Shown in pieces: positions 1 through 57,885 of a DNA stretch of 57,885 nt. A model generated the notes under the pieces. That model was given only the letters and a program-made list of their open reading frames with translations. It was not told the origin of the DNA and made no database searches. Numbering within the stretch: position 1 is the stretch's first letter; the number at the start of each line of letters is the position of its first letter. The position numbers were made by a program, and so were the translations under genes. The stretch covers positions 1-57,885 of the forward strand of contig CAJBMM010000037.1 in the NCBI GenBank assembly GCA_903954185.1, read 5' to 3'. This stretch comes from an uncultured Candidatus Berkelbacteria bacterium. GTDB taxonomy: Bacteria; Patescibacteriota; UBA1384; CAJBMM01.

Positions 1-95
1 AACTGGTCTTTAGCTCCCAGATGAGCAATGTTGGATATGTATTTCATGAGCCGAGTATACCCATGAAATCCAAAGTTTAAATAGATCTGTTGCAT
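1..95 (-). CDS. 5'-end fragment of an unknown protein (runs off the window)
   Basis: On the minus strand an ATG at 95 opens a frame that stays open to the window edge, giving about 31 residues beginning MQQIYLNFGFHGYTRLMKY. It is preceded by AAGGAG at 105-100, four bases from the ATG, which is a good Shine-Dalgarno for this genome. The visible peptide is mixed polar and aromatic with no recognisable motif. It diverges from the GC-rich unit that starts near 200. No function can be assigned from this fragment. Confidence 0.5.
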   Translation of the reverse strand, partial: MQQIYLNFGFHGYTRLMKYISNIAHLGAKDQ

Positions 96-243
96 ACTGC
101 TCCTTATTCCTTGGAGTCCAGTATGTTAATGAACTTTTGCACCAAGAATAGTTGTTAGTAAATAGTGTTTGGTTCGTAGTTAATATACTAATAATAAATT
201 TTTTGTTATGATCACCGCATCTCGCGCCTCACAGGAGAAAGCA

Positions 244-468
244 ATGCCAGGATATGACATCCTAATTGCGCAGTACGGAGCGGTTAAGATTGAGAAAAGC
301 CGGGGATCAGAACCTGCAAAGCCAAAGTCCGACGCTCAATTAGAATACGAGCAGCATTTCCTCGAAACAATGGGGCACCCCATGCCTACACCGGAAGACC
401 CGCACGTTAAGCTGACCGATGCCGAACAAAGCCATCTTGACGCACTCGTCGAGAGATGCGGCGCTTAG
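244..468 (+). CDS. Small GC-rich hypothetical protein (74 aa)
   Basis: The ATG at 244 was chosen because GGAG lies six bases upstream (234-237); an ATG at 208 in the same frame has no such site. The product is a soluble, charged 74-residue protein with no signal peptide or membrane segment, with a Pro-rich middle (GHPMPTPEDPHV) and an acidic C-terminal helix. I do not recognise the family. The gene is clearly richer in G and C than the AT-rich genes around it. It stands alone on the plus strand and is followed, after a 140-base untranslated stretch, by a strong terminator, so it forms one of several self-contained GC-rich units in the window. Confidence 0.6.
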   Translation: MPGYDILIAQYGAVKIEKSRGSEPAKPKSDAQLEYEQHFLETMGHPMPTPEDPHVKLTDAEQSHLDALVERCGA

Positions 469-611
469 GCTGTGCAAGCGGTTTTGTCTGCTCTCGGGAC
501 AAGAATGTTCCTCGCCGGGCATCAGAAGCACTTTGAAGCCACCTGCCCGCATGAGGAATAATCTCAGGCAACGCAGCCTAGAATCACTCCAAGCCGCCCG
601 CACATCACACC

Positions 612-647
612 CGCCTCCGCAGACCACCGCGGAGGCGTTTTCGTTTA
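612..647 (+). terminator. Rho-independent terminator of the 244-468 unit
   Basis: A perfect nine-base-pair stem, CGCCTCCGC (612-620) with GCGGAGGCG (629-637), is followed by a T-rich tract to 647. It closes the GC-rich unit immediately before the convergent SGNH hydrolase gene ends at 657. Confidence 0.9.
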
Positions 648-656
648 AAATCTACA

Positions 657-2573
657 TTATTGTTGTGTTTTATTTATTTTAGGAAGCATTATAAGCAAAA
701 AACTCGCACATACTAAAACCAATAAAAGTATTTGAGACGCATGCATAACATCATCTCCGGTGGCAGCTAAGCCAATGTTAATACCAAGTTTAAATGAGGC
801 GAGCGTATACTGACCGTCGGTACCAACAGATTGGATTGTTACAGTATGATCTCCATTGGGAATATCTGAAGAGGGAGTACAAGACCAATTACCATCGTTA
901 TCGGTAATAGTAGAGCATGTAATAGGATCGGAATGGATTGTGACAGTTACGCTTGAATTTGGCGAAGCAATACCACTAAATGTTGGTCGATGGCCAGTGT
1001 AATAATATTGGCTATATTTCTCATTAAAGTTAATTGTACCCATTTTAAGTAAAGAAAGCGTAGCGCTGGTTGCGGTAACTGAGGTAGATGTCGATGTGGT
1101 AGTAGTTGGCGAGCTGGTGGCGGTAGAAGTTGCTAGTGTTGGAGATGGAGTTGGAGAGGGATCAGTATTATATGTCATACAGCCATAACACGTAGCAGAT
1201 TGTGTATAGTTAGTGACTACAACATCCGCAGTTCCCACAGCGTGTGCTGGAGCAGTGGCTGTGAGTTTTTCAGAAGAAACGAAAGCAATATTAGTAGCTG
1301 CTACTCCACCGATAGTTACGGCGGCAGTAGTTATGCCAGCAGTTGATGTTAATAAATCAACAAAATTTGTGCCATTAATCGTTATAGATTCACCACCTGT
1401 AATATTCTGGGGATTATTTCCTGTTACAGAAGTAATGGTGGGAGCTGCTGTTATACCAAGGTAATCAATAAGAACATCTGCAAACAGTTTATCTCCGGTT
1501 GTAGTCATATGAACTCCATCAATCCAAAGTCCCGCAGCATTGGCTGTTACATACGCGCCAGTAAACTTACTAACTTCAACATAACCATAACCATTTTGGC
1601 GCGCAAGATCTTGAAGCGATGGGAAATATGCACCAACGTCTCCGGCTGGTCCTGTTCGGGTTCCAATAGTCGGAGGAGTCAGAATAATCGGAACCGTTGG
1701 TTTTACCACTCTTATTCTGCCTATTATCGTTTCAATATTGGCTATATAATTGCTAACAGATACAGAGGATATATCATTCGTTCCCAAGGTAATAATTACC
1801 ACACTCGGATTAAGCTGTGTTATCTCGCTTTGCCATAAACCAGCATTTGCCGCTGCCCAATGTGATCCTCTTGAACCGCTCATCCCCAATTTATCAACTT
1901 TAATTCCTCCGGAATTAGCAATATTGCAATCAACACCAAACAAAGTGACACCTGTCGTGCCAGCTGTGTTGAGCGTCATTAGGATAGAGTGCTGTGCAAG
2001 TGTTTGGCCGCCAATATTAATTGTTCCTAGGGCATTTGAAGTATTGACGGTAGAAACTGTTGTCGCACTGCCAGAATCAATTGAATAATTGAACGAGCCT
2101 CCACCCGATTGTTTTAAATAATAAATTGTATAATCAGTACCAGTACAAGTAACACCTTTCGCTGCTGGCGTAGCGACATCAGTCGAATTAGTATGCATAA
2201 TATTAGGGCCTAAACCACGTGCAGCGGAAGAATCAGTCCATGTGCCCACAGATGTTTTTGTTGCATCGGCTAGAGCTATATTATAAGGATAAGAGTCTAC
2301 GGGTACATAACCGGCCCCAGCAAAAGGGTAACTGGAAACTATTTTATTATAGAACTCAAGAGCAACGTGATTTCCTGCCGTCCACGAATCTCCGATATAC
2401 GCTATTGTGCTGTTTGGATTAACTAAAAAACCACAGTTAATATTAGATGGATTGCAATTAGGATAAAGCGATTCACCTGGAATATAGGTAGCCGAATAAA
2501 CTGAAGTTAGAGTAATGAAGAAAAAGGCTACAAAAAAGAAAAATAATAAGCAAAATTTAAAAAATCTATGAAT
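657..2573 (-). CDS. Secreted SGNH/GDSL hydrolase with IPT/TIG domain and LAATG sorting signal; ATT start
   Basis: Predicted esterase/lipase-type hydrolase displayed on the cell surface. From an ATT at 2573 the frame encodes a very hydrophobic signal peptide (residues about 4-27) and then an SGNH domain: GDS with presumed nucleophile Ser63, GTND (Asn266, Asp267) and DGVH (Asp352, His355). An IPT/TIG-like immunoglobulin fold (about 380-470) and a Thr/Ser/Pro linker follow, then the shared Ig-like module, LAATGDD, a hydrophobic helix and a KINK tail. The only canonical in-frame start, a GTG at 2249, would delete the signal peptide and the catalytic serine. No ATG, GTG or TTG lies between the upstream stop (2589-2591) and 2249. 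AAGG at 2583-2580 sits six bases before the ATT. The gene overlaps the end of its upstream neighbour by eight bases, which suggests translational coupling. Confidence 0.85.
   Translation of the reverse strand: MHRFFKFCLLFFFFVAFFFITLTSVYSATYIPGESLYPNCNPSNINCGFLVNPNSTIAYIGDSWTAGNHVALEFYNKIVSSYPFAGAGYVPVDSYPYNIALADATKTSVGTWTDSSAARGLGPNIMHTNSTDVATPAAKGVTCTGTDYTIYYLKQSGGGSFNYSIDSGSATTVSTVNTSNALGTINIGGQTLAQHSILMTLNTAGTTGVTLFGVDCNIANSGGIKVDKLGMSGSRGSHWAAANAGLWQSEITQLNPSVVIITLGTNDISSVSVSNYIANIETIIGRIRVVKPTVPIILTPPTIGTRTGPAGDVGAYFPSLQDLARQNGYGYVEVSKFTGAYVTANAAGLWIDGVHMTTTGDKLFADVLIDYLGITAAPTITSVTGNNPQNITGGESITINGTNFVDLLTSTAGITTAAVTIGGVAATNIAFVSSEKLTATAPAHAVGTADVVVTNYTQSATCYGCMTYNTDPSPTPSPTLATSTATSSPTTTTSTSTSVTATSATLSLLKMGTINFNEKYSQYYYTGHRPTFSGIASPNSSVTVTIHSDPITCSTITDNDGNWSCTPSSDIPNGDHTVTIQSVGTDGQYTLASFKLGINIGLAATGDDVMHASQILLLVLVCASFLLIMLPKINKTQQ
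748..1041 (-). repeat. Copy 1 of the shared C-terminal sorting-module repeat
   Basis: A stretch of about 295 bp encodes the Ig-like module through LAATGDD. It is near-identical at DNA level to copies at 2666, 5096, 7436 and 10018. In this copy and the next the module carries variant residues (SPNSSVTVTIHSDPI) in place of the APNAKVTVTIQSDPI seen in others. The high DNA identity across five otherwise different genes points to recent duplication or gene conversion. Confidence 0.9.
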
Positions 2574-4416
2574 TTTTATCCTTAATTTTTAATTTGTTTC
2601 TTACTAAAAGTATTGCAAAAAATGATGCAGACAGGGTTATTATCAGCCATAAATTGATTTGTGAAACATCATCTCCGGTAGCGGCTAAGCCAATATTAAT
2701 ACCCAGTTTAAATGAGGCGAGCGTATATTGACCGTCGGTACCAACAGATTGAATGGTTACAGTATGATCTCCATTGGGAATGTCTGAGGTGGGAGTACAA
2801 GACCAATTACCAGCGTTATCGGTAATAGTAGAGCATGTAATTGGATCGGAATGGATTGTGACAGTTACGCTTGAATTTGGCGAAGCAATACCACTAAATG
2901 TTGGCCGATGGCCAGTATAATAATACTGGCTATATTTCTCATTAAAGTTAATTGTACCCATTTTTAGTAAAGAAAGTACGGGGGTGGTTTGCGAGGTGAC
3001 GGTAGATGTTGTCTGTACTACTGTTGAAGTTTCTTCTGTTGTGGTAGTTGGCGAAGCGGTAATGGTAGAAGTCGTTGCAGCAGGAGTTGGAATTGCTTCT
3101 GTGGTAGCCGAGGCACTTGCAGATGCATAACCAACACCTTGGGCATTTACACCGCGGACATAAACAGAATACGAGCTGTTAGGGTCAAGTATGTCCTGGG
3201 TCCAGTTGGAGGTTGCTGAGGTAATCGTTGTTAATAAGGTATTGTCAGCCGCATTATAAACTTTGTATCCCGTGGCTCCCGCAACATCATCCCAATCCCA
3301 AGAAATTGATGTTTGCGAGACGGTACTGCTGGTTAAGCCCGTGGGTTGGATTGGCGGTAAATAGGCTGTACCCAACCCTGGGCCTATTGACTCGGCAATG
3401 ACACTATCCATTGTATAACCAGCGCCAATATTTAGCGTTCCCGTTGAACCAGCAAGAGCGGCTACGATGATTGACCCGGTCCTTCTATTGACTACACCGC
3501 CATTAATCACGTTTAGTGTACCCGTGCCAGAGTAACCAACTCGAGGAGTGCCAGCAGTGAAATTTAATTGCGAGCCAGTTCCGGTCACGGTAACTGATCC
3601 ATTACTTCCTGCTAGTCCGCCGATTTGCCAAGGCCCAGCGGCAGTATTAACTACAGCACCATTTGAAATCGTTAATGTGGCAGTACCCGACAGGCCACGA
3701 CCAATATACCCCAACCCACCAGCAATATCAGAATTCCAAACGGTGTTTGCGCCGCCTACCTCAATATTTGCGGTTGTCCCAACATCATAAGCCGCGGAAA
3801 TATTACCCGTGCTAACTGTAGCACCGTTTAAAATATTAAGGTTACCGACACTCCCGGTAAAATTACCCATGCGGACACGCGTATCGCCACTAATGGTCTG
3901 TGTGAGCGAAGATCCAGAACCAGTTACGGTAATTGTTCCATTTCCTGTTGAGGCATTACCAATCACGATCCCGCTGCCGCCTGGGGGGGCAGTAACTGTT
4001 CCGCCATTTGATACATAAAAGGTACCACCGTCCGCTACTAATTGTGTGGCGATAATCACAGAAACGCCACTGACCGTGACTGTCCCCGTATAACCGGGAT
4101 TAGTTTTAAAATATTTAACTGATAAAGCAGAATCAACTGTGGCGCTATTTAAACAATTGCTCACAAAAGTTACGGTATCAGTTGGTCCTGGTATATTAAG
4201 GTTAGCGCTATCGGCACATGCGCCAGCAGAAGTTTTCCAATTGGCTGGATTGCTAGTATTGGAATTGGTAGTACCGCCAACCCAGTAATAAGTTGCGGCG
4301 GCGCGAGCAGGAAGAGGAGTCGCAAAGAAATACACTGCAAATATAAAAGGCGCAGCTAAGAATGTTATAAAACTATAAAACCTTTTATTGGCTATAATAT
4401 GAAGACTATTCATCAT
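2566..4416 (-). CDS. Secreted beta-repeat/FN3 surface protein with LAATG sorting signal
   Basis: A 616-residue surface protein. The N-terminal hydrophobic segment (about 15-38) ends in ARAAA, a signal-peptidase-like site. Residues about 45-350 are Gly/Thr/Asn/Ser-rich repeats of the kind seen in autotransporter passengers and in PEP-CTERM-associated repeat proteins (for example VGNLNILNGATVSTGN), probably a beta-solenoid. A fibronectin type III-like domain follows (about 355-440), then a Thr-rich linker, the shared Ig-like module, LAATGDD, a membrane helix and a basic end (KLKIKDKNS). It begins ATGATG with no Shine-Dalgarno and a promoter -10 only four bases upstream, so it may be translated leaderless. 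It is the first gene of a two-gene unit with the SGNH hydrolase. A role in adhesion or surface coating is inference only. Confidence 0.85.
   Translation of the reverse strand: MMNSLHIIANKRFYSFITFLAAPFIFAVYFFATPLPARAAATYYWVGGTTNSNTSNPANWKTSAGACADSANLNIPGPTDTVTFVSNCLNSATVDSALSVKYFKTNPGYTGTVTVSGVSVIIATQLVADGGTFYVSNGGTVTAPPGGSGIVIGNASTGNGTITVTGSGSSLTQTISGDTRVRMGNFTGSVGNLNILNGATVSTGNISAAYDVGTTANIEVGGANTVWNSDIAGGLGYIGRGLSGTATLTISNGAVVNTAAGPWQIGGLAGSNGSVTVTGTGSQLNFTAGTPRVGYSGTGTLNVINGGVVNRRTGSIIVAALAGSTGTLNIGAGYTMDSVIAESIGPGLGTAYLPPIQPTGLTSSTVSQTSISWDWDDVAGATGYKVYNAADNTLLTTITSATSNWTQDILDPNSSYSVYVRGVNAQGVGYASASASATTEAIPTPAATTSTITASPTTTTEETSTVVQTTSTVTSQTTPVLSLLKMGTINFNEKYSQYYYTGHRPTFSGIASPNSSVTVTIHSDPITCSTITDNAGNWSCTPTSDIPNGDHTVTIQSVGTDGQYTLASFKLGINIGLAATGDDVSQINLWLIITLSASFFAILLVRNKLKIKDKNS
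2666..2960 (-). repeat. Copy 2 of the shared C-terminal sorting-module repeat
   Basis: Second copy of the roughly 295-bp module. It is closest in wording to copy 1, sharing the CSTITDN variant, which suggests these two diverged from each other most recently. Confidence 0.9.
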
Positions 4417-4420
4417 ATAT

Positions 4421-4450
4421 AGTTTATTCTATAACTAGCAAGTTAGTCAA
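4421..4450 (-). promoter_or_regulatory. Promoter of the 4416-657 unit, probably leaderless
   Basis: On the minus strand TTGACT (4450-4445), an 18-base spacer and TAAACT (4426-4421) are followed after four bases by ATGATGAATAG. The expected transcription start falls on or between the two ATGs. The promoter of the 12863 gene has the same layout and the same ATGATGAATAG start, which supports it. Confidence 0.55.
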
Positions 4451-4460
4451 TTGCATAGTG

Positions 4461-5027
4461 CTAATTTGGAATCGCTTTAACAACAATTCTTTTTAAAAGC
4501 GTTTCGTCGGAACATGTATAGATAATCAGTGCTCCATCATTAGTTGGGTTTAGAATTGAAATATCATCTTTGCTCACCTCAAAAATTGAGTCTACTGTGT
4601 AAAGATATTTCACCCCATCCCAATAGATAGCCAGAGCATCTCCATTTTTTAACTTATCCAAATTATACAAGGTGGTACGATTGGGAGGTAAATATTTAAA
4701 TCGATGACCTGCAATAACTACACTTGTAGTACCAACTTGACCAGCCTGAAGCCAAACCCCCTCTTGATTATCTAATACTCCTACTTCATCACCCTCAACA
4801 ATTTGAGAGTCTACATCTATTAAATGAATAACAAGCCTGCGACCGTCTGGAATCTTTTCACTTTCTAATATTTTAGTTTGATCAACGTTCCTCTTCACTG
4901 TAAAATGCTCAACGTTGTAGAATACTCTTGGCAATATCGGTAATAAAATAAATAATAATGAAATTAAAATAATAATAACCAAAATGATTTCTATAATACG
5001 ATTTTTAGTTAGTTTTAATTTTTTCAT
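4461..5027 (-). CDS. Sortase (class D/E-like transpeptidase), single-pass membrane
   Basis: A 188-residue sortase that cleaves sorting signals of secreted proteins and attaches them to the envelope. It has an N-terminal membrane anchor (residues 11-36), then the sortase beta-barrel. The expected catalytic residues are visible: His108 in VIAGHRF, Cys172 in IIYTCSDE and Arg180 in LLKRIVV. Length and motif wording fit class D/E-type enzymes rather than class A. The start at 5027 overlaps the end of the upstream substrate gene by 23 bases, so it is the last gene of the 12863-4461 operon. Five genes around it encode proteins ending in LAATGDD, which makes these its obvious substrates; LAATG replacing LPxTG is inferred as its recognition motif. 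The final nucleophile (peptidoglycan, pilin or other) is unknown. Confidence 0.9.
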   Translation of the reverse strand: MKKLKLTKNRIIEIILVIIILISLLFILLPILPRVFYNVEHFTVKRNVDQTKILESEKIPDGRRLVIHLIDVDSQIVEGDEVGVLDNQEGVWLQAGQVGTTSVVIAGHRFKYLPPNRTTLYNLDKLKNGDALAIYWDGVKYLYTVDSIFEVSKDDISILNPTNDGALIIYTCSDETLLKRIVVKAIPN

Positions 5028-7335
5028 ACTTAGTCCTAAACAATAATATGGTTATCGCTATTAATAATAAACTTAATATCTGTGATATATGCATAACATC
5101 ATCTCCGGTGGCAGCCAAGCCAATGTTAATACCAAGTTTAAATGAGGCGAGCGCATATTGACCGTCGGTACCAACAGATTGGATTGTTACAGTATGATCT
5201 CCATTGGGAATGTCTGTAGTTGGAGTGCAAGACCAGTTGCCGTTACCATCTGCGGTAGTGGTACAAGTAATTGGGTCAGATTGAATAGTAACAGTAACTT
5301 TAGCATTAGGTGGAGCAATGCCAGTAAATTTTGGTCGGTGGCCTGTGTAGTAGTAGCGGTTGTATTTAGAGTTAAAATTTATTGTACCCAACTTTACAAG
5401 CGTAAGAGCGGCAAGACTGTTAGATGAAGTGCTTTGAACAACGTCACTTGTTGTTTGAGTAGCATCACTAGAAGATGAGGCAGAAACAACCTCTAAATTT
5501 ATTGTTTTGCTATAAGTATCTGAAATTTGACCAATCGCATCCTTGTACTTTACATAAACTGTTTTGGCACCATTGCCATCACCAAGAGTCCAACTTTTAG
5601 TAGTAACGAAGTCTTCCCACTCTACACCACTAAATGACGCGTCGTTACTAATTTGCATTTGACTCACTTCGCCAAAATTAGAAATAGAGCTTAATGTTAA
5701 AGTAACTACCCTTGTTGGTGTGGAATTTGCACCATCTGCTATATCAATACCCCCACTCGCAAATGCTGCATAACTTACCGGGTCGGCCGCGACAGCAGAA
5801 AATTCAGATGTTGAGCCAAGGGTATTCGTAGCTGTTGCGGTAATTTTATCTATGGCTGTTGGGGTAGCGCCAGTTATCGGTACTGCCAACGCAATATCAT
5901 TTCCAATTTCTGTAGTTGTTACCGAACCAATAAATGTCTCTCCTGGTCCGCGGCCAGAAGAATGAATTGTAGTATTATTAAAGAATTCCAGTGTATATGG
6001 GGCTTCGTCCGCTTTAAAATCTAAATTAGCTTTAACTAATAATTTACCGTCGCTAGATAACCCCATTTTAGTAATTACGGGATAATTCATTCGATCATTA
6101 TAACTTGTATCTATATCACCTGCATCATTGGGGGTCGCTGTGCCGTATACTAAATCAATTGGTGTTCCTGTAACGTTATGTATGCTATTTTGACTAAAAC
6201 GATTCCATTTGGAATTTCCATTTTGCAAGGCAATAGCAGCATCTGATAGGTGCGCAAAAGTATTGCGAGCAATTGTCCAACCAGTAGCTACCCCATTGTC
6301 GGTAACTCCTGGCTCTACAAAACTGCTCTGCAAATCATCATTAAAAGCATTTGTGCCAAAATAGTTTCCTTGGATAATTCCATCAGATCCGGATATTCTT
6401 ACTAAAGTCCGCTTGTTAATATTGATACAAGCAAAAATATTACTTTCCTCAGTGTCAGAAACTCCATCGAGATTGGTTCCAATTCTTGTTCTATCGCCAT
6501 TTGCCTGCAGAAAATAACGGTACATCCCACCCGTTCCACATGTTCTGCTGGTTTTATCTACGCCAAAGTAGTTTCCAGAAACAATATTGTCTGAATCTGC
6601 CGCCGCAACAAATTGAAAAGCACCACCGCTTTGATTTGTTCCCCACATTTGAATTAAATTACGTTCGCCGTTGTCGTTTACGCCATCGCCGTTTGTGCCA
6701 AATATATTTGCTGTAGACCCAGTTTGCACGGTCGTAGTTCCAAATGCACTAGACGTACTTCCGCTAATGTTGGTTGCAATAAAATTGCCTTCTATCCAAT
6801 TATTACTAGATGCAGTAAATTGCATCCCCCCGGAAGTAGATGACCCCATATTTAAACCAGCAAGATGATTATTGCCAACATTAATAGTAAATAATGGACC
6901 GCCGGTTATAGAAACACGTATTTTCAAAACCGTATTAAGTGTTTCTCCAAATGCCGCTGTATTTCTTGAAGCGCCAGCTTGCGAATAACCATTAATAAAT
7001 ACACCTGCTGTATCGCTTAAGATGTAATTTGCGTTTGTTGAAAGCAAAAAATATCCTTGAACATCGCCTGCAGGGGGAATATAGCCGCCGTCAGATTCGG
7101 GAATATTAAAATTAATAGTATCGGCACCAACATTAGCATTTGCTGCTGCTACCGCCTCTCGCAAAGAACAATCGGCATTACAACTTCCATCGTTTGTATC
7201 TGCAGTTTTTGTAACAGTAAAGGTTGTGGAGCTAGCTTTAGTGAAATTTTGCACAAATAAAGAAGGCACTATAACAGCTAGAATAACTATTAATATTGAG
7301 AACTCTATATATTTATTGACTGCAAAATACCTCAT
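5005..7335 (-). CDS. Secreted CSLREA-type parallel beta-helix protein with LAATG sorting signal
   Basis: A 776-residue surface protein. A signal segment (about 10-35) is followed by NADCSLREAVAAANA (about 55-70), the CSLREA motif that commonly precedes right-handed parallel beta-helices. Repeats such as WIEGNFIATN and GNYFGVD support a beta-helix to about residue 430. Ig-like segments, a Ser/Thr linker, the shared module, LAATGDD, a membrane helix and a basic tail (RTKYEKIKTN) follow. The ATG at 7335 directly abuts the TAA of the upstream gene. The sortase gene begins inside its last codons. Such proteins are often carbohydrate-active or adhesive, but no catalytic residues are recognisable. 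Confidence 0.85.
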   Translation of the reverse strand: MRYFAVNKYIEFSILIVILAVIVPSLFVQNFTKASSTTFTVTKTADTNDGSCNADCSLREAVAAANANVGADTINFNIPESDGGYIPPAGDVQGYFLLSTNANYILSDTAGVFINGYSQAGASRNTAAFGETLNTVLKIRVSITGGPLFTINVGNNHLAGLNMGSSTSGGMQFTASSNNWIEGNFIATNISGSTSSAFGTTTVQTGSTANIFGTNGDGVNDNGERNLIQMWGTNQSGGAFQFVAAADSDNIVSGNYFGVDKTSRTCGTGGMYRYFLQANGDRTRIGTNLDGVSDTEESNIFACININKRTLVRISGSDGIIQGNYFGTNAFNDDLQSSFVEPGVTDNGVATGWTIARNTFAHLSDAAIALQNGNSKWNRFSQNSIHNVTGTPIDLVYGTATPNDAGDIDTSYNDRMNYPVITKMGLSSDGKLLVKANLDFKADEAPYTLEFFNNTTIHSSGRGPGETFIGSVTTTEIGNDIALAVPITGATPTAIDKITATATNTLGSTSEFSAVAADPVSYAAFASGGIDIADGANSTPTRVVTLTLSSISNFGEVSQMQISNDASFSGVEWEDFVTTKSWTLGDGNGAKTVYVKYKDAIGQISDTYSKTINLEVVSASSSSDATQTTSDVVQSTSSNSLAALTLVKLGTINFNSKYNRYYYTGHRPKFTGIAPPNAKVTVTIQSDPITCTTTADGNGNWSCTPTTDIPNGDHTVTIQSVGTDGQYALASFKLGINIGLAATGDDVMHISQILSLLLIAITILLFRTKYEKIKTN
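5096..5389 (-). repeat. Copy 3 of the shared C-terminal sorting-module repeat
   Basis: Third copy. It carries the variant reading KYNRYYYTGHRPKF and a single YALASF instead of YTLASF, and is otherwise nearly identical to copies 4 and 5. Confidence 0.9.
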
Positions 7336-9909
7336 TTAGTTAACCCGCTTTACCGCATCACCTTTGTTAATTAAGACAAAACCACCTAATAAAAGTGAGA
7401 TTAATACTATGAACAATATTGTATTAATTTTTTCAACATCATCTCCGGTGGCAGCTAAGCCAATGTTAATACCAAGTTTAAATGACGCGAGCGTATACTG
7501 ACCGTCGGTACCAACAGATTGGATTGTTACAGTATGATCTCCATTGGGAATATCTGTGGTTGGAGTGCAAGACCAGTTGCCGTTACCATCTGCGGTAGTG
7601 GTACAAGTAATTGGGTCAGATTGTATAGTAACAGTAACTTTAGCATTAGGTGCAGCAATGCCAGTAAATTTTGGTCGGTGACCTGTGTAGTAGTAATGAC
7701 CGTATTTAGAGTTGAAGTTAATAGTTCCTAATTTAAGTAAGGTTAATGTTGTCGTTTCACCATTCGAGTTAGTAATGGCACTAATGTTTCCTGCCAAATC
7801 TTTAAACTGTACATATACTACTCTACTAGAGTTAGAGAATGTCCATGTTTTTGAAGTTGAATAGTTTTCCCAAGATGCCTGGTTTAGAGCATCAATTGTT
7901 TCACCTAATCTCATGTAGCCCACTCCACTTGAAACACCACTACTAGTAGGGTCTGAAGCAGAGATATTTAAGGTGGCTGTGTTTAAAGATAGATTACCAG
8001 TGGAATCTAGTTTAATTGTACCGTTGGGAGCAGTGGTATCAATATTTAAGGTACTGGTACTACTAGTAGTAGTGTTTCCTGCTACATCATATGCCACAAC
8101 ATACCAAGAATGAGCTCCTTCAGAGATCCCAGCGGCTGGCGTGTAGGTGGTGGCAGTAGCAGATATATTATCTGCTAACAATGAATCGTCTAGATATAAT
8201 TGGTATTTAGCTAAACCAGATGCTGCATCGCTAGAGGCATCCCAGCTAAATGTGGGCATTGTCACATTAGTGGTGGCATTAGGTGAAGGTGATAAGGAAG
8301 AAAAAGATGAAGGAATGGCTGTATCTACAGTTACTGTCTTATTAATTGTCGTGCTATTTCCTGCAACATCATACGCAATAACCTCTATTGTGTGATCGCC
8401 TACGGCTAAACCAGAAATGGCATATGGCGAAACAGCAACAAGAGCAGCACTGCCATCTACAGAAACTGTGTAGTAGCTTATTCCGCTTAAATTATCAGAT
8501 GTTGCAAAAGTAATCGAGGTGTCTTGATGATTAAAATACGAGCCGTCATTTAGTCCAATAATAAAATCTAATGGACTAACTGAATCTGGTAACCAATTAG
8601 AATTATTATTCGAATTATTACTTGCCGGCCCGTAATAGATAGTAGATGAATTTACATTATTAGAATCTTTAACATCTACGTATTTAATGTCACGAGTACC
8701 TTGTGGATTAATTGAAAACTGAGTATCGGTAACAGATGATCGTAAAGATAATAAATTATTCGCCGCACCCTTAAGAGTTAGAGCCCCCTGGATAGTGGTA
8801 GTGGTTGAAGCTGGAAATGTTAATGTAGCTGCCGAAGTAACTGTTTTACTTAAATTATTAAAGGTAAAAGCACCGGCAATAGTTTGATTCGTACCAGTAA
8901 GTAGCATTGTGCCATTATTGTGATTAAATGTTCCGCCAGTATATGAAAGATTTCCAGAGACCTGCGTATTCCCCGAAGAAGCGGTGATTGAACCAGTGCT
9001 GCTAATCCCGAAATTTAAAAGCCGTGTTGCGCCAGCATTTGGCAGGATGATTGAACCTGAAGAAACTGCCAAATAAATATTATCAAAAGTTGTATAACTG
9101 GAAAAATCTAAATTTGCACCCTGTACATAAAATTCTTTTGTATTACCATAATAACCAGTAAACCCCTCAAACCCTGCGCCTGCATAATAATAAATCCGAT
9201 TATATTGGTTAAAAGTACCTGTACCTTGAATTTTACCAGATAATCCTATTCTGCCATAAGGAACACCAGCAGTCGAAGTGCCAACCGGCAAAGTACAAGT
9301 GCTTCCAATTGTTTTAAGAACGCTGCCCGACGTCCATCTTAATCTGACTTGATTAAATACGATATTGTTACAATTAATTGTTGATCCTACAGATCCATCA
9401 ATATAAAAAATTCCATTATTCGCATCAAAAGTACCACCATTTACCTGAAATCCTAAGGCAAAGTAGCTTGAGGCAGATGAAGCGATAAAGTTCGCCCCCA
9501 CATTCATGGTAAAATTACCATTAATATCTAACAGCTCATCGGTAGCATTAAAAGTACCAGCCGATTGGGTAAAAGTGCCAGTTGTTTGAAAAGATGCATT
9601 AAGTGTTAGCGTTCCGCCGTACCCTGCATTAATAGAGAGAGAGGCAACATTATACAAGCCTGCGTTTCTTAAATCAATCCAATTTTGATCGAGCACTGAA
9701 TCTGCGCTAGACGTGCCATCAAAAACAACGGTGTCGCCACTTACCGGACAAGCACTTGCCGACCAATTTGCGCATGTACTCCATAAGCTATCACCGCCTA
9801 AACCAGTCCAAGTTCTTGTAGCCGCTGCGTTAACAATCGGCACTCTAGAAAGCAACGCAAAGCTTAGAGCATAAAGTAAAAGTATTAATTTAACTTGAAA
9901 ATTCTTCAT
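7336..9909 (-). CDS. Secreted beta-repeat and multi-Ig surface protein with LAATG sorting signal
   Basis: An 857-residue protein. The signal peptide (about 5-28) ends at NAAATRTW. The N-terminal half is Gly/Thr/Ser/Asn-rich with TFTQSAGTFNA and NYTGGTFNHNNGTM type repeats, probably a beta-solenoid. From about 455 there are consecutive bacterial Ig-like domains, including two with the VDGS...VGDHTIEVIAYDVAGN pattern. The shared module, LAATGDD, helix and basic end follow. Its last 400 residues or so closely match the end of the next upstream gene. It overlaps that gene by four bases (ATGA) and abuts the downstream gene with no gap, so the four genes are one tightly packed operon. Adhesion or scaffolding is plausible; no enzyme motif was seen. 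Confidence 0.85.
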   Translation of the reverse strand: MKNFQVKLILLLYALSFALLSRVPIVNAAATRTWTGLGGDSLWSTCANWSASACPVSGDTVVFDGTSSADSVLDQNWIDLRNAGLYNVASLSINAGYGGTLTLNASFQTTGTFTQSAGTFNATDELLDINGNFTMNVGANFIASSASSYFALGFQVNGGTFDANNGIFYIDGSVGSTINCNNIVFNQVRLRWTSGSVLKTIGSTCTLPVGTSTAGVPYGRIGLSGKIQGTGTFNQYNRIYYYAGAGFEGFTGYYGNTKEFYVQGANLDFSSYTTFDNIYLAVSSGSIILPNAGATRLLNFGISSTGSITASSGNTQVSGNLSYTGGTFNHNNGTMLLTGTNQTIAGAFTFNNLSKTVTSAATLTFPASTTTTIQGALTLKGAANNLLSLRSSVTDTQFSINPQGTRDIKYVDVKDSNNVNSSTIYYGPASNNSNNNSNWLPDSVSPLDFIIGLNDGSYFNHQDTSITFATSDNLSGISYYTVSVDGSAALVAVSPYAISGLAVGDHTIEVIAYDVAGNSTTINKTVTVDTAIPSSFSSLSPSPNATTNVTMPTFSWDASSDAASGLAKYQLYLDDSLLADNISATATTYTPAAGISEGAHSWYVVAYDVAGNTTTSSTSTLNIDTTAPNGTIKLDSTGNLSLNTATLNISASDPTSSGVSSGVGYMRLGETIDALNQASWENYSTSKTWTFSNSSRVVYVQFKDLAGNISAITNSNGETTTLTLLKLGTINFNSKYGHYYYTGHRPKFTGIAAPNAKVTVTIQSDPITCTTTADGNGNWSCTPTTDIPNGDHTVTIQSVGTDGQYTLASFKLGINIGLAATGDDVEKINTILFIVLISLLLGGFVLINKGDAVKRVN
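7436..8275 (-). repeat. Copy 4 of the sorting module within an 840-bp duplicated block
   Basis: The module (7436-7731) and about 540 bp upstream of it in the reading direction, encoding the last Ig-like domains, recur at 10018-10858 with high DNA identity. The duplicated part therefore extends well beyond the sorting module in these two neighbouring genes. Confidence 0.85.
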
Positions 9910-12863
9910 TTAGCTTTTCCAAATATAATATTTTTAAGCAAGCTGTGATTTGTAAGTAAAACTAAAGTTAACCCAGTAAATGTTAGCAAAAGGGCAAAAA
10001 CCAATTCAACGCGTTTTACATCATCTCCGGTGGCAGCTAAGCCAATGTTAATACCAAGTTTAAATGAGGCTAAAGTATACTGACCGTCGGTGCCAACAGA
10101 TTGGATTGTTACAGTATGATCTCCATTGGGAATATCTGTGGTTGGAGTGCAAGACCAGTTGCCGTTACCATCTGCGGTAGTGGTACAAGTAATTGGGTCA
10201 GATTGTATAGTAACTACTACTTTAGAGTTAGCAGAGGCGATACCTGTAAATGTAGGGCGGTGTCCTGTGTAATAATAATGGCCGTATTTTTCATTAAAGT
10301 TAATAGTTCCTAATTTAAGTAAGGTTAATGTTGTCGTTTCACCGTTTGAGCTGGTAATGGCACTAATGTTTCCTGCTAAGTCTTTAAATTGAATGTAAAC
10401 AATACGGCTAGAATTGGCAAATGTCCATGTTTTTGAAGTTGAATAGTTTTCCCAAGATGCTTGATTTATGGCTTCTATCGATTCACCTAATCTCATGTAG
10501 CCCACTCCACTTGAAACACCACTACTAGCAGGGTCTGAGGCAGAGATATTAAGTGTTGCGGTATTGAGAGAAAGTGTACCAGTTGAATCTAGTTTAATTG
10601 TACCGTTAGGGGCTGTGGTATCAATATTTAAGGTACTGGTACTACTAGTAGTAGTGTTTCCTGCTACATCAGTTGCCACAACATACCAAGAGTGTGTGCC
10701 CTCAGATAATGCTGTGGAAGGTGTATAGGTAGTAGCAGAAGATATAATATTGTCTGCAAGTAATGTACCGTCCATATATATCTGGTACTTAGATAAACCA
10801 GATGTTGCATCGCTAGAGGCATCCCAGCTAAATGTTGGAGCGGTAATGTTCGTAAATGTATTAGATGAGGGTGATGAAGTGGAGAATGAAGAAGGCGCAG
10901 TGTTGTCCACAGTATAGTTAAAAGAGCTTGTGATGCCAGTATTAGTAAAGTTGGTTGGCAAAGAATCGAATGTAGTAGTTATGTCTGTTGTGATTTTATA
11001 TGCAGCTGCCTGCACAGAAGCGCTCTTTAATCCAGGCAAGGAATCTGCTGGAACAGTGTAGGTTCCTGTCCAGGTAGTATTAGTACCGTCGGTAGAAGCA
11101 TAGGTTAAAATAACTTTATCGCCATTTGGCATAACTGCTTGTACAATATTATTATCGGTGGTCGCCGGGTCATTTTTTAACATAGAAGAAGTGGCTGTTA
11201 TTTCTATAGTGCTTCCTGCACGAGTATAAGTTGGAGAAGAGGAAGTGAGCGTCCAATCCTTCATTGAAGTGATAGACGCTACTCCACCACGATACGAACT
11301 AAAATATAAATGCTTATTTGCACCAATTGCGACATTCTGCCCTGAGGAAAAAGATGAATTTTGCCATTTTTTTGAACCATCGGTAGCATCGATTCCAAAG
11401 CCGGGAGAATAATAAATCATATTGTTTCCGGCATAAAGCATATTGTCGGTGCCAGCATTGTTAGAATAAGTATCGGTAGATGTCATCTGAACACTGCCGT
11501 CTGTAGTTGAATATGCCCGAAGTTTAAAATCGCCAATAGCGGGATAGTTAGCTATTAAGTAATAAAGAGAGTCATTTCTAGATAAATTCCCACTGGTATA
11601 ATTTTTAAGATTATCGCTAGTGGCAAATTTAAGGGTTCCGTCTGAGTTCATACCGTAAAACCCAAGCGCACCGCCTAATGCTGGAGAGTAAGCACTACCA
11701 TCCGCTGCAACAGATGGAGCTCTAAGTGTTCCCTGAGTTGCAGCGCCAATCATAGCGCGCAAACGTCCATCAGGATACGAGCTACTAAATTTGCGGCTGT
11801 CATGAACTGAATAAATAATTCCAGTATTTGGATCTATACTATCGCCACCAGAACGATTATTAATATTAACGCTTGTATATTTTAGCGATCCATCAGAATT
11901 GTAAATACAGCTATTGTTTCTGCCTGTAGCATAAACAGAACCGTCAACTCCGATGTTTACCGCTCCTTTCGAGCTAGTTGTGAGATTAGTACAAAGATTC
12001 GACCACAATTGCGTTCCAGTATTCTTATCCAAAGCTGTTACATAGTGTGTCCCAGTCATAAAATAGATCGAACCATTTTGAGAAAGCGCCGCAAACGATG
12101 GCGCAGACGTTGCAACACTCCAGCGCAACACGCCACTTGAGGTGTAAGACATATACGCCGAATCAGTTCCGAAATATAGATTACCGTCACCATCGACAAG
12201 TATGCCGCTATAACTAACGTTTGCCCCCGATGCAGTTGGCACACTCCATTCTAAGGTCGAATATTCTGGCCCTAATAGCGCAGTATTGCCCGAAGATCGC
12301 ATATCAATTTGGTATTTTGGATTAGGGGCACTCGTATCAAGCCCGTCGTCTGTTGTTGTGATGGAAAAAGTTGCAGATGTTGTTGGGCCGTCAATGTTAA
12401 CGTCTACCGATGTTTTTGTTTCAACCGATCCTGTATATGTTGAGGCGGAAGTAGAGTTGTTGGTGATGTTGTCTAGTACAATGTATTTTGCTCCAGCAGC
12501 TGAAGCGGTTCCTGTTGCATCGCGAGTAATTGTAATTACCTGTCCTGCTATGGAAACCGATCTACCACCATCAATTCCACTCCAAGAGTCAAAAGTAACT
12601 CCAGACACCCCAAAACCATCTGGAAAAGTAATAATAATCTTAGCATTGTTTGGTGTAGAAGAAACTGTAGTAAAATTAATTGTATATTTACCCGTTGTGG
12701 AAATGTCGGAATTCCAAGGAACAATTGTTACAGAAGTTAAAGATGCTGCGTTAACTGGAGTAAGTTGAATAAATAATGAAGTGCACAGCAAAGTAAGAGC
12801 AAAAAGTATATTAAAACAAATTGGCTGACCTATTTTTCTGAAAATAATATAACTATTCATCAT
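9906..12863 (-). CDS. Secreted PQQ-like beta-propeller/Ig protein with LAATG sorting signal
   Basis: A 985-residue surface protein and first gene of the substrate-sortase operon. After a signal segment (about 15-39) comes an SLH/pilus-like beta domain (about 40-170). Residues about 190-560 contain beta-propeller blades of the PQQ/quinoprotein type, for example NGSIYFMTGTHYVTALDKNT, DGSVYATGRNN and IDATDGSKKWQNSS. Ig-like domains follow, then the shared module, LAATGDD, helix and basic end (FGKAK). It begins ATGATG without Shine-Dalgarno. No PQQ-binding or catalytic residues can be claimed; propellers of this kind often mediate binding. Confidence 0.85.
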   Translation of the reverse strand: MMNSYIIFRKIGQPICFNILFALTLLCTSLFIQLTPVNAASLTSVTIVPWNSDISTTGKYTINFTTVSSTPNNAKIIITFPDGFGVSGVTFDSWSGIDGGRSVSIAGQVITITRDATGTASAAGAKYIVLDNITNNSTSASTYTGSVETKTSVDVNIDGPTTSATFSITTTDDGLDTSAPNPKYQIDMRSSGNTALLGPEYSTLEWSVPTASGANVSYSGILVDGDGNLYFGTDSAYMSYTSSGVLRWSVATSAPSFAALSQNGSIYFMTGTHYVTALDKNTGTQLWSNLCTNLTTSSKGAVNIGVDGSVYATGRNNSCIYNSDGSLKYTSVNINNRSGGDSIDPNTGIIYSVHDSRKFSSSYPDGRLRAMIGAATQGTLRAPSVAADGSAYSPALGGALGFYGMNSDGTLKFATSDNLKNYTSGNLSRNDSLYYLIANYPAIGDFKLRAYSTTDGSVQMTSTDTYSNNAGTDNMLYAGNNMIYYSPGFGIDATDGSKKWQNSSFSSGQNVAIGANKHLYFSSYRGGVASITSMKDWTLTSSSPTYTRAGSTIEITATSSMLKNDPATTDNNIVQAVMPNGDKVILTYASTDGTNTTWTGTYTVPADSLPGLKSASVQAAAYKITTDITTTFDSLPTNFTNTGITSSFNYTVDNTAPSSFSTSSPSSNTFTNITAPTFSWDASSDATSGLSKYQIYMDGTLLADNIISSATTYTPSTALSEGTHSWYVVATDVAGNTTTSSTSTLNIDTTAPNGTIKLDSTGTLSLNTATLNISASDPASSGVSSGVGYMRLGESIEAINQASWENYSTSKTWTFANSSRIVYIQFKDLAGNISAITSSNGETTTLTLLKLGTINFNEKYGHYYYTGHRPTFTGIASANSKVVVTIQSDPITCTTTADGNGNWSCTPTTDIPNGDHTVTIQSVGTDGQYTLASFKLGINIGLAATGDDVKRVELVFALLLTFTGLTLVLLTNHSLLKNIIFGKAK
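10018..10858 (-). repeat. Copy 5 of the sorting module, second copy of the 840-bp block
   Basis: Direct repeat of 7436-8275 in the same orientation, 2.58 kb apart. The module proper is 10018-10313. Recombination between the two blocks would fuse the two genes in frame. Confidence 0.85.
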
Positions 12864-12867
12864 ATTT

Positions 12868-12896
12868 ATTCTATCTACTAATCATGAAGTAATCAA
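12868..12896 (-). promoter_or_regulatory. Promoter of the 12863-4461 surface/sortase operon
   Basis: TTGATT (12896-12891), 17 bases, TAGAAT (12873-12868), then four bases to ATGATGAATAG. The spacing leaves no room for a Shine-Dalgarno in the transcript. It resembles the promoter of the 4416 gene. Confidence 0.55.
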
Positions 12897-12974
12897 TAAA
12901 ACACCGGTAATCTAACCTTTATTTACTATAAAGAGATAGGATGTTATTTCATAAACAAAATACTTGTAAATAAA

Positions 12975-13028
12975 TTACAACTTAACACACCAAGTCCAAC
13001 GGCCAAATTTAGATCCACGCAATTTACA
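12975..13028 (-). other. In-frame 17-codon extension behind the subtilase TAG, ending in RWTWCVKL
   Basis: Directly after the TAG of the subtilase gene (13031-13029) the same frame stays open for 17 codons, CKLRGSKFGRWTWCVKL, before a TAA. The last eight residues are identical to the C-terminus of the neighbouring DUF3352-like protein, and 18 bases of DNA are identical. Either the TAG is a recent nonsense mutation, or it is read through, or this is a duplicated gene end. Confidence 0.75.
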
Positions 13029-16000
13029 CTAACGAATTATATTAAGCACGCTTTTAGTAGAACTGGACTCAAACCAATCGTCCCCGCTAAGACTACAATC
13101 TACACGATGAACGCCCAAGGTAATGCCCTTCGGTGGAGTGTAACGGATAGTCGCCCAACCGTCAGCATCTGTCCAGGCGCCTCCTATGTAATTGCCGTCT
13201 ACCGAGAATGTTAAGTAGGCATAATCGAAAGGAGGATTACCGCTCATTAAATATCTCGCTAATGCCCTAATTTCGACTTCCTCTCCAGCCGCAGCGGATC
13301 TGTTGCCAGAAAATAGATATGTTTTCATTTTACTAACAGTGAAGGTGGCTGTATTCTGGGATGACTTAAACTGGCTATCTCCAAGCCATTTTACCGTAAT
13401 GTTACTTTGCTGGTTGGGATAAAACTCTAAACCTTGGGTGGAAAGCTGAGCTTTCCCTTCGCCGTCAGTGACAGATGAGCCGACAAGTTTATCACCTAAC
13501 CAAAAATTTAATATCTTCCCCGAGATTGGCTGGCTATTTGAAGATTTGTAAAGATACCCCTTAAGAATTGTCGTGTTACCGTATTGAATATCGCGATTCG
13601 GTACATATATTTTGCTATTTTCGGAAGTACTTGTATATACCTCATCGGACTCAATACTTTCTTGGCCATTTCTCACAGCAGTAACAACATAAAAATAATT
13701 TGTTTTTGCGGTTAAACCAGTGTGAGTGTATGGAGTTGGTATATTTTCAATCTTCTGACCAGTCTTTTTATCAACTCCCTTGTTTTCACTCCAATATAAA
13801 TTATAGGAGGTTGCGCCGTTAACAGGGTTCCACTTTAAACTCACACTATTTTCGCTAGCGGTTATTGAAACATTTTGTGGAGCATTTGGTGCAGTGTTTT
13901 GTGGTGGTTTGATGTAAAAACGACTGGAGTATGAGTCATGCAGATTCATGGGCCATTCGTTATTAACTGAAGGTCCGTTCGTTTTTATTACGTTAATAAG
14001 CATTTTATGCACAACAGAATTATACGTAATAAACACAATCTCATTTTTGCCATCAGCGTCTATGTCACCTGCGGCACTACCGGTACTGTAAAATTCGCCA
14101 CTCGATATTTTGGGGTACCCATTAATAGCATGGCCAGTACCATCATAAATATTATAACTCGATGTCCATGCTGAGCCCTCTGCATAACCCCAATACCCAG
14201 TTGTGAAAATATTTTGACGGCCATCATTTTTCGCACCAATTATCGCCATGTCTTCACGATCATTTACAGAGAGAAATGGCCTGCATTCGTTCATGTAACC
14301 GTATGTATCATAAATTAGCACTCCACTTGGGGTATAAAACATTGGGCACTGCTCGGATGCAAACGCTAGCTCTGGTTTACCGTCATTATTAATATCGCCC
14401 ACAGCTATGCTTTCCGTATTATAGAAATTATTGATATCATGTAGAGCAGGTTGCCAGTTATATAGTTCTTGGCCATTGTTTGCCAATACGATTATCCTTC
14501 CAACAGCATTCGAGGTGTATGGCCACTGCCTCAATGTCCTAATAATAATCTCTTTATTGCCATCGTTATCAATATCTGCCACAACCAAAGCAGATGCACT
14601 TATTTGCATTCTTAATGGCCAGCCTGGTAATTGTCGGCCTTCCATGTCTACAACTGACACCATAGCATTTAGCTGGTTTTCGGTGTTAATGCGTTGGCTT
14701 AGCAAGATTATTTCGTTTTTCCCGTCGCCATTAATATCTCCAACTGATGGATAAAGCCCATTAGTTAACCCACCATAATTTAATCCCGGGATTTTTCTGG
14801 AAACAATTTTTTCCCCAGTATAACTCCATATAGCCGCATCTATGAATGGATTAGTATTATCGTTGTAGTTCATCATGCTAAAAGTAACAATGTCTAGTAC
14901 GCCATCAGCATTCATATCTGCCAACAAAACGGTGCGAGTGTTAACATACTTCGGCCAGCCCGATAACAAAATGCCATCCGAGTTATAGACATATAGACTA
15001 TTGCCATTTCCGGCCACAATTTCTATTTTACTATCACCATTAATATCACCCGCAAGAAACGGTTCAATAGAAAAGTTAGTGGGACCGACTCTAACAGGCC
15101 ATCCAGGCAACTCATTTCCATCTCCAGAAAAAGCGTGAATTAAGCCGTTACGATAAACTAAGACATCTGATTTCCCATCTGAATTAATATCTGCAACCAG
15201 CGGCGATTTAACATCAAATTCATAATCCCCGTCACTCATACTTAAAGAAATAGGCCAACCATTTTCCATATCAGCATCTATGTAAACCTGAATTGATGAT
15301 TCTCTTTTAATATTAGCGTTTACAGTGAGCTTTAAGAGATATGGGCCAGACTTAATACCGGGAATAAGTGACGGCGTCCATTTACCCAAAACCCCCATAT
15401 TTACAGTTCTCACTCCATCAGCATCCAGTGTAATGCCCGTAGATTGCCAACCTTCTTTGCAGTCACGGGTGCGGCCAACGCGATTATAAAAACCATCCAT
15501 TAAATTTACCTTGCACCAAGAGAGATAATAATTTTTAAACCCCTCACCCGACGCAACGCCCTTGATTTCAATTTCATTATTCACCATATGAATAATCTCT
15601 GCGTCTTTGCCGTTTCCAAATGGTAGCGGGCTTGTTATGATTGCATGATTGACCCGCACTAGGGCATTATCTATGTTTGTTCCCGTATCAGAAAGAACAA
15701 TTAGCCTCAAATAAATATCAACGCCATCGTTAATGCGAGCTATATTCCACTTTGCAAGCTCACCATTGGTTACAGGGGTGCTAGATTCAGCTATTAATTC
15801 CCATCCAGAGGGATTAGAAGAATAAGTGTAATATAATTGATAATTAGTAAACCCTTTTCCATACGCAGAACCAATAATACTAGTGTTATTTTCAGAAATC
15901 AGCCCATTTGTCGAGATACTTGAAGTAGGTGGTGGATTAGCAGCAGATACCGCTTTGTATGCGTCCACGCGCCCAAATCCTTGGGTATTAAGATCATACT

Positions 16001-17495
16001 CGCTGTTTGTACCCGGAATTTTTAGCTTTTGCGCTGTCATGCGTAAATCTGATTTTATATTATCTGGCGTCCAATTTGGATGGGCTTGTTTTACCAATGC
16101 TGCCACACCGCTTACAATTGGGGTAGCCATACTTGTACCAGCCGAAAGAATATGATTATCATCTACACATTTGACGTAACGTCCTTGCTCTACCTTACTA
16201 GCAATTCTCGAGGCACATATTAGCGCTCCCGGAGCTACAACATCGGGCTTATTTAATAATTGAATGGTTTCACCCCATCTTACCGGACCTCTTGAACTAA
16301 AGCTAGCAATTTGATCTTTTCTCGGGTCACTTTCTCCCCAATACGATCCTGAATAGTCTTTCTTAAATGTAGCCCCAACTGTAATTGCTTTTCGCGCTGA
16401 TCCAGGCGATCCAACAGAATTATCCGATGGGCCAGAATTACCAGCGGCCACTACTGCCACAATGCCATTTCCAACCACATTATCAATTGCCTGACTAAGC
16501 GGATCGTCTGGGTCACCATTGCCACCAAGACTAAGACTAATAATATCAAGCTTGTCACTATAGTTCCCGTCATTATTAGGGTCTAATGATGCTTCTATCC
16601 CAGATATTACCCCTGACCAATACCCCGACCCACTATCGTCTAAAACTTTATAAGCAAAAAGAATCGCGTCCGGAGCAACTCCTTTTACATTACCATTAGA
16701 GGCAACAGTTCCGGCAACATGCGTACCATGTCCACTTCCGTCCATCGGATTATTATCACCATTGACAAAATCGTATCCTCCCGCCACCTTTGCGCATGCA
16801 CGATTTATGAATTGATCAGTTGTGCAACCGCCAAAATCACCATGGGTATAATCTATCCCCGTATCGATAATCCCAACTTTTACCCCCACGCCCGTAACTG
16901 TATTATTATTTTGGTCTTTAACCTCACGCCACACCCTATCGGCACCAATCAGTGGCACAGAATCCATTAAAGTCGCCGCAACTTCACGATTTGGATAAAC
17001 TTTCTCTACCTGGGGTAATCTAGAAATTTGACTTGCCTGCGTATGCGTTAACTGTTTTATTAAAATCGCATTAACAGCGTTGCCCCAGCTTACAGCAACC
17101 GTAGGTAATGATTGATCTTTATTATTTTTATCTTGACTGATTTTAATACCAATAGTGTCCGTTTTTGCATAAAAACTATCCCTTTCGGCCTGAATGACGG
17201 ATTTTTGTTTGATTATATTTGTACTCATTTGTGCTGAAGATAACACAGTGGTTGATACCGCGGCTGTCGAGGCTTTTGACAAAGGATCTGCTTTAAATTC
17301 CACAATGTAACCATCAAATTTATCCGAAAGCATGGAACCTTGTACAGCGTTTGCAGCACCCTCTGAGGCACTGCTGCCAAAAACCATTCTCCACACAATA
17401 ACTGCCACAACTGCAATTATTAGTACAAAAATAGCCGCAAATATAATATTTTTACGGCCGAATCGATAGCTTATCCACAACCAAATTTTTTCCAT
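13029..17495 (-). CDS. Membrane-anchored subtilisin-like serine protease (S8) with FG-GAP repeats, FN3 and Ig-like domains
   Basis: A 1488-residue cell-surface protease. There is an N-terminal membrane helix (about 17-38) and a propeptide-like region (about 55-175). The S8 domain has Asp211 (GIIDTGIDYTHGDFGG), His256 (GHGTHVAG), oxyanion Asn353 (AAGNSGP) and Ser455 (AGTSMATPIVSG), so it should be active. From about 720 to 1170 there are repeated calcium-binding FG-GAP/VCBS-like repeats (ADINSDGKSDVLV, GDINGDSKIEIV, GDINNDGKPELAF), probably a beta-propeller. An FN3-like domain (about 1190-1280) and Ig-like domains follow. AGGAG precedes the ATG. It has no LAATG signal. Location next to the surface proteins suggests it processes them or degrades external protein. 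Its C-terminus is cut short relative to an in-frame tail (12975-13028). Confidence 0.93.
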   Translation of the reverse strand: MEKIWLWISYRFGRKNIIFAAIFVLIIAVVAVIVWRMVFGSSASEGAANAVQGSMLSDKFDGYIVEFKADPLSKASTAAVSTTVLSSAQMSTNIIKQKSVIQAERDSFYAKTDTIGIKISQDKNNKDQSLPTVAVSWGNAVNAILIKQLTHTQASQISRLPQVEKVYPNREVAATLMDSVPLIGADRVWREVKDQNNNTVTGVGVKVGIIDTGIDYTHGDFGGCTTDQFINRACAKVAGGYDFVNGDNNPMDGSGHGTHVAGTVASNGNVKGVAPDAILFAYKVLDDSGSGYWSGVISGIEASLDPNNDGNYSDKLDIISLSLGGNGDPDDPLSQAIDNVVGNGIVAVVAAGNSGPSDNSVGSPGSARKAITVGATFKKDYSGSYWGESDPRKDQIASFSSRGPVRWGETIQLLNKPDVVAPGALICASRIASKVEQGRYVKCVDDNHILSAGTSMATPIVSGVAALVKQAHPNWTPDNIKSDLRMTAQKLKIPGTNSEYDLNTQGFGRVDAYKAVSAANPPPTSSISTNGLISENNTSIIGSAYGKGFTNYQLYYTYSSNPSGWELIAESSTPVTNGELAKWNIARINDGVDIYLRLIVLSDTGTNIDNALVRVNHAIITSPLPFGNGKDAEIIHMVNNEIEIKGVASGEGFKNYYLSWCKVNLMDGFYNRVGRTRDCKEGWQSTGITLDADGVRTVNMGVLGKWTPSLIPGIKSGPYLLKLTVNANIKRESSIQVYIDADMENGWPISLSMSDGDYEFDVKSPLVADINSDGKSDVLVYRNGLIHAFSGDGNELPGWPVRVGPTNFSIEPFLAGDINGDSKIEIVAGNGNSLYVYNSDGILLSGWPKYVNTRTVLLADMNADGVLDIVTFSMMNYNDNTNPFIDAAIWSYTGEKIVSRKIPGLNYGGLTNGLYPSVGDINGDGKNEIILLSQRINTENQLNAMVSVVDMEGRQLPGWPLRMQISASALVVADIDNDGNKEIIIRTLRQWPYTSNAVGRIIVLANNGQELYNWQPALHDINNFYNTESIAVGDINNDGKPELAFASEQCPMFYTPSGVLIYDTYGYMNECRPFLSVNDREDMAIIGAKNDGRQNIFTTGYWGYAEGSAWTSSYNIYDGTGHAINGYPKISSGEFYSTGSAAGDIDADGKNEIVFITYNSVVHKMLINVIKTNGPSVNNEWPMNLHDSYSSRFYIKPPQNTAPNAPQNVSITASENSVSLKWNPVNGATSYNLYWSENKGVDKKTGQKIENIPTPYTHTGLTAKTNYFYVVTAVRNGQESIESDEVYTSTSENSKIYVPNRDIQYGNTTILKGYLYKSSNSQPISGKILNFWLGDKLVGSSVTDGEGKAQLSTQGLEFYPNQQSNITVKWLGDSQFKSSQNTATFTVSKMKTYLFSGNRSAAAGEEVEIRALARYLMSGNPPFDYAYLTFSVDGNYIGGAWTDADGWATIRYTPPKGITLGVHRVDCSLSGDDWFESSSTKSVLNIIR

Positions 17496-17513
17496 TCTAA
17501 CTCCTATTGTTTA

Positions 17514-20246
17514 TTATAGCTTAACACACCAAGTCCAGCGGCTGCGAATTTGCTTGGTGGGTTCGCAATTGCCCGCATCGTCTGGTTTATTTTCTAATAA
17601 TGCGGTAATTTTGGCAGAAGTTCCATTATTGGAAAAAGTATAATAGTAATCTGGCCACTCCGGATCTTCGAGCACGTAATCTAATTCACCCGCATCGAAC
17701 ATCTGCTTCATAATGCCAGAATTAGGATCTAATTTTTCGTCACCGCTGGTTTTATATTTACTAAAACCAGAGCTTCCATTGTTTGCTGCCTTAAAGGATG
17801 CCATAAAATGGGTCAAATCTGACTTTCGAATATTATCATTATCTTCGCTGTGAGTTGGATTTGTTTGCGAAACGTCACCCAGCGGATTTAAGTATCCGTC
17901 TATATTAAATATGGAGGCAGATTTGGTTTTAATTAACTTATCAATTTCATCAAACTCATCTTTGGAGAGCGTAACAACAGGCACTGTGGTAATGCCAGTA
18001 TTATGATTTGTTTCGGAATGTGAAGCGATAGTAACACTTGGGAAAACTTTCAGTAATGCATTTACTACACGCTCTTGGTCCGAGGTAGTTAAATCTGCAT
18101 TGCCAGTTAATGCGCGAATAGAATCGACTACCCCATAATAAATATTATTCGAATTGGCATATACAAACAAACGGCTTGGCACAGCTACTGTTTTTATATC
18201 ACTTTTCATTTGCTTATCGCTTTCTAAAGTATCACCTGTTAAATTAAGCAAATCTTTCACGCCATTAAAATTGCTAGATAAGATAAGCCGATTATCTTTA
18301 ATAGCATACGATGGAGAAAAAATTGAGTTAAAGTCGTAAACCGATCCGAATAAATTTCCCACAGAAAATGTAGTAACCGTGGTTTCGCCAACCATGTAAT
18401 AATTTACACCCATCTCTAGCCCTGCGTCATTTAATAATGTTTCTAATTTTGTTTTAACAGAATCTAACGATGAAGATAATGCCACGGCATCATTCACCTC
18501 GGCTTGTAAAACCAATCCAGAATTAGATTTGGGTAAATATGCGAATGAATACTTACCGCTAAATAAATTAGCAATGTCTAAAAGCTTTACGCCGTAATTT
18601 TGATCAAATATTTCATTAAATGATTGCGTTTCATTATATTTTAAGTTGGCTAACTGCTCTACTTTTGCTCCAAAGTTGCCTTCTTCTCCGTAGAAACCAG
18701 TAGATGCCGGTAATGTTTTGGGATAAATTAAATCACTATCTTTATCCGATAACACTTTGCCAGTTAGTGCATCGGTTTTAGCCGAATCGTAATACAGCTC
18801 GCCCCTAAGTATAAGCCCCGAACTCTCTGCCGAAACCTGCCCGCTCCAAGATTTATACCCATTTAAAGCATCGAGATAACTAGATAGGCTATCTGCACTC
18901 GAAACATACTTTTGCCTTAGCCCTGCAACAGTTGATTCAACATTCACATAAACATTTGCAAGAGATGGTTTTTCTTGTGCAACACGAATATATGACGGGT
19001 TAGAAGATAGAGCTTTTTGATTTTGTAAACTTTGATCGATATACGTTTTTATTTGCTGCACAGATCCACCGATAATTACAAACCTATCAAGCACAGTAAC
19101 TGCAGGAGCAACTGTTTCAGGATTTGTGGTAACACTTGTGTTACATGCATTCGTTGGCGGAGTACAATTTGACGATTGGGCTAAAGCGATTTTTTTAGAA
19201 TTATTATTTAAATTAAGTGCCTGCAATAAATTTTTATAAGTTGGAATGTTTACATTAGAAGATTTCATCCCATAAATATTGATGCCGCGATAATTTTCGG
19301 TAGTTGGAAATAAAGTATCACCAGAATTTGAAGATTGTATCTTAGTTAATAACTCTGCTCCTTTTGCCACATCTTTAACTTTAATAGCTGCTAATATTGA
19401 GGAATTTCCCTCTATGTTAGGAATAGCAATATAGGCTGTTTCGGCAAATGTATTAGCAATATCGTCCGCGAGAGAAATACCATATTCAGATTGAAGAGTT
19501 CTATTTAATTCAGATTTAAATTCATCACCCGAAGAGCTTAATCCGGGAATTCGCTTAATAACATCGTTAAAATTAGCCGATTGCCCGCTTTTACTACCGT
19601 AGTTTATAGTTATCAACACCTCAGTATCGGCGGGCAACATTTGCGCAAAATCTTGATGCAGTGGCCAAAGAGCATTAATTTTAGATGACATAGATGTTGG
19701 GGTAAAGCGATAAAATACCGAAGGGGCAAACCTGTAAGCTAATACATAACCGCCTGAACTAAAAACAACAATAGCTGCAATTGAAGCAAAAACAATTTTT
19801 ATTAATTTCCCAATAGCCAGTTTGTTAGTAGTTGGTTTAGGACTAGGTATAGTTTGTGGTGGATTCGGCGGCTGTTGGGTTGGGGGCGCCAAAACTGGCC
19901 CTGGTGCAGCAGGTGCCAAAACTACTGGCTCAGATTCTTTAATTAAATTAGGCTCACTCGAATTTACACCAGGACTTGTTATGTGTGGCAAAACAGCGGG
20001 TGTTTCGAAAGTTTGTGGTGCCGGTGGCGAAGATGGCGTATTCGGCACTGGCGACTCTGCAGGAACAAAAGCAGTTGCGTCGGAAACAACTTGAGTAGAT
20101 TTTAAGCTATCAAAGTCTTTGGGCACGGCACTTTGCGTTTGAGCGCTAGAAGAAATACTTGCCGATAACCCGTCAAATGCATCTCTATTAGTAGGTGATG
20201 AATCTTCTACCACCTCTTGCGAAATAACTTGAGCATCATCTGTCAA
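17514..20246 (-). CDS. DUF3352-like single-pass membrane protein with Pro-rich cytoplasmic tail, ending RWTWCVKL
   Basis: A 910-residue protein. Residues 1-145 are a disordered, Pro/Ser/Thr-rich cytoplasmic tail. One membrane helix (about 148-170) follows, then a large external domain of the DUF3352 type (for example LPADTEVLITINYG and later repeats of the same fold). Function is not known. The last residues are RSRWTWCVKL, matching the region behind the subtilase stop. The TTG at 20246 was chosen as start because GAGG lies five bases upstream and no ATG is available near it. It is separated by 18 bases from the subtilase gene and 14 bases from the upstream membrane protein, so the three are probably co-transcribed. 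Confidence 0.8.
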   Translation of the reverse strand: MTDDAQVISQEVVEDSSPTNRDAFDGLSASISSSAQTQSAVPKDFDSLKSTQVVSDATAFVPAESPVPNTPSSPPAPQTFETPAVLPHITSPGVNSSEPNLIKESEPVVLAPAAPGPVLAPPTQQPPNPPQTIPSPKPTTNKLAIGKLIKIVFASIAAIVVFSSGGYVLAYRFAPSVFYRFTPTSMSSKINALWPLHQDFAQMLPADTEVLITINYGSKSGQSANFNDVIKRIPGLSSSGDEFKSELNRTLQSEYGISLADDIANTFAETAYIAIPNIEGNSSILAAIKVKDVAKGAELLTKIQSSNSGDTLFPTTENYRGINIYGMKSSNVNIPTYKNLLQALNLNNNSKKIALAQSSNCTPPTNACNTSVTTNPETVAPAVTVLDRFVIIGGSVQQIKTYIDQSLQNQKALSSNPSYIRVAQEKPSLANVYVNVESTVAGLRQKYVSSADSLSSYLDALNGYKSWSGQVSAESSGLILRGELYYDSAKTDALTGKVLSDKDSDLIYPKTLPASTGFYGEEGNFGAKVEQLANLKYNETQSFNEIFDQNYGVKLLDIANLFSGKYSFAYLPKSNSGLVLQAEVNDAVALSSSLDSVKTKLETLLNDAGLEMGVNYYMVGETTVTTFSVGNLFGSVYDFNSIFSPSYAIKDNRLILSSNFNGVKDLLNLTGDTLESDKQMKSDIKTVAVPSRLFVYANSNNIYYGVVDSIRALTGNADLTTSDQERVVNALLKVFPSVTIASHSETNHNTGITTVPVVTLSKDEFDEIDKLIKTKSASIFNIDGYLNPLGDVSQTNPTHSEDNDNIRKSDLTHFMASFKAANNGSSGFSKYKTSGDEKLDPNSGIMKQMFDAGELDYVLEDPEWPDYYYTFSNNGTSAKITALLENKPDDAGNCEPTKQIRSRWTWCVKL

Positions 20247-20260
20247 AATATCCTCACAAT

Positions 20261-20785
20261 CTATACTCTAGATGTGCTACCACGACGGAAACCCGACCAT
20301 ATAAGTAAGAAGGCGGGCAAAACTAACCACCAAACATGATATTGCCAAACAAGATGCATTAAATTGGATTGAGTTACATAAACTAGCCTTTTTTCGTCTG
20401 GGATGAATGAAAGAATTGTAGAGATAACAAAAGTTACCCATAAAAAGCTATACAAAAATAGCTCAAAAAAACCTAAATTATCTGATTTTCTACCAGTTGG
20501 AATTACCGAAAGAAAACTAGCTAACAAAACAGTTAGGCCTAAAAAAATAAGGCTCGAAACCATTTGCGGAGATGCATTTGATTGAATCCAAATTTGTTTT
20601 AAAAATATTTTATTGCCGATAAAAAATTCGTGCACAGGAGAGCTGATAACAGATGTAACCGCTAATGCAATATAAGCAGCAGCAATATGCCCAGCCACCC
20701 TATCGCGATGCAATATGATGTTGTAGCCCATGCCAATAATATAGATAAGTATTATTACTGCATCCCAACTTGGAGATGAACCCAT
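20261..20785 (-). CDS. Hypothetical multi-pass membrane protein (174 aa)
   Basis: A 174-residue protein with about five hydrophobic helices (roughly 7-22, 32-52, 75-95, 108-128 and 145-163) and a basic C-terminus (SGFRRGSTSRV). A good Shine-Dalgarno (GAGGGG) precedes the ATG. I recognise no family. It heads the run leading into the DUF3352-like protein and subtilase, so a role in that surface system is possible. Confidence 0.7.
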   Translation of the reverse strand: MGSSPSWDAVIILIYIIGMGYNIILHRDRVAGHIAAAYIALAVTSVISSPVHEFFIGNKIFLKQIWIQSNASPQMVSSLIFLGLTVLLASFLSVIPTGRKSDNLGFFELFLYSFLWVTFVISTILSFIPDEKRLVYVTQSNLMHLVWQYHVWWLVLPAFLLIWSGFRRGSTSRV

Positions 20786-20852
20786 TTGCTTCCCCTCACT
20801 TTTTCTTACTCTAGTATGGAATATAAGTTGGAGAAGGTCAAGAGGAGGAGCG

Positions 20853-21461
20853 TTAGCGGCTATTTTTTAGTTTTTCATATAAATCGCGTTGCTCGCGAGA
20901 AATGTGGCGAGGTATTTTTACGTGCACCGACACAATAAGGTCGCCAACACCGCCCTTAAACTGCCTGCCTTTGCCACGCAACTGAAACTGCTGCCCATCT
21001 TGTGTTCCAGCGGGAATATTTAACTCAATATTCTTACCATCTATATTAAATTTTAATAAATCACCTAAAACTGCCTGGGGTATAGATATTTCTATTTGCA
21101 CCTGTAACTGTGCCATAGCCTGACCAAAAAGCCCTTCAAAAATGTCACCTATACCGCCTCCATAGCCAAATCCGCCCGAAAAATCGTAATTCCCAAAGCC
21201 AAAATCTGATGCGCCTCTGCCCTGACCACCCCCAAATTGTGGCCCATCAGTAGTGCCGAACTGATCGTACATCGATTTTTTCTGCGGATCTGATAGTACT
21301 TGGTATGCTTCGTTTATTTCTTTAAATTTAGCTTCGGCATCGCTACCCCCACCTTTATCGGGATGATGCTTCATAGCCATACGCCTAAATGCCGCCTTTA
21401 TTTGATCGGGCGTTGCATCTTTAGAAATTCCTAGCGTCTCGTAATAATTTTTATTGGCCAA
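20853..21461 (-). CDS. dnaJ: DnaJ-class co-chaperone without zinc finger
   Basis: A 202-residue J protein that should stimulate the ATPase of DnaK. The J domain (about 5-70) has the invariant HPD at 33-35 (KHHPDKGG). A Gly/Phe-rich region (72-115) and a single C-terminal substrate-binding-type domain (about 118-195) follow. The CxxCxGxG zinc repeats of type I DnaJ are absent, so it is closer to CbpA, and it is shorter than either usual type. The start is TTG at 21461 with GGAG seven bases upstream. It belongs to the dnaJ-dnaK-grpE neighbourhood on the minus strand, though a hypothetical gene separates it from dnaK. Confidence 0.9.
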
Positions 21462-21521
21462 TAAACTCTCCTAAGCATGCATTTTAGCACAAATGTCAAA
21501 TAATTTTAAGTATCATCGCGT

Positions 21522-21620
21522 GTCATTCCTGCGGAGGCAGGAATCTACATAATTTATTTGGTATAGACTTGACTCTTGGCTACGCCAGTCTTGTTCGGGG
21601 CGAACAGCCGAGGCTGGCAA
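21522..21620. repeat. Intergenic palindromic repeats (GTCATTCC type and a GC-rich hairpin)
   Basis: GTCATTCCTGCGGAGGCAGG at 21522 is a palindromic element of the GTCAT-ended kind. About 30 bases later GCCAGTC...GCTGGC encloses TTCGGGGCGAA, a GC-rich hairpin. No coding sequence was seen between 21462 and 21696. Confidence 0.5.
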
Positions 21621-21696
21621 GGGCGACAGTAACCGGCGTCATCTTTAAATACAATGGTTAAGCGCTATATACATTTAAAGTTTTTAATAAGCTATT

Positions 21697-22398
21697 TTAT
21701 TCCGCAACCAATGTTTTTGTTTTAGCGTCCATCTTTACCGTAAGCGAGTTGGTATTTTCGCTTGTTTTGTAAGTAACTACCCAATAAAGATAATTATTCG
21801 GCGCGGTACGTAATAAATTTGCATCTATGGCTGTAACACTATTCGTTTTCATAAAATCGCTTCCACCGTTTTTATCGGCAAATTGAATTGCATCTACATA
21901 ATTTGATTGCCAAAACTCGCTATTTATTGGCAAAAGTGCCCCCTGATAATCTGCTTTAGGCACAAGGGCACGAAGCGAATTTCCGCTGGCTTGAGATACA
22001 GATATTGTGTAGTGATTGCTGGCATCTGAAGCAGAATCGAATACGTAAATTTCGTTGACCGAATCTAAAATTAAGTATTGGTCGAATGTCATAAATAAAC
22101 CACTAAATTGGGCATCACTTTTCCACAGTGGCCAAGCAGACAGCCTGGCTTGAGCATCGGCGAAGCGCTTTTTACTACTTGTTGCAACAGAAACTGCATC
22201 TGCAGTTAAAATTGAATTTGCAGGAACCGAGGAACTTGTTGAAGTAGTAGATGAAGCTGAAGTGGTGGTAGCAGAGGTGGATGAAGTGGGAGTTGCGGTA
22301 TTAGGAGTATTTTTATTGGTCAGCAATAAGTAACCACCACCAAAGACAATCAATAATAAGACCACAACGCCAAATATGATTACAATTTTGCTATTCAT
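21697..22398 (-). CDS. Hypothetical membrane-anchored extracellular protein (233 aa)
   Basis: The second ATG (22398) is the better start, since GGAGGGG precedes it; the upstream ATG at 22410 would overlap that site. One N-terminal membrane helix (about 4-26) is followed by a Ser/Thr-rich linker (about 30-65) and a compact domain of about 165 residues. That domain has the pattern LYWVVTYKTSENTNSLTVKM near its end, as in small periplasmic PepSY-like or lipoprotein-like folds, though I cannot assign it. It lies between dnaK and dnaJ on the same strand. Confidence 0.75.
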   Translation of the reverse strand: MNSKIVIIFGVVVLLLIVFGGGYLLLTNKNTPNTATPTSSTSATTTSASSTTSTSSSVPANSILTADAVSVATSSKKRFADAQARLSAWPLWKSDAQFSGLFMTFDQYLILDSVNEIYVFDSASDASNHYTISVSQASGNSLRALVPKADYQGALLPINSEFWQSNYVDAIQFADKNGGSDFMKTNSVTAIDANLLRTAPNNYLYWVVTYKTSENTNSLTVKMDAKTKTLVAE

Positions 22399-22498
22399 AC
22401 GCCCCTCCATCGATTGTTGCTAGTTGATAGTTTTAGTCGTCAGTTTTAGTTCTTATCAGCCCACCTGAACCCTGCTACCTACTAAATGCAACCTTCAT

Positions 22499-24424
22499 TT
22501 ATTTCTTATCCTCTTCTGGCTCCTCGACAGGTTTTTCTTCCGCTTTTGGCTCGTCTGCATCTTTTTCGTCTGATTTTGATTGATCTTCAGTCGATCCATC
22601 ACCAGAGACTGGCTGCTCATATGCTGCTTGGCCAAGTTTAGACAAACTTTCGCTCAACTTATCAACAGCGGCCTTGATTTCCTCGACGTTAGTGCTAGAC
22701 TCAACGCCTTTAACCGCCAACACGCCATCTTCTACATCACGCTTAAGCTCTGGCTTCGCTTTATCCCCAAGCTCTTTTAGCGTTTTTTCGGCTGTATATA
22801 ACATATTATCGGCTATATTCTTTGCCTCTACAAGTTCACGCTTCTTTTTATCGTCTTCGGCATGAGCTTCTGCGTCTTGACGCATTTTTTCAACTTCAGC
22901 ATCCGATAATCCCGAGGACGCAGTGATGGTAATTTTCTGTTCTTTACCAGTAGCTTTATCTTTAGCATTTACATGAACAATACCGTTTGCATCAATATCA
23001 AAGGTAACTTCTACCTGCGGAATTCCTCTTGGTGCAGGCGGAATACCATCTAATACAAATCTACCAAGTGTCTTATTATCTGTAGCCATATCGCGCTCAC
23101 CCTGCAAAACATGTATCTCTACGGCTGGTTGGTTATCTGAAGCAGTCGAGAATATTTGCGATTTTGATGTAGGAATAGTGGTATTGCGCTCAATTAGCTT
23201 GGTCATTACACCACCTAAAGTTTCTAGCCCAAGTGATAATGGCGTAACATCTAATAACAAAACATCTTTTACATCGCCGCCCAATACACCACCTTGAATA
23301 GCAGCACCAAGCGCCACAGCTTCATCTGGATTAACACTTTTATTTGGTTCTTTACCAAAAAAGTCTTTAACCGCAGCTACTACTCTAGGCATGCGAATTT
23401 GACCGCCGACTAGAATAACTTCATTAATATCTGAAGGTGAAAGCTTAGCATCAGCCAATGCCTTTTTGCATGGTTCTAGTGTTCTTTGAATCAAATCTTC
23501 TACTAATTGCTCTAATCTTGCCCGCGTTAATTTTAGAACTAAATGTTTTGGACCAGATGCATCGGCGGTAATAAATGGCAGGTTGATTTCTGTTTCCTGA
23601 GTAGTTGATAACTCAATTTTTGCTTTCTCGGCTGCCTCTTTAACACGCTGCAACGCCATCACATCTTTAGACAAATCTATACCTTGATCTTTTTGGAACG
23701 TATCGAGTAATTCTTTCATCACTCGCTGATCAAAATCGTCTCCACCCAAATGTGTATCACCGGTAGTTGATATAACTTCAAAGCTAGATTCGCCATCGGT
23801 TGTAGCCAATTCTAATATAGTAATATCAAATGTACCACCGCCCAAATCGAATACAGCAACTTTTTCATTTTTTTTCTTTTCTAAACCATATGCCAATGCG
23901 GCAGCGGTTGGTTCGTTAATGATTCGCGCTACATTTAAGCCGGCAATTTTACCTGCATCTTTAGTTGCTTGACGCTGAGCGTCGTCAAAATAAGCGGGAA
24001 CAGTAATAACAGCGTCTGTTACAGGCTCACCTAAATAACTTTCGGCATCTTGCTTAATTTTAGCTAAAATGTGAGAAGAAATTTCTTGCGCAGTGTATTC
24101 TTTACCGCTCATCATTACATTAACACTGCCATTAGAGTTTTTAACAGCTTTATAAGGCACATGTTTTAAATCTTCTTGCACTTCTTTATCATCAAATTTG
24201 CGGCCAATAAAGCGCTTTACAGAAGAAACTGTATTTTCTGGATTAGTAACGGCTTGACGCTTGGCAATTTGCCCAACAAGCCTTTCACCATTCTTATTTA
24301 TTGCTACAATTGATGGCACGAGTGTTCCACCTTCGGCTGTTGGGATAACTTTGGCAGTTCCTGCCTCCATTACCGCTCCAACAGAGTTGGTAGTTCCTAA
24401 GTCTATGCCGATAATTTTACCCAT
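22499..24424 (-). CDS. dnaK: Chaperone DnaK (Hsp70)
   Basis: A 641-residue Hsp70. The ATPase domain (1-370) has [13 protein letters not shown] at 5, the phosphate-2 motif [12 protein letters not shown] and the adenosine motif [12 protein letters not shown]. The substrate-binding domain includes [19 protein letters not shown]. The C-terminal tail is a long acidic/Lys stretch ending EEPEEDKK. Length is normal. GGAGG stands before the ATG. A promoter with an overlapping palindrome lies upstream (24481-24509). It works with GrpE and DnaJ encoded nearby. Confidence 0.98.
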
Positions 24425-24480
24425 AATATCCTCCGATAATTATATATTTATTGTACTTCATTTTATTATATACTTAAACA

Positions 24481-24509
24481 AATGTAAAGTACTCTTTACA
24501 TTTTGTCAA
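24481..24509 (-). promoter_or_regulatory. dnaK promoter overlapped by a perfect palindrome
   Basis: On the minus strand TTGACA (24509-24504) is followed 17 bases later by TACATT. The palindrome AATGTAAAG-TACT-CTTTACATT (24481-24502, nine bases each arm) covers the spacer and -10. A TATAAT further downstream could be an alternative -10. The palindrome is the obvious candidate operator for a heat-shock repressor; it is not the CIRCE sequence. Confidence 0.55.
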
Positions 24510-24588
24510 TAATCACGCTGTATTTTAAAGAGGATGCATTCTACTAATGCCAAACTAAAGTTTGCGCTACCAGTTATTGGATTCAGAC

Positions 24589-24912
24589 TTAAATATTTTC
24601 CAGTAACTTATCGTTTTCCCACGAACGCGTTTGGTTGCGCTCCATTTTAGCAACTATATATTTTTCAATATCAATATCAAATATCCCGCACAAATGCACT
24701 ACGCGAATAACAACATCGCCTAATTCCTCGTAAAAACCATCTTCGCCCTCCATATTGTGATGACGATAAGCCTCTAGCGCCTCCGAAACCTCTGAGTGTA
24801 CCAATGCCAGCATTTCACCAACATTAACATTACTTGGTTTTGTATGAAATTTTTTCTCTTTAGCTAGCTGCATTACTTTGCTTGTTAATTCTTTAATTGT
24901 TAAATCATTCAT
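24589..24912 (-). CDS. MazG-like nucleotide pyrophosphohydrolase (107 aa)
   Basis: An all-alpha NTP pyrophosphohydrolase of the MazG/dUTPase superfamily. SEVSEALEAYR and EELGDVVIRVVH provide the EExxE and ExxD metal ligands. The length of about 107 residues fits single-domain MazG-like housekeeping enzymes that remove non-canonical nucleotides. It sits between grpE and dnaK with intergenic gaps of about 115 to 165 bases, so it may be transcribed with the chaperones. Confidence 0.85.
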   Translation of the reverse strand: MNDLTIKELTSKVMQLAKEKKFHTKPSNVNVGEMLALVHSEVSEALEAYRHHNMEGEDGFYEELGDVVIRVVHLCGIFDIDIEKYIVAKMERNQTRSWENDKLLENI

Positions 24913-25028
24913 TCATACTCCCACTTCCTCTACTACAATTTGCGATACTTATTCTTATTTCTGATTTCGATTTCGATTCGAATTTCTGACTTCGAATTTC
25001 CGTAACTTTTCTCTCTTATACTACTTCT

Positions 25029-25541
25029 TTATCCCTGCCCCTTATTCGCTGCTTCCTGCGTGCTACCTTTACTCACTTTTACTTTAGATGGGCGGATAAC
25101 TCGGTCGTTATACATATATCCATATTCAATTTCAGATACGATGCTGTCTTCTGGAAGATCCGAGACTTCGCTAACTAATGCTTCGTGTTTATTGGGATTG
25201 AATTCATCACCCTCGTTTACCATTATTTGAGTTACGCCAATAGATGAAAGCACTTGTTCAAACTGTTTTTCGATTGCTTTTACTCCCTCGACCCAGTTTT
25301 TTACTACGCTGTCCTCGGTTTCTGGAGTGTGAATTGCCGCCCGCTTAAAATTATCGAAAACAGGAAGCACGGCTAAAATAAAATCTAAATTGGCATATTT
25401 AATAAATGCAGCCTTCTCTTCGTCACTGCGCTTACGATAATTTACTAAATCTGCCTGCACTCTTTGCCACGCAGCTAAATACTCTTCGGCTTTTGTTTGC
25501 CATTCATTTTTTTCGTTGATATTATCTTTTTTCTTCGGCAT
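25029..25541 (-). CDS. grpE: GrpE nucleotide exchange factor
   Basis: A 170-residue GrpE. The N-terminal coiled-coil (about 10-60) contains WQRVQADLVNYRKRSDEEKA, typical of the family. The C-terminal beta domain has the late signature NPNKHEALVSEV and DRVIRPSKVKVSKG. GGAGG precedes the ATG at 25541. It promotes ADP release from DnaK, encoded two genes downstream. Confidence 0.95.
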   Translation of the reverse strand: MPKKKDNINEKNEWQTKAEEYLAAWQRVQADLVNYRKRSDEEKAAFIKYANLDFILAVLPVFDNFKRAAIHTPETEDSVVKNWVEGVKAIEKQFEQVLSSIGVTQIMVNEGDEFNPNKHEALVSEVSDLPEDSIVSEIEYGYMYNDRVIRPSKVKVSKGSTQEAANKGQG

Positions 25542-25652
25542 CGTGCCTCCATTAATAAAGTATTTGCACTAATTTTGTTTATTTTATCAAATTTTGACCA
25601 ATCTTGGTATAGGTTATTTTACCATTTAAGCACATGGTGATAAGTTAACAAC

Positions 25653-27113
25653 ATGGAATTACAATCTAGAATTTCCGCCATCTGCACAATATGCATTGGA
25701 TTATTACTTGGATTTGTATTAGCTGAGTACCTGCCGTGGAATATTTTATGGTGGTATTTGCTAGTTGGGCTTTTTGCCTGCCTTGTTTTACTTTGGAAAA
25801 ATACAATCGGTCGCATTTGCCTTGTTTGCCTTGTTAGCTTTATTATTGGAATTTTATATTGGCAGCATAGGTACAAAGTTTGGAATATAGATCCACCAGT
25901 TAAAGAACAAATGACAATTACAGGATGGGTTTCAGCGCCGGTGCAAGATAGAGAAAAAGATAGCCGCACAATTATTACAACTACAAGCATGGTAAAAGAC
26001 GGTTTTACGCTAAAAATGAAAAGCTCTCGCTTAGTCGCCTATATTCCACACAATAGTGGCTTAAAGTACGGCGATGAAATTAAGTTTGATACGAAGCTAG
26101 AATTATTACCAAAATTTGCTGGTTTTGATGGCGAAAAATACTGGCGGACCAAAAATGTTCAATCTCAAATTCACCTAAAAAATTGGAATATCATCGGCCA
26201 CAACAAGGGAAACCCAATAACCCGTCTAATTTACAAATTACGCAACCAAATTAATACTAAAGTACTTGCCACTCTCCCTGCAACCGAGGGTAATTTACTA
26301 CTTGGTTTACTTTTTGGTAATCAAGGACAATTACCTAAAAACATCACCGATAACTTTCGCACTCTTGGAATTTCGCATTTAACAGCTGTTTCTGGCTACA
26401 ATTTAACCATAATTTCACTTTGGCCCATTGCTTTAGCAGGATTTATACCTAAACGGTGGTCGGTATTTATGGCTGCTATGTTAGTGTTAATTTTCGTAAT
26501 ATTCACCGCCGCACCAAGTTCTATTGTAAGAGCGGCAATAATGGCTTGGGTAGTGCTTTTAGGAAAATTTATGGGGCGAAAGCCACACTCTATTGTTTTG
26601 ATTTTGTGCACCGCTACTTTAATGTCTTCTTTAAACCCGTTTATTGTTAAAGACGATGCCGGATTTATACTTTCATTTTTGGCATTCTTTGGTTTAGTTG
26701 AAATCGGACCGCTAATTTATAATAAAGCAAAGGGAATAATACAAATAGTTATCGAAACTTTGGGTGCACAATTGGCCGCATTGCCATATTTACTAGGAGC
26801 ATTTGGTCAGCTCACTCTTATTGGACCACTTTCTAATGCAATAATATTGCCGACAATTCCAGCGATAATGATTGGCGGATTGTTAATTGTCATACTTAGT
26901 ATGATACCTGTAAATGGAATTGAAAGAATTTTATGGATTGCTTATTACCCCCTACACTCATTTTTATTTTTGATAGAAAAGGCCGCAAAAATTCCTTACG
27001 CTTCGATGCCGTGGCCAAAAGGTGGATTATTTCCGTGGTATTTAGGAGTTGTGGTATTGGGGTGGTGGATATATAAAAAGTCAAAATTCAAAGGTCAAAA
27101 GTCAAAAATGTAA
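25653..27113 (+). CDS. comEC: ComEC/Rec2 DNA-uptake channel without the beta-lactamase domain
   Basis: A 486-residue membrane protein of natural competence, transporting single-stranded DNA into the cell. It has N-terminal helices and a DUF4131-like soluble part (about 60-175). The Competence domain begins LLLGLLFGNQGQLPKN and contains the hallmark HLTAVSGYNL. About ten membrane helices follow. The C-terminal metallo-beta-lactamase domain of full-length ComEC is missing, and the gene ends normally at TAA without a nearby separate copy. The last dozen residues (KKSKFKGQKSKM) are coded by a low-complexity repeat that continues into the intergenic region. No Shine-Dalgarno is seen before the ATG. 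It is divergent from grpE. Confidence 0.9.
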   Translation: MELQSRISAICTICIGLLLGFVLAEYLPWNILWWYLLVGLFACLVLLWKNTIGRICLVCLVSFIIGILYWQHRYKVWNIDPPVKEQMTITGWVSAPVQDREKDSRTIITTTSMVKDGFTLKMKSSRLVAYIPHNSGLKYGDEIKFDTKLELLPKFAGFDGEKYWRTKNVQSQIHLKNWNIIGHNKGNPITRLIYKLRNQINTKVLATLPATEGNLLLGLLFGNQGQLPKNITDNFRTLGISHLTAVSGYNLTIISLWPIALAGFIPKRWSVFMAAMLVLIFVIFTAAPSSIVRAAIMAWVVLLGKFMGRKPHSIVLILCTATLMSSLNPFIVKDDAGFILSFLAFFGLVEIGPLIYNKAKGIIQIVIETLGAQLAALPYLLGAFGQLTLIGPLSNAIILPTIPAIMIGGLLIVILSMIPVNGIERILWIAYYPLHSFLFLIEKAAKIPYASMPWPKGGLFPWYLGVVVLGWWIYKKSKFKGQKSKM

Positions 27114-27130
27114 ATTAAAAGTATTTCGCT

Positions 27131-27223
27131 GTCATCCTCGACGCGAGTATGACGAGCAATTATTCGAGGATCTAAAAAAGGATTCACAGTTATATAGATT
27201 CCGGATCAAAAGTCCGGAATGAC
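27131..27223 (+). repeat. 93-bp palindromic element, GTCATCC...GGAATGAC, copy 1
   Basis: The 93-bp element is delimited by GTCATCCTCG and CCGGAATGAC and contains two internal hairpins (CCTCGA...TCGAGG and ATTCCGGA...TCCGGAAT). A second 93-bp copy stands in opposite orientation at 53770-53862, and a shorter derivative at 28322. It fills most of the gap between the convergent comEC and galT genes. Confidence 0.8.
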
Positions 27224-27256
27224 AATAAAAATATTCCAAAACTTTTGACTTTTGCC

Positions 27257-28225
27257 TTAACCCCTCAGGTACTTCCCCGCAATCTCTGGCAGCACAGTTT
27301 CTACTGTCATATCTGCCCCTAGCTCAAAACCACCAAACATAGCAATGCGTGGAGCAATCTCTATATGCCAATGATAAGTTGGCGCCAAATGATGATCGAT
27401 ACCGCGTGATGTATGAATGTACCAATTTAAAGCAGGCTTTCCCAGCTTCTTATCCATATTTTTTATCACAAATCGCAATAATTCGGCTACATCGTGAATA
27501 GATTCATCCGATGCCCGCATAAAGGAATTTGTATGTTTTAACGGCACTATCCACGTCTCAAATAAAAATCTTGGCGCAAAAGCTGCAAAAGCCACAGCGT
27601 AATTATTTTTTGCAATTACTCTAATATCTTCTTTAATCTCGAATTTGGCCATTTTGCAATAAACGCAACGATTATTTTCTTTATAATACTTTGCAGTATA
27701 TTCGAATTCGTGCTTTAAACGGCCGGGAATAACGGGGCTTGCAAATAGTTGCGCGTGAGGATGGGCGATAGTGGCCCCAGAGCCCATACCATGATTATAT
27801 ATTGGCACAACCGACGCTACATCGGGGTTCTTTTCGGCTATTTTAGCACGAGATTGCAACGCTTTTAGCAAATCGTACATAGCTATTGTAGAAATACTAT
27901 CTTGAGTATCCTTTGGATCTGTTAGTACAATGACTTCGTGCACACCAGAGCTCGAATCGTCACTATAAAATCCGTGCCCCATCTCCTCGATATTTAGCCC
28001 GCTTGAAAATGCGGGGTATTTGTTTGGAATAGTATAGGTATATTTTGTGACAGATTCAAAATAATGTGTTTGCCAAGCTTCGCCACCATGACAAAAACGA
28101 CACTGCTTATCGTGAATTAGCTGCGCAGCAAATGGCCGCACTTTAAAATCTTCGGGCCGATTGGCACGCTCTGGCGAAACAACCATCCATTCACCCGTGG
28201 TAATATTTTGTCTTAGTCTAGGCAT
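27257..28225 (-). CDS. galT: Galactose-1-phosphate uridylyltransferase family (GalT)
   Basis: A 322-residue nucleotidyltransferase of the HIT superfamily. It moves UMP between UDP-glucose and a hexose 1-phosphate through a uridylylated His. The active-site HPHAQ is at 155-159, so the presumed nucleophile is His157. Zinc ligands CRFC (42-45) and CVYC near 193 are present. A C-terminal GIDHHLAPTYHWHIEIAPR segment fits the second half of the fold. Length is a little short of E. coli GalT but normal for the bacterial/archaeal subfamily. There is no clear Shine-Dalgarno. It may act with the GT4/GH94 glycan genes further on; it could also be an ADP-glucose-type phosphorylase. Confidence 0.85.
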   Translation of the reverse strand: MPRLRQNITTGEWMVVSPERANRPEDFKVRPFAAQLIHDKQCRFCHGGEAWQTHYFESVTKYTYTIPNKYPAFSSGLNIEEMGHGFYSDDSSSGVHEVIVLTDPKDTQDSISTIAMYDLLKALQSRAKIAEKNPDVASVVPIYNHGMGSGATIAHPHAQLFASPVIPGRLKHEFEYTAKYYKENNRCVYCKMAKFEIKEDIRVIAKNNYAVAFAAFAPRFLFETWIVPLKHTNSFMRASDESIHDVAELLRFVIKNMDKKLGKPALNWYIHTSRGIDHHLAPTYHWHIEIAPRIAMFGGFELGADMTVETVLPEIAGKYLRG

Positions 28226-28321
28226 ACATTTATCATAATCAAATTATGTCAAATGGTCTAATTTAATTATGATAAACAATTTTCAATTCACAATTTTCAA
28301 TTATGGAAGCAAATTATTATT

Positions 28322-28358
28322 GTCATCCTCGACCCTTGTATTCGAGGATCCAAAAATA
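28322..28358 (+). repeat. Shortened copy of the GTCATCC palindromic element
   Basis: GTCATCCTCGACCCTTGTAT and ATTCGAGGATCCAAAAA repeat the left arm of the 93-bp element with the internal part deleted. The remainder of 28226-28405 is AT-rich, with decayed AATTTTCAATT and ACTTTTCACTTTTCACTTT repeats and no gene. Confidence 0.65.
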
Positions 28359-28405
28359 GATTATTCCATAACTTTTCACTTTTCACTTTCAACTATTGAT
28401 ATGGC

Positions 28406-28439
28406 AAGCGGGCGAAGCACCTAAGTGCTCCGCCCGCTT
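28406..28439 (-). terminator. Hairpin at the 3' end of the purB-like unit
   Basis: AAGCGGGCG-(A)GCAC-CTAA-GTGC-(T)CCGCCCGCTT makes a long GC-rich stem about 20 bases past the stop codon. A clear T tract is lacking on the minus strand, so termination is inferred from stem strength and position. Confidence 0.6.
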
Positions 28440-28458
28440 TAGCTCGCCTTTCACCGAG

Positions 28459-29793
28459 CTAGATGCCTGCCCGTTCGAAGATACCGTCGATGTTCCGAAG
28501 CTGCCAGTCTATATCGAAGCACTGGTCAAGGTCGTATCGAGCGACGAATCCCAGAAGGCCGCGGTCGATCATCTCGTCCTTGAGATGGCGGTTGGGCCAA
28601 GCGGCAAAGGCGCATGCCTGAACCCACTCGTAGATCGGGCGATCGACGCCGTCGAAGGGCAAAACTTCCACCCCACTCCTTATCAGCAGGTCTTTGACGT
28701 ACCCCGAGGCGGTTTGGCCTTGCGAGGCGGCGATGTTAACTAGCATGCGATCGGGAAAGAACTCGACCCCCTTGATCACGCTGGTCAACCTCACTAACAT
28801 GAAGTGCACGATGGAAGTTGCGCCGGGCCAAGCAATGCGCTCGACGCAGGATTGGCTGATGTCGCGTTCGTCTGCGGTAGCGATCATCTCTTGCGCCATA
28901 GATTGGAAACCGCGCACCGCGGCAGCCAGTCCTCTCAGGTTCTCGCCCAAGATTGGATTCTTCTTGTGTGGGGCGCGAGAAGACCCCCTCTGGTTAGCTC
29001 GGAATGGCTCGCGTGCTTCGCCTCGGCAAGATTGGCACATCAACCAGATGTTCAGAGCAACGTGCTCCAGATTAGAGGCTAGGATAGCCAGGGCAGCCAT
29101 GTACTGAGCGTGAATGTCGCGGTGGATAATCTGAGTGCCAAGGACTGGTCTTTGACCAAGTCTCCTACACGCAGCCGCCTCGAGTTGAGGAGTGAGGTTA
29201 CCGTAGACCCCAACTATCCCCGCAAACTTACCAACAGTCAGTTGCCCGCGAGCTGTACGTAGACGTTCCAAGTCGCGTTCGAGCGCCTCGATGTAGACCA
29301 CAAACTTGGCGCCCAGCGTGATTGGCTCAGCCCACTGCCCATGAGTGACGCCCATCATGGCAGTGTGCTTGTGCTCCTGTGCCCGTGTAACCAAGGCGAC
29401 CCTTAGCTTGGCCAGCTCCTTGATAATCAGATCGAGAGAGCGGACCAGTTGCAGCATGAAAGCCGGATCTTCCACGTCGTACGAGGTGACAGACTCGTGG
29501 AAGCGATTGACCATGTCTTCGGGAACGCCAGCTTTGCGAAGGCGTTCCTTCACATTCTCGATGAACGCGTTCATGTCGTGACGAAAACCACTCGGGCCCT
29601 CGTCAAGGAAAGTAATGCGCCGCACGCTATACTTGGCGGCGTCGCGAACTCGACGGTACGTGTCCCGGGTGATCTCTCTAGCCAGCATACGCGCCCACAG
29701 CACAGCCAGCTCAACGCGGAGCCATAGGCCATACTTAGTGCGCATGCTCCAGAGGTGTTTCATCTCGGGACGTGTGTAACGGTCTAGATGCAA
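28459..29793 (-). CDS. purB: Adenylosuccinate lyase-like protein (PurB) of GC-rich, foreign-looking composition
   Basis: A 444-residue fumarase/aspartase-superfamily lyase. PurB removes fumarate from SAICAR and adenylosuccinate in purine synthesis. GVTHGQWAEPITLG provides the catalytic-His region, and the flexible signature loop reads GSSRAPHKKNP, where the usual methionine (GSxxMPxKxN) is replaced by Ala. Length is normal. The start is TTG at 29793 with AGGAGGGG six bases upstream. The gene is strongly GC-rich with GC-ending codons, unlike galT and ruvC on each side. No other purine-synthesis gene is in the window. It has its own leader and end hairpin. Other lyases of this superfamily remain possible. 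Confidence 0.8.
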   Translation of the reverse strand: MHLDRYTRPEMKHLWSMRTKYGLWLRVELAVLWARMLAREITRDTYRRVRDAAKYSVRRITFLDEGPSGFRHDMNAFIENVKERLRKAGVPEDMVNRFHESVTSYDVEDPAFMLQLVRSLDLIIKELAKLRVALVTRAQEHKHTAMMGVTHGQWAEPITLGAKFVVYIEALERDLERLRTARGQLTVGKFAGIVGVYGNLTPQLEAAACRRLGQRPVLGTQIIHRDIHAQYMAALAILASNLEHVALNIWLMCQSCRGEAREPFRANQRGSSRAPHKKNPILGENLRGLAAAVRGFQSMAQEMIATADERDISQSCVERIAWPGATSIVHFMLVRLTSVIKGVEFFPDRMLVNIAASQGQTASGYVKDLLIRSGVEVLPFDGVDRPIYEWVQACAFAAWPNRHLKDEMIDRGLLGFVARYDLDQCFDIDWQLRNIDGIFERAGI

Positions 29794-29930
29794 TTCTAAC
29801 CCCTCCTTTTCCGATCGACTTAGACCAAGTTGTTAGCGTGCTCCCCCGTTAGCTGTACAGCTAAAACAGGTTTACGGAGAAGCCGTTAGCATGCCTACTT
29901 TGTATCACAAAGTGATAATATGCGCAATGA
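29794..29930 (-). promoter_or_regulatory. Hairpin-rich leader of the purB-like unit
   Basis: Between about 29904 and the TTG start the minus strand holds ACGG-CTTCT-CCGT, the perfect palindrome TTAGCTGTACAGCTAA and three copies of CTAAC. A weak promoter match (TTGCGC, 17 bases, TACAAA at 29927-29899) stands upstream. This repeats the layout of the other GC-rich units. A purine-responsive role is only a guess. Confidence 0.4.
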
Positions 29931-29938
29931 AGGCAATA

Positions 29939-30061
29939 GTAACAGTTCACAACTTTGAAAAATTATTGTTCGAGGAGCTCTGAGCGACGAGAACTATCTA
30001 CCAACTAGAGTTCTCGCCGTGCTCGAACAGAAACAAGTTCTTCATAACTGTGAACTGTTAC
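29939..30061. mobile_element. 123-bp MITE with GTAACAGTTCACA inverted ends and 8-bp target duplication
   Basis: The element runs from GTAACAGTTCACA to its inverted copy TGTGAACTGTTAC and is flanked on both sides by AGGCAATA (29931-29938 and 30062-30069). Inside are inverted arms TTGTTCGAG...CTCGAACA and GAGAACT...AGTTCTC, so the whole element can fold. There is no coding capacity. GTAA-type ends with an 8-bp duplication fit IS66-family insertion sequences, so it may be mobilised by an IS66 transposase elsewhere. It lies between the purB-like and ruvC genes. Confidence 0.8.
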
Positions 30062-30125
30062 AGGCAATAGAAAGTATATTGTAAGCAACAAGTGACAAAT
30101 TAAGAGTGCTGGAATTATTATATAA

Positions 30126-30698
30126 TTAATCTGCCTTAACTTTTAACTTCTCACTTTTCACTTTCAACTTCTTTTCTGGCTTGTAATCTACAATAAACTC
30201 TGGCCTAGTAGCCAAACCTGTTAAGTAGCAATGAGTTAAGGCTAGCCCAATCGCATCCCAAGCATCATCGGTTTTAACATGTTCTTTTTCGAGCATTAAA
30301 ATGCGCTTAATCATCTCTTTGACTTGTTTTTTTTCTGCTTTACCATAGCCAGTCATTTGCTGTTTCATTTGCATTGGTGTGTAGCCAACCACAGCTACTC
30401 CTGCTTGCTCTGCAGAAAGCAGAATTACTCCGCGCGCCTCACCTACAGCTAGGGCTGTGGTTACGTTGCGGGCAAAAAATAGCTTTTCAATTGATATTAC
30501 ATCTGGTTTGTAAGTTCTTAGTAAGTTGGTCATGCCATCATACAAATCGGACAATCGACGCTCGGCAGTTCTGTCTTTTTCGGTGGTAATGCAGCCGTAA
30601 AAAGCATGATGATTACCACAATGCACCTCACCCCGCTCGCACTCTATCATGCCATAGCCAATGATGGCTGTTCCTGGGTCTATTCCTAATATTCTCAT
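30126..30698 (-). CDS. ruvC: Crossover junction endodeoxyribonuclease RuvC
   Basis: A 190-residue Holliday-junction resolvase. Catalytic acidic residues are in GIDPG (Asp6), ISIEKLFF (the first Glu) and TDDAWDAIGLALTH (the C-terminal Asp pair). The ATG at 30698 is preferred over one at 30740 because MRILGIDPG is the family N-terminus and GTGGGG precedes it. The C-terminus is extended by an odd Lys-rich tail (KKLKVKSEKLKVKAD) encoded by an ACTTTTCACTTTCAACTT-type repeat. ruvA and ruvB are not in the window. Confidence 0.93.
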   Translation of the reverse strand: MRILGIDPGTAIIGYGMIECERGEVHCGNHHAFYGCITTEKDRTAERRLSDLYDGMTNLLRTYKPDVISIEKLFFARNVTTALAVGEARGVILLSAEQAGVAVVGYTPMQMKQQMTGYGKAEKKQVKEMIKRILMLEKEHVKTDDAWDAIGLALTHCYLTGLATRPEFIVDYKPEKKLKVKSEKLKVKAD

Positions 30699-30749
30699 TT
30701 TCCCCACTTTCAACCTGCTTTGTACACACCCGATGTACACATTTTAATT

Positions 30750-30806
30750 ATTGTTCGAACACAGTGAGAACTAACCTACGACAGTTCTCGCATCGGCTCG
30801 AACAAT
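30750..30806. repeat. Palindromic element related to the core of the 29939 MITE
   Basis: ATTGTTCGA...GAGAACT and AGTTCTCG...GCTCGAACAAT repeat the inner arms of the 29939-30061 element but lack its GTAACAGTTC ends and the target duplication. It may be an older, trimmed copy or an independent hairpin of the same family. Confidence 0.65.
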
Positions 30807-30860
30807 ATTTTTTCTACTTTCCTGCCCAGTATACACCCCAACCTAGCTCGTTCATATAGC

Positions 30861-30894
30861 AAGTATTTATTGCGCGATCGCGCAATAAGTACTT
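30861..30894. other. 34-bp near-perfect palindrome centred on GCGATCGC
   Basis: The core TTATTGCGCGATCGCGCAATAA at 30867-30888 equals its own reverse complement over 22 bases. AAGTA and TACTT extend it on both sides after one mismatch. There is no loop and no T tract, so a dimeric protein site or cruciform fits better than a terminator. Confidence 0.7.
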
Positions 30895-30967
30895 TGTTTA
30901 AATAAGAAAGTGCAAGAAGCTGAAAAACTAAGGTGGGTGCACATTCAAATCTAATATTGATTATTAA

Positions 30968-31066
30968 GTCATTGCGAGCCATTGAGCAATGCGAAAGGCG
31001 CGACAATCTTTTATCTACTTTACTTAGATTGCTTCGTCGACTACTCTCTTCGCTCCACGCAATGAC
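30968..31066. repeat. 99-bp element with GTCATTGCG...CGCAATGAC ends
   Basis: It is bounded by the inverted nonamers GTCATTGCG and CGCAATGAC, with GATTGCTTCGTCG and CTCTTCGCTCC inside, wording common in palindromic repeats of many bacteria. It is non-coding. Bases 30807-31126 otherwise hold the 34-bp palindrome and AT-rich sequence with no gene. Confidence 0.75.
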
Positions 31067-31126
31067 CGACTATGGCTGATTGGGCACGAATATAAAAATC
31101 TTATTAACGTCAGGACAATTCTTCCA

Positions 31127-31155
31127 TTGACATAACCGCACTATTATGATACTAT
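31127..31155 (+). promoter_or_regulatory. Strong promoter of the 31259-31648 unit
   Basis: TTGACA (31127-31132), a 17-base spacer and TACTAT (31150-31155), a near-consensus housekeeping promoter. Confidence 0.75.
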
Positions 31156-31159
31156 ATAG

Positions 31160-31216
31160 CTTCTAACGCAATTGTGCGCTAGAAGTACCTCACATCGGGA
31201 TATCATTCGATATCCC
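31160..31216 (+). promoter_or_regulatory. Two-hairpin leader of the 31259-31648 unit
   Basis: CTTCTA-a-CGCA-ATTG-TGCG-c-TAGAAG (31160-31185) and GGGATATC-ATTC-GATATCCC (31197-31216) are strong consecutive hairpins at the 5' end of the transcript, before the GAGGAG at about 31246-31251. They could stabilise the message or act as a regulator-binding leader. Confidence 0.6.
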
Positions 31217-31258
31217 ACTTTACGCCTGATCCCGGGCTAATGGGAGAGGAGACATACC

Positions 31259-31648
31259 GTGGCCTTTTCGGGTCTTCAACTGATTGCCTGGAAGCGCAAC
31301 ATGAGCCCACGCGAAGGTGCTGAAACCGAGTGCATTGGCCACATGCCAAACGGCACAGTGGTCTTTCCTGCTCGAATCGGTTATACCCCTGTACAGGGAG
31401 CACAGGCAACTTCTCGTACCAAAGAGACGTTACCCAGCCCAGATACCACCGAAATGTGTTGGGTGGAGCAGAAGGAAGGTCAGAACTTCGCCGCCGCGTA
31501 CCCTGCTGTTCCTAGCATACTGCGGATCTCTACAACATCGATCGTCATCGATGGAACGATTGTCGCCGTCCCTGCGCCCGAGTTCAAGGTGTCGTACCAT
31601 TATGCCGGATCTAGGTTGGTGGTGGAGATCGAGCTGAACGAGCTGTAG
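31259..31648 (+). CDS. GC-rich hypothetical protein (129 aa)
   Basis: GTG start with GAGGAG seven bases upstream. The 129-residue soluble product has no signal peptide. It is beta-rich by inspection (VVFPARIGYTP, ISTTSIVIDGTIVAVPAP, RLVVEIELNEL), which suggests a small beta-sandwich. I do not recognise a family. The gene is GC-rich in an AT-rich neighbourhood, with its own near-consensus promoter, hairpin leader and terminator (31870-31915), and is therefore a stand-alone unit. Confidence 0.65.
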   Translation: MAFSGLQLIAWKRNMSPREGAETECIGHMPNGTVVFPARIGYTPVQGAQATSRTKETLPSPDTTEMCWVEQKEGQNFAAAYPAVPSILRISTTSIVIDGTIVAVPAPEFKVSYHYAGSRLVVEIELNEL

Positions 31649-31869
31649 CCGTACTTGTTTATTGGAATGACGGTCAGTGTCTAGTCAGGATAAATTTAGG
31701 CCGCACGCTTGCTGAAATGCCGCTGAGAGCTGAAAAATACAGCCAGGTATTTGCGTAGATAGCCGTATCCCAGCTGCTGAGAGTTGGGCATTTGCCCTTC
31801 TCAATTAGCATAAACCAGAAAAATAGCCTCCTTTTTAATAATAAACGCGTGTCAATTTAGATTGATGTG

Positions 31870-31915
31870 CGGTAACCCGGCGGTGCTTAGTCACTTGGCC
31901 GGGTTTGCCGTTTTT
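31870..31915 (+). terminator. Rho-independent terminator downstream of the 31259 unit
   Basis: CGGTAACCCGGC pairs with GCCGGGTTTGCCG across a 16-base loop, followed by TTTTT. Between the stop codon at 31648 and this stem lies a 220-base, partly GC-rich untranslated stretch with several short complementary segments (for example CAGCTGCTGAGAGTTGGG) but no recognisable RNA family. After the terminator, up to 32058, nothing else was seen. Confidence 0.85.
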
Positions 31916-32058
31916 ATAGGGGGTTTATTCCACCCCCTCTAACTCCCCCTCAACAAGGGGGCGAACACAAAAATCCAATTCCATGCCAATAAATATTAAT
32001 CCCGCGATAGCAGAATTAATATTTATTATATGGGTTTGCTGATCAATTTTCACCAAAC

Positions 32059-32775
32059 TCAGGCAACGTTAGTATCAATTGTAGTTACATCGTCTAATAG
32101 GTCTAAATTATCAATTAATCTATCTAATTTTACATGATCTTCATCAGAAAGCTCATGTGGTATTTTGCATATCCACTTTAAATCGGCCTCATCTACCGTA
32201 AAACCACCGTCAATTAGCCCTTGACGTACTTTTTGCAGATCGTGAGAAGACGTGATTATGCGGGTCAATTCGCCTTCTGTATCTACATCGTCTACTCCTA
32301 AATCGATAGCAGCAAGCTGAACATCATCTGATTGCTCGGGTTTATGCGATACAATAATTTGCCCCTTTTTATCGAACATGTAACTAACCGAACCCGCCTC
32401 TGCCATTCTGCCACCAAATTTATTTACTGTAGATCTGATATCGGTAAATGCGCGTAATTTATTATCAGTCAAGGCAGTAATTATTAAAGCAGAACCGCCT
32501 GGGCCGTATGCCTCGTATGTCAGCTCTTCAACCTTATTCGCACCATCGCCCTTGCCAGTACCCCGAGTAATAGCACGCTCAATATTATCTTTAGGCATAC
32601 TGGTGGCTTTAGCTTTTTCTACCGCTAAACGTAATTTAAAATTGAACTCCGGATCGCCGCCCTCGCGAGCTGCGATAGTAATCATATTTGCAATTTTGGT
32701 AAATGCAGCACCTCGACGAGCATCGGTAACAGCTTTTTGATGTTTTGTAGTGGCCCATTTAGAGTGTCCAGACAT
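32059..32775 (-). CDS. YebC/PmpR family protein
   Basis: A 238-residue YebC-family protein. The N-terminus MSGHSKWATTKHQKAVTDARR and the central ERAITRGTGKG and YEAYGPGGSALI segments are diagnostic. Family members have been described as DNA-binding regulators and more recently as ribosome-associated factors that help translate proline stretches. AAGGAG sits six bases before the ATG. Because the family role is still debated, no symbol is given. It is divergent from the GT4 gene. Confidence 0.93.
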   Translation of the reverse strand: MSGHSKWATTKHQKAVTDARRGAAFTKIANMITIAAREGGDPEFNFKLRLAVEKAKATSMPKDNIERAITRGTGKGDGANKVEELTYEAYGPGGSALIITALTDNKLRAFTDIRSTVNKFGGRMAEAGSVSYMFDKKGQIIVSHKPEQSDDVQLAAIDLGVDDVDTEGELTRIITSSHDLQKVRQGLIDGGFTVDEADLKWICKIPHELSDEDHVKLDRLIDNLDLLDDVTTIDTNVA

Positions 32776-32884
32776 GAGAGACTCCTTTCTTACACTTAGG
32801 CATAATATAGCACAAAGCTAATGATCAGAGAACAGAGTTTATGGAACATTGAACTTGAAGCATGAAACTTTACAAATAATAAAT

Positions 32885-32913
32885 TCGACATTTTTATATA
32901 TTACTGGTATAAT
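32885..32913 (+). promoter_or_regulatory. Promoter of the GT4 gene with eight-base leader
   Basis: TCGACA (32885-32890), 17 bases, TATAAT (32908-32913) with a TGG just before it, then eight bases to the ATG. The transcript would have at most one or two untranslated bases. Confidence 0.7.
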
Positions 32914-32921
32914 GAGATATT

Positions 32922-34103
32922 ATGAAAAATATAAATTACGCCAAAGAGCTAGCTGATAAAGAAAGAAAAGTAAGAGTTATTTATATTGGAAGTTATATTC
33001 CGCGAGAATGTGGCATAGCTACCTTCACCAAAGACCTCACCACATCAATAAACATGCTTAACCCTCATTGTTTAGCAGAAATTGTGGCCGTAAACCCACC
33101 AAATTTAACTTACGATTACCCTTGGGAGGTAAAATATCGTTTTAATCAAGAACATCCAACCACCTATAAAAATGCCACATCATATATTAACCAATCATCT
33201 GCAGAGGTTGTGTGTTTGCAACACGAATTTGGTCTTTATGGCGGCAAATCTGGAGAAAAGATTATTCCTTTTTTAAAAACAATTAATAAACCAATTGTTG
33301 CAACTTTTCATACAATTCTGCCTAATCCAAACGATCACTACAAAAAAATACTCTCCGAGATATCATCTTTGTGCGAAGCCGTTGTAGTTATGATTAATTC
33401 AGCTGCTGAATGTTTAGTTAGAGACTATGGCGTAGATGCAAACAAAATTGTGGTAATTCCGCATGGCGTACCCGATATCGCCTTTAGCAAAGAACCCAAA
33501 AATAGACAAAAAATGGGGTTAGAAAACAAAACAATTATTGCAACTTTTGGATTGTTAAGCAGTGGGAAAGGTATTGAAAATGTAATTGAGGCAATGCCAG
33601 CTATCGTAAAAAAGATTCCAAATGCTACGTATCTACTACTAGGTCAAACTCATCCAGTTGTAAAAAGGCTTGAGGGAGAAAAATACCGACATCAGCTAGA
33701 AGAAAAGGTAAAAGCGCTAGGAATGAGCAACCATGTAAGCTACATCAATCGCTATTTATCTTTAGACGAACTAATTGCCTATCTTCAAACTATTGATATT
33801 TATATTACCCCTTACCTTAATCCCAACCAAATTACTTCTGGAACATTGGCATATGCTGTAGGCGCTGGTCTGGCTTGTATCTCTACACCATACGTTTACG
33901 CTCAAGAAGTATTAGACGGAAACAGGGGTGTGTTGGTAGATTATGCCAATAATAAAGAAATTGCCAAAGCTGTAATAGATTTATGTGAACATCCACGAAA
34001 AAAACTCTCACTGCGAAAACAGGCATACGAATACGGACGCCAAATGACTTGGGATAACGTGGCTTTAAAATATCTTGATTTGTTTACAAGTGTGATAAAG
34101 TAG
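32922..34103 (+). CDS. Glycosyltransferase family 4 (GT-B fold)
   Basis: A 393-residue GT-B glycosyltransferase. The N-terminal domain has SYIPRECGIATFTKDL, the usual opening of these proteins. VIPHGVPD and IATFGLLSSGKGIENVIEA open the C-terminal nucleotide-sugar domain. A GTLAYAVGAGLACISTPY segment holds the conserved acidic/glycine region, with the usual first Glu of E(x7)E not obvious. Sugar specificity cannot be read. The next gene starts nine bases downstream, and a GH94-type phosphorylase faces it, so the three probably build or recycle one oligosaccharide. No Shine-Dalgarno; a promoter stands just upstream. Confidence 0.9.
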   Translation: MKNINYAKELADKERKVRVIYIGSYIPRECGIATFTKDLTTSINMLNPHCLAEIVAVNPPNLTYDYPWEVKYRFNQEHPTTYKNATSYINQSSAEVVCLQHEFGLYGGKSGEKIIPFLKTINKPIVATFHTILPNPNDHYKKILSEISSLCEAVVVMINSAAECLVRDYGVDANKIVVIPHGVPDIAFSKEPKNRQKMGLENKTIIATFGLLSSGKGIENVIEAMPAIVKKIPNATYLLLGQTHPVVKRLEGEKYRHQLEEKVKALGMSNHVSYINRYLSLDELIAYLQTIDIYITPYLNPNQITSGTLAYAVGAGLACISTPYVYAQEVLDGNRGVLVDYANNKEIAKAVIDLCEHPRKKLSLRKQAYEYGRQMTWDNVALKYLDLFTSVIK

Positions 34104-34112
34104 AATAATAAG

Positions 34113-35177
34113 ATGCACAATTATAAATTTAAGATAAAACGCAATCTTCCGAGCCTAAAAACCATTTTAGCCCTAACAAATAATATTGGGATAGTTCAGC
34201 ATACGCGTTATAAAACCCCAGATTTACGACATGGATATTGTTTAGACGATAATGGACGGGCGCTGGTTTTTACCACCCGATATTTAAATTATACTAACAA
34301 AAACCGAGAAATGATTCTTAAATTATCAAACACGTATTTAAGCTACATTAACGTTTGTCAAAAACCCAATGGCTGGATGCACAATTTTATTAGTTTTGAT
34401 AATCATTTTTTAGAAAATACCGGGTCTGAAGACTCATTTGGCAGAGCAATTTGGGGATTAGGAGAATGCGCCGCAAATAGCAAAGATGAAAGTCAAAGAC
34501 AACTAGCAACTGATATTTTGTTAAATAGTTTAAACAATATTACAAAGCTAGAATCACCAAGGGCGGTAGCGTATTCTTTATTAGGCTTAAATGCTTACTA
34601 TTCTTCTTGTAAACAAGCTCATATTATCAAATATATTGAATTTGGACACAACTTACTGCTTCATAAATTTAATCATAATAGCACAAATAAATGGCCGTGG
34701 TTTGAAAATATTCTAGCATATTCTAACGCACTTTTACCATTAGCACTGTTTATGAGTGCAAAAAATTTAGATATTCCATCATCAGAGAAAGTTGCATTAA
34801 AATCCTTTGACTGGTTGCTAACACAAACCGAAGTTATGCAAGATGGTAAATCTATCCCATCGCCAATAGGAAACCGCGGCTGGTATCGTAAAAATGGCTT
34901 AAAAGCTACTTTAGATCAACAACCAATAGATGTAGCACTAACCGTTATGGCTGCTGGGCACTTTTTTCGAGCCACAAAAAATAAAATCTACCAAGACGCT
35001 GCCAATCTTTGGTTCACATGGTTTTTAGGAAATAATATCGAAAATGTAAAAGTGGCAAATTTAGACGATGGTTACAGCTATGATGGTTTACAAAGCAAAA
35101 GCACTAACCAAAACCACGGCGCCGAATCTGTAATAGCATTTTTACTGGCACAATTAGAGATATGCAAACTTAAATGA
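34113..35177 (+). CDS. Helical toroid-like protein paired with the GT4 glycosyltransferase
   Basis: A 354-residue soluble protein, apparently almost all alpha-helical, with repeated aromatic and Gly-containing helices, as in (alpha/alpha)6-barrel glycosidases. Recognisable conserved stretches are LRHGYCLDDNGRALV near residue 40 and DQQPIDVALTVMAA near 270. Such proteins occur next to or fused with GT4 enzymes in other bacteria and are often annotated only as glycosyltransferase-associated. I cannot point to a confirmed catalytic acid, so activity is open. It lies nine bases after the GT4 stop and is surely co-transcribed. Confidence 0.75.
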   Translation: MHNYKFKIKRNLPSLKTILALTNNIGIVQHTRYKTPDLRHGYCLDDNGRALVFTTRYLNYTNKNREMILKLSNTYLSYINVCQKPNGWMHNFISFDNHFLENTGSEDSFGRAIWGLGECAANSKDESQRQLATDILLNSLNNITKLESPRAVAYSLLGLNAYYSSCKQAHIIKYIEFGHNLLLHKFNHNSTNKWPWFENILAYSNALLPLALFMSAKNLDIPSSEKVALKSFDWLLTQTEVMQDGKSIPSPIGNRGWYRKNGLKATLDQQPIDVALTVMAAGHFFRATKNKIYQDAANLWFTWFLGNNIENVKVANLDDGYSYDGLQSKSTNQNHGAESVIAFLLAQLEICKLK

Positions 35178-35220
35178 ACTACTCATTAACCAAGTATTCT
35201 AAAGCAATTATTTTTGAGCT

Positions 35221-37581
35221 CTATTTCATTTCGACTTGAACGTTTACGACTGTCGCATCTTTGAATAATGGTAATACGACACCATCTAGCTTATGGCCAT
35301 TAGCAATAATTTCTTTGACGCCTTTGCAAACATGATTTGGATTATTAAATTCAATGATATAGCTGCATCCTCTAAAATCACGCTTTACCTTCCATTTACT
35401 CCATTTTTTGGGCACACAAGGATCGATCAGCAGCCCTTCCAAAACTGGGCGAACTCCTAATATATAATCTGTACAAGCCCGGTAGTTCCAAGCGGCAGAT
35501 CCAGTAATCCAAGTATAAGATCCTTGACCAAATTTTGGATGTTCGGGCCCATACATATATTCTGGATATACATATGGCTCAGATTTATATTTTGGATCTC
35601 GACTACGAGTAATAAACGATGCTCTTCGCCAAATTTCGTACGCTTCATCGCCTCGCCCCAAAATACACTCTGCAATAATTGCCCAAGTTGTAGGATGTAA
35701 AAATATTGTGCCGTTTTCTTTTGTTCCGGGCGTAAACTGCGAAATAATTCCGAGTTGTGAATTTTTCTTTGTGTAAGAAGGCAAAAAGATAGTAGGACCG
35801 TATGGGGTCATTAGCTTTTTCCAAACTTGCTTCATAGCCTTAATTCCACGATCTTTGTATTGCGCAACGCCAGATATTATTGGCCAAGTTTGTCCGTTAA
35901 GGTGTATTACCCCCTCATTATTTTTGTGGCTTCCTATAGTTTTCTTTGTATCTTCAGTTGCTCTAATGTACCATTGCCCATCCCACGCGAATTTATTTAA
36001 GTTATGGGATATTCGTTCATAATGTGCAAAGTAATGTGCGGCAGCGTCCTGATCATTTCTTGCATGTAGAATAGGAATTAATTCACGTAAATTCCAACAC
36101 AACTGGTTGGCGACCATCATAGATTCACCAATTCCCTCGGAAGACCCGCTTAAAGCATCATTCCAATCGGCTTTTTGTCGTAAAGATATGCCACGATCAC
36201 TTTCACGCGCCAAGGTATAATCTAATGCTTTTATGAGATGATCGTACACTTCTCCATCGCCCCCATCATAATATGGTACGTGTTGACTTAAATAAGACAA
36301 ATCGCCTGTTTCTTTAATAAAATTTAATATCGCCATAGCCAGCCACTGCGGATCGTCTGAATGGTTGGTAACAGTACCTTTTTTATTAAATGTGTCCCAA
36401 TTGTGGACCGTCATCCCACTTTTAAATTGGTGAATTAGCAAATCATGCAAACGTTTACAATACAACTCTGTATCGTGAGGCAATATTCCATATATATGTT
36501 GAGCTTCATCTCGAAAACCAAACACTCCAGAACCAGCAATATAATAACTATCCATTTCAGACCATTGCGCAGTTACCCAACATTGATAGCGATTCCACAC
36601 ATTAACCGAAGCGTCAAAACTTTTATCGGGTGTTTCTGAGTTTAAATGACTATTATATTTTTGCCAATAGCTATTCACCTCTTTTAGCGCCATAACTATT
36701 TTATTTCGAGATAAAAATTTTTGCCTAATTTTGTGAGCCTGCTCTTCATTCTTTACCGTACCTAAAATACAATCAAACTCATGCGTCTCGTTTGGCTTTA
36801 GCACCACCTCTTGCACTAAACAAGAAATTGCATCGGCGCTATCGCCAATATGATGCGGCATCAAGCCTTCTTTTACCATATTAGGAGAACTTAAATACTG
36901 ATATTCACCTAAAAATCGCTCACGCATAGTTTCGTGACCCTCAACTGGCACATTAAGTGTGGCAAAAAATGTTTTATCCCAAGCCATAATTTTCCCATCT
37001 GGGTTATGCCAGCGACTTTTTGTGGCAAATAAAACATTTTTGTCAAACCATGTTTTGTTAAATAAGTTAACAAAACTTCTATCATCAATATCTGTCTTAA
37101 ATTCACCTAGTACCAGCTCCGAATAAGTATAAATTCGAAGTGTGCGTTGTTTTTTGGACAAATTTTTTAAATTTACCATCCAAACTTCTATATCCTCATC
37201 CATCGGCACAAAATAGGTTACATCACTTTGTAATTTGTTTGTAATAGCAGAGATTGCAGTGTAGCCTAATCCTACTCGCGCTTCGTAATATGTAAGTGGA
37301 GCAAGCGCAGGCTGCCAGTTTAGCGACCAAATTTTACCCGTTTCAACCTCGTGAACATAAACATATCTACCGGGCCGATCTTCGAATATTTCATCTCCAG
37401 GATGTTCACGGGTAATTCGATTGTAGCCCGAATCATCCACAAACGAATAACCACCGCCCGTATGTGAACATATAGCGCAATAATGACCATTTGTTAAATA
37501 GTTAATCCACGGACGCGGCGTGCTAGGATTAGTAACAATATACTCGCGCCCGTCTTCTGAAAAATGTCCCCATTTACCCAA
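35221..37581 (-). CDS. GH94-type sugar phosphorylase (cellobiose/chitobiose phosphorylase-like)
   Basis: A 786-residue family 94 enzyme that splits or forms a glycosidic bond with inorganic phosphate, yielding a sugar 1-phosphate. The N-terminal beta-sandwich has GGGYSFVDDSGYNRITR. The (alpha/alpha)6 barrel has SGVFGFRDEAQ near 350-360 and ADWNDAL at 471-477, the segment carrying the presumed general acid. RPVLEGLLIDPCVPKKW marks the C-terminal domain. It is slightly shorter than some family members but looks complete. Start TTG at 37581, preceded by GGAGG. The specific disaccharide is unknown. It converges with the GT4 pair. Confidence 0.92.
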   Translation of the reverse strand: MGKWGHFSEDGREYIVTNPSTPRPWINYLTNGHYCAICSHTGGGYSFVDDSGYNRITREHPGDEIFEDRPGRYVYVHEVETGKIWSLNWQPALAPLTYYEARVGLGYTAISAITNKLQSDVTYFVPMDEDIEVWMVNLKNLSKKQRTLRIYTYSELVLGEFKTDIDDRSFVNLFNKTWFDKNVLFATKSRWHNPDGKIMAWDKTFFATLNVPVEGHETMRERFLGEYQYLSSPNMVKEGLMPHHIGDSADAISCLVQEVVLKPNETHEFDCILGTVKNEEQAHKIRQKFLSRNKIVMALKEVNSYWQKYNSHLNSETPDKSFDASVNVWNRYQCWVTAQWSEMDSYYIAGSGVFGFRDEAQHIYGILPHDTELYCKRLHDLLIHQFKSGMTVHNWDTFNKKGTVTNHSDDPQWLAMAILNFIKETGDLSYLSQHVPYYDGGDGEVYDHLIKALDYTLARESDRGISLRQKADWNDALSGSSEGIGESMMVANQLCWNLRELIPILHARNDQDAAAHYFAHYERISHNLNKFAWDGQWYIRATEDTKKTIGSHKNNEGVIHLNGQTWPIISGVAQYKDRGIKAMKQVWKKLMTPYGPTIFLPSYTKKNSQLGIISQFTPGTKENGTIFLHPTTWAIIAECILGRGDEAYEIWRRASFITRSRDPKYKSEPYVYPEYMYGPEHPKFGQGSYTWITGSAAWNYRACTDYILGVRPVLEGLLIDPCVPKKWSKWKVKRDFRGCSYIIEFNNPNHVCKGVKEIIANGHKLDGVVLPLFKDATVVNVQVEMK

Positions 37582-37659
37582 TGCCTTTTCCTCCTATATT
37601 TATATTATACGATAATTAACGCTATTCAAATTTTACATTCTAAATACAAATAATTTCTT

Positions 37660-37688
37660 TTGCATTTTAGAAATTGAATTGATAACAT
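37660..37688 (+). promoter_or_regulatory. Promoter of the 37695 membrane protein
   Basis: TTGCAT (37660-37665), 17 bases, TAACAT (37683-37688), then six bases to the ATG with no Shine-Dalgarno; another leaderless candidate. Confidence 0.5.
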
Positions 37689-37694
37689 GAATAC

Positions 37695-38252
37695 ATGCAT
37701 ACAATTACACCAGCTATCAGAAACACAGTAAACCATTACTCTGTTGATAGTGGCACCAAGGCGGGTATTTTACGTATTTTTGAAGAATGCGGCGTATTAA
37801 AATCTAATCAAGAGCTACGCTCGCTTAACGAGCGCGAACAAGGATGGTTTCACAAAGGCTTTGAGCATTATATAGATGATCACGAGCACCCGGTGCGATC
37901 ATTACATAATCCACACCATTGGGGAAAATGGATATACTTTCTTTCATTGTTTTATTATTTATCTTTAGTTGCATGGATAACTTTGCTAGCAAATGCGGCC
38001 GTGCAAGAAAATGCCGTAGTGGTTTGGTCTAAAGTATGGCCATGGGTTGGTATTGCCTCTATATTTAATGTAGCCCTAACTTTTTATGGCATAAGCTTAG
38101 AAATTAAAGCCTTTAAAGGACAATTTACTTACTCACATAAGATAGTGGCAACTTTGGCAATTATCGTCCTAGTAATTGCAATTGCGGGAAATATTATCAC
38201 CCCCTTAATTGGTAGTGCAGATATCGTATCACCATTTATGATTTCTAAATAA
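37695..38252 (+). CDS. Hypothetical membrane protein (185 aa)
   Basis: The N-terminal 75 residues are soluble and charged (NEREQGWFHKGFEHYIDDHEH). Three hydrophobic helices follow (about 82-103, 113-133 and 150-175). No family was recognised. The TAA is immediately followed by the perfect promoter of the next GC-rich unit. Confidence 0.75.
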   Translation: MHTITPAIRNTVNHYSVDSGTKAGILRIFEECGVLKSNQELRSLNEREQGWFHKGFEHYIDDHEHPVRSLHNPHHWGKWIYFLSLFYYLSLVAWITLLANAAVQENAVVVWSKVWPWVGIASIFNVALTFYGISLEIKAFKGQFTYSHKIVATLAIIVLVIAIAGNIITPLIGSADIVSPFMISK

Positions 38253-38281
38253 TTGACAAATGTGCTTGTTATAAGTATAAT
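38253..38281 (+). promoter_or_regulatory. Consensus promoter of the pseudopilin unit
   Basis: TTGACA (38253-38258), exactly 17 bases, TATAAT (38276-38281): a full consensus match, unusual for one gene. It begins on the first base after the previous stop codon. Confidence 0.85.
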
Positions 38282-38286
38282 TTGGG

Positions 38287-38360
38287 CGATCTAATAGATC
38301 GTTCTTTTAAAGTAGATGAAGTTGCGTTGAGATCACCTTTTCAACGCGGCACACGCCGCA
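38287..38360 (+). promoter_or_regulatory. Structured leader of the pseudopilin gene
   Basis: CGATCT-AAT-AGATCG followed by TTCTTTT (38287-38308) lies at the very start of the transcript and looks like an early terminator or 5'-end hairpin. GCGTTGA...TCAACGC (38324-38347) and the overlapping alternative GCGGC-ACAC-GCCGC (38346-38359) follow, then AAGGAGG before the ATG. The overlap of the last two stems would allow switching; regulation is inferred. Confidence 0.55.
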
Positions 38361-38388
38361 CGCTGCATGGCAAAGGAGGTACTGAGCC

Positions 38389-39174
38389 ATGATACCCAGA
38401 AGACGTACCGGATTTACCCTGATCGAACTACTGGTGGTTATCGCGATCATCGCCATTCTGGCGGCGATCCTCTTCCCCGTCTTTGCGCAGGCCCGCGAGC
38501 AGGCACGCAAGACCAGTTGCCTCAGCAACATGAAGCAGCTTGGGCTTGGCGTGCTGATGTACGTGCAAGACTACGATCAGCGCTCACCCCACGGCTGGGC
38601 CGACGACTGCGGATTTACCGTCCCCAGCGGCTGGCCGTATTGGAGCTGGGGCTGCGGCCCCGAAGTCTCCTGGCGCTGGATGATCTCGCCGTACGTGAAG
38701 AATGGCGGGCTTTACACCTGCCCCAGTTTTGAGCAGCCGGATGAGCCCCTATGGCGCTATATCCGCGATGAGGTCGAGGCCAAGATCCACCGCAGCTACG
38801 CTCTGAACTACAGCATGGCTCACTGGTGGTGCCCCGGCAACAAGATGGACAACTGCATCCGGCCTGCAAGTTCTATCATGATCACCGAGAGCCGCGAGTG
38901 GAATGCTGACTGGGCGATGGGCATGGTGTCGGGCCGCGCATGGTTCGACGGCTCTAAGGGCCTCATGACCACGCACAGCGGCGTCAGCAACTTCACCTTC
39001 TACGACGGCCACGCCAAGGCCATGCGGTTGAAGGCGACGTTCGGCAACCTGAGTTACTGCGAGTCCTGTACACCAAGCGACGACCAGCTTTGGGCTTGGT
39101 GGAACGGCGGCGACTGGGAGCACCCCAGCTGGCTGCGCAACCAGATCGCCAACATGGCGCCAGAGTACCAGTAA
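38389..39174 (+). CDS. Prepilin-like H-X9-DG domain protein (type II pseudopilin), GC-rich and foreign-looking
   Basis: A 261-residue protein with a class III prepilin leader: basic MIPRRR, then [10 protein letters not shown] with the conserved Glu at +5 of the mature form, and a hydrophobic alpha-helix. A globular part with several Trp and Cys follows. A C-terminal [12 protein letters not shown] motif matches the prepilin-type processing-associated H-X9-DG domain. This DUF1559-like family is expanded in Planctomycetes, Verrucomicrobia and Armatimonadetes and is not expected in a CPR genome. Codon usage is GC-rich, unlike its neighbours. A strong Shine-Dalgarno (AAAGGAGG), consensus promoter and terminator make it a stand-alone unit. 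No other pilus gene is near. Confidence 0.9.
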
Positions 39175-39188
39175 CCGCCCCAAACAGC

Positions 39189-39217
39189 GTGCCCCGCCTC
39201 CCTTGGAGACGGGGCAC
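39189..39217 (+). terminator. Terminator of the pseudopilin unit
   Basis: GTGCCCCG pairs with CGGGGCAC across a 13-base loop, followed by TGCTCTTTA. It lies 15 bases after the stop codon. Confidence 0.8.
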
Positions 39218-39312
39218 TGCTCTTTATATCACCCATTTTTCGCAAAATAGATCAAGATATGATAAAGTAAGGTCGTGTTCTGCGCATCTCGCATCGCACA
39301 TCACATTTGCTA

Positions 39313-39388
39313 GCCCCTTTAGCTCAGTGGATAGAGCGCTACGCTTCGGACGTAGAGGTCGCAGGTTCAAATCCTGTGAGGGGTACCA
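39313..39388 (+). tRNA. tRNA-Arg (anticodon TCG)
   Basis: A full cloverleaf: acceptor GCCCCTT with GAGGGGT, D arm GCTC...GAGC, anticodon loop CTTCGGA (anticodon TCG), T arm GCAGG-TTCAAAT-CCTGT, discriminator A and an encoded CCA. Confidence 0.97.
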
Positions 39389-39450
39389 AAGAAAATTATC
39401 GAGTACTAATTTTCATTTTAAGAAGTGTTTGTACAGTCGCGCAAAAGTTC

Positions 39451-39650
39451 GCACCCGTCAAGCGACGGTTAGTAATCACTTTGTGATTGTGAGATAATTG
39501 CTACTGTTCGTAGCAAGTATATAACCTGCTTGCGGGTTCTCACTTCGTTCGCACCCGTCAAGCGACGGTTAGTAATCACTTTGTGATTGTGAGATAATTG
39601 CTACTGTTCGTAGCAAGTATATAACCTGCTTGCGGGTTCTCACTTCGTTC
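39451..39650 (+). repeat. Two perfect 100-bp tandem repeats abutting tRNA-Lys
   Basis: Bases 39451-39550 and 39551-39650 are identical. Each unit begins GCACCCGT, the first eight bases of the tRNA-Lys gene that begins at 39651, so the tRNA looks like the start of a third unit. Each unit also contains ATCACTTTGTGAT and CTACTG...AGCAAG hairpin arms. The array explains the space between the two tRNA genes; there is no gene in it. Confidence 0.9.
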
Positions 39651-39726
39651 GCACCCGTAGCTCAATTGGCAGAGCAGCTCCCTCTTAAGGAGACGGTTGG
39701 AGGTTCGATTCCCCCCGGGTGCACCA
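39651..39726 (+). tRNA. tRNA-Lys (anticodon CTT)
   Basis: Acceptor GCACCCG with CGGGTGC, D arm GCTC...GAGC, anticodon loop CTCTTAA (CTT), T arm GGAGG-TTCGATT-CCCCC with one mismatch, discriminator A and encoded CCA. The last anticodon-stem pair (27-43) is G-A. Confidence 0.93.
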
Positions 39727-39937
39727 AGATAGAAGATAGAAGTATGAAGTTGGAAGTCAGATGGTTTAATCATATTCGATACTCGTGATTAATTAAACAA
39801 CCTCAGTGAATTACAAACCAAGTTTCAACACCTCTGTCATTCCCCGAACCTGAACATTTGAGAGCGGTTCAAGGCCTTATTATCAGATTAATCGCATAGT
39901 ATTACTCACTTAAACAGCCACATTTAAACACAAAAAT

Positions 39938-39961
39938 AGCCCTTAATTTGGGCTTTTTTTT
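39938..39961. terminator. Bidirectional terminator between the tRNA and the 40143 mini-unit
   Basis: AGCCC-TTAATTT-GGGCT is followed on the plus strand by TTTTTTT and on the minus strand by ATTTTTG. The preceding 39727-39937 is AT-rich with no gene. Confidence 0.75.
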
Positions 39962-39980
39962 AGTATAAAATTTTATTGGT

Positions 39981-40009
39981 GTGGGGCGGCAAACTCGTCG
40001 CCACCCCAC
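39981..40009 (-). terminator. Hairpin ending the 40143 mini-unit
   Basis: On the minus strand GTGGGGTGGC pairs with GCCGCCCCAC, ten base pairs with one G-T pair, followed by an A/T-rich run. It closes the GC-rich minus-strand mini-unit. Confidence 0.7.
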
Positions 40010-40080
40010 ACACATCGCCCAACTGTCGGGCCCCCCAGCACTAGGTGCCGCAGCACTGGGGAGATACGGATCACCTCCTC

Positions 40081-40143
40081 TCAGAACTGGCCGTCGAGCA
40101 CAGTCGCGCACGTCAAGCCGAACAAGATTTTCCGAAAATCCAT
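40081..40143 (-). CDS. 20-residue leader-like peptide in a GC-rich mini-unit
   Basis: ATG at 40143 with AAGGAG eight bases upstream encodes MDFRKILFGLTCATVLDGQF and a TGA. Upstream are two strong hairpins (ACGCTT-AAGT-AAGCGT and CTGTCGC...GCGACAG, 40144-40200). Straight after the stop comes GAGGAGGTGATCC, complementary over twelve bases to the usual 3' end of 16S rRNA. An open frame of about 30 codons follows (ATC or GTG start, ending AAPHQ) before the hairpin at 39981. It may be a leader peptide unit, a decayed gene, or a small RNA. Translation is unproven. Confidence 0.4.
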   Translation of the reverse strand: MDFRKILFGLTCATVLDGQF

Positions 40144-40289
40144 AACGGCCACTCCTTGAGTTGGTAAACTGTCGCCCTGTGCGACAGAGTTAGTTACGCT
40201 TACTTAAGCGTATCTGCGCATAATATAGCAATAATATAGCTAGAGCGCTAGGTTGTAGCTGGTAGGGGGTATGAAAATTATAAAGAAGT

Positions 40290-40331
40290 GATCTTTGTTC
40301 TTTGATCTTTGTTCTTTGATCTTTGTTCTCT
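40290..40331 (+). repeat. Three 14-bp tandem repeats
   Basis: GATCTTTGTTCTTT occurs three times in a row (the last copy ends TCT). It lies in a low-complexity part of the 40201-40430 region, which holds no gene. Confidence 0.85.
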
Positions 40332-40430
40332 GTTACATGCTCCATGCTTCTTACTTCATGCTCCTCGCCTTGACCATCACTATAAATAAGGAATAATATA
40401 TAATTGTAATTAAATATTCGAAAGGAGAAT

Positions 40431-41564
40431 ATGAAAAAATTATGGATTTTTGGCTTATTGCTTGGTTTAGTTGCTTTCGCAACACCAGCGCTTGCAGCAG
40501 ATTTTAGAGCCCCAGTAAGCGATTCGGGAAACATCACCGTTGGAGAAGAAGAACAAGTTGGAAATTTGTATCTAGCTGGCACTAATGTCACCTCTAACCC
40601 CATAGTCACAGGTGATTTAATTACAGCAGGTTCCAACGTTACAATAAACGGTACGGTACAACAAAGCATACTAGCAGCAGGTGGAACTTTAACTATCAAT
40701 GCGAATGTTGGACAAAGCGCTCGAGTTGCAGGTGGTACTGTTACGTTTAATGGGCAGGTTACTGAAGATTTAGCAATCGGAGGTGGCACTATCGATTTGA
40801 CGAAGAACTCACTAGTAACAGGTGATTTACTAATTGCCGGAGGAGCGATTAAAATTGACGGTACAATAGGGGGTAAAGTTTATGGTTCAGGAGGAGATGT
40901 AATAATAAGCGGGCATGTAAAAGGCGATGTTAAATTAACCGATATCAACTCATTAGAATTGACAAGTGGAGCGATTATTGACGGTATGTTGACCTATAGC
41001 TCTATCTCTGAAGCAAAGATAAATAGCAACGCACAGGTTTTAGGTGGCACTAATTATGACAAAACCGCTGTCCGAAATAATAATTATAAGAGTGATTACT
41101 CATTTTCAATTTGGATGGCTTTGGCTTCGTTAATGCTCGGACTATTCATAGTTTACGGATTCAAGCGAACCACGCTCAAAATCGTTGAAGAAAACAAGAA
41201 AAAGTTTTGGGCAGCATTGGGAATTGGTGTTGTTGTAGCAATTATTGCTCCAATAATTGGATTTGTCTTAATGGTTACGGTAATTGGCGTTAAAATTTCA
41301 ATGCTTTTAGGCATATTTTTCTGGATGTTTGTACTGTTGGGCGGAGTGTTTAATTCAATTTTTCTTGGAAGCGAAATTTATCATTTAGCTAAAAAAGAAG
41401 AACCAATTAGGCTTGACTGGCTAACCGTCCTCATTGGAGTAGTGGTCAATTCCCTCTTGTTTGCGATACCAGTATTTGGCTGGATCGTATGGGCCGGAAT
41501 TTTTATGTCATCATTCGGCACTCTAATTAAACATATCTTTGCCGATTTTCCACAAAAAGCGTAG
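40431..41564 (+). CDS. Secreted bactofilin-like beta-repeat protein with C-terminal membrane helices
   Basis: A 377-residue protein. The signal peptide (about 3-23) ends at ALAAD. Residues about 30-215 form short Gly/Ile/Val/Thr repeats (GDLITAGSNVTINGTVQQS, GDLLIAGGAIKIDGTIGG), a right-handed beta-helix as in bactofilins (polymer-forming cytoskeletal proteins). Three to four membrane helices follow (about 225-245, 262-285, 287-310 and 340-362). Bactofilins are normally cytoplasmic; the signal peptide puts this helix outside, where it may form a surface scaffold. An AAAGGAG Shine-Dalgarno precedes the ATG. Confidence 0.85.
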   Translation: MKKLWIFGLLLGLVAFATPALAADFRAPVSDSGNITVGEEEQVGNLYLAGTNVTSNPIVTGDLITAGSNVTINGTVQQSILAAGGTLTINANVGQSARVAGGTVTFNGQVTEDLAIGGGTIDLTKNSLVTGDLLIAGGAIKIDGTIGGKVYGSGGDVIISGHVKGDVKLTDINSLELTSGAIIDGMLTYSSISEAKINSNAQVLGGTNYDKTAVRNNNYKSDYSFSIWMALASLMLGLFIVYGFKRTTLKIVEENKKKFWAALGIGVVVAIIAPIIGFVLMVTVIGVKISMLLGIFFWMFVLLGGVFNSIFLGSEIYHLAKKEEPIRLDWLTVLIGVVVNSLLFAIPVFGWIVWAGIFMSSFGTLIKHIFADFPQKA

Positions 41565-41576
41565 TTACATACTAAC

Positions 41577-41612
41577 AAAAAAGCCCCTCGAATATGTACG
41601 GGGGCTTTTTTG
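41577..41612. terminator. Bidirectional terminator between 40431 and the CHAP gene
   Basis: AAAAAAGCCCC...GGGGCTTTTTT is a symmetric terminator serving both convergent genes. Confidence 0.9.
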
Positions 41613-41618
41613 TTATAC

Positions 41619-42194
41619 TTAGGAATTCTTGGTAATGAAACCAACTATTTTACTAAAGTTCATAGGAATAACGCGAGTAGAAACGAATCCAGAAAAATAA
41701 TTACGCTCCAATAAAACTAATTTATTACCATTAATCGCTTTGATGGCCGCAGCGTGTCCAACCGAGCTCTCTTTAGTAATAATAATATCTCCAGCACGAG
41801 GCGTAGAAGTATTAGGTTTATTACTAATAGCAGCACCAGAAATTTGGATACCAGTAATAGCACGAGCAAATGGAACACACTGGCCAGCTTCGGGATATAA
41901 TTTTGTCACATCCGTAGAAGCGCCAACAGTTTGAGCAGCCTTAGCTAATTTAGCCAATCTTTCTTTTTCTTTTTTAAGTTTAATATCATTTTCGGAATCC
42001 GCTATCTTAAACTGAATTTTTTGCTGATCACAAACTAAACCTGGGTTGTTTATGCCTAAATTAGGAACACAAACGGCTTGGTTGTCATTAACGGATTTTG
42101 ATACTTCTGTAGCGTGAATTTCGGTCGGCCTGTTAAAAGGAAGTAGGGTTATCGCAATGGCGATAATCCACCGTACCGTCTTAGACGTACAAAT
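41619..42194 (-). CDS. Secreted CHAP-domain cell-wall amidase/peptidase; ATT start
   Basis: A 191-residue protein from an ATT at 42194. The signal peptide (about 7-30) includes WIIAIAITLLPF. A charged coiled segment (about 60-85) is followed by the CHAP (NlpC/P60-like) domain with Cys106 in GQCVPFAR and His147 in VGHAAAIKA, the expected catalytic pair; the fold cuts peptidoglycan peptides or amides. The only canonical in-frame start is a TTG at 41957, after the signal peptide. The frame upstream is open to a stop at 42275-42273 with no ATG, GTG or TTG. AAGGAG at 42207-42202 is seven bases from the chosen ATT; an ATT at 42197 is the alternative. The gene has a consensus promoter and a long structured leader. 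Confidence 0.85.
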   Translation of the reverse strand: MCTSKTVRWIIAIAITLLPFNRPTEIHATEVSKSVNDNQAVCVPNLGINNPGLVCDQQKIQFKIADSENDIKLKKEKERLAKLAKAAQTVGASTDVTKLYPEAGQCVPFARAITGIQISGAAISNKPNTSTPRAGDIIITKESSVGHAAAIKAINGNKLVLLERNYFSGFVSTRVIPMNFSKIVGFITKNS

Positions 42195-42353
42195 AATTAT
42201 TCTCCTTGTTATGAATAGGACGGCAAGCGTGCCCCTCTTACTCCACGGTCCTGTCTCCTGTTGGCGATCCCCCTAATTAAAAACAATCTGGTATAAAACC
42301 AGATCGCTCAACAAAGACAAGTACATTATAGCGTACACGCTTGTATTTGTCAA
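42195..42353 (-). promoter_or_regulatory. Consensus promoter and structured leader RNA of the CHAP gene
   Basis: TTGACA (42353-42348), 17 bases, TATAAT (42330-42325) is a perfect promoter. The 125-base leader has TGTCT and GTTG-a-GCGATC pairing with GATCGC-CAAC and AGACA. These enclose the terminator-like hairpin ATCTGGT...ACCAGAT followed by TGTTTTT. After it AGGAC-CGTG...CACG...GTCCT forms a second domain, then the AAGGAG. The order suggests an attenuator or riboswitch-type RNA controlling the cell-wall enzyme; it matches no motif I could name with confidence. Confidence 0.6.
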
Positions 42354-42375
42354 TACCCCCACGCTTAAATTTGTA

Positions 42376-43800
42376 TTATTTGTGCTCACTCAAAGGTGGT
42401 AAATATTTCTCTATTGAATAGCCAAAACTATCCCTTAAATCGGAATTAAAGGTAATTTTAGCCTCTTTACCACTATTAATTCCAAATCTATTCTGACACA
42501 CATAAGTAATATAAACTGGATCTGTTTTACCGTTAACCACTATCTCAATATTATTTTGAGATTGATCTTTAATAACTTGGCATATCTTTTTTTCGGTTTC
42601 ATACTGCCTATCTCCATCAACAATGTCGGTTTTAAATAATAAAAGGTTTTCTTGTAAAACAAAAACGATTACGAGCAAGGATACAATAATCGTCTCTTTA
42701 TGTTGGAATAAAATTTGCAACAAAAAAGTAGCCAAAATAGCGTATACAACAAACAAATGTTCACTGAGATGGATGTACAATATGCCTGGGTAATAAGAGA
42801 AAATAAGCAGCGAAAATAGTAAAGATAAAAGCAAGTAAGCAGGCATAAGTATGCTTTCTGGTTTCTTCCAATCTTTGAATTGCGCAATTAAAGCAATTAG
42901 CCCTGAACATATAAATACCTCTCTAGTAACTTCTGGCAATTTTAGGGTGTTATCAAACATAAATGCCATATAATTTAAACCACTAGTTATGTGTTGCCAA
43001 AATGAAAGCTCAGATTTATTGCCGAGCATTTCTAATATGCCCCGAACCATCTCAAAGTTGTGAGCAAATTCATAATATAAAGTTGGTATCCATGGTATTA
43101 GCGCTGCAACTACGCTTAATATCCAAATATTTTTGTTTTTTGTAACCCGATATATCAAAGGAATCAGCAAGAAATAGATTGGTATAAAGATGAAACCCCC
43201 AACATGCAACTGGGTTATGCTTCCTAATGCAAACGAAAATAATATTAAATATTTTTCCTTTTTTTGCCCAACTTTGGCTAAGGCAAAAAGTGAAAGAGCC
43301 ATAAAAAACGGCACCAAATTTGGATTCCATATCCAGCGCCCATATAGTACAGTTTCATACGATACAGCCAGCAATAGTGCTGCAATAATACCCGAAACTT
43401 TACCATAACGAATTTCTACTGCACGACCTAAGAAATAGACGGCTAAAGTACTAAGTAGCGCACAAAAACCACCAACAATAATTGGATTCCCCTTAGATAT
43501 CAATGCGGGAATTAGTAATAAATAATAGTAGTACGCACCATGATACAAACCTACGCCATTTGATGTTGGAGGACCTTTAGCAATCAACTGATGATTTATT
43601 ATCATCTCGTATGTCGTTTTCACATGAGATGCCTCGTCTATATCAAAATGCATGAGTGAACTAAGCAGGTAAAAACGCAAGAACGCACCAACACCAACAA
43701 TTGATAGCAAGATAAACCATTGCCAGTTAGCTTTTATAAATTTAGTACAAAATAAAAAAGCCCGTTTTAATTGTAAAATATATTGGTCTTTTTTAGCCAT
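42376..43800 (-). CDS. Polytopic GT-C glycosyltransferase (PMT/ArnT/GT39-like)
   Basis: A 474-residue membrane protein with about ten to twelve hydrophobic helices. The first external loop contains MHFDIDEASH, where an acidic pair is the expected catalytic element of GT-C enzymes that use polyprenyl-phosphate sugars. The C-terminal 75 residues are soluble. The donor would be supplied by the neighbouring polyprenyl-phosphate-sugar synthase (43911-45008), which is divergent from it. It probably glycosylates surface protein or lipid. Sugar and acceptor are unknown. Confidence 0.8.
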   Translation of the reverse strand: MAKKDQYILQLKRAFLFCTKFIKANWQWFILLSIVGVGAFLRFYLLSSLMHFDIDEASHVKTTYEMIINHQLIAKGPPTSNGVGLYHGAYYYYLLLIPALISKGNPIIVGGFCALLSTLAVYFLGRAVEIRYGKVSGIIAALLLAVSYETVLYGRWIWNPNLVPFFMALSLFALAKVGQKKEKYLILFSFALGSITQLHVGGFIFIPIYFLLIPLIYRVTKNKNIWILSVVAALIPWIPTLYYEFAHNFEMVRGILEMLGNKSELSFWQHITSGLNYMAFMFDNTLKLPEVTREVFICSGLIALIAQFKDWKKPESILMPAYLLLSLLFSLLIFSYYPGILYIHLSEHLFVVYAILATFLLQILFQHKETIIVSLLVIVFVLQENLLLFKTDIVDGDRQYETEKKICQVIKDQSQNNIEIVVNGKTDPVYITYVCQNRFGINSGKEAKITFNSDLRDSFGYSIEKYLPPLSEHK

Positions 43801-43910
43801 AATTCATTATTATTTTTACCATATTTAACGCATAAGTTCAATCCACAAAATAATACCAAGGTTGAATATATGACCTCAAACTGGTAATCTTTATGTAGAA
43901 AAAGGAGCAT

Positions 43911-45008
43911 GTGAAGACTTTAATCATTATCCCAACTTACAACGAGCAAGAGAATATTGCTAATTTAATTGAATCACTTCGCAATTTGAAAATCTCCAAT
44001 TTGGAGATTTTAGTTGTAGATGATTCTTCGCCAGACGGAACTGGTGATATTGTTACGCATGAATCAAAAAAACCAGGTTTAGCCATTCATCTTTTAACAC
44101 AAACTACCAAAGGCGGATTAGGTAAAGCGTACGCAAACGGATTCCAGTGGGCGATTAAACATGACTATACACATGTCATCTCTATGGACGCAGATTTTTC
44201 GCACGACCCAAAATATGTACCAGAAATGCTAAAAGTAGATGAAAATGTTGGTATTGTTATTGGTTCGCGCTATATAAAAGGCGGCGGAATTGTTGGCTGG
44301 GATACAAAACGCTATCTAAACAGTTACGGAGCAAATATTGTTACCCGAATAGCCCTAGGATTAAAGCCCAAGGATGTAACCGCTGGGTACAAACGATACA
44401 CACGAGAATTCTTAGAATCAATAGACTATAAACACATTATTGCCTCGGGTTACGCTTTTCAGGTAGAAATGATTTACGAAGCACAAAATTATGGATTTAG
44501 TATTGTAGAAATTCCAATAATTTTTGCCGATCGCAGGGTTGGACAAAGTAAAATTTCTGGCGAATTAAAAAGATCTGCAAAAGTTGTATGGAAACTAACT
44601 AAAAAACGAGAGGGCGTGCGTCAATTTATCAAATTTTGCATAGTTGGAGCAATAAATACGATTGTCGATTGGGCATTTTATGCCATTTTTAAAACTTTCA
44701 TTGGCAGTTCAACACAAACACTGAAGCAAATTGCTAAGGCTTGCTCTTTTGTAATAGCTGCCACCTCTAGCTATATTATGAATAGAAAATGGACATTTCG
44801 ATCTACTGATAACCAAATTTTAAAACAAGCAATTAAGTTTATTGCAATTTCGGTCGGCGGACTAGTAATTAATAACTCTGTATTTTATCTTATTACTTCA
44901 CCTAAGTTCTTACATTTGGCCGATATTCTTGGTTTAATTTCGGGTACAGCTATAGCCACATTTTGGAACTTTTTTGGCAACAGAAAGTGGACTTTTAAAG
45001 AAGATTAG
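43911..45008 (+). CDS. Polyprenyl-phosphate sugar synthase (DPM1-like GT2) fused to GtrA
   Basis: A 365-residue fusion. Residues 1-225 are a GT2 enzyme like dolichyl-phosphate mannose synthase: IIPTYNEQENI, VVDDSSPDGTGD, SMDADFSHDP (metal site) and IGSRYIKGGGIVGW. Residues about 240-365 are a GtrA-like domain with four helices and MNRKWTF / NRKWTFK motifs, thought to help move the lipid-linked sugar. The start is GTG with AAGGAG just upstream (short spacing). Such fusions are common in archaea and CPR. It should supply lipid-linked sugars to the adjacent GT-C enzyme. Confidence 0.92.
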   Translation: MKTLIIIPTYNEQENIANLIESLRNLKISNLEILVVDDSSPDGTGDIVTHESKKPGLAIHLLTQTTKGGLGKAYANGFQWAIKHDYTHVISMDADFSHDPKYVPEMLKVDENVGIVIGSRYIKGGGIVGWDTKRYLNSYGANIVTRIALGLKPKDVTAGYKRYTREFLESIDYKHIIASGYAFQVEMIYEAQNYGFSIVEIPIIFADRRVGQSKISGELKRSAKVVWKLTKKREGVRQFIKFCIVGAINTIVDWAFYAIFKTFIGSSTQTLKQIAKACSFVIAATSSYIMNRKWTFRSTDNQILKQAIKFIAISVGGLVINNSVFYLITSPKFLHLADILGLISGTAIATFWNFFGNRKWTFKED

Positions 45009-45020
45009 CAATTTTTTATT

Positions 45021-46088
45021 TTATTTTGGAATTGGAATAAAATATTTTTGGACAGTTGTGAATGCTGGTTTTTTATCGCCGATTGTGCACACACTGACAG
45101 TTTTTTTGTTGACACTCACCAACCCCATACGCCCCTCGCTTTTATCTAGCAGGTTGCACATATCGGTCAATGGAAAAATAAAAATTCCAGAAATTAATTT
45201 CTCGTCGGCTGCATAATTAATAAAATTAGCAAGATAAGTTGATTGAGCATTAAAATCATTATCTAGGGTACCTTTATGCCTGTTTATCTCAATTACCCAA
45301 AATTCTTTATTATATTTACTAAGGTATTGTGGGATATTTAATGTCTTGCCGTCGCTATCCTTTTTAACTAAGGAGCTGCCCATATCATCATACCAATTCC
45401 ATCCGACAATTTCGAAGTGAACGCCATCATCAACAAGCCGATCGATAATTCCTACGCCTAGCCAATTTGCGGTAATAATTCGTTTTGCCGAAGGGTCATT
45501 ATCAAAAATACCGTTGCTTAATCCCTTTATCCAATTTAAAAAGACTGCATATTTTTGGTCGTCGTAATCAGTCTTTTTATCGCCTGGATAGCTAGGTTTA
45601 ATATTTACGCCCGAAGCCTCATTCGCTAATTGATAGTATTTTACCTTATTTTTATATCTAATTGCATAATCACTTGCCAGGCTATACGCCAAATCGTACG
45701 AAGCTGTATTAAAAAAATCTGGCAGAGATGGTTCGATAATTAAAACCGGATTTAAGCCATTTTCAATCGCAATTGATACAAAATCATCATTAATAGCAGC
45801 CGAGGATTCAATATTTGCCCTAACATCCGAAGCACCCAATTCTTTAGCGAGCATTATTTGGCTTGTTAAATCAGCTTTTGAATATTCACCGAGGGCATAA
45901 GGCCTAACTAGTACACCGCGATGAAAATCTGAACCGCTTATACGTTTGATATTTGTTGAGTTTTCAATTGCAACATCTTCATCGGCAGTATTATTTATCG
46001 TGCCTGCCGACCTGGTATTATTTATATACCAAAATGCACCCGCACCAATAATTACTAATACAATTAATGAAATTATGATTTTAATCAA
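45021..46088 (-). CDS. Membrane-anchored glycoside hydrolase-like protein (clan GH-A-like TIM barrel)
   Basis: A 355-residue protein with an N-terminal helix (about 2-22) that anchors it outside. The rest is TIM-barrel-like. YYQLANEAS (about 155) offers the Asn-Glu pair typical of a clan GH-A acid/base. FWVIEINRHKG (about 270) offers the second Glu at the end of a strand, and WNWYDDMG lies between them. Substrate is unknown. The TTG at 46088 is chosen because AGGAG is five bases upstream. It is convergent with the DPM-GtrA gene. Confidence 0.7.
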   Translation of the reverse strand: MIKIIISLIVLVIIGAGAFWYINNTRSAGTINNTADEDVAIENSTNIKRISGSDFHRGVLVRPYALGEYSKADLTSQIMLAKELGASDVRANIESSAAINDDFVSIAIENGLNPVLIIEPSLPDFFNTASYDLAYSLASDYAIRYKNKVKYYQLANEASGVNIKPSYPGDKKTDYDDQKYAVFLNWIKGLSNGIFDNDPSAKRIITANWLGVGIIDRLVDDGVHFEIVGWNWYDDMGSSLVKKDSDGKTLNIPQYLSKYNKEFWVIEINRHKGTLDNDFNAQSTYLANFINYAADEKLISGIFIFPLTDMCNLLDKSEGRMGLVSVNKKTVSVCTIGDKKPAFTTVQKYFIPIPK

Positions 46089-46189
46089 ACCACTCCTTAG
46101 TTATCGCATAGTTGCTGCTTGTAACTATAACATTATTACAGTCTTGGCGTAAAACAGCAATATCTAGCAGATTAAGGTATAATAAACCT

Positions 46190-46933
46190 ATGAATAATAC
46201 ACGAAAAATGGTTGCGGCAGGCAAGTTTTACCCCGAAAATCCGGGGGATTTATCACGAGCCATATCTGAATGCTACAATAGTCAGGTGCTTTGTGAATCG
46301 CTAATTAAGCCAAAAATTCTTATAGTGCCTCATGCAGGATATCAATACTCTGGTCCAATTGCCGCATCTTCATATCAACTAGCTAAGCATAAAAAACGGT
46401 TCATAATTATTGGTACATCTCATAATTACCCAATTGAAGGAATTATCGGTTCACCAGAAGCCTACTGGCAGACACCATTTGGAAATTTAAAAACATTTTA
46501 CCTCAATGGATTGCCATTAAATAACTTATTGCATTCAGATGAACACTCAATTGAAGTTCAGCTTCCTTTTATTCATAATATATATGATAAAAACGAAATA
46601 TGCCCATTATTGATGGGGTCCGGTATTAACGAAAGTGAATTTTTAATTATCGAAAAAGCCATGGACGGTGCAGTAATTATTGTCAGTTCCGACTTATCTC
46701 ATTATAACCCTTATCCTACCGCCAACGCGATTGACCACAAAACTATTGATAAAATTCTTAATTTTAAGCCAGTTTCCGCCGATGAAGCATGTGGTTGCTA
46801 TGGAATTAATATGGCGATGATTTTAGCCAAAAGACAAAAGCTAACCCCCAGATTAATTGATTATCGCAATTCAGGTGATACTTTTGGTGATAAAACAGCA
46901 GTTGTTGGTTATGCATCAATTGGATTTTTTTAA
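46190..46933 (+). CDS. Memo-family protein (AmmeMemoRadiSam system protein B)
   Basis: A 247-residue MEMO domain, structurally related to LigB dioxygenases. Typical stretches are IVPHAGYQYSGPIAASSY, GTSHNYPIEG, HSIEVQLPFI, VSSDLSHYNPY and CGCYGINMAMI, with the metal-site histidines in the first three. The ATG at 46190 is preferred to one at 46112: TATAAT stands at 46178-46183, seven bases before it, so the message is leaderless, and the family begins at about this point. The adjoining AMMECR1 gene shares the pathway context. The biochemical role is not settled. Confidence 0.88.
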   Translation: MNNTRKMVAAGKFYPENPGDLSRAISECYNSQVLCESLIKPKILIVPHAGYQYSGPIAASSYQLAKHKKRFIIIGTSHNYPIEGIIGSPEAYWQTPFGNLKTFYLNGLPLNNLLHSDEHSIEVQLPFIHNIYDKNEICPLLMGSGINESEFLIIEKAMDGAVIIVSSDLSHYNPYPTANAIDHKTIDKILNFKPVSADEACGCYGINMAMILAKRQKLTPRLIDYRNSGDTFGDKTAVVGYASIGFF

Positions 46934-46934
46934 G

Positions 46935-47462
46935 ATGGAAAATGATCAAATTATCGCTATCGCAAAACAAGCAATTATTAGTAAAATAAATGGCGAAAAT
47001 TTTACATTTGAAAATATTTCGTCAGATCTTTTGCAACCAAAAGCCTGTTTTGTAACATTAACTATTAACGGAAGACTGCGCGGTTGTATCGGCTCGCTTA
47101 ACGCACATCGCCCACTAGTAGAAGATATTAAAGCAAACGCAATAGCGGCAGCATTTGAAGATAATCGCTTTTTACCATTGACCAAGAAAGAAGTTGGCAA
47201 AATTAACGTTGCAGTATCGGTATTAAGCCAGCCATTTGATATAGAATATCATAATGCAGAAGAGCTACTTTCTCAAATAAATTCAGATATGGGAATAATA
47301 TTATCCTACCAAAATAAAAGTGCCACATTTTTACCTCAAGTTTGGCAAGATATTCCAGATAAGGTAGAATTACTGGAAGCCCTAGCACAAAAAGCTGGAT
47401 TAAAAACGGACGATTGGAAACATGCCAAAATGAATGGATACTATGTCACTGCGTATCACTAA
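46935..47462 (+). CDS. AMMECR1-domain protein (AmmeMemoRadiSam system protein A)
   Basis: A 175-residue AMMECR1 domain with the signature LRGCIGSLNAHRPL (about 50-63), NRFLPLTKKE and ATFLPQVWQD. It starts one base after the Memo stop. In other genomes Memo, AMMECR1 and a radical-SAM enzyme form one system; no radical-SAM gene is seen in the window. The end overlaps the Memo-CapA gene by 29 bases. Confidence 0.93.
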   Translation: MENDQIIAIAKQAIISKINGENFTFENISSDLLQPKACFVTLTINGRLRGCIGSLNAHRPLVEDIKANAIAAAFEDNRFLPLTKKEVGKINVAVSVLSQPFDIEYHNAEELLSQINSDMGIILSYQNKSATFLPQVWQDIPDKVELLEALAQKAGLKTDDWKHAKMNGYYVTAYH

Positions 47463-49182
47463 ATTTTATCGAATTGCATTGTTTATTGTGATCGTATTAA
47501 TTTTAGGATTTTTTACCTATATTTATTTTGGCCAACATATGGAGCTGTCTTCAATCTTAAAAACAAATTACACATCTAATATATCTACAATTATTGTGCC
47601 GCATTACAATTTAGAATCAGAAAAACGACTCAATTTTATTAAAAGTATAAAAGATAGAGCTGCAACGGATAAAATAGTCCTAATTTCGGTTAATCATTTA
47701 AACGAAGGAAACGGAAACATTATTGCTACCGATAAAAAATGGGACTTTTTTGGAAAAGGCAATGTTAAACTTAACCAATTATTATTAAATAATTTAACTT
47801 CAAATAATGTAGTGAAAAATGAACTTGGGCCGTTCACTAACGAACACGGTGTTTTTAATGTTTTGCCAGATTTAGTAAGCACTTGGCCAGACGCTCAATT
47901 CTTACCAATAATTATAAAAGACAGCACTCCAAAATCTGAAGTCGACAATTTGCTAAATAACCTTAATGAAAGCTGCCCCGATTGCTTAATCGTAGCCTCG
48001 ATTGATTTGTCACATTATAATCCAAATTCTTTAGCCCAAATTCATGATAGCTCAACAATTAGCGCTTTATCTACAACAAATGCGAATAAAGCTTGGAGCT
48101 CAGAAACCGATTCGCCACAATCTATGTATTTAGCCACAAGTTGGGCAAATCTGCATAAGACAACAAATTTTCACCTTAATTATCATACAAACTCTGGAGA
48201 GCTAGCAAAAGATAACACTGCCGAGACCACAAGTTATTTATTAGGATATTACACCAGTAGCGCATCAGATAAAACTGATTTAGTCGCCTCAACATCTTTT
48301 TTATTTGGCGGCGATTTAATGTTTGATAGAGGGGTTAACCATTTTTATAAAGATACTGGTATCAAATCTGTTTTTGATAATTTGGGTAATCGCGTATTTT
48401 GGGGTGTAGATTTGGCTATTGCTAACCTAGAAGGACCAATTTCAGAAACTGCTATTAATGACGATTATTTAAGCGGTAGCATGATTTTTAATTTTCCGCC
48501 GGACGCAATTAACGCGCTAAAGTATTTAGGAGTAAACGCACTCTCTTTAGCAAATAATCACTCCGAAAATGCTGGCCAAAAAGGTTTAGATTATACCAGA
48601 CAATTATTAACAGATAGCAACATTACACCTATCGGTAGCCAAACAAAATATAATTCAACCAGTGTAAAAAACTTCAAAACCGATATTTCATTGGCGGTCA
48701 TTGGCGTAGATATGCTAGAGGATCCTAATTTAGACTCAATTGATAGTGATATTAAGGCAAATGAAGCTAATTATGTGATAGTTTACCCTCACTGGGGCGC
48801 AGAGTATCAGGTAAAGCACGGCTCTAGCCAAGAAAATTTGGCGAAACGTTGGATTGATGCCGGAGCAGATTTGATAATTGGATCACATCCACATGTAGTA
48901 CAAGATTGCCAAATTTATAAAGGAAAATTTATCGCATACTCAATGGGCAACTTTGTCTTTGATCAAAATTTTTCCCAAGAAACCATGCGCGGCATGCTTG
49001 TGGGTGGAATTATTTCTAAACAATCGACTACGATTTCATTATTTCCAATATCTATCAACAAATCTCAACCACAGCTATCCACAGGTTCGAACAGGCAACT
49101 TTATTTAGATAGATGTCTTGCAAGTTTAGACAATTCGTTATTTAATAAAGTAAGTGAAGACACCATTACAATTAACAATTAG
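47434..49182 (+). CDS. Membrane-anchored fusion of a Memo-like domain and a CapA/PgsA-type phosphoesterase
   Basis: A 582-residue protein with one N-terminal helix (about 12-32). Residues about 45-280 resemble Memo (IIVPHYNLESEK, VLISVNHLNEGNG, IVASIDLSHYNPNS), paralogous to the 46190 product. Residues about 290-545 are a CapA/PgsA metallophosphatase-like domain with GGDLMFDRG, NLEGPI, SLANNHSEN, YPHWGAEYQ, IIGSHPHVVQD and SMGNFVFDQ. CapA proteins take part in poly-gamma-glutamate capsule making. I have not seen this fusion described. It could start at the second ATG (47443). Being the last of three overlapping genes it probably works with Memo and AMMECR1 at the membrane. Confidence 0.88.
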   Translation: MDTMSLRITKFYRIALFIVIVLILGFFTYIYFGQHMELSSILKTNYTSNISTIIVPHYNLESEKRLNFIKSIKDRAATDKIVLISVNHLNEGNGNIIATDKKWDFFGKGNVKLNQLLLNNLTSNNVVKNELGPFTNEHGVFNVLPDLVSTWPDAQFLPIIIKDSTPKSEVDNLLNNLNESCPDCLIVASIDLSHYNPNSLAQIHDSSTISALSTTNANKAWSSETDSPQSMYLATSWANLHKTTNFHLNYHTNSGELAKDNTAETTSYLLGYYTSSASDKTDLVASTSFLFGGDLMFDRGVNHFYKDTGIKSVFDNLGNRVFWGVDLAIANLEGPISETAINDDYLSGSMIFNFPPDAINALKYLGVNALSLANNHSENAGQKGLDYTRQLLTDSNITPIGSQTKYNSTSVKNFKTDISLAVIGVDMLEDPNLDSIDSDIKANEANYVIVYPHWGAEYQVKHGSSQENLAKRWIDAGADLIIGSHPHVVQDCQIYKGKFIAYSMGNFVFDQNFSQETMRGMLVGGIISKQSTTISLFPISINKSQPQLSTGSNRQLYLDRCLASLDNSLFNKVSEDTITINN

Positions 49183-49216
49183 CAAGTAACAATTACCAAT
49201 TGTCGGAGGGATAATT

Positions 49217-50911
49217 ATGGAAGAAGAGCAAGTAGTAAAACAAAAGCCAGATATTAAAAATTGGATAATTATCGGACTTGTTACCGCCCTCTTATTATTA
49301 GGAGGTTATGAGGCATATAATTACTATACCCAAAATTTACCATCTGAGGAAAATACTTCAACAACTACGACGCTAAAAACCGTCGGCACCGCTACCACTG
49401 CCGCAACCCAAATCACTCCTGTATTCTCTGATGGAATTACATGGATATCACCCGTAAAACTGAGCGATTTAGGATTATTTAAGATTCTTAGCTCAAGTAC
49501 ACAAAATGTTACTAAAAGTTTAATTGTGGAAACTTCATATTATAAAGTCGGCACCAAATTAAACGGCGACGAGATAATTCTTGCGCAAGTAGCCCCAGAC
49601 GGTATGGGGATTGTTTATGATTTTCAGAGATTTATAAAGAGTTCTGAAAAATATGCTTTAGTTACACAAAACAGCGACGGAATAGATAAATATGACAGCA
49701 AAACTTTGGGCACTTTTACTATAGATACCACCACAAAGTTTGATTCTATAATGCCCGATACGATAATATCCAAAGGCGATACAAAACTTACTAAACAAGG
49801 ACATATTGGTATAAGTGAAACAAGGTTTGTAACCACATCTGAATCTGTTATTGCTACTACTAGTTGGGGCAAACTTTATCGCGGTGTAATGTATAGCACG
49901 GCTCTAAAAGGAGATAACATTAAGGTTGGCTCCTATTATATTAAGCTCGCAGATTCTACCTTAACCCTCTATTCTATTAAACCCACAAATATTAGCGACG
50001 ATGGTGTGTTTAGTGGAGTAACATGGGCAACCACAGTTGGTAGCACCGCAAAGTTTTCTCCAATGCGAACCAGCGGTTGTGGATCGGTCCTATCTGCTTT
50101 TCCGATGGTGGCAAACGAAACCGCTTACAATAGCAAAAAACAGGCAGAAGACACATCGACACATAAATATAAAATTTATTCAACGTCTAGTAAAGATAAT
50201 GAATTAATTACTCTTGGATATGGAATTTACAATCCAGATGGAACAGCGTCGAGTGGGGCAACCGCAAGAAAATCAATAGACGATTATTGGTCCAATTTAG
50301 GCACAATTACCTGGACTGATGACTATGGAACAACCGTTATTTACAACAATCAAGCATATGAACCATTAGCCGAATGTGGAAAACCAGTTATTTATCTTTA
50401 TCCAGAAAAAACTACTGCTGTCTCAGTTAAGGTAGGGGCAAAAGTAACTAAATCTGAGCCTGTGTACAATAATGGCTGGGAGGCTACTGCAGATCCAGAT
50501 GGCAAGCTTGTAGTTGGCCAAAAAACGTTTGATTCATTATTCTGGGAAGGAATTGGAATTGGTGAATATCCAACCATAACAACAGGCAGCATAGTAGCAA
50601 ATAGTGATGTAAAAAACACAATTACAAATCAACTCTCGTACATCGGCTTGAATACAAAAGAAACAGATGACTTTCTAGATTTTTGGATGCCTAAAATGCC
50701 TTCCACTCATTACGTACGGCTTTCTTGGCTGCAAAACAGTGAAATGGACAAGCTAGCTCCGCTAACTATCTCACCAACCCCAACATCGGTTATTAGAGTA
50801 TTCCTAGATTTTGAAGGTTTAAACACTATAACCAATTTACCTGTGCAAAAATTAATCCCAATGAAACGCACCGGATTCACTGTTGTTGAATGGGGCGGGC
50901 TCTTAAAATAA
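49217..50911 (+). CDS. Membrane-anchored extracellular protein with a KPVIYLYP-type C-terminal domain
   Basis: A 564-residue protein with one N-terminal helix (about 17-36) and a Thr-rich linker, then about 310 external residues of unknown fold. The C-terminal 190 residues or so begin CGKPVIYLYPEK and contain LFWEGIG-like FWEGIGIGEY, a conserved module that recurs in uncharacterised bacterial and archaeal secreted proteins. I do not know its function. GGAGG precedes the ATG. It follows the Memo-CapA gene by 34 bases and may be co-transcribed. Confidence 0.8.
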   Translation: MEEEQVVKQKPDIKNWIIIGLVTALLLLGGYEAYNYYTQNLPSEENTSTTTTLKTVGTATTAATQITPVFSDGITWISPVKLSDLGLFKILSSSTQNVTKSLIVETSYYKVGTKLNGDEIILAQVAPDGMGIVYDFQRFIKSSEKYALVTQNSDGIDKYDSKTLGTFTIDTTTKFDSIMPDTIISKGDTKLTKQGHIGISETRFVTTSESVIATTSWGKLYRGVMYSTALKGDNIKVGSYYIKLADSTLTLYSIKPTNISDDGVFSGVTWATTVGSTAKFSPMRTSGCGSVLSAFPMVANETAYNSKKQAEDTSTHKYKIYSTSSKDNELITLGYGIYNPDGTASSGATARKSIDDYWSNLGTITWTDDYGTTVIYNNQAYEPLAECGKPVIYLYPEKTTAVSVKVGAKVTKSEPVYNNGWEATADPDGKLVVGQKTFDSLFWEGIGIGEYPTITTGSIVANSDVKNTITNQLSYIGLNTKETDDFLDFWMPKMPSTHYVRLSWLQNSEMDKLAPLTISPTPTSVIRVFLDFEGLNTITNLPVQKLIPMKRTGFTVVEWGGLLK

Positions 50912-50937
50912 ATATTACAATTATTTAAGGATGAAAA

Positions 50938-51378
50938 ATGAACAACAGCGAAATTGTTGCTACTTGTGAAATAGAAAAAGATATCGATAGTGTATTTAGT
51001 TTTATATTTGATCCAAAAAACAAACCAATGGTTATGCCAGATTTAATCAGTGTATCAAATATTTCTGACTTCCCGTTAAAACTAGGATCGACCTTTAATT
51101 TTGTATTTCAAATGGCTGGCGTATCGTTGAACGGTATATGGGAGGTGACATCGGTAAACAAGCCAATTTATTATGAAGCTACTACCACAGGAGATATCGA
51201 GAGCGTTTGGCGATACAAACTAGCTAAGCTAGAAGACAAAACAAATCTTTCGCTTACAATTACCTATACCCCACCTAAAAGTGTACTTGGTGCCATGAAA
51301 GGATTGGTGCTATCGCAAGTTAACAAGAGAGTGGCCGAACTTTATTTAAAAAACATTAAAACAATTTTAGAAACCTAA
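50938..51378 (+). CDS. SRPBCC (START/Bet v1-like) domain protein
   Basis: A 146-residue single SRPBCC fold by pattern: the opening EIVATCEIEKDIDSVFSFIFDPKN, a middle GSTFNFVFQMAGVSLNGIWEV, and the amphipathic C-terminal helix KRVAELYLKNIKTILET. The fold binds hydrophobic ligands in a deep cavity. The ligand is unknown. It ends the Memo-run cluster on the plus strand, 26 bases after the previous stop. Confidence 0.75.
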   Translation: MNNSEIVATCEIEKDIDSVFSFIFDPKNKPMVMPDLISVSNISDFPLKLGSTFNFVFQMAGVSLNGIWEVTSVNKPIYYEATTTGDIESVWRYKLAKLEDKTNLSLTITYTPPKSVLGAMKGLVLSQVNKRVAELYLKNIKTILET

Positions 51379-51383
51379 ATAAA

Positions 51384-51455
51384 TGGAGCCGATAGCCCCG
51401 CTTAGCGGGACAAACTTTGCTTTACAAAAGCACTGCTCTACCAACTAATGTGTCC
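51384..51455 (-). pseudogene. Degenerate second copy of tRNA-Thr (TGT-like)
   Basis: It repeats the 3' half and anticodon arm of the tRNA-Thr at 51503-51578. The CCA end, ...CTATCGGCT-CCA and the arm GTGCTTTTGTAAAGCAA are kept. The 5' acceptor has become unrelated and the T arm is remodelled into CCCGC-TAA-GCGGG. The loop would read TGT instead of CGT. The broken acceptor marks it as a pseudogene. Confidence 0.75.
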
Positions 51456-51502
51456 TCCGTAGTCGTAACGAAGAATGGATGCGAAGGAGGGAGCGGACAT
51501 AA

Positions 51503-51578
51503 TGGAGCCGATAGTCGGGATTGAACCGACGACCTTTGCTTTACGAAAGCACTGCTCTACCAACTGAGCTATATCGGC
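51503..51578 (-). tRNA. tRNA-Thr (anticodon CGT)
   Basis: Minus-strand cloverleaf: acceptor GCCGATA with TATCGGC, D arm GCTC...GAGC, anticodon loop TTCGTAA (CGT), T arm GTCGG-TTCAATC-CCGAC, discriminator T and encoded CCA. The outermost anticodon-stem pair is G-A, as in the tRNA-Lys. Confidence 0.95.
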
Positions 51579-51996
51579 ATTGCACCCATTCTAGCAAAAA
51601 ATCTCCGTCTAAACCACCACCACGTTAGCTGTTAGCTGTTCATAACATTAGTCATTAGTCATTATTAGTCATTAGTCATTATTATAAATGATACCGTAAT
51701 TCTGCATTCTGCGCTCCCCATTCTCCATTACCTTCCGCGCTGTTTGGAGAACACGCTTTAGTGTGGCTACTGCCAGATTAAAACCTGTTCTCCAAGAAGA
51801 ACCGGAGTGCAGACTTTAGTCTGGTTAGGCCATGTTAAAACGCGTGCTACAATAAATTCTTCCGAATATTTACAATTTATGCCGCCCGCTGTGCCGTCCG
51901 TAGCCAAACGCGAAGGATGAGAGCTTGATTTATACCAGACTAAAGTCTGTTCTACAAAGAAATATTCCTTAATTTTGGTCTTTGGACTCTATTGGA
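51579..51996. other. Non-coding stretch with simple repeats and palindromes
   Basis: ATTAGTCATTAGTCATT repeats lie at about 51645-51680. The perfect inverted ends TTGGAGAACA...TGTTCTCCAA (about 51737-51787), then CAGACTTTAGTCTG (about 51813) and CAGACTAAAGTCTG (about 51940), are palindromic elements. No gene was seen. Confidence 0.6.
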
Positions 51997-52410
51997 TTAT
52001 TTATCCAACTTTCTCAACCATCTCCAGTGGGTAACAAATAAAATGATGACTAACAATAGTAGCGAGCCATACATGGTCATGCTCTTAGCGGAACCAACTT
52101 TTACGGATCTTATTTGACTATCACGAGCCGCCTCATAATTATCTCGCAATTGCTCCTCTGTTAATACGGGCGAAGTTGAAATCTTTTCACCAGTCGGCGC
52201 GTTTTGATTAGCTTGGTAAGATGCCTTATATGCTTCAAATGACGAAACATCATTTGCCGAGGTTGAGTAATTGTAATTATGCACATTTGTCGGGTCTATG
52301 CGATCGAATGCGGCACTCACAATATTGCCAACTGCAATAAGTGTCACAATAACCGAAACCAAACATACTGCGTAGCCATAAATTTTGGGTATTAAATGAT
52401 TTTTCTCCAT
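51997..52410 (-). CDS. Hypothetical small membrane protein (137 aa)
   Basis: Two hydrophobic helices (about 10-33 and 108-127) flank a 70-residue polar loop of helical, charged character (LTEEQLRDNYEAARDSQIRS). AAAGGA precedes the ATG. No family was recognised. A topology with both ends inside is likely, given the basic C-terminal WRWLRKLDK. Confidence 0.7.
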   Translation of the reverse strand: MEKNHLIPKIYGYAVCLVSVIVTLIAVGNIVSAAFDRIDPTNVHNYNYSTSANDVSSFEAYKASYQANQNAPTGEKISTSPVLTEEQLRDNYEAARDSQIRSVKVGSAKSMTMYGSLLLLVIILFVTHWRWLRKLDK

Positions 52411-52639
52411 ATTTTCCTTTCATAATTCTTAATATTATCTTAGTTATACTCTAAGATATAAATCAGACAAGAGGCATGTGATTTAAAATTTCGTTATTCA
52501 AATTTGGTTCGTCATTTTAAATTCTTAATTAATCATTATAGTTCTTTGCGATATGATTTCTGTTCTGTTATCCTCGGGCGGACACATGAGTCACGCCCCT
52601 ACGTCGGTATAGTACCAGCTACTGGCTACAAACTATAAG

Positions 52640-53647
52640 CTATAAGGATTGCCCCACTAGCATCGCTTCTTCTACCAATCTATTGGCATAACCCCATTCA
52701 TTATCATACCAAGCCACCACCTTCACCAAATCGCCATCTACAACCTGTGTTAAACTTAAATCGACAATCGATGAATATGGGCTGCCTATAAAATCTGATG
52801 ATACAAGCGGTTCTTCTGTGTAACTTAATATACCATCGTAACGTTTCATTTTATCTACCGCTTTTTTAAAGACAGCATTAACTGATTTTACATCCGTTTT
52901 TTTCTTGAGCAAAAAGGTAAAATCTGCCAACGATACAACAGATGTTGGTACTCTGATAGCCAAACCATCAAACAGCCCTTTAAGCTCGGGTACAACCAAA
53001 TTGGCTGCGCTAGCTGCCCCGGTGGATGTAGGCACAATATTCATCCCCGCAGATCTTGCTCTGCGTAAATCTTTATGCGGACCATCTTGTAAATTTTGAT
53101 CAGCCGTATACGAATGTATTGTAGTCATCATCGCCTTTTTTACACCAAAATTTTCTACAAGTATCTGGGCAACCGGTGCAATGCAATTAGTTGTGCAAGA
53201 TGCATTTGAAATAATGTCATTTTTACCATAACTGTGCGAATTTACCCCCATAACCACTGTAGCTGCGCCATCCCCTTTTGCAGGCGCAGAAATTATGACC
53301 TTCTTGGCTCCTGCCTGAATATGATCTTTGGCCATACTAGGATCGGTGAAGCGCCCCGTGCATTCTAATACCACGTCAATATTTTCTTTTTTCCATGGGA
53401 GCAACTTGGGATCTTTTTCTGCATGAACTAAAATCTTTTTTGAGTTGACTACTAAGTCACTACCTTCAACTTTTACCGATTCCCCATATTTTCCATAGTT
53501 TGTATCGTATAATAATAGGTGCGCCAAAGTTTTAGCATCTGTTAAATCATTTACCGAGACAATGTTTAACATTGGTTTTGTTGACGCAATTTTAAATGCG
53601 TTACGCCCTATTCGACCAAATCCATTAATCGCAATATTTATCGACAT
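52640..53647 (-). CDS. gap: Glyceraldehyde-3-phosphate dehydrogenase
   Basis: A 335-residue GAPDH that oxidises glyceraldehyde 3-phosphate to 1,3-bisphosphoglycerate in glycolysis. INGFGRIGRNAF is the NAD(P)-binding loop at residue 7. ASCTTNCIAPVA carries the catalytic Cys (about 152) and TIHSYTAD the activating His. The C-terminal WYDNEWGYANRL is conserved. Length is standard. GGAGG precedes the ATG. It forms a sugar-catabolic group with the PfkB kinase and aldolase upstream, although a repeat-filled gap separates it from pfkB. Confidence 0.97.
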   Translation of the reverse strand: MSINIAINGFGRIGRNAFKIASTKPMLNIVSVNDLTDAKTLAHLLLYDTNYGKYGESVKVEGSDLVVNSKKILVHAEKDPKLLPWKKENIDVVLECTGRFTDPSMAKDHIQAGAKKVIISAPAKGDGAATVVMGVNSHSYGKNDIISNASCTTNCIAPVAQILVENFGVKKAMMTTIHSYTADQNLQDGPHKDLRRARSAGMNIVPTSTGAASAANLVVPELKGLFDGLAIRVPTSVVSLADFTFLLKKKTDVKSVNAVFKKAVDKMKRYDGILSYTEEPLVSSDFIGSPYSSIVDLSLTQVVDGDLVKVVAWYDNEWGYANRLVEEAMLVGQSL

Positions 53648-53769
53648 TATTCCTCCATAAAATTTTAGTCTTATTTACAATAATAAACTTTTCTCAATGT
53701 TTTATTTCTCGGTTAATATAAGTTAAAGGTGAAAAGTTAAGAGTTAAAAGTTTTGTAATATTTTTCGTT

Positions 53770-53862
53770 GTCATTCCAGACTTCTGATCCGGAGTCTACA
53801 TAACAGCGAATTCTTTATTGGATCCTCGAGTAATTGCTCGTCGCACTCGCGTCAAGGATGAC
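53770..53862 (-). repeat. 93-bp palindromic element, copy 2 (inverted relative to copy 1)
   Basis: The reverse complement matches 27131-27223 along its full 93 bases with scattered differences, both ends ending in GTCAT/ATGAC. It lies between gap and the PfkB gene, where 53648-53911 has no gene but also ACTTTTCACTCTCAACTT-type low-complexity repeats. Confidence 0.8.
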
Positions 53863-53911
53863 GACTGAACACTGCCGCTGTTCACTTTTCACTCTCAACT
53901 TCTAACTTTTC

Positions 53912-54856
53912 CTACCGGCTAAATACAATACCTGTCTTTGCTCCGTACTTTGTTACGACATGTTTTGCATTTAGCATTCCAAGTTCTAAAGATCGTTTAA
54001 AATTTAACCCCTTTAACAATCCTGCCACAATGCCGCTTCCAAATGCATCGCCCGCACCGGTTTCATCTACTGCTTTGACGGGTTCTGGATAAATGACAGA
54101 TATTGTTTTACCATCAATAACCGCCATTGCTTCAACCCCATCGGTAATTATTGCTCTAGACATGCCGTATTTTTGCATCTCCGCTGCCAAATCTCCGACT
54201 TCACCATCATGTCCAATAAGAGCTGCGGCCTCACAACGGTTTACGATAATAAGCGACACATGTTTAAGCCATTTTTTAACTGCAATCCTGTGGTTTTCCA
54301 CCTCTGCTAACCCTGGATTCCATGCAATTTTTACCGAATTCTCAACCGCCCATCCAAGCAATGTTTCTATGGTTTTAATTTCACCATTTAATGATGTCAG
54401 GTATAGCCATCGCGACTTAATACTACTTAAACCAGCTAAATCATCGGGATGAATATGACCCGATGTACCCCTATCGGTTAAGATTGTACGCTCACCATTC
54501 GGATCAACCAAAATTATTGATTGCCCAGAAGTTCCAGCACTAGTTTTAACAAAATGCTCCGTTTTTAGCCCCTCATTTTCAAGTTCTTCAATTATCTGTC
54601 TACCTACACCATCACTTCCCACCTTACTCATGATTAATGTAGAAAGAGACTGGCGATGAAATGTCAAAGCGGCATTGGTTGCCCCGCCCCCAGACTGTTG
54701 AATAATTCTTTTGACTTCGTGCTTCGCACCCAAAACAAAACATTCATCTAATAAATTGCTGTTTTTCGCATCGGCTTGCAAATAAGCCTTTGGCAACAAA
54801 ACAAAGTAATCCATAACCGCAGAACCAACACATACAACATCTACCATTTTATCCAT
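53912..54856 (-). CDS. PfkB-family carbohydrate kinase
   Basis: A 314-residue ribokinase/PfkB-family enzyme. The N-terminal GGGATNAALTFHRQ is the sugar-binding region. ETGAGDAFGSGIVAG near 265-280 is the second PfkB signature with the catalytic Asp. Its ATG overlaps the aldolase stop (TAATG), so it is translationally coupled to fba. That makes a phosphofructokinase-type substrate attractive, as most CPR genomes lack PfkA, but the family includes ribokinase, 1-phosphofructokinase and nucleoside kinases, so the substrate is not fixed. Confidence 0.88.
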   Translation of the reverse strand: MDKMVDVVCVGSAVMDYFVLLPKAYLQADAKNSNLLDECFVLGAKHEVKRIIQQSGGGATNAALTFHRQSLSTLIMSKVGSDGVGRQIIEELENEGLKTEHFVKTSAGTSGQSIILVDPNGERTILTDRGTSGHIHPDDLAGLSSIKSRWLYLTSLNGEIKTIETLLGWAVENSVKIAWNPGLAEVENHRIAVKKWLKHVSLIIVNRCEAAALIGHDGEVGDLAAEMQKYGMSRAIITDGVEAMAVIDGKTISVIYPEPVKAVDETGAGDAFGSGIVAGLLKGLNFKRSLELGMLNAKHVVTKYGAKTGIVFSR

Positions 54857-55701
54857 TACGCTTTTCCTATTGAATTAAAAATTGATATTTTTTTTGCGAC
54901 AACATGGTAGATAGCTTCACGCCCAGCTCCAATAATTTCTCTTGTATCATAAATGTCAGGATTGGCGTGCATGAATTTTCTAAGCGCTGTACTAAAAGCA
55001 AGTCGTATATCTGTATCGATATTTATCTTCACAACACCCAGCCTGATTGCTTTCGTAATTTCACTTGCCGCAGTAGATGATGCCCCATGCAACACTAACG
55101 GAAAATTTGTCGCTTTTTGAATTTTTTCTAATATATCAAAATGAAGTTTCTCGTTGGCCATAGGAACACCATGGGCATTGCCAATTCCTACTGCCAGCAC
55201 TGTTGCACCCGAACGCTGAACAAATTGAACCGCCTCACCTACATCTGTTAGCCTTGGAGCAGAATTCTTTACGTAATCTTCTCGCCCCATAATTCCCCCA
55301 AGCTCTGCTTCTACACTAGCACCATACTGCTTTGCAATTTTGACAATTTCTATAGTACGACTTAAATTATCGGCAAACGGAAGCTTATTTAAATCTATCA
55401 TTACCGAGGAATAACCTGCCGTTAAACACTTTTTAGCAATATCTACGGATCTTCCATGATCTAAATGTACCACCACAGGAACAGTGGATTTTTTTGCCAT
55501 CCCTAAGACAATTCCTACTAAATTATCAAATCCTGCATAATCTAATGCTTTTTCAGAAGTTTGCACGATAACAGGAGATTTTAACTCTTCCGCAGCGCTA
55601 ATCACCGCCTGAGTAGTTTCGATATTCGTAACATTAAAAGCCCCAACAGCATAATGCTGACGGTATGCTTGTGGTATCACATCTGAAAGTGAAACTAAAA
55701 T
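54856..55701 (-). CDS. fba: Class II fructose-bisphosphate aldolase; ATT start
   Basis: A 281-residue zinc aldolase cleaving fructose 1,6-bisphosphate. Zinc ligands and active-site pieces are visible: VVHLDHG, VEAELGGIMGRED, GIGNAHG, LHGASST and INIDTD. From ATT at 55701 the N-terminus reads (M)LVSLSDVIPQAYRQ...YAVGAFNV, exactly the family opening. The first canonical start is a GTG at 55680, which would remove this conserved helix. AAGGAG (55713-55708) sits six bases before the ATT, and the frame upstream stops at 55722-55720 with no ATG, GTG or TTG. The product feeds GAPDH. Confidence 0.93.
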   Translation of the reverse strand: MLVSLSDVIPQAYRQHYAVGAFNVTNIETTQAVISAAEELKSPVIVQTSEKALDYAGFDNLVGIVLGMAKKSTVPVVVHLDHGRSVDIAKKCLTAGYSSVMIDLNKLPFADNLSRTIEIVKIAKQYGASVEAELGGIMGREDYVKNSAPRLTDVGEAVQFVQRSGATVLAVGIGNAHGVPMANEKLHFDILEKIQKATNFPLVLHGASSTAASEITKAIRLGVVKINIDTDIRLAFSTALRKFMHANPDIYDTREIIGAGREAIYHVVAKKISIFNSIGKA

Positions 55702-55899
55702 ACCCCGCTCCTTATATGATTATTGTAGCACATTTTTATTAAATAATTTTCAATGATCAATTTACAATTTTCAAAGAATCACTAATATCACAATGAACAA
55801 TACGGCTTTAGAAATTATTAAGGTTTCTTCGCAAGTTAAATGTTAAATATTAATTGAAAATTGAAAATTGTTACTTGAAAATTATTTTTGTTAGTATGC

Positions 55900-55905
55900 T
55901 ATAAT
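55900..55905 (+). promoter_or_regulatory. Extended -10 (TGC-TATAAT) of the EnvC/C39-like gene
   Basis: TGCTATAAT (55897-55905) stands nine bases before the ATG at 55915, giving a leader of about two to three bases. A -35 (TTGAAA) with a 19-base spacer is possible. Bases 55702-55880 contain AATTTTCAATT-type decayed repeats and no gene. Confidence 0.55.
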
Positions 55906-55914
55906 ATATTGACT

Positions 55915-57117
55915 ATGAAAAAATATCTTACCGTTTTGTTATCAATTTCAATGCTTTTACTTTCTGCACCAACTGCTGCAGAAGCAAAAACTGCAACTCA
56001 ATTACAGCAAGAATTAGATGCGGCAAAAAAACAAGCGGAGCTTATAAAGCAGCAAAAAGCACAAAAAGAAAAAGATGCCTCGGCCATAGCGTCACTAATT
56101 AAAAGAATTGATGGCGATATAAAATCAACACAAAGTTCACTCCAATCAACCTCGCAAAAATTAGTAAATGTCGCAAATGACATTTCAACCACAAACGAAC
56201 AGCTATCAAAATCGGAAGCCAGAATGGCAGAGTTAAAAGTGCAGATTGAACAGCTTATTGCTGAGCAATACCAGCAATATATAACTAAATCAGATATCAT
56301 AACGGCGTTCTCAGGATCTACATTAAAAGAAAGCGTTGAAATTGCCGATTATCAAGCATCACTCGATTCGGAGTTAGAAAAGATTGCCGCAGACGAGGAA
56401 ATAACACGCAATCAAATTAGAGATACACGAACAAGTTTAGAGCAGCAACAATCACAGCTTCAGGGTTTAAAAGAACAGCAAGTGGCACAAAAAAATAATC
56501 TTGAGTCTGAACAGCAAAAAAAGAACAAGGCGCTAACCGATACAAAAGGAACAATAGCGGACTTAGCTCAAGACGAGGCTGAAGTTGCTAAAAAGATTAA
56601 AGAAGTTCAAGCGCAAATTACGGCACTTGCAAATACCAAACGTTGGGGCGGCCAGATTATTTCTGATAACGACAGCAGCTGGTATTTTAGCCAACTAGAT
56701 TATCCGAACAATAAATTGGGTAATTCTCGATATACTATTGCTCAATATGGTTGTTTAATTACATCGTTAGGAATGGTAGCAACTTTTTACGGATCGCGAA
56801 ATGATCCGCCAACTGCAGTCGCTAATTCTAGCTTTAATTCGGGTGGATATTTACTATCTACCAATATTGTAAATGATGGTGGCTCTCAGGCAGTAAATTG
56901 GGATTATATAGATCTTGAGTTAAGCAAAGACCACCCAGTTATTGTTGGAGTTTATCTTTCTTCTATTGGGTCTTTAAATAGCTATGGCGTTTCTCATTTT
57001 ATTGTTATAAAAGGCAAAAACTCCGCTGGAAAATATTTGATGCACGACCCAATTGGTGCCGGGCGTGGATACGATCTATCACAAGTTAAAGCAATGCGTA
57101 TTATTAGACCGAATTAG
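55915..57117 (+). CDS. Secreted coiled-coil protein with C39-like peptidase domain (EnvC/PcsB-like architecture)
   Basis: A 400-residue secreted protein. The signal peptide (about 3-25) ends at AEAKT. Residues about 28-240 are a long EnvC/PcsB-type coiled coil with heptad Gln/Lys/Glu/Ala. The C-terminal domain has YGCLITSLGMVATFYG (catalytic Cys), GVSHFIVIKG (His) and MHDPIG (Asp), the papain-like C39 pattern, in place of the M23 or CHAP domain usual after such coils. It probably acts in cell-wall cutting at division. The ATG at 55915 is preferred to the one upstream (55888), since a promoter -10 lies between them. Confidence 0.87.
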   Translation: MKKYLTVLLSISMLLLSAPTAAEAKTATQLQQELDAAKKQAELIKQQKAQKEKDASAIASLIKRIDGDIKSTQSSLQSTSQKLVNVANDISTTNEQLSKSEARMAELKVQIEQLIAEQYQQYITKSDIITAFSGSTLKESVEIADYQASLDSELEKIAADEEITRNQIRDTRTSLEQQQSQLQGLKEQQVAQKNNLESEQQKKNKALTDTKGTIADLAQDEAEVAKKIKEVQAQITALANTKRWGGQIISDNDSSWYFSQLDYPNNKLGNSRYTIAQYGCLITSLGMVATFYGSRNDPPTAVANSSFNSGGYLLSTNIVNDGGSQAVNWDYIDLELSKDHPVIVGVYLSSIGSLNSYGVSHFIVIKGKNSAGKYLMHDPIGAGRGYDLSQVKAMRIIRPN

Positions 57118-57270
57118 GGGATAGGCATCAGGCTATAGGATACGGGAAGTAACAGAAATTCGAAATTCGAAATTCGAAAACAACATTAAAAAATTTCTTT
57201 CCAATCGGACAATCAATCGATCAGACGCACAGGCATCCACAACCCTACTCCCTACAAACTGGACTCAGGC

Positions 57271-57299
57271 TTGACACGCTCTGAGTAAAAGCGTATAAA
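57271..57299 (+). promoter_or_regulatory. Strong promoter of the tRNA array
   Basis: TTGACA (57271-57276), 17 bases, TATAAA (57294-57299). It is followed at about 57307-57329 by GACC-ATTTAT-GGTC flanked by AAAT/ATTT, a hairpin at the 5' end of the transcript. Confidence 0.8.
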
Positions 57300-57332
57300 T
57301 ACCTCAAATGACCATTTATGGTCTATTTATAT

Positions 57333-57413
57333 GCCCAGATCGCCTAGTGGTTATGGCAGCGGTAGCCGCGCAAGCTTACAGCCGTTTATGAGGTTCGAAA
57401 CCTGCTGTGGGCT
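57333..57413 (+). tRNA. tRNA-like element 1 (degenerate)
   Basis: Acceptor-like GCCCAGA pairs with TGTGGGC with one mismatch. A D arm GCC-TAGTGGTTAT-GGC and a T loop TTCGAAA closed by only three pairs follow. The expected anticodon arm is abnormal: AGCGG pairs with CCGTT around a 19-base loop. There is no clear anticodon and no encoded CCA. It could be a decayed tRNA, an interrupted one or a structural RNA. Confidence 0.4.
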
Positions 57414-57426
57414 CACATGAATTCTT

Positions 57427-57498
57427 AGGGGGTTAGCTCAGTATTAGAGCGCACCCTTTCCAAGGGTGAGGTCGGGAGTTCAAATCTCTCATCCCCTT
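57427..57498 (+). tRNA. tRNA-Gly (anticodon TCC), unusual D loop
   Basis: Acceptor AGGGGGT with ATCCCCT, anticodon arm CACCC-TTTCCAA-GGGTG, T arm GGGAG-TTCAAAT-CTCTC. The D loop is AGTATTA, lacking the conserved GG that should contact the T loop. The first pair is A-T instead of G-C. No CCA is encoded. It can probably be aminoacylated, but function is unproven. Confidence 0.75.
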
Positions 57499-57500
57499 TT

Positions 57501-57559
57501 GGGTGCATGCAACCCCCTTGCATGTTGCGGAGGCGGGTTTTGCAAACCTGCATGCACCC
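57501..57559 (+). ncRNA. 11-bp-stem element between tRNAs
   Basis: GGGTGCATGCA pairs perfectly with TGCATGCACCC, enclosing a 37-base loop that contains GGTTT-TGC-AAACC. It is about 59 bases and has the end-to-end pairing of a tRNA acceptor, but no D or anticodon arm. It may be a processing spacer or a tRNA remnant. Confidence 0.4.
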
Positions 57560-57568
57560 ATTCCCGTT

Positions 57569-57640
57569 GGGTAATTAGCTCAGTGGAAGAGCGCTCCTCT
57601 GGCAGGGGAGAGGTCTCAGGTTCGAACCCTGAATTGCCCG
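57569..57640 (+). tRNA. tRNA-Ala (anticodon GGC)
   Basis: Clean cloverleaf: acceptor GGGTAAT with ATTGCCC, D arm GCTC...GAGC, anticodon arm CTCCT-CTGGCAG-GGGAG (GGC), T arm TCAGG-TTCGAAC-CCTGA. Discriminator G and no encoded CCA, which would need to be added by the nucleotidyltransferase. Confidence 0.9.
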
Positions 57641-57642
57641 TC

Positions 57643-57725
57643 TGGGGGAGTTTGCGATTAGTGCTACGTGCAAAATGCCTTATCACAAGGTGGCTTGCTT
57701 TCGGCACAAATACCATTCTCCCCCA
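57643..57725 (+). ncRNA. tRNA-like element 5 with TCA-containing loop
   Basis: TGGGGGAG pairs with CTCCCCCA over eight bases. Inside is a possible arm TGCCT-TATCACA-AGGTG, which would put TCA in anticodon position, reading the UGA stop codon. However the base before it is A rather than the universal T, the T arm is not canonical (TGC-TTTCG-GCA) and the D arm is weak. Treat it as tRNA-like only. Confidence 0.35.
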
Positions 57726-57734
57726 CCCCTTCAC

Positions 57735-57805
57735 GCGCTCGTAGCTCAGCGGATAGAGGTTGGGCTTTCTAAGCCTAAAGCCTGGGTCGAATCCCTCCGA
57801 GCGCA
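57735..57805 (+). tRNA. tRNA-Arg (anticodon TCT), degenerate T and D arms
   Basis: Acceptor GCGCTCG with CGAGCGC is perfect, and the anticodon arm TGGGC-TTTCTAA-GCCTA gives TCT. The D stem GCTC/GAGG has a mismatch. The T loop reads GGGTCGAATCCC with one base missing and few stem pairs. No CCA is encoded. It may be a weakly functional or decaying gene. Confidence 0.6.
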
Positions 57806-57838
57806 CAACACTCAATCCTGGCCATTTTGGCCGCTCTC

Positions 57839-57870
57839 GGCGCCTATGCTATATGCATTGGCGCCTTTTT
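57839..57870 (+). terminator. Terminator of the tRNA array
   Basis: GGCGCC-t-ATGC-TATAT-GCAT-t-GGCGCC followed by TTTTT. With the promoter at 57271 it delimits one transcript of about 570 bases holding all six tRNA or tRNA-like elements. Confidence 0.9.
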
Positions 57871-57885
57871 CTTTTCCCCTAGACA

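Follow-up and report, generated by a model that had tools for sequence, protein, structure and literature searches.

Sortase substrates are exported by the Sec pathway and arrested in the membrane by a C-terminal helix and a basic tail; the sortase then forms a thioacyl intermediate at the threonine of the sorting signal, which is resolved by the amine of lipid II. The closest described enzymes belong to classes E and D. For class E, LAxTG is the established sorting signal, and a tyrosine in the beta3/beta4 loop of SrtE1 from Streptomyces coelicolor (Tyr229) has been proposed to favour alanine at the second position of this signal (PMC5148588). The class D enzyme CpSrtD of C. perfringens prefers LPQTGS and fails to process LAETG (PMC4498605). 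Sortases of the Candidate Phyla Radiation (CPR) are already on record as well (PMC6744442, PMC4736985, PMC7143001). For instance, Meheust et al. 2019 report the sortase family fam000526 as widespread in the CPR; the passage on this family names neither substrates nor a sorting signal (PMC6744442). In our literature search, we found no paper that names the sorting signal of patescibacterial sortases and no report of five unlike substrates with a common recombining terminal cassette.

Here, we analysed a stretch of 57,885 nucleotides (the window) that constitutes contig C37 of a patescibacterial genome of the Berkelbacteria class (998 kb, 96.6% complete, 43 contigs). Six genes are tightly clustered on the minus strand (657-12863), namely one sortase gene and five genes for candidate substrates. 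Read 5' to 3' on this strand, the order is substrate 5 (9906-12863), substrate 4 (7336-9909), substrate 3 (5005-7335), the sortase (4461-5027), substrate 2 (2566-4416) and substrate 1 (open frame 657-2588). Substrates 5 and 4 overlap by 4 bp, substrates 4 and 3 abut (0 bp), and the sortase gene reaches 23 bp into substrate 3. A gap of 44 bp separates the sortase from substrate 2, which overlaps substrate 1 by at least 8 bp.

According to Pfam and NCBIfam, the N-terminal parts of the five substrates are unlike one another. Substrate 1 contains an SGNH/GDSL esterase and a TIG domain, substrate 2 contains repeats of the T5SS/PEP-CTERM type and fn3, and substrate 3 contains a CSLREA N-terminal domain. 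Substrate 4 consists of Big_13/OmpL47-like domains, and substrate 5 combines a PQQ/BamB-like propeller with Big_13. All five begin with a hydrophobic, signal-peptide-like segment. A preliminary description of this DNA had proposed five architecturally different secreted proteins with a sortase gene among them in operon overlap, and the gene models agree with it on both points.

The start of substrate 1 is unusual. When called from a GTG at 2249, the gene is truncated, and its signal peptide is encoded upstream of that start. Ahead of the signal peptide there is no ATG, GTG or TTG; the only plausible starts are ATA or, as the likely one, an ATT at 2571-2573, which has an AAGGA just upstream (2579-2583, minus strand) in the region that overlaps the preceding gene. 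A rare, translationally coupled non-AUG start or an error in the sequence would account for this. The gene immediately upstream of the cluster (13029-17495, minus strand) encodes a subtilase that contains FG-GAP, fn3 and Ig domains, has a hydrophobic segment near the N-terminus and lacks a sorting signal.

Base composition gave no signal of horizontal transfer for the cluster, as its GC content (0.38-0.44) is like that of much of the window. Scans for consensus promoters and terminators found about as many sites as in shuffled sequence. Elsewhere in the window, we observed a DUF1559/N-methyl prepilin-like gene (38389-39174, plus strand) with a GC content of 0.50, compared to about 0.38-0.40 around it. 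DUF1559 proteins are typically found in Planctomycetes and Armatimonadetes, not in Patescibacteria, and this gene is possibly a transfer or an assembly chimera. An adenylosuccinate-lyase-like gene (PF00206; 28459-29763, minus strand) lies in the stretch with the highest GC content of the window (0.515).

The five substrates have a common end. A 104-residue Ig-like module (Big_13, PF19077) leads into LAATGDDV, which is followed by a membrane helix and a tail rich in lysine and arginine. All five C-termini thus have the layout of a cell-wall sorting signal, in which an L-x-x-T-G-like motif precedes a hydrophobic helix and a basic tail. On the minus strand, the module and its LAATGDD are encoded at 747-1058 and 750-770 in substrate 1, 2665-2976 and 2668-2688 in substrate 2, 5095-5406 and 5098-5118 in substrate 3, 7435-7746 and 7438-7458 in substrate 4, and 10017-10328 and 10020-10040 in substrate 5. 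The Pfam model Gram_pos_anchor (PF00746) has no match anywhere in the genome at E <= 1. A nearly identical end including helix and tail had been described for the five proteins; the likeness is confirmed as far as GDDV and stops there. The helices and tails are unrelated, with the DNA past GDDV at background similarity (about 50% in a forced global alignment), and the one exception is a short MHxSQIL match in two of the five tails.

In the complete 998 kb, the LAATGDD-coding pattern occurs five times, always in the cluster, and the reversed-pattern control gave no occurrence. Five further sites encode L[AV]ATG. Those on contigs C2, C6, C30 and C31 were rejected as sorting signals, as they are either internal to a protein or part of short, unconvincing frames, and only the site on contig C12 (within C12:12807-13190) is a C-terminal signal. 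It ends a sixth, diverged module copy as LVATGSR, in an NHL-repeat protein with no sortase alongside. The copy has 52% identity to the module, and its DNA is only about 63% identical. Outside the cluster, the genome thus has this ending only as one diverged copy, and LAATGDD itself is confined to the cluster. In locus L053 (C12 11054-14954), the gene of the NHL-repeat protein is arranged tail-to-tail with a large serine recombinase and possibly belongs to a mobile segment. When the module alignment was searched against a collection of genome contigs, no relative was found, and within the class we obtained only generic Ig matches. The module is thus not traceable outside its source genome.

Comparing the module copies at silent sites, we observed two distinct parts. 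Over codons 1-66, copies from substrates 1 and 2 differ from those of substrates 3, 4 and 5 by 26-29 silent differences per pair, compared to 1-11 over the last 38 codons (Fisher p between 6e-8 and 0.009 for the six pairs). The switch in density is abrupt at codon 66. The homogenised parts correspond to 747-860, 2665-2778, 5095-5208, 7435-7548 and 10017-10130 in substrates 1 to 5. This mosaic indicates that the ~114 bp that end with GDDV have recently recombined among the genes, by gene conversion or by cassette swapping, and it favours the earlier proposal of a portable display cassette. A short-read assembly could misjoin tracts of 114 bp, but the small differences between the copies argue against a simple collapse. 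As the last 38 codons recombined recently, the five copies of LAATGDD are not independent evidence for a signal.

The sortase has 188 amino acids and one N-terminal membrane helix. It matches PF04203 clearly (E 1.3e-17, 64.1 bits, cut-off 26.6) and passes TIGR01076 only just (39.5 bits, cut-off 39.35). The catalytic residues that had been read from the sequence are present: His108 (codon 4704-4706), Cys172 (4512-4514) and Arg180 (4488-4490, all on the minus strand) are invariant in 12 relatives, as are Gly90 and Trp92. The His and Cys motifs align with those of CpSrtD (4d70), which is the solved structure closest by sequence (E 7e-9). A structure prediction from the single sequence had a mean pLDDT of 47 and was not used. 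In the tree of its subfamily, no branch is longer than that of this enzyme (2.04); it is without the RPxxxTPDxGGN stretch and has TCSD where most relatives have TCTP.

When compared to the described classes, the window sortase shares features with two of them and scores far under the cut-offs of both. As in the SrtE1 system (class E, PMC5148588), a His-Cys-Arg enzyme is found together with LAxTG signals, which have alanine at the second position and are followed by a C-terminal helix and a basic tail. This class E feature is apparent from the gene context, with LAATG in five operon partners and LAxTG beside five relatives. Unlike the class E enzymes of Actinobacteria, the window sortase is encoded inside an operon of substrates in a patescibacterial host and reaches 22.4 of the 160 bits of the class E model NF033747. 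Furthermore, the tyrosine of the class E beta3/beta4 loop is absent, and Trp92 takes its place in the alignment; the CpSrtD residue at this position is Phe92. The window sortase resembles CpSrtD (class D, PMC4498605) in being short and in having no class C lid. In contrast to CpSrtD with its preference for LPQTGS, it remains far under the class D cut-offs (NF033746, 37.1 vs 165 bits; NF058671, 42 vs 140 bits).

Related sortases in other Patescibacteria provide evidence from outside the recombining cluster. Among 60 relatives, the window sortase has its strongest matches in genomes G056 (E 4e-23) and G044 (E 2e-22), with the next at 6e-12, and a contig search with a three-row sortase alignment retrieved these two genomes only. 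A profile from the two best matches drew further members across the phylum. Close members of the subfamily occur in 31 loci that we surveyed, where the adjacent gene is often one for a large protein with a C-terminal motif and helix. LAxTG occurs beside the sortase in G056 (LAETG, DUF11 repeats), G385 (LAATG, 2750 amino acids, DUF11), G404 (LAPTG), G439 (LAQTG) and G409 (LADTG). Other motifs at this place are LPETG (G447 and G448), LPKSG (G369), LPAAG (G346), LSETG (G410) and LPDTN (G234), and several loci of the subfamily have no adjacent substrate.

LAxTG with a helix was present in 5 of 59 adjacent ORFs compared to none of 247 others (p = 2.3e-4). When only ORFs with a single C-terminal helix are considered, a motif was found in 8 of 13 that adjoin a sortase and in none of 24 elsewhere (p = 3e-5). 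Both tests are to be read with the caveats that the test was defined only after the first examples had been noticed, that loci of the same genus are not fully independent and that ORFs were called mechanically. The DUF11 proteins of G056 and G385 are unrelated to the substrates in the window, and the common element is thus the signal and not the protein. The search of relatives for the same ending recovered LAxTG and LPxTG beside related sortases and did not recover the module. This comparison supports the earlier reading of LAATG as the recognition site.

Signals with alanine and proline are mixed within clades, as G439 (LAQTG) groups with G447 and G448 (LPETG), and G409 (LADTG) with G410 (LSETG); the deep branches are poorly supported. 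This mixing suggests that the second position of the signal is permissive in this subfamily. We dropped the class E tyrosine as the cause of alanine at this position, as the subfamily has tryptophan throughout, whatever the neighbouring motif. Since tryptophan occurs beside LA and LP signals alike, alanine recognition would work differently here, if LAATG is cut. In this locus and its relatives, the rule that links alanine recognition to the class E tyrosine apparently does not apply. In another class, loci of the family f43 (L102, L104, L105, L108 and L109) have a sortase divergent beside a small secreted protein with LPVAAG, LPESAG or IPQAAG and a helix. These loci are another sortase/signal pair, with AAG or SAG in place of TG.

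We consider it highly probable that the sortase of this cluster is a dedicated accessory enzyme, which cuts LAAT|G and attaches five surface proteins to the envelope of this patescibacterium. The motif, helix and basic tail occur in five genes that are clustered tightly with the sortase, and related sortases appear to pair with unrelated LAxTG/LPxTG proteins in other genomes. Points against this reading are the long branch and deviating motifs of the window sortase, the failure of CpSrtD to process LAETG, the tryptophan in place of the class E tyrosine, and the loci of the subfamily with no substrate alongside. Alternatively, the five proteins may be anchored by a different sortase, and the window sortase may act elsewhere, for example in pilus-like cross-linking of the substrates to each other. 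The genome does encode a second sortase on contig C41 (L054, C41:8073-8247), which is cut off by the contig end and lies beside mreB, and the same arrangement is present in class relatives G001, G009 and G010. The NCBIfam models of both class C and class D match the window sortase weakly, which leaves room for such a role. However, the gene of the window sortase lies within the operon of the substrates, and beside related sortases the motif is found in the neighbouring gene. Furthermore, the class C (pilus) model NF033745 reaches 35.4 vs 160 bits, no DP[WFY] of the class C D-P-[WFY] lid is found in the 188 amino acids, including the N-terminal part, and a domain search revealed no pilin-type domain in the five substrates. 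We thus regard this alternative as unlikely. The C41 sortase is probably the housekeeping enzyme, which would make the window sortase an accessory one that is dedicated to its substrates.

It is also conceivable that the C-terminal helix is a plain membrane anchor with no sortase processing, and that LAATGDD is conserved only through recent copying. The motif indeed lies inside the homogenised tract. Yet the diverged C12 copy retains L-x-ATG at the same place despite its low DNA identity, and LAxTG occupies the same position in unrelated proteins beside related sortases. In addition, conservation extends only up to GDDV and the helices themselves are unconserved. This explanation is therefore very improbable. 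Under the preferred reading of a dedicated accessory sortase, N-terminal signal peptides would direct the export of the five pre-proteins, and the helix and basic tail would retain them in the membrane. The sortase, itself membrane-bound and co-expressed, would then cut LAAT|G using Cys172, aided by His108 and Arg180, and transfer each substrate to an amine of the envelope, most likely of lipid II/peptidoglycan. A gene for a penicillin-binding-protein transpeptidase in this genome makes peptidoglycan a plausible acceptor. The Ig-like module would serve as a common stalk, and recombination has transferred copies of its distal 38 codons between the five genes. In this sequence of steps, cleavage, acceptor and stalk function are inferred.

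More broadly, Patescibacteria might possess a separate family of sortases that are linked to their substrates (G-[IVFA]-W ... HR ... YTC type) and accept alanine, proline or serine at the second position although they lack the tyrosine of class E. In this lineage, the sorting end would then have become a recombining cassette that mounts new N-terminal functions on the cell surface. We offer this wider proposal tentatively. To our knowledge, the attachment of proteins to the surface of Patescibacteria, and hence their contact with hosts, is poorly known. L[AP]xTG beside a sortase is a specific candidate signal that emerges from this locus and its relatives, together with a list of candidate surface proteins.
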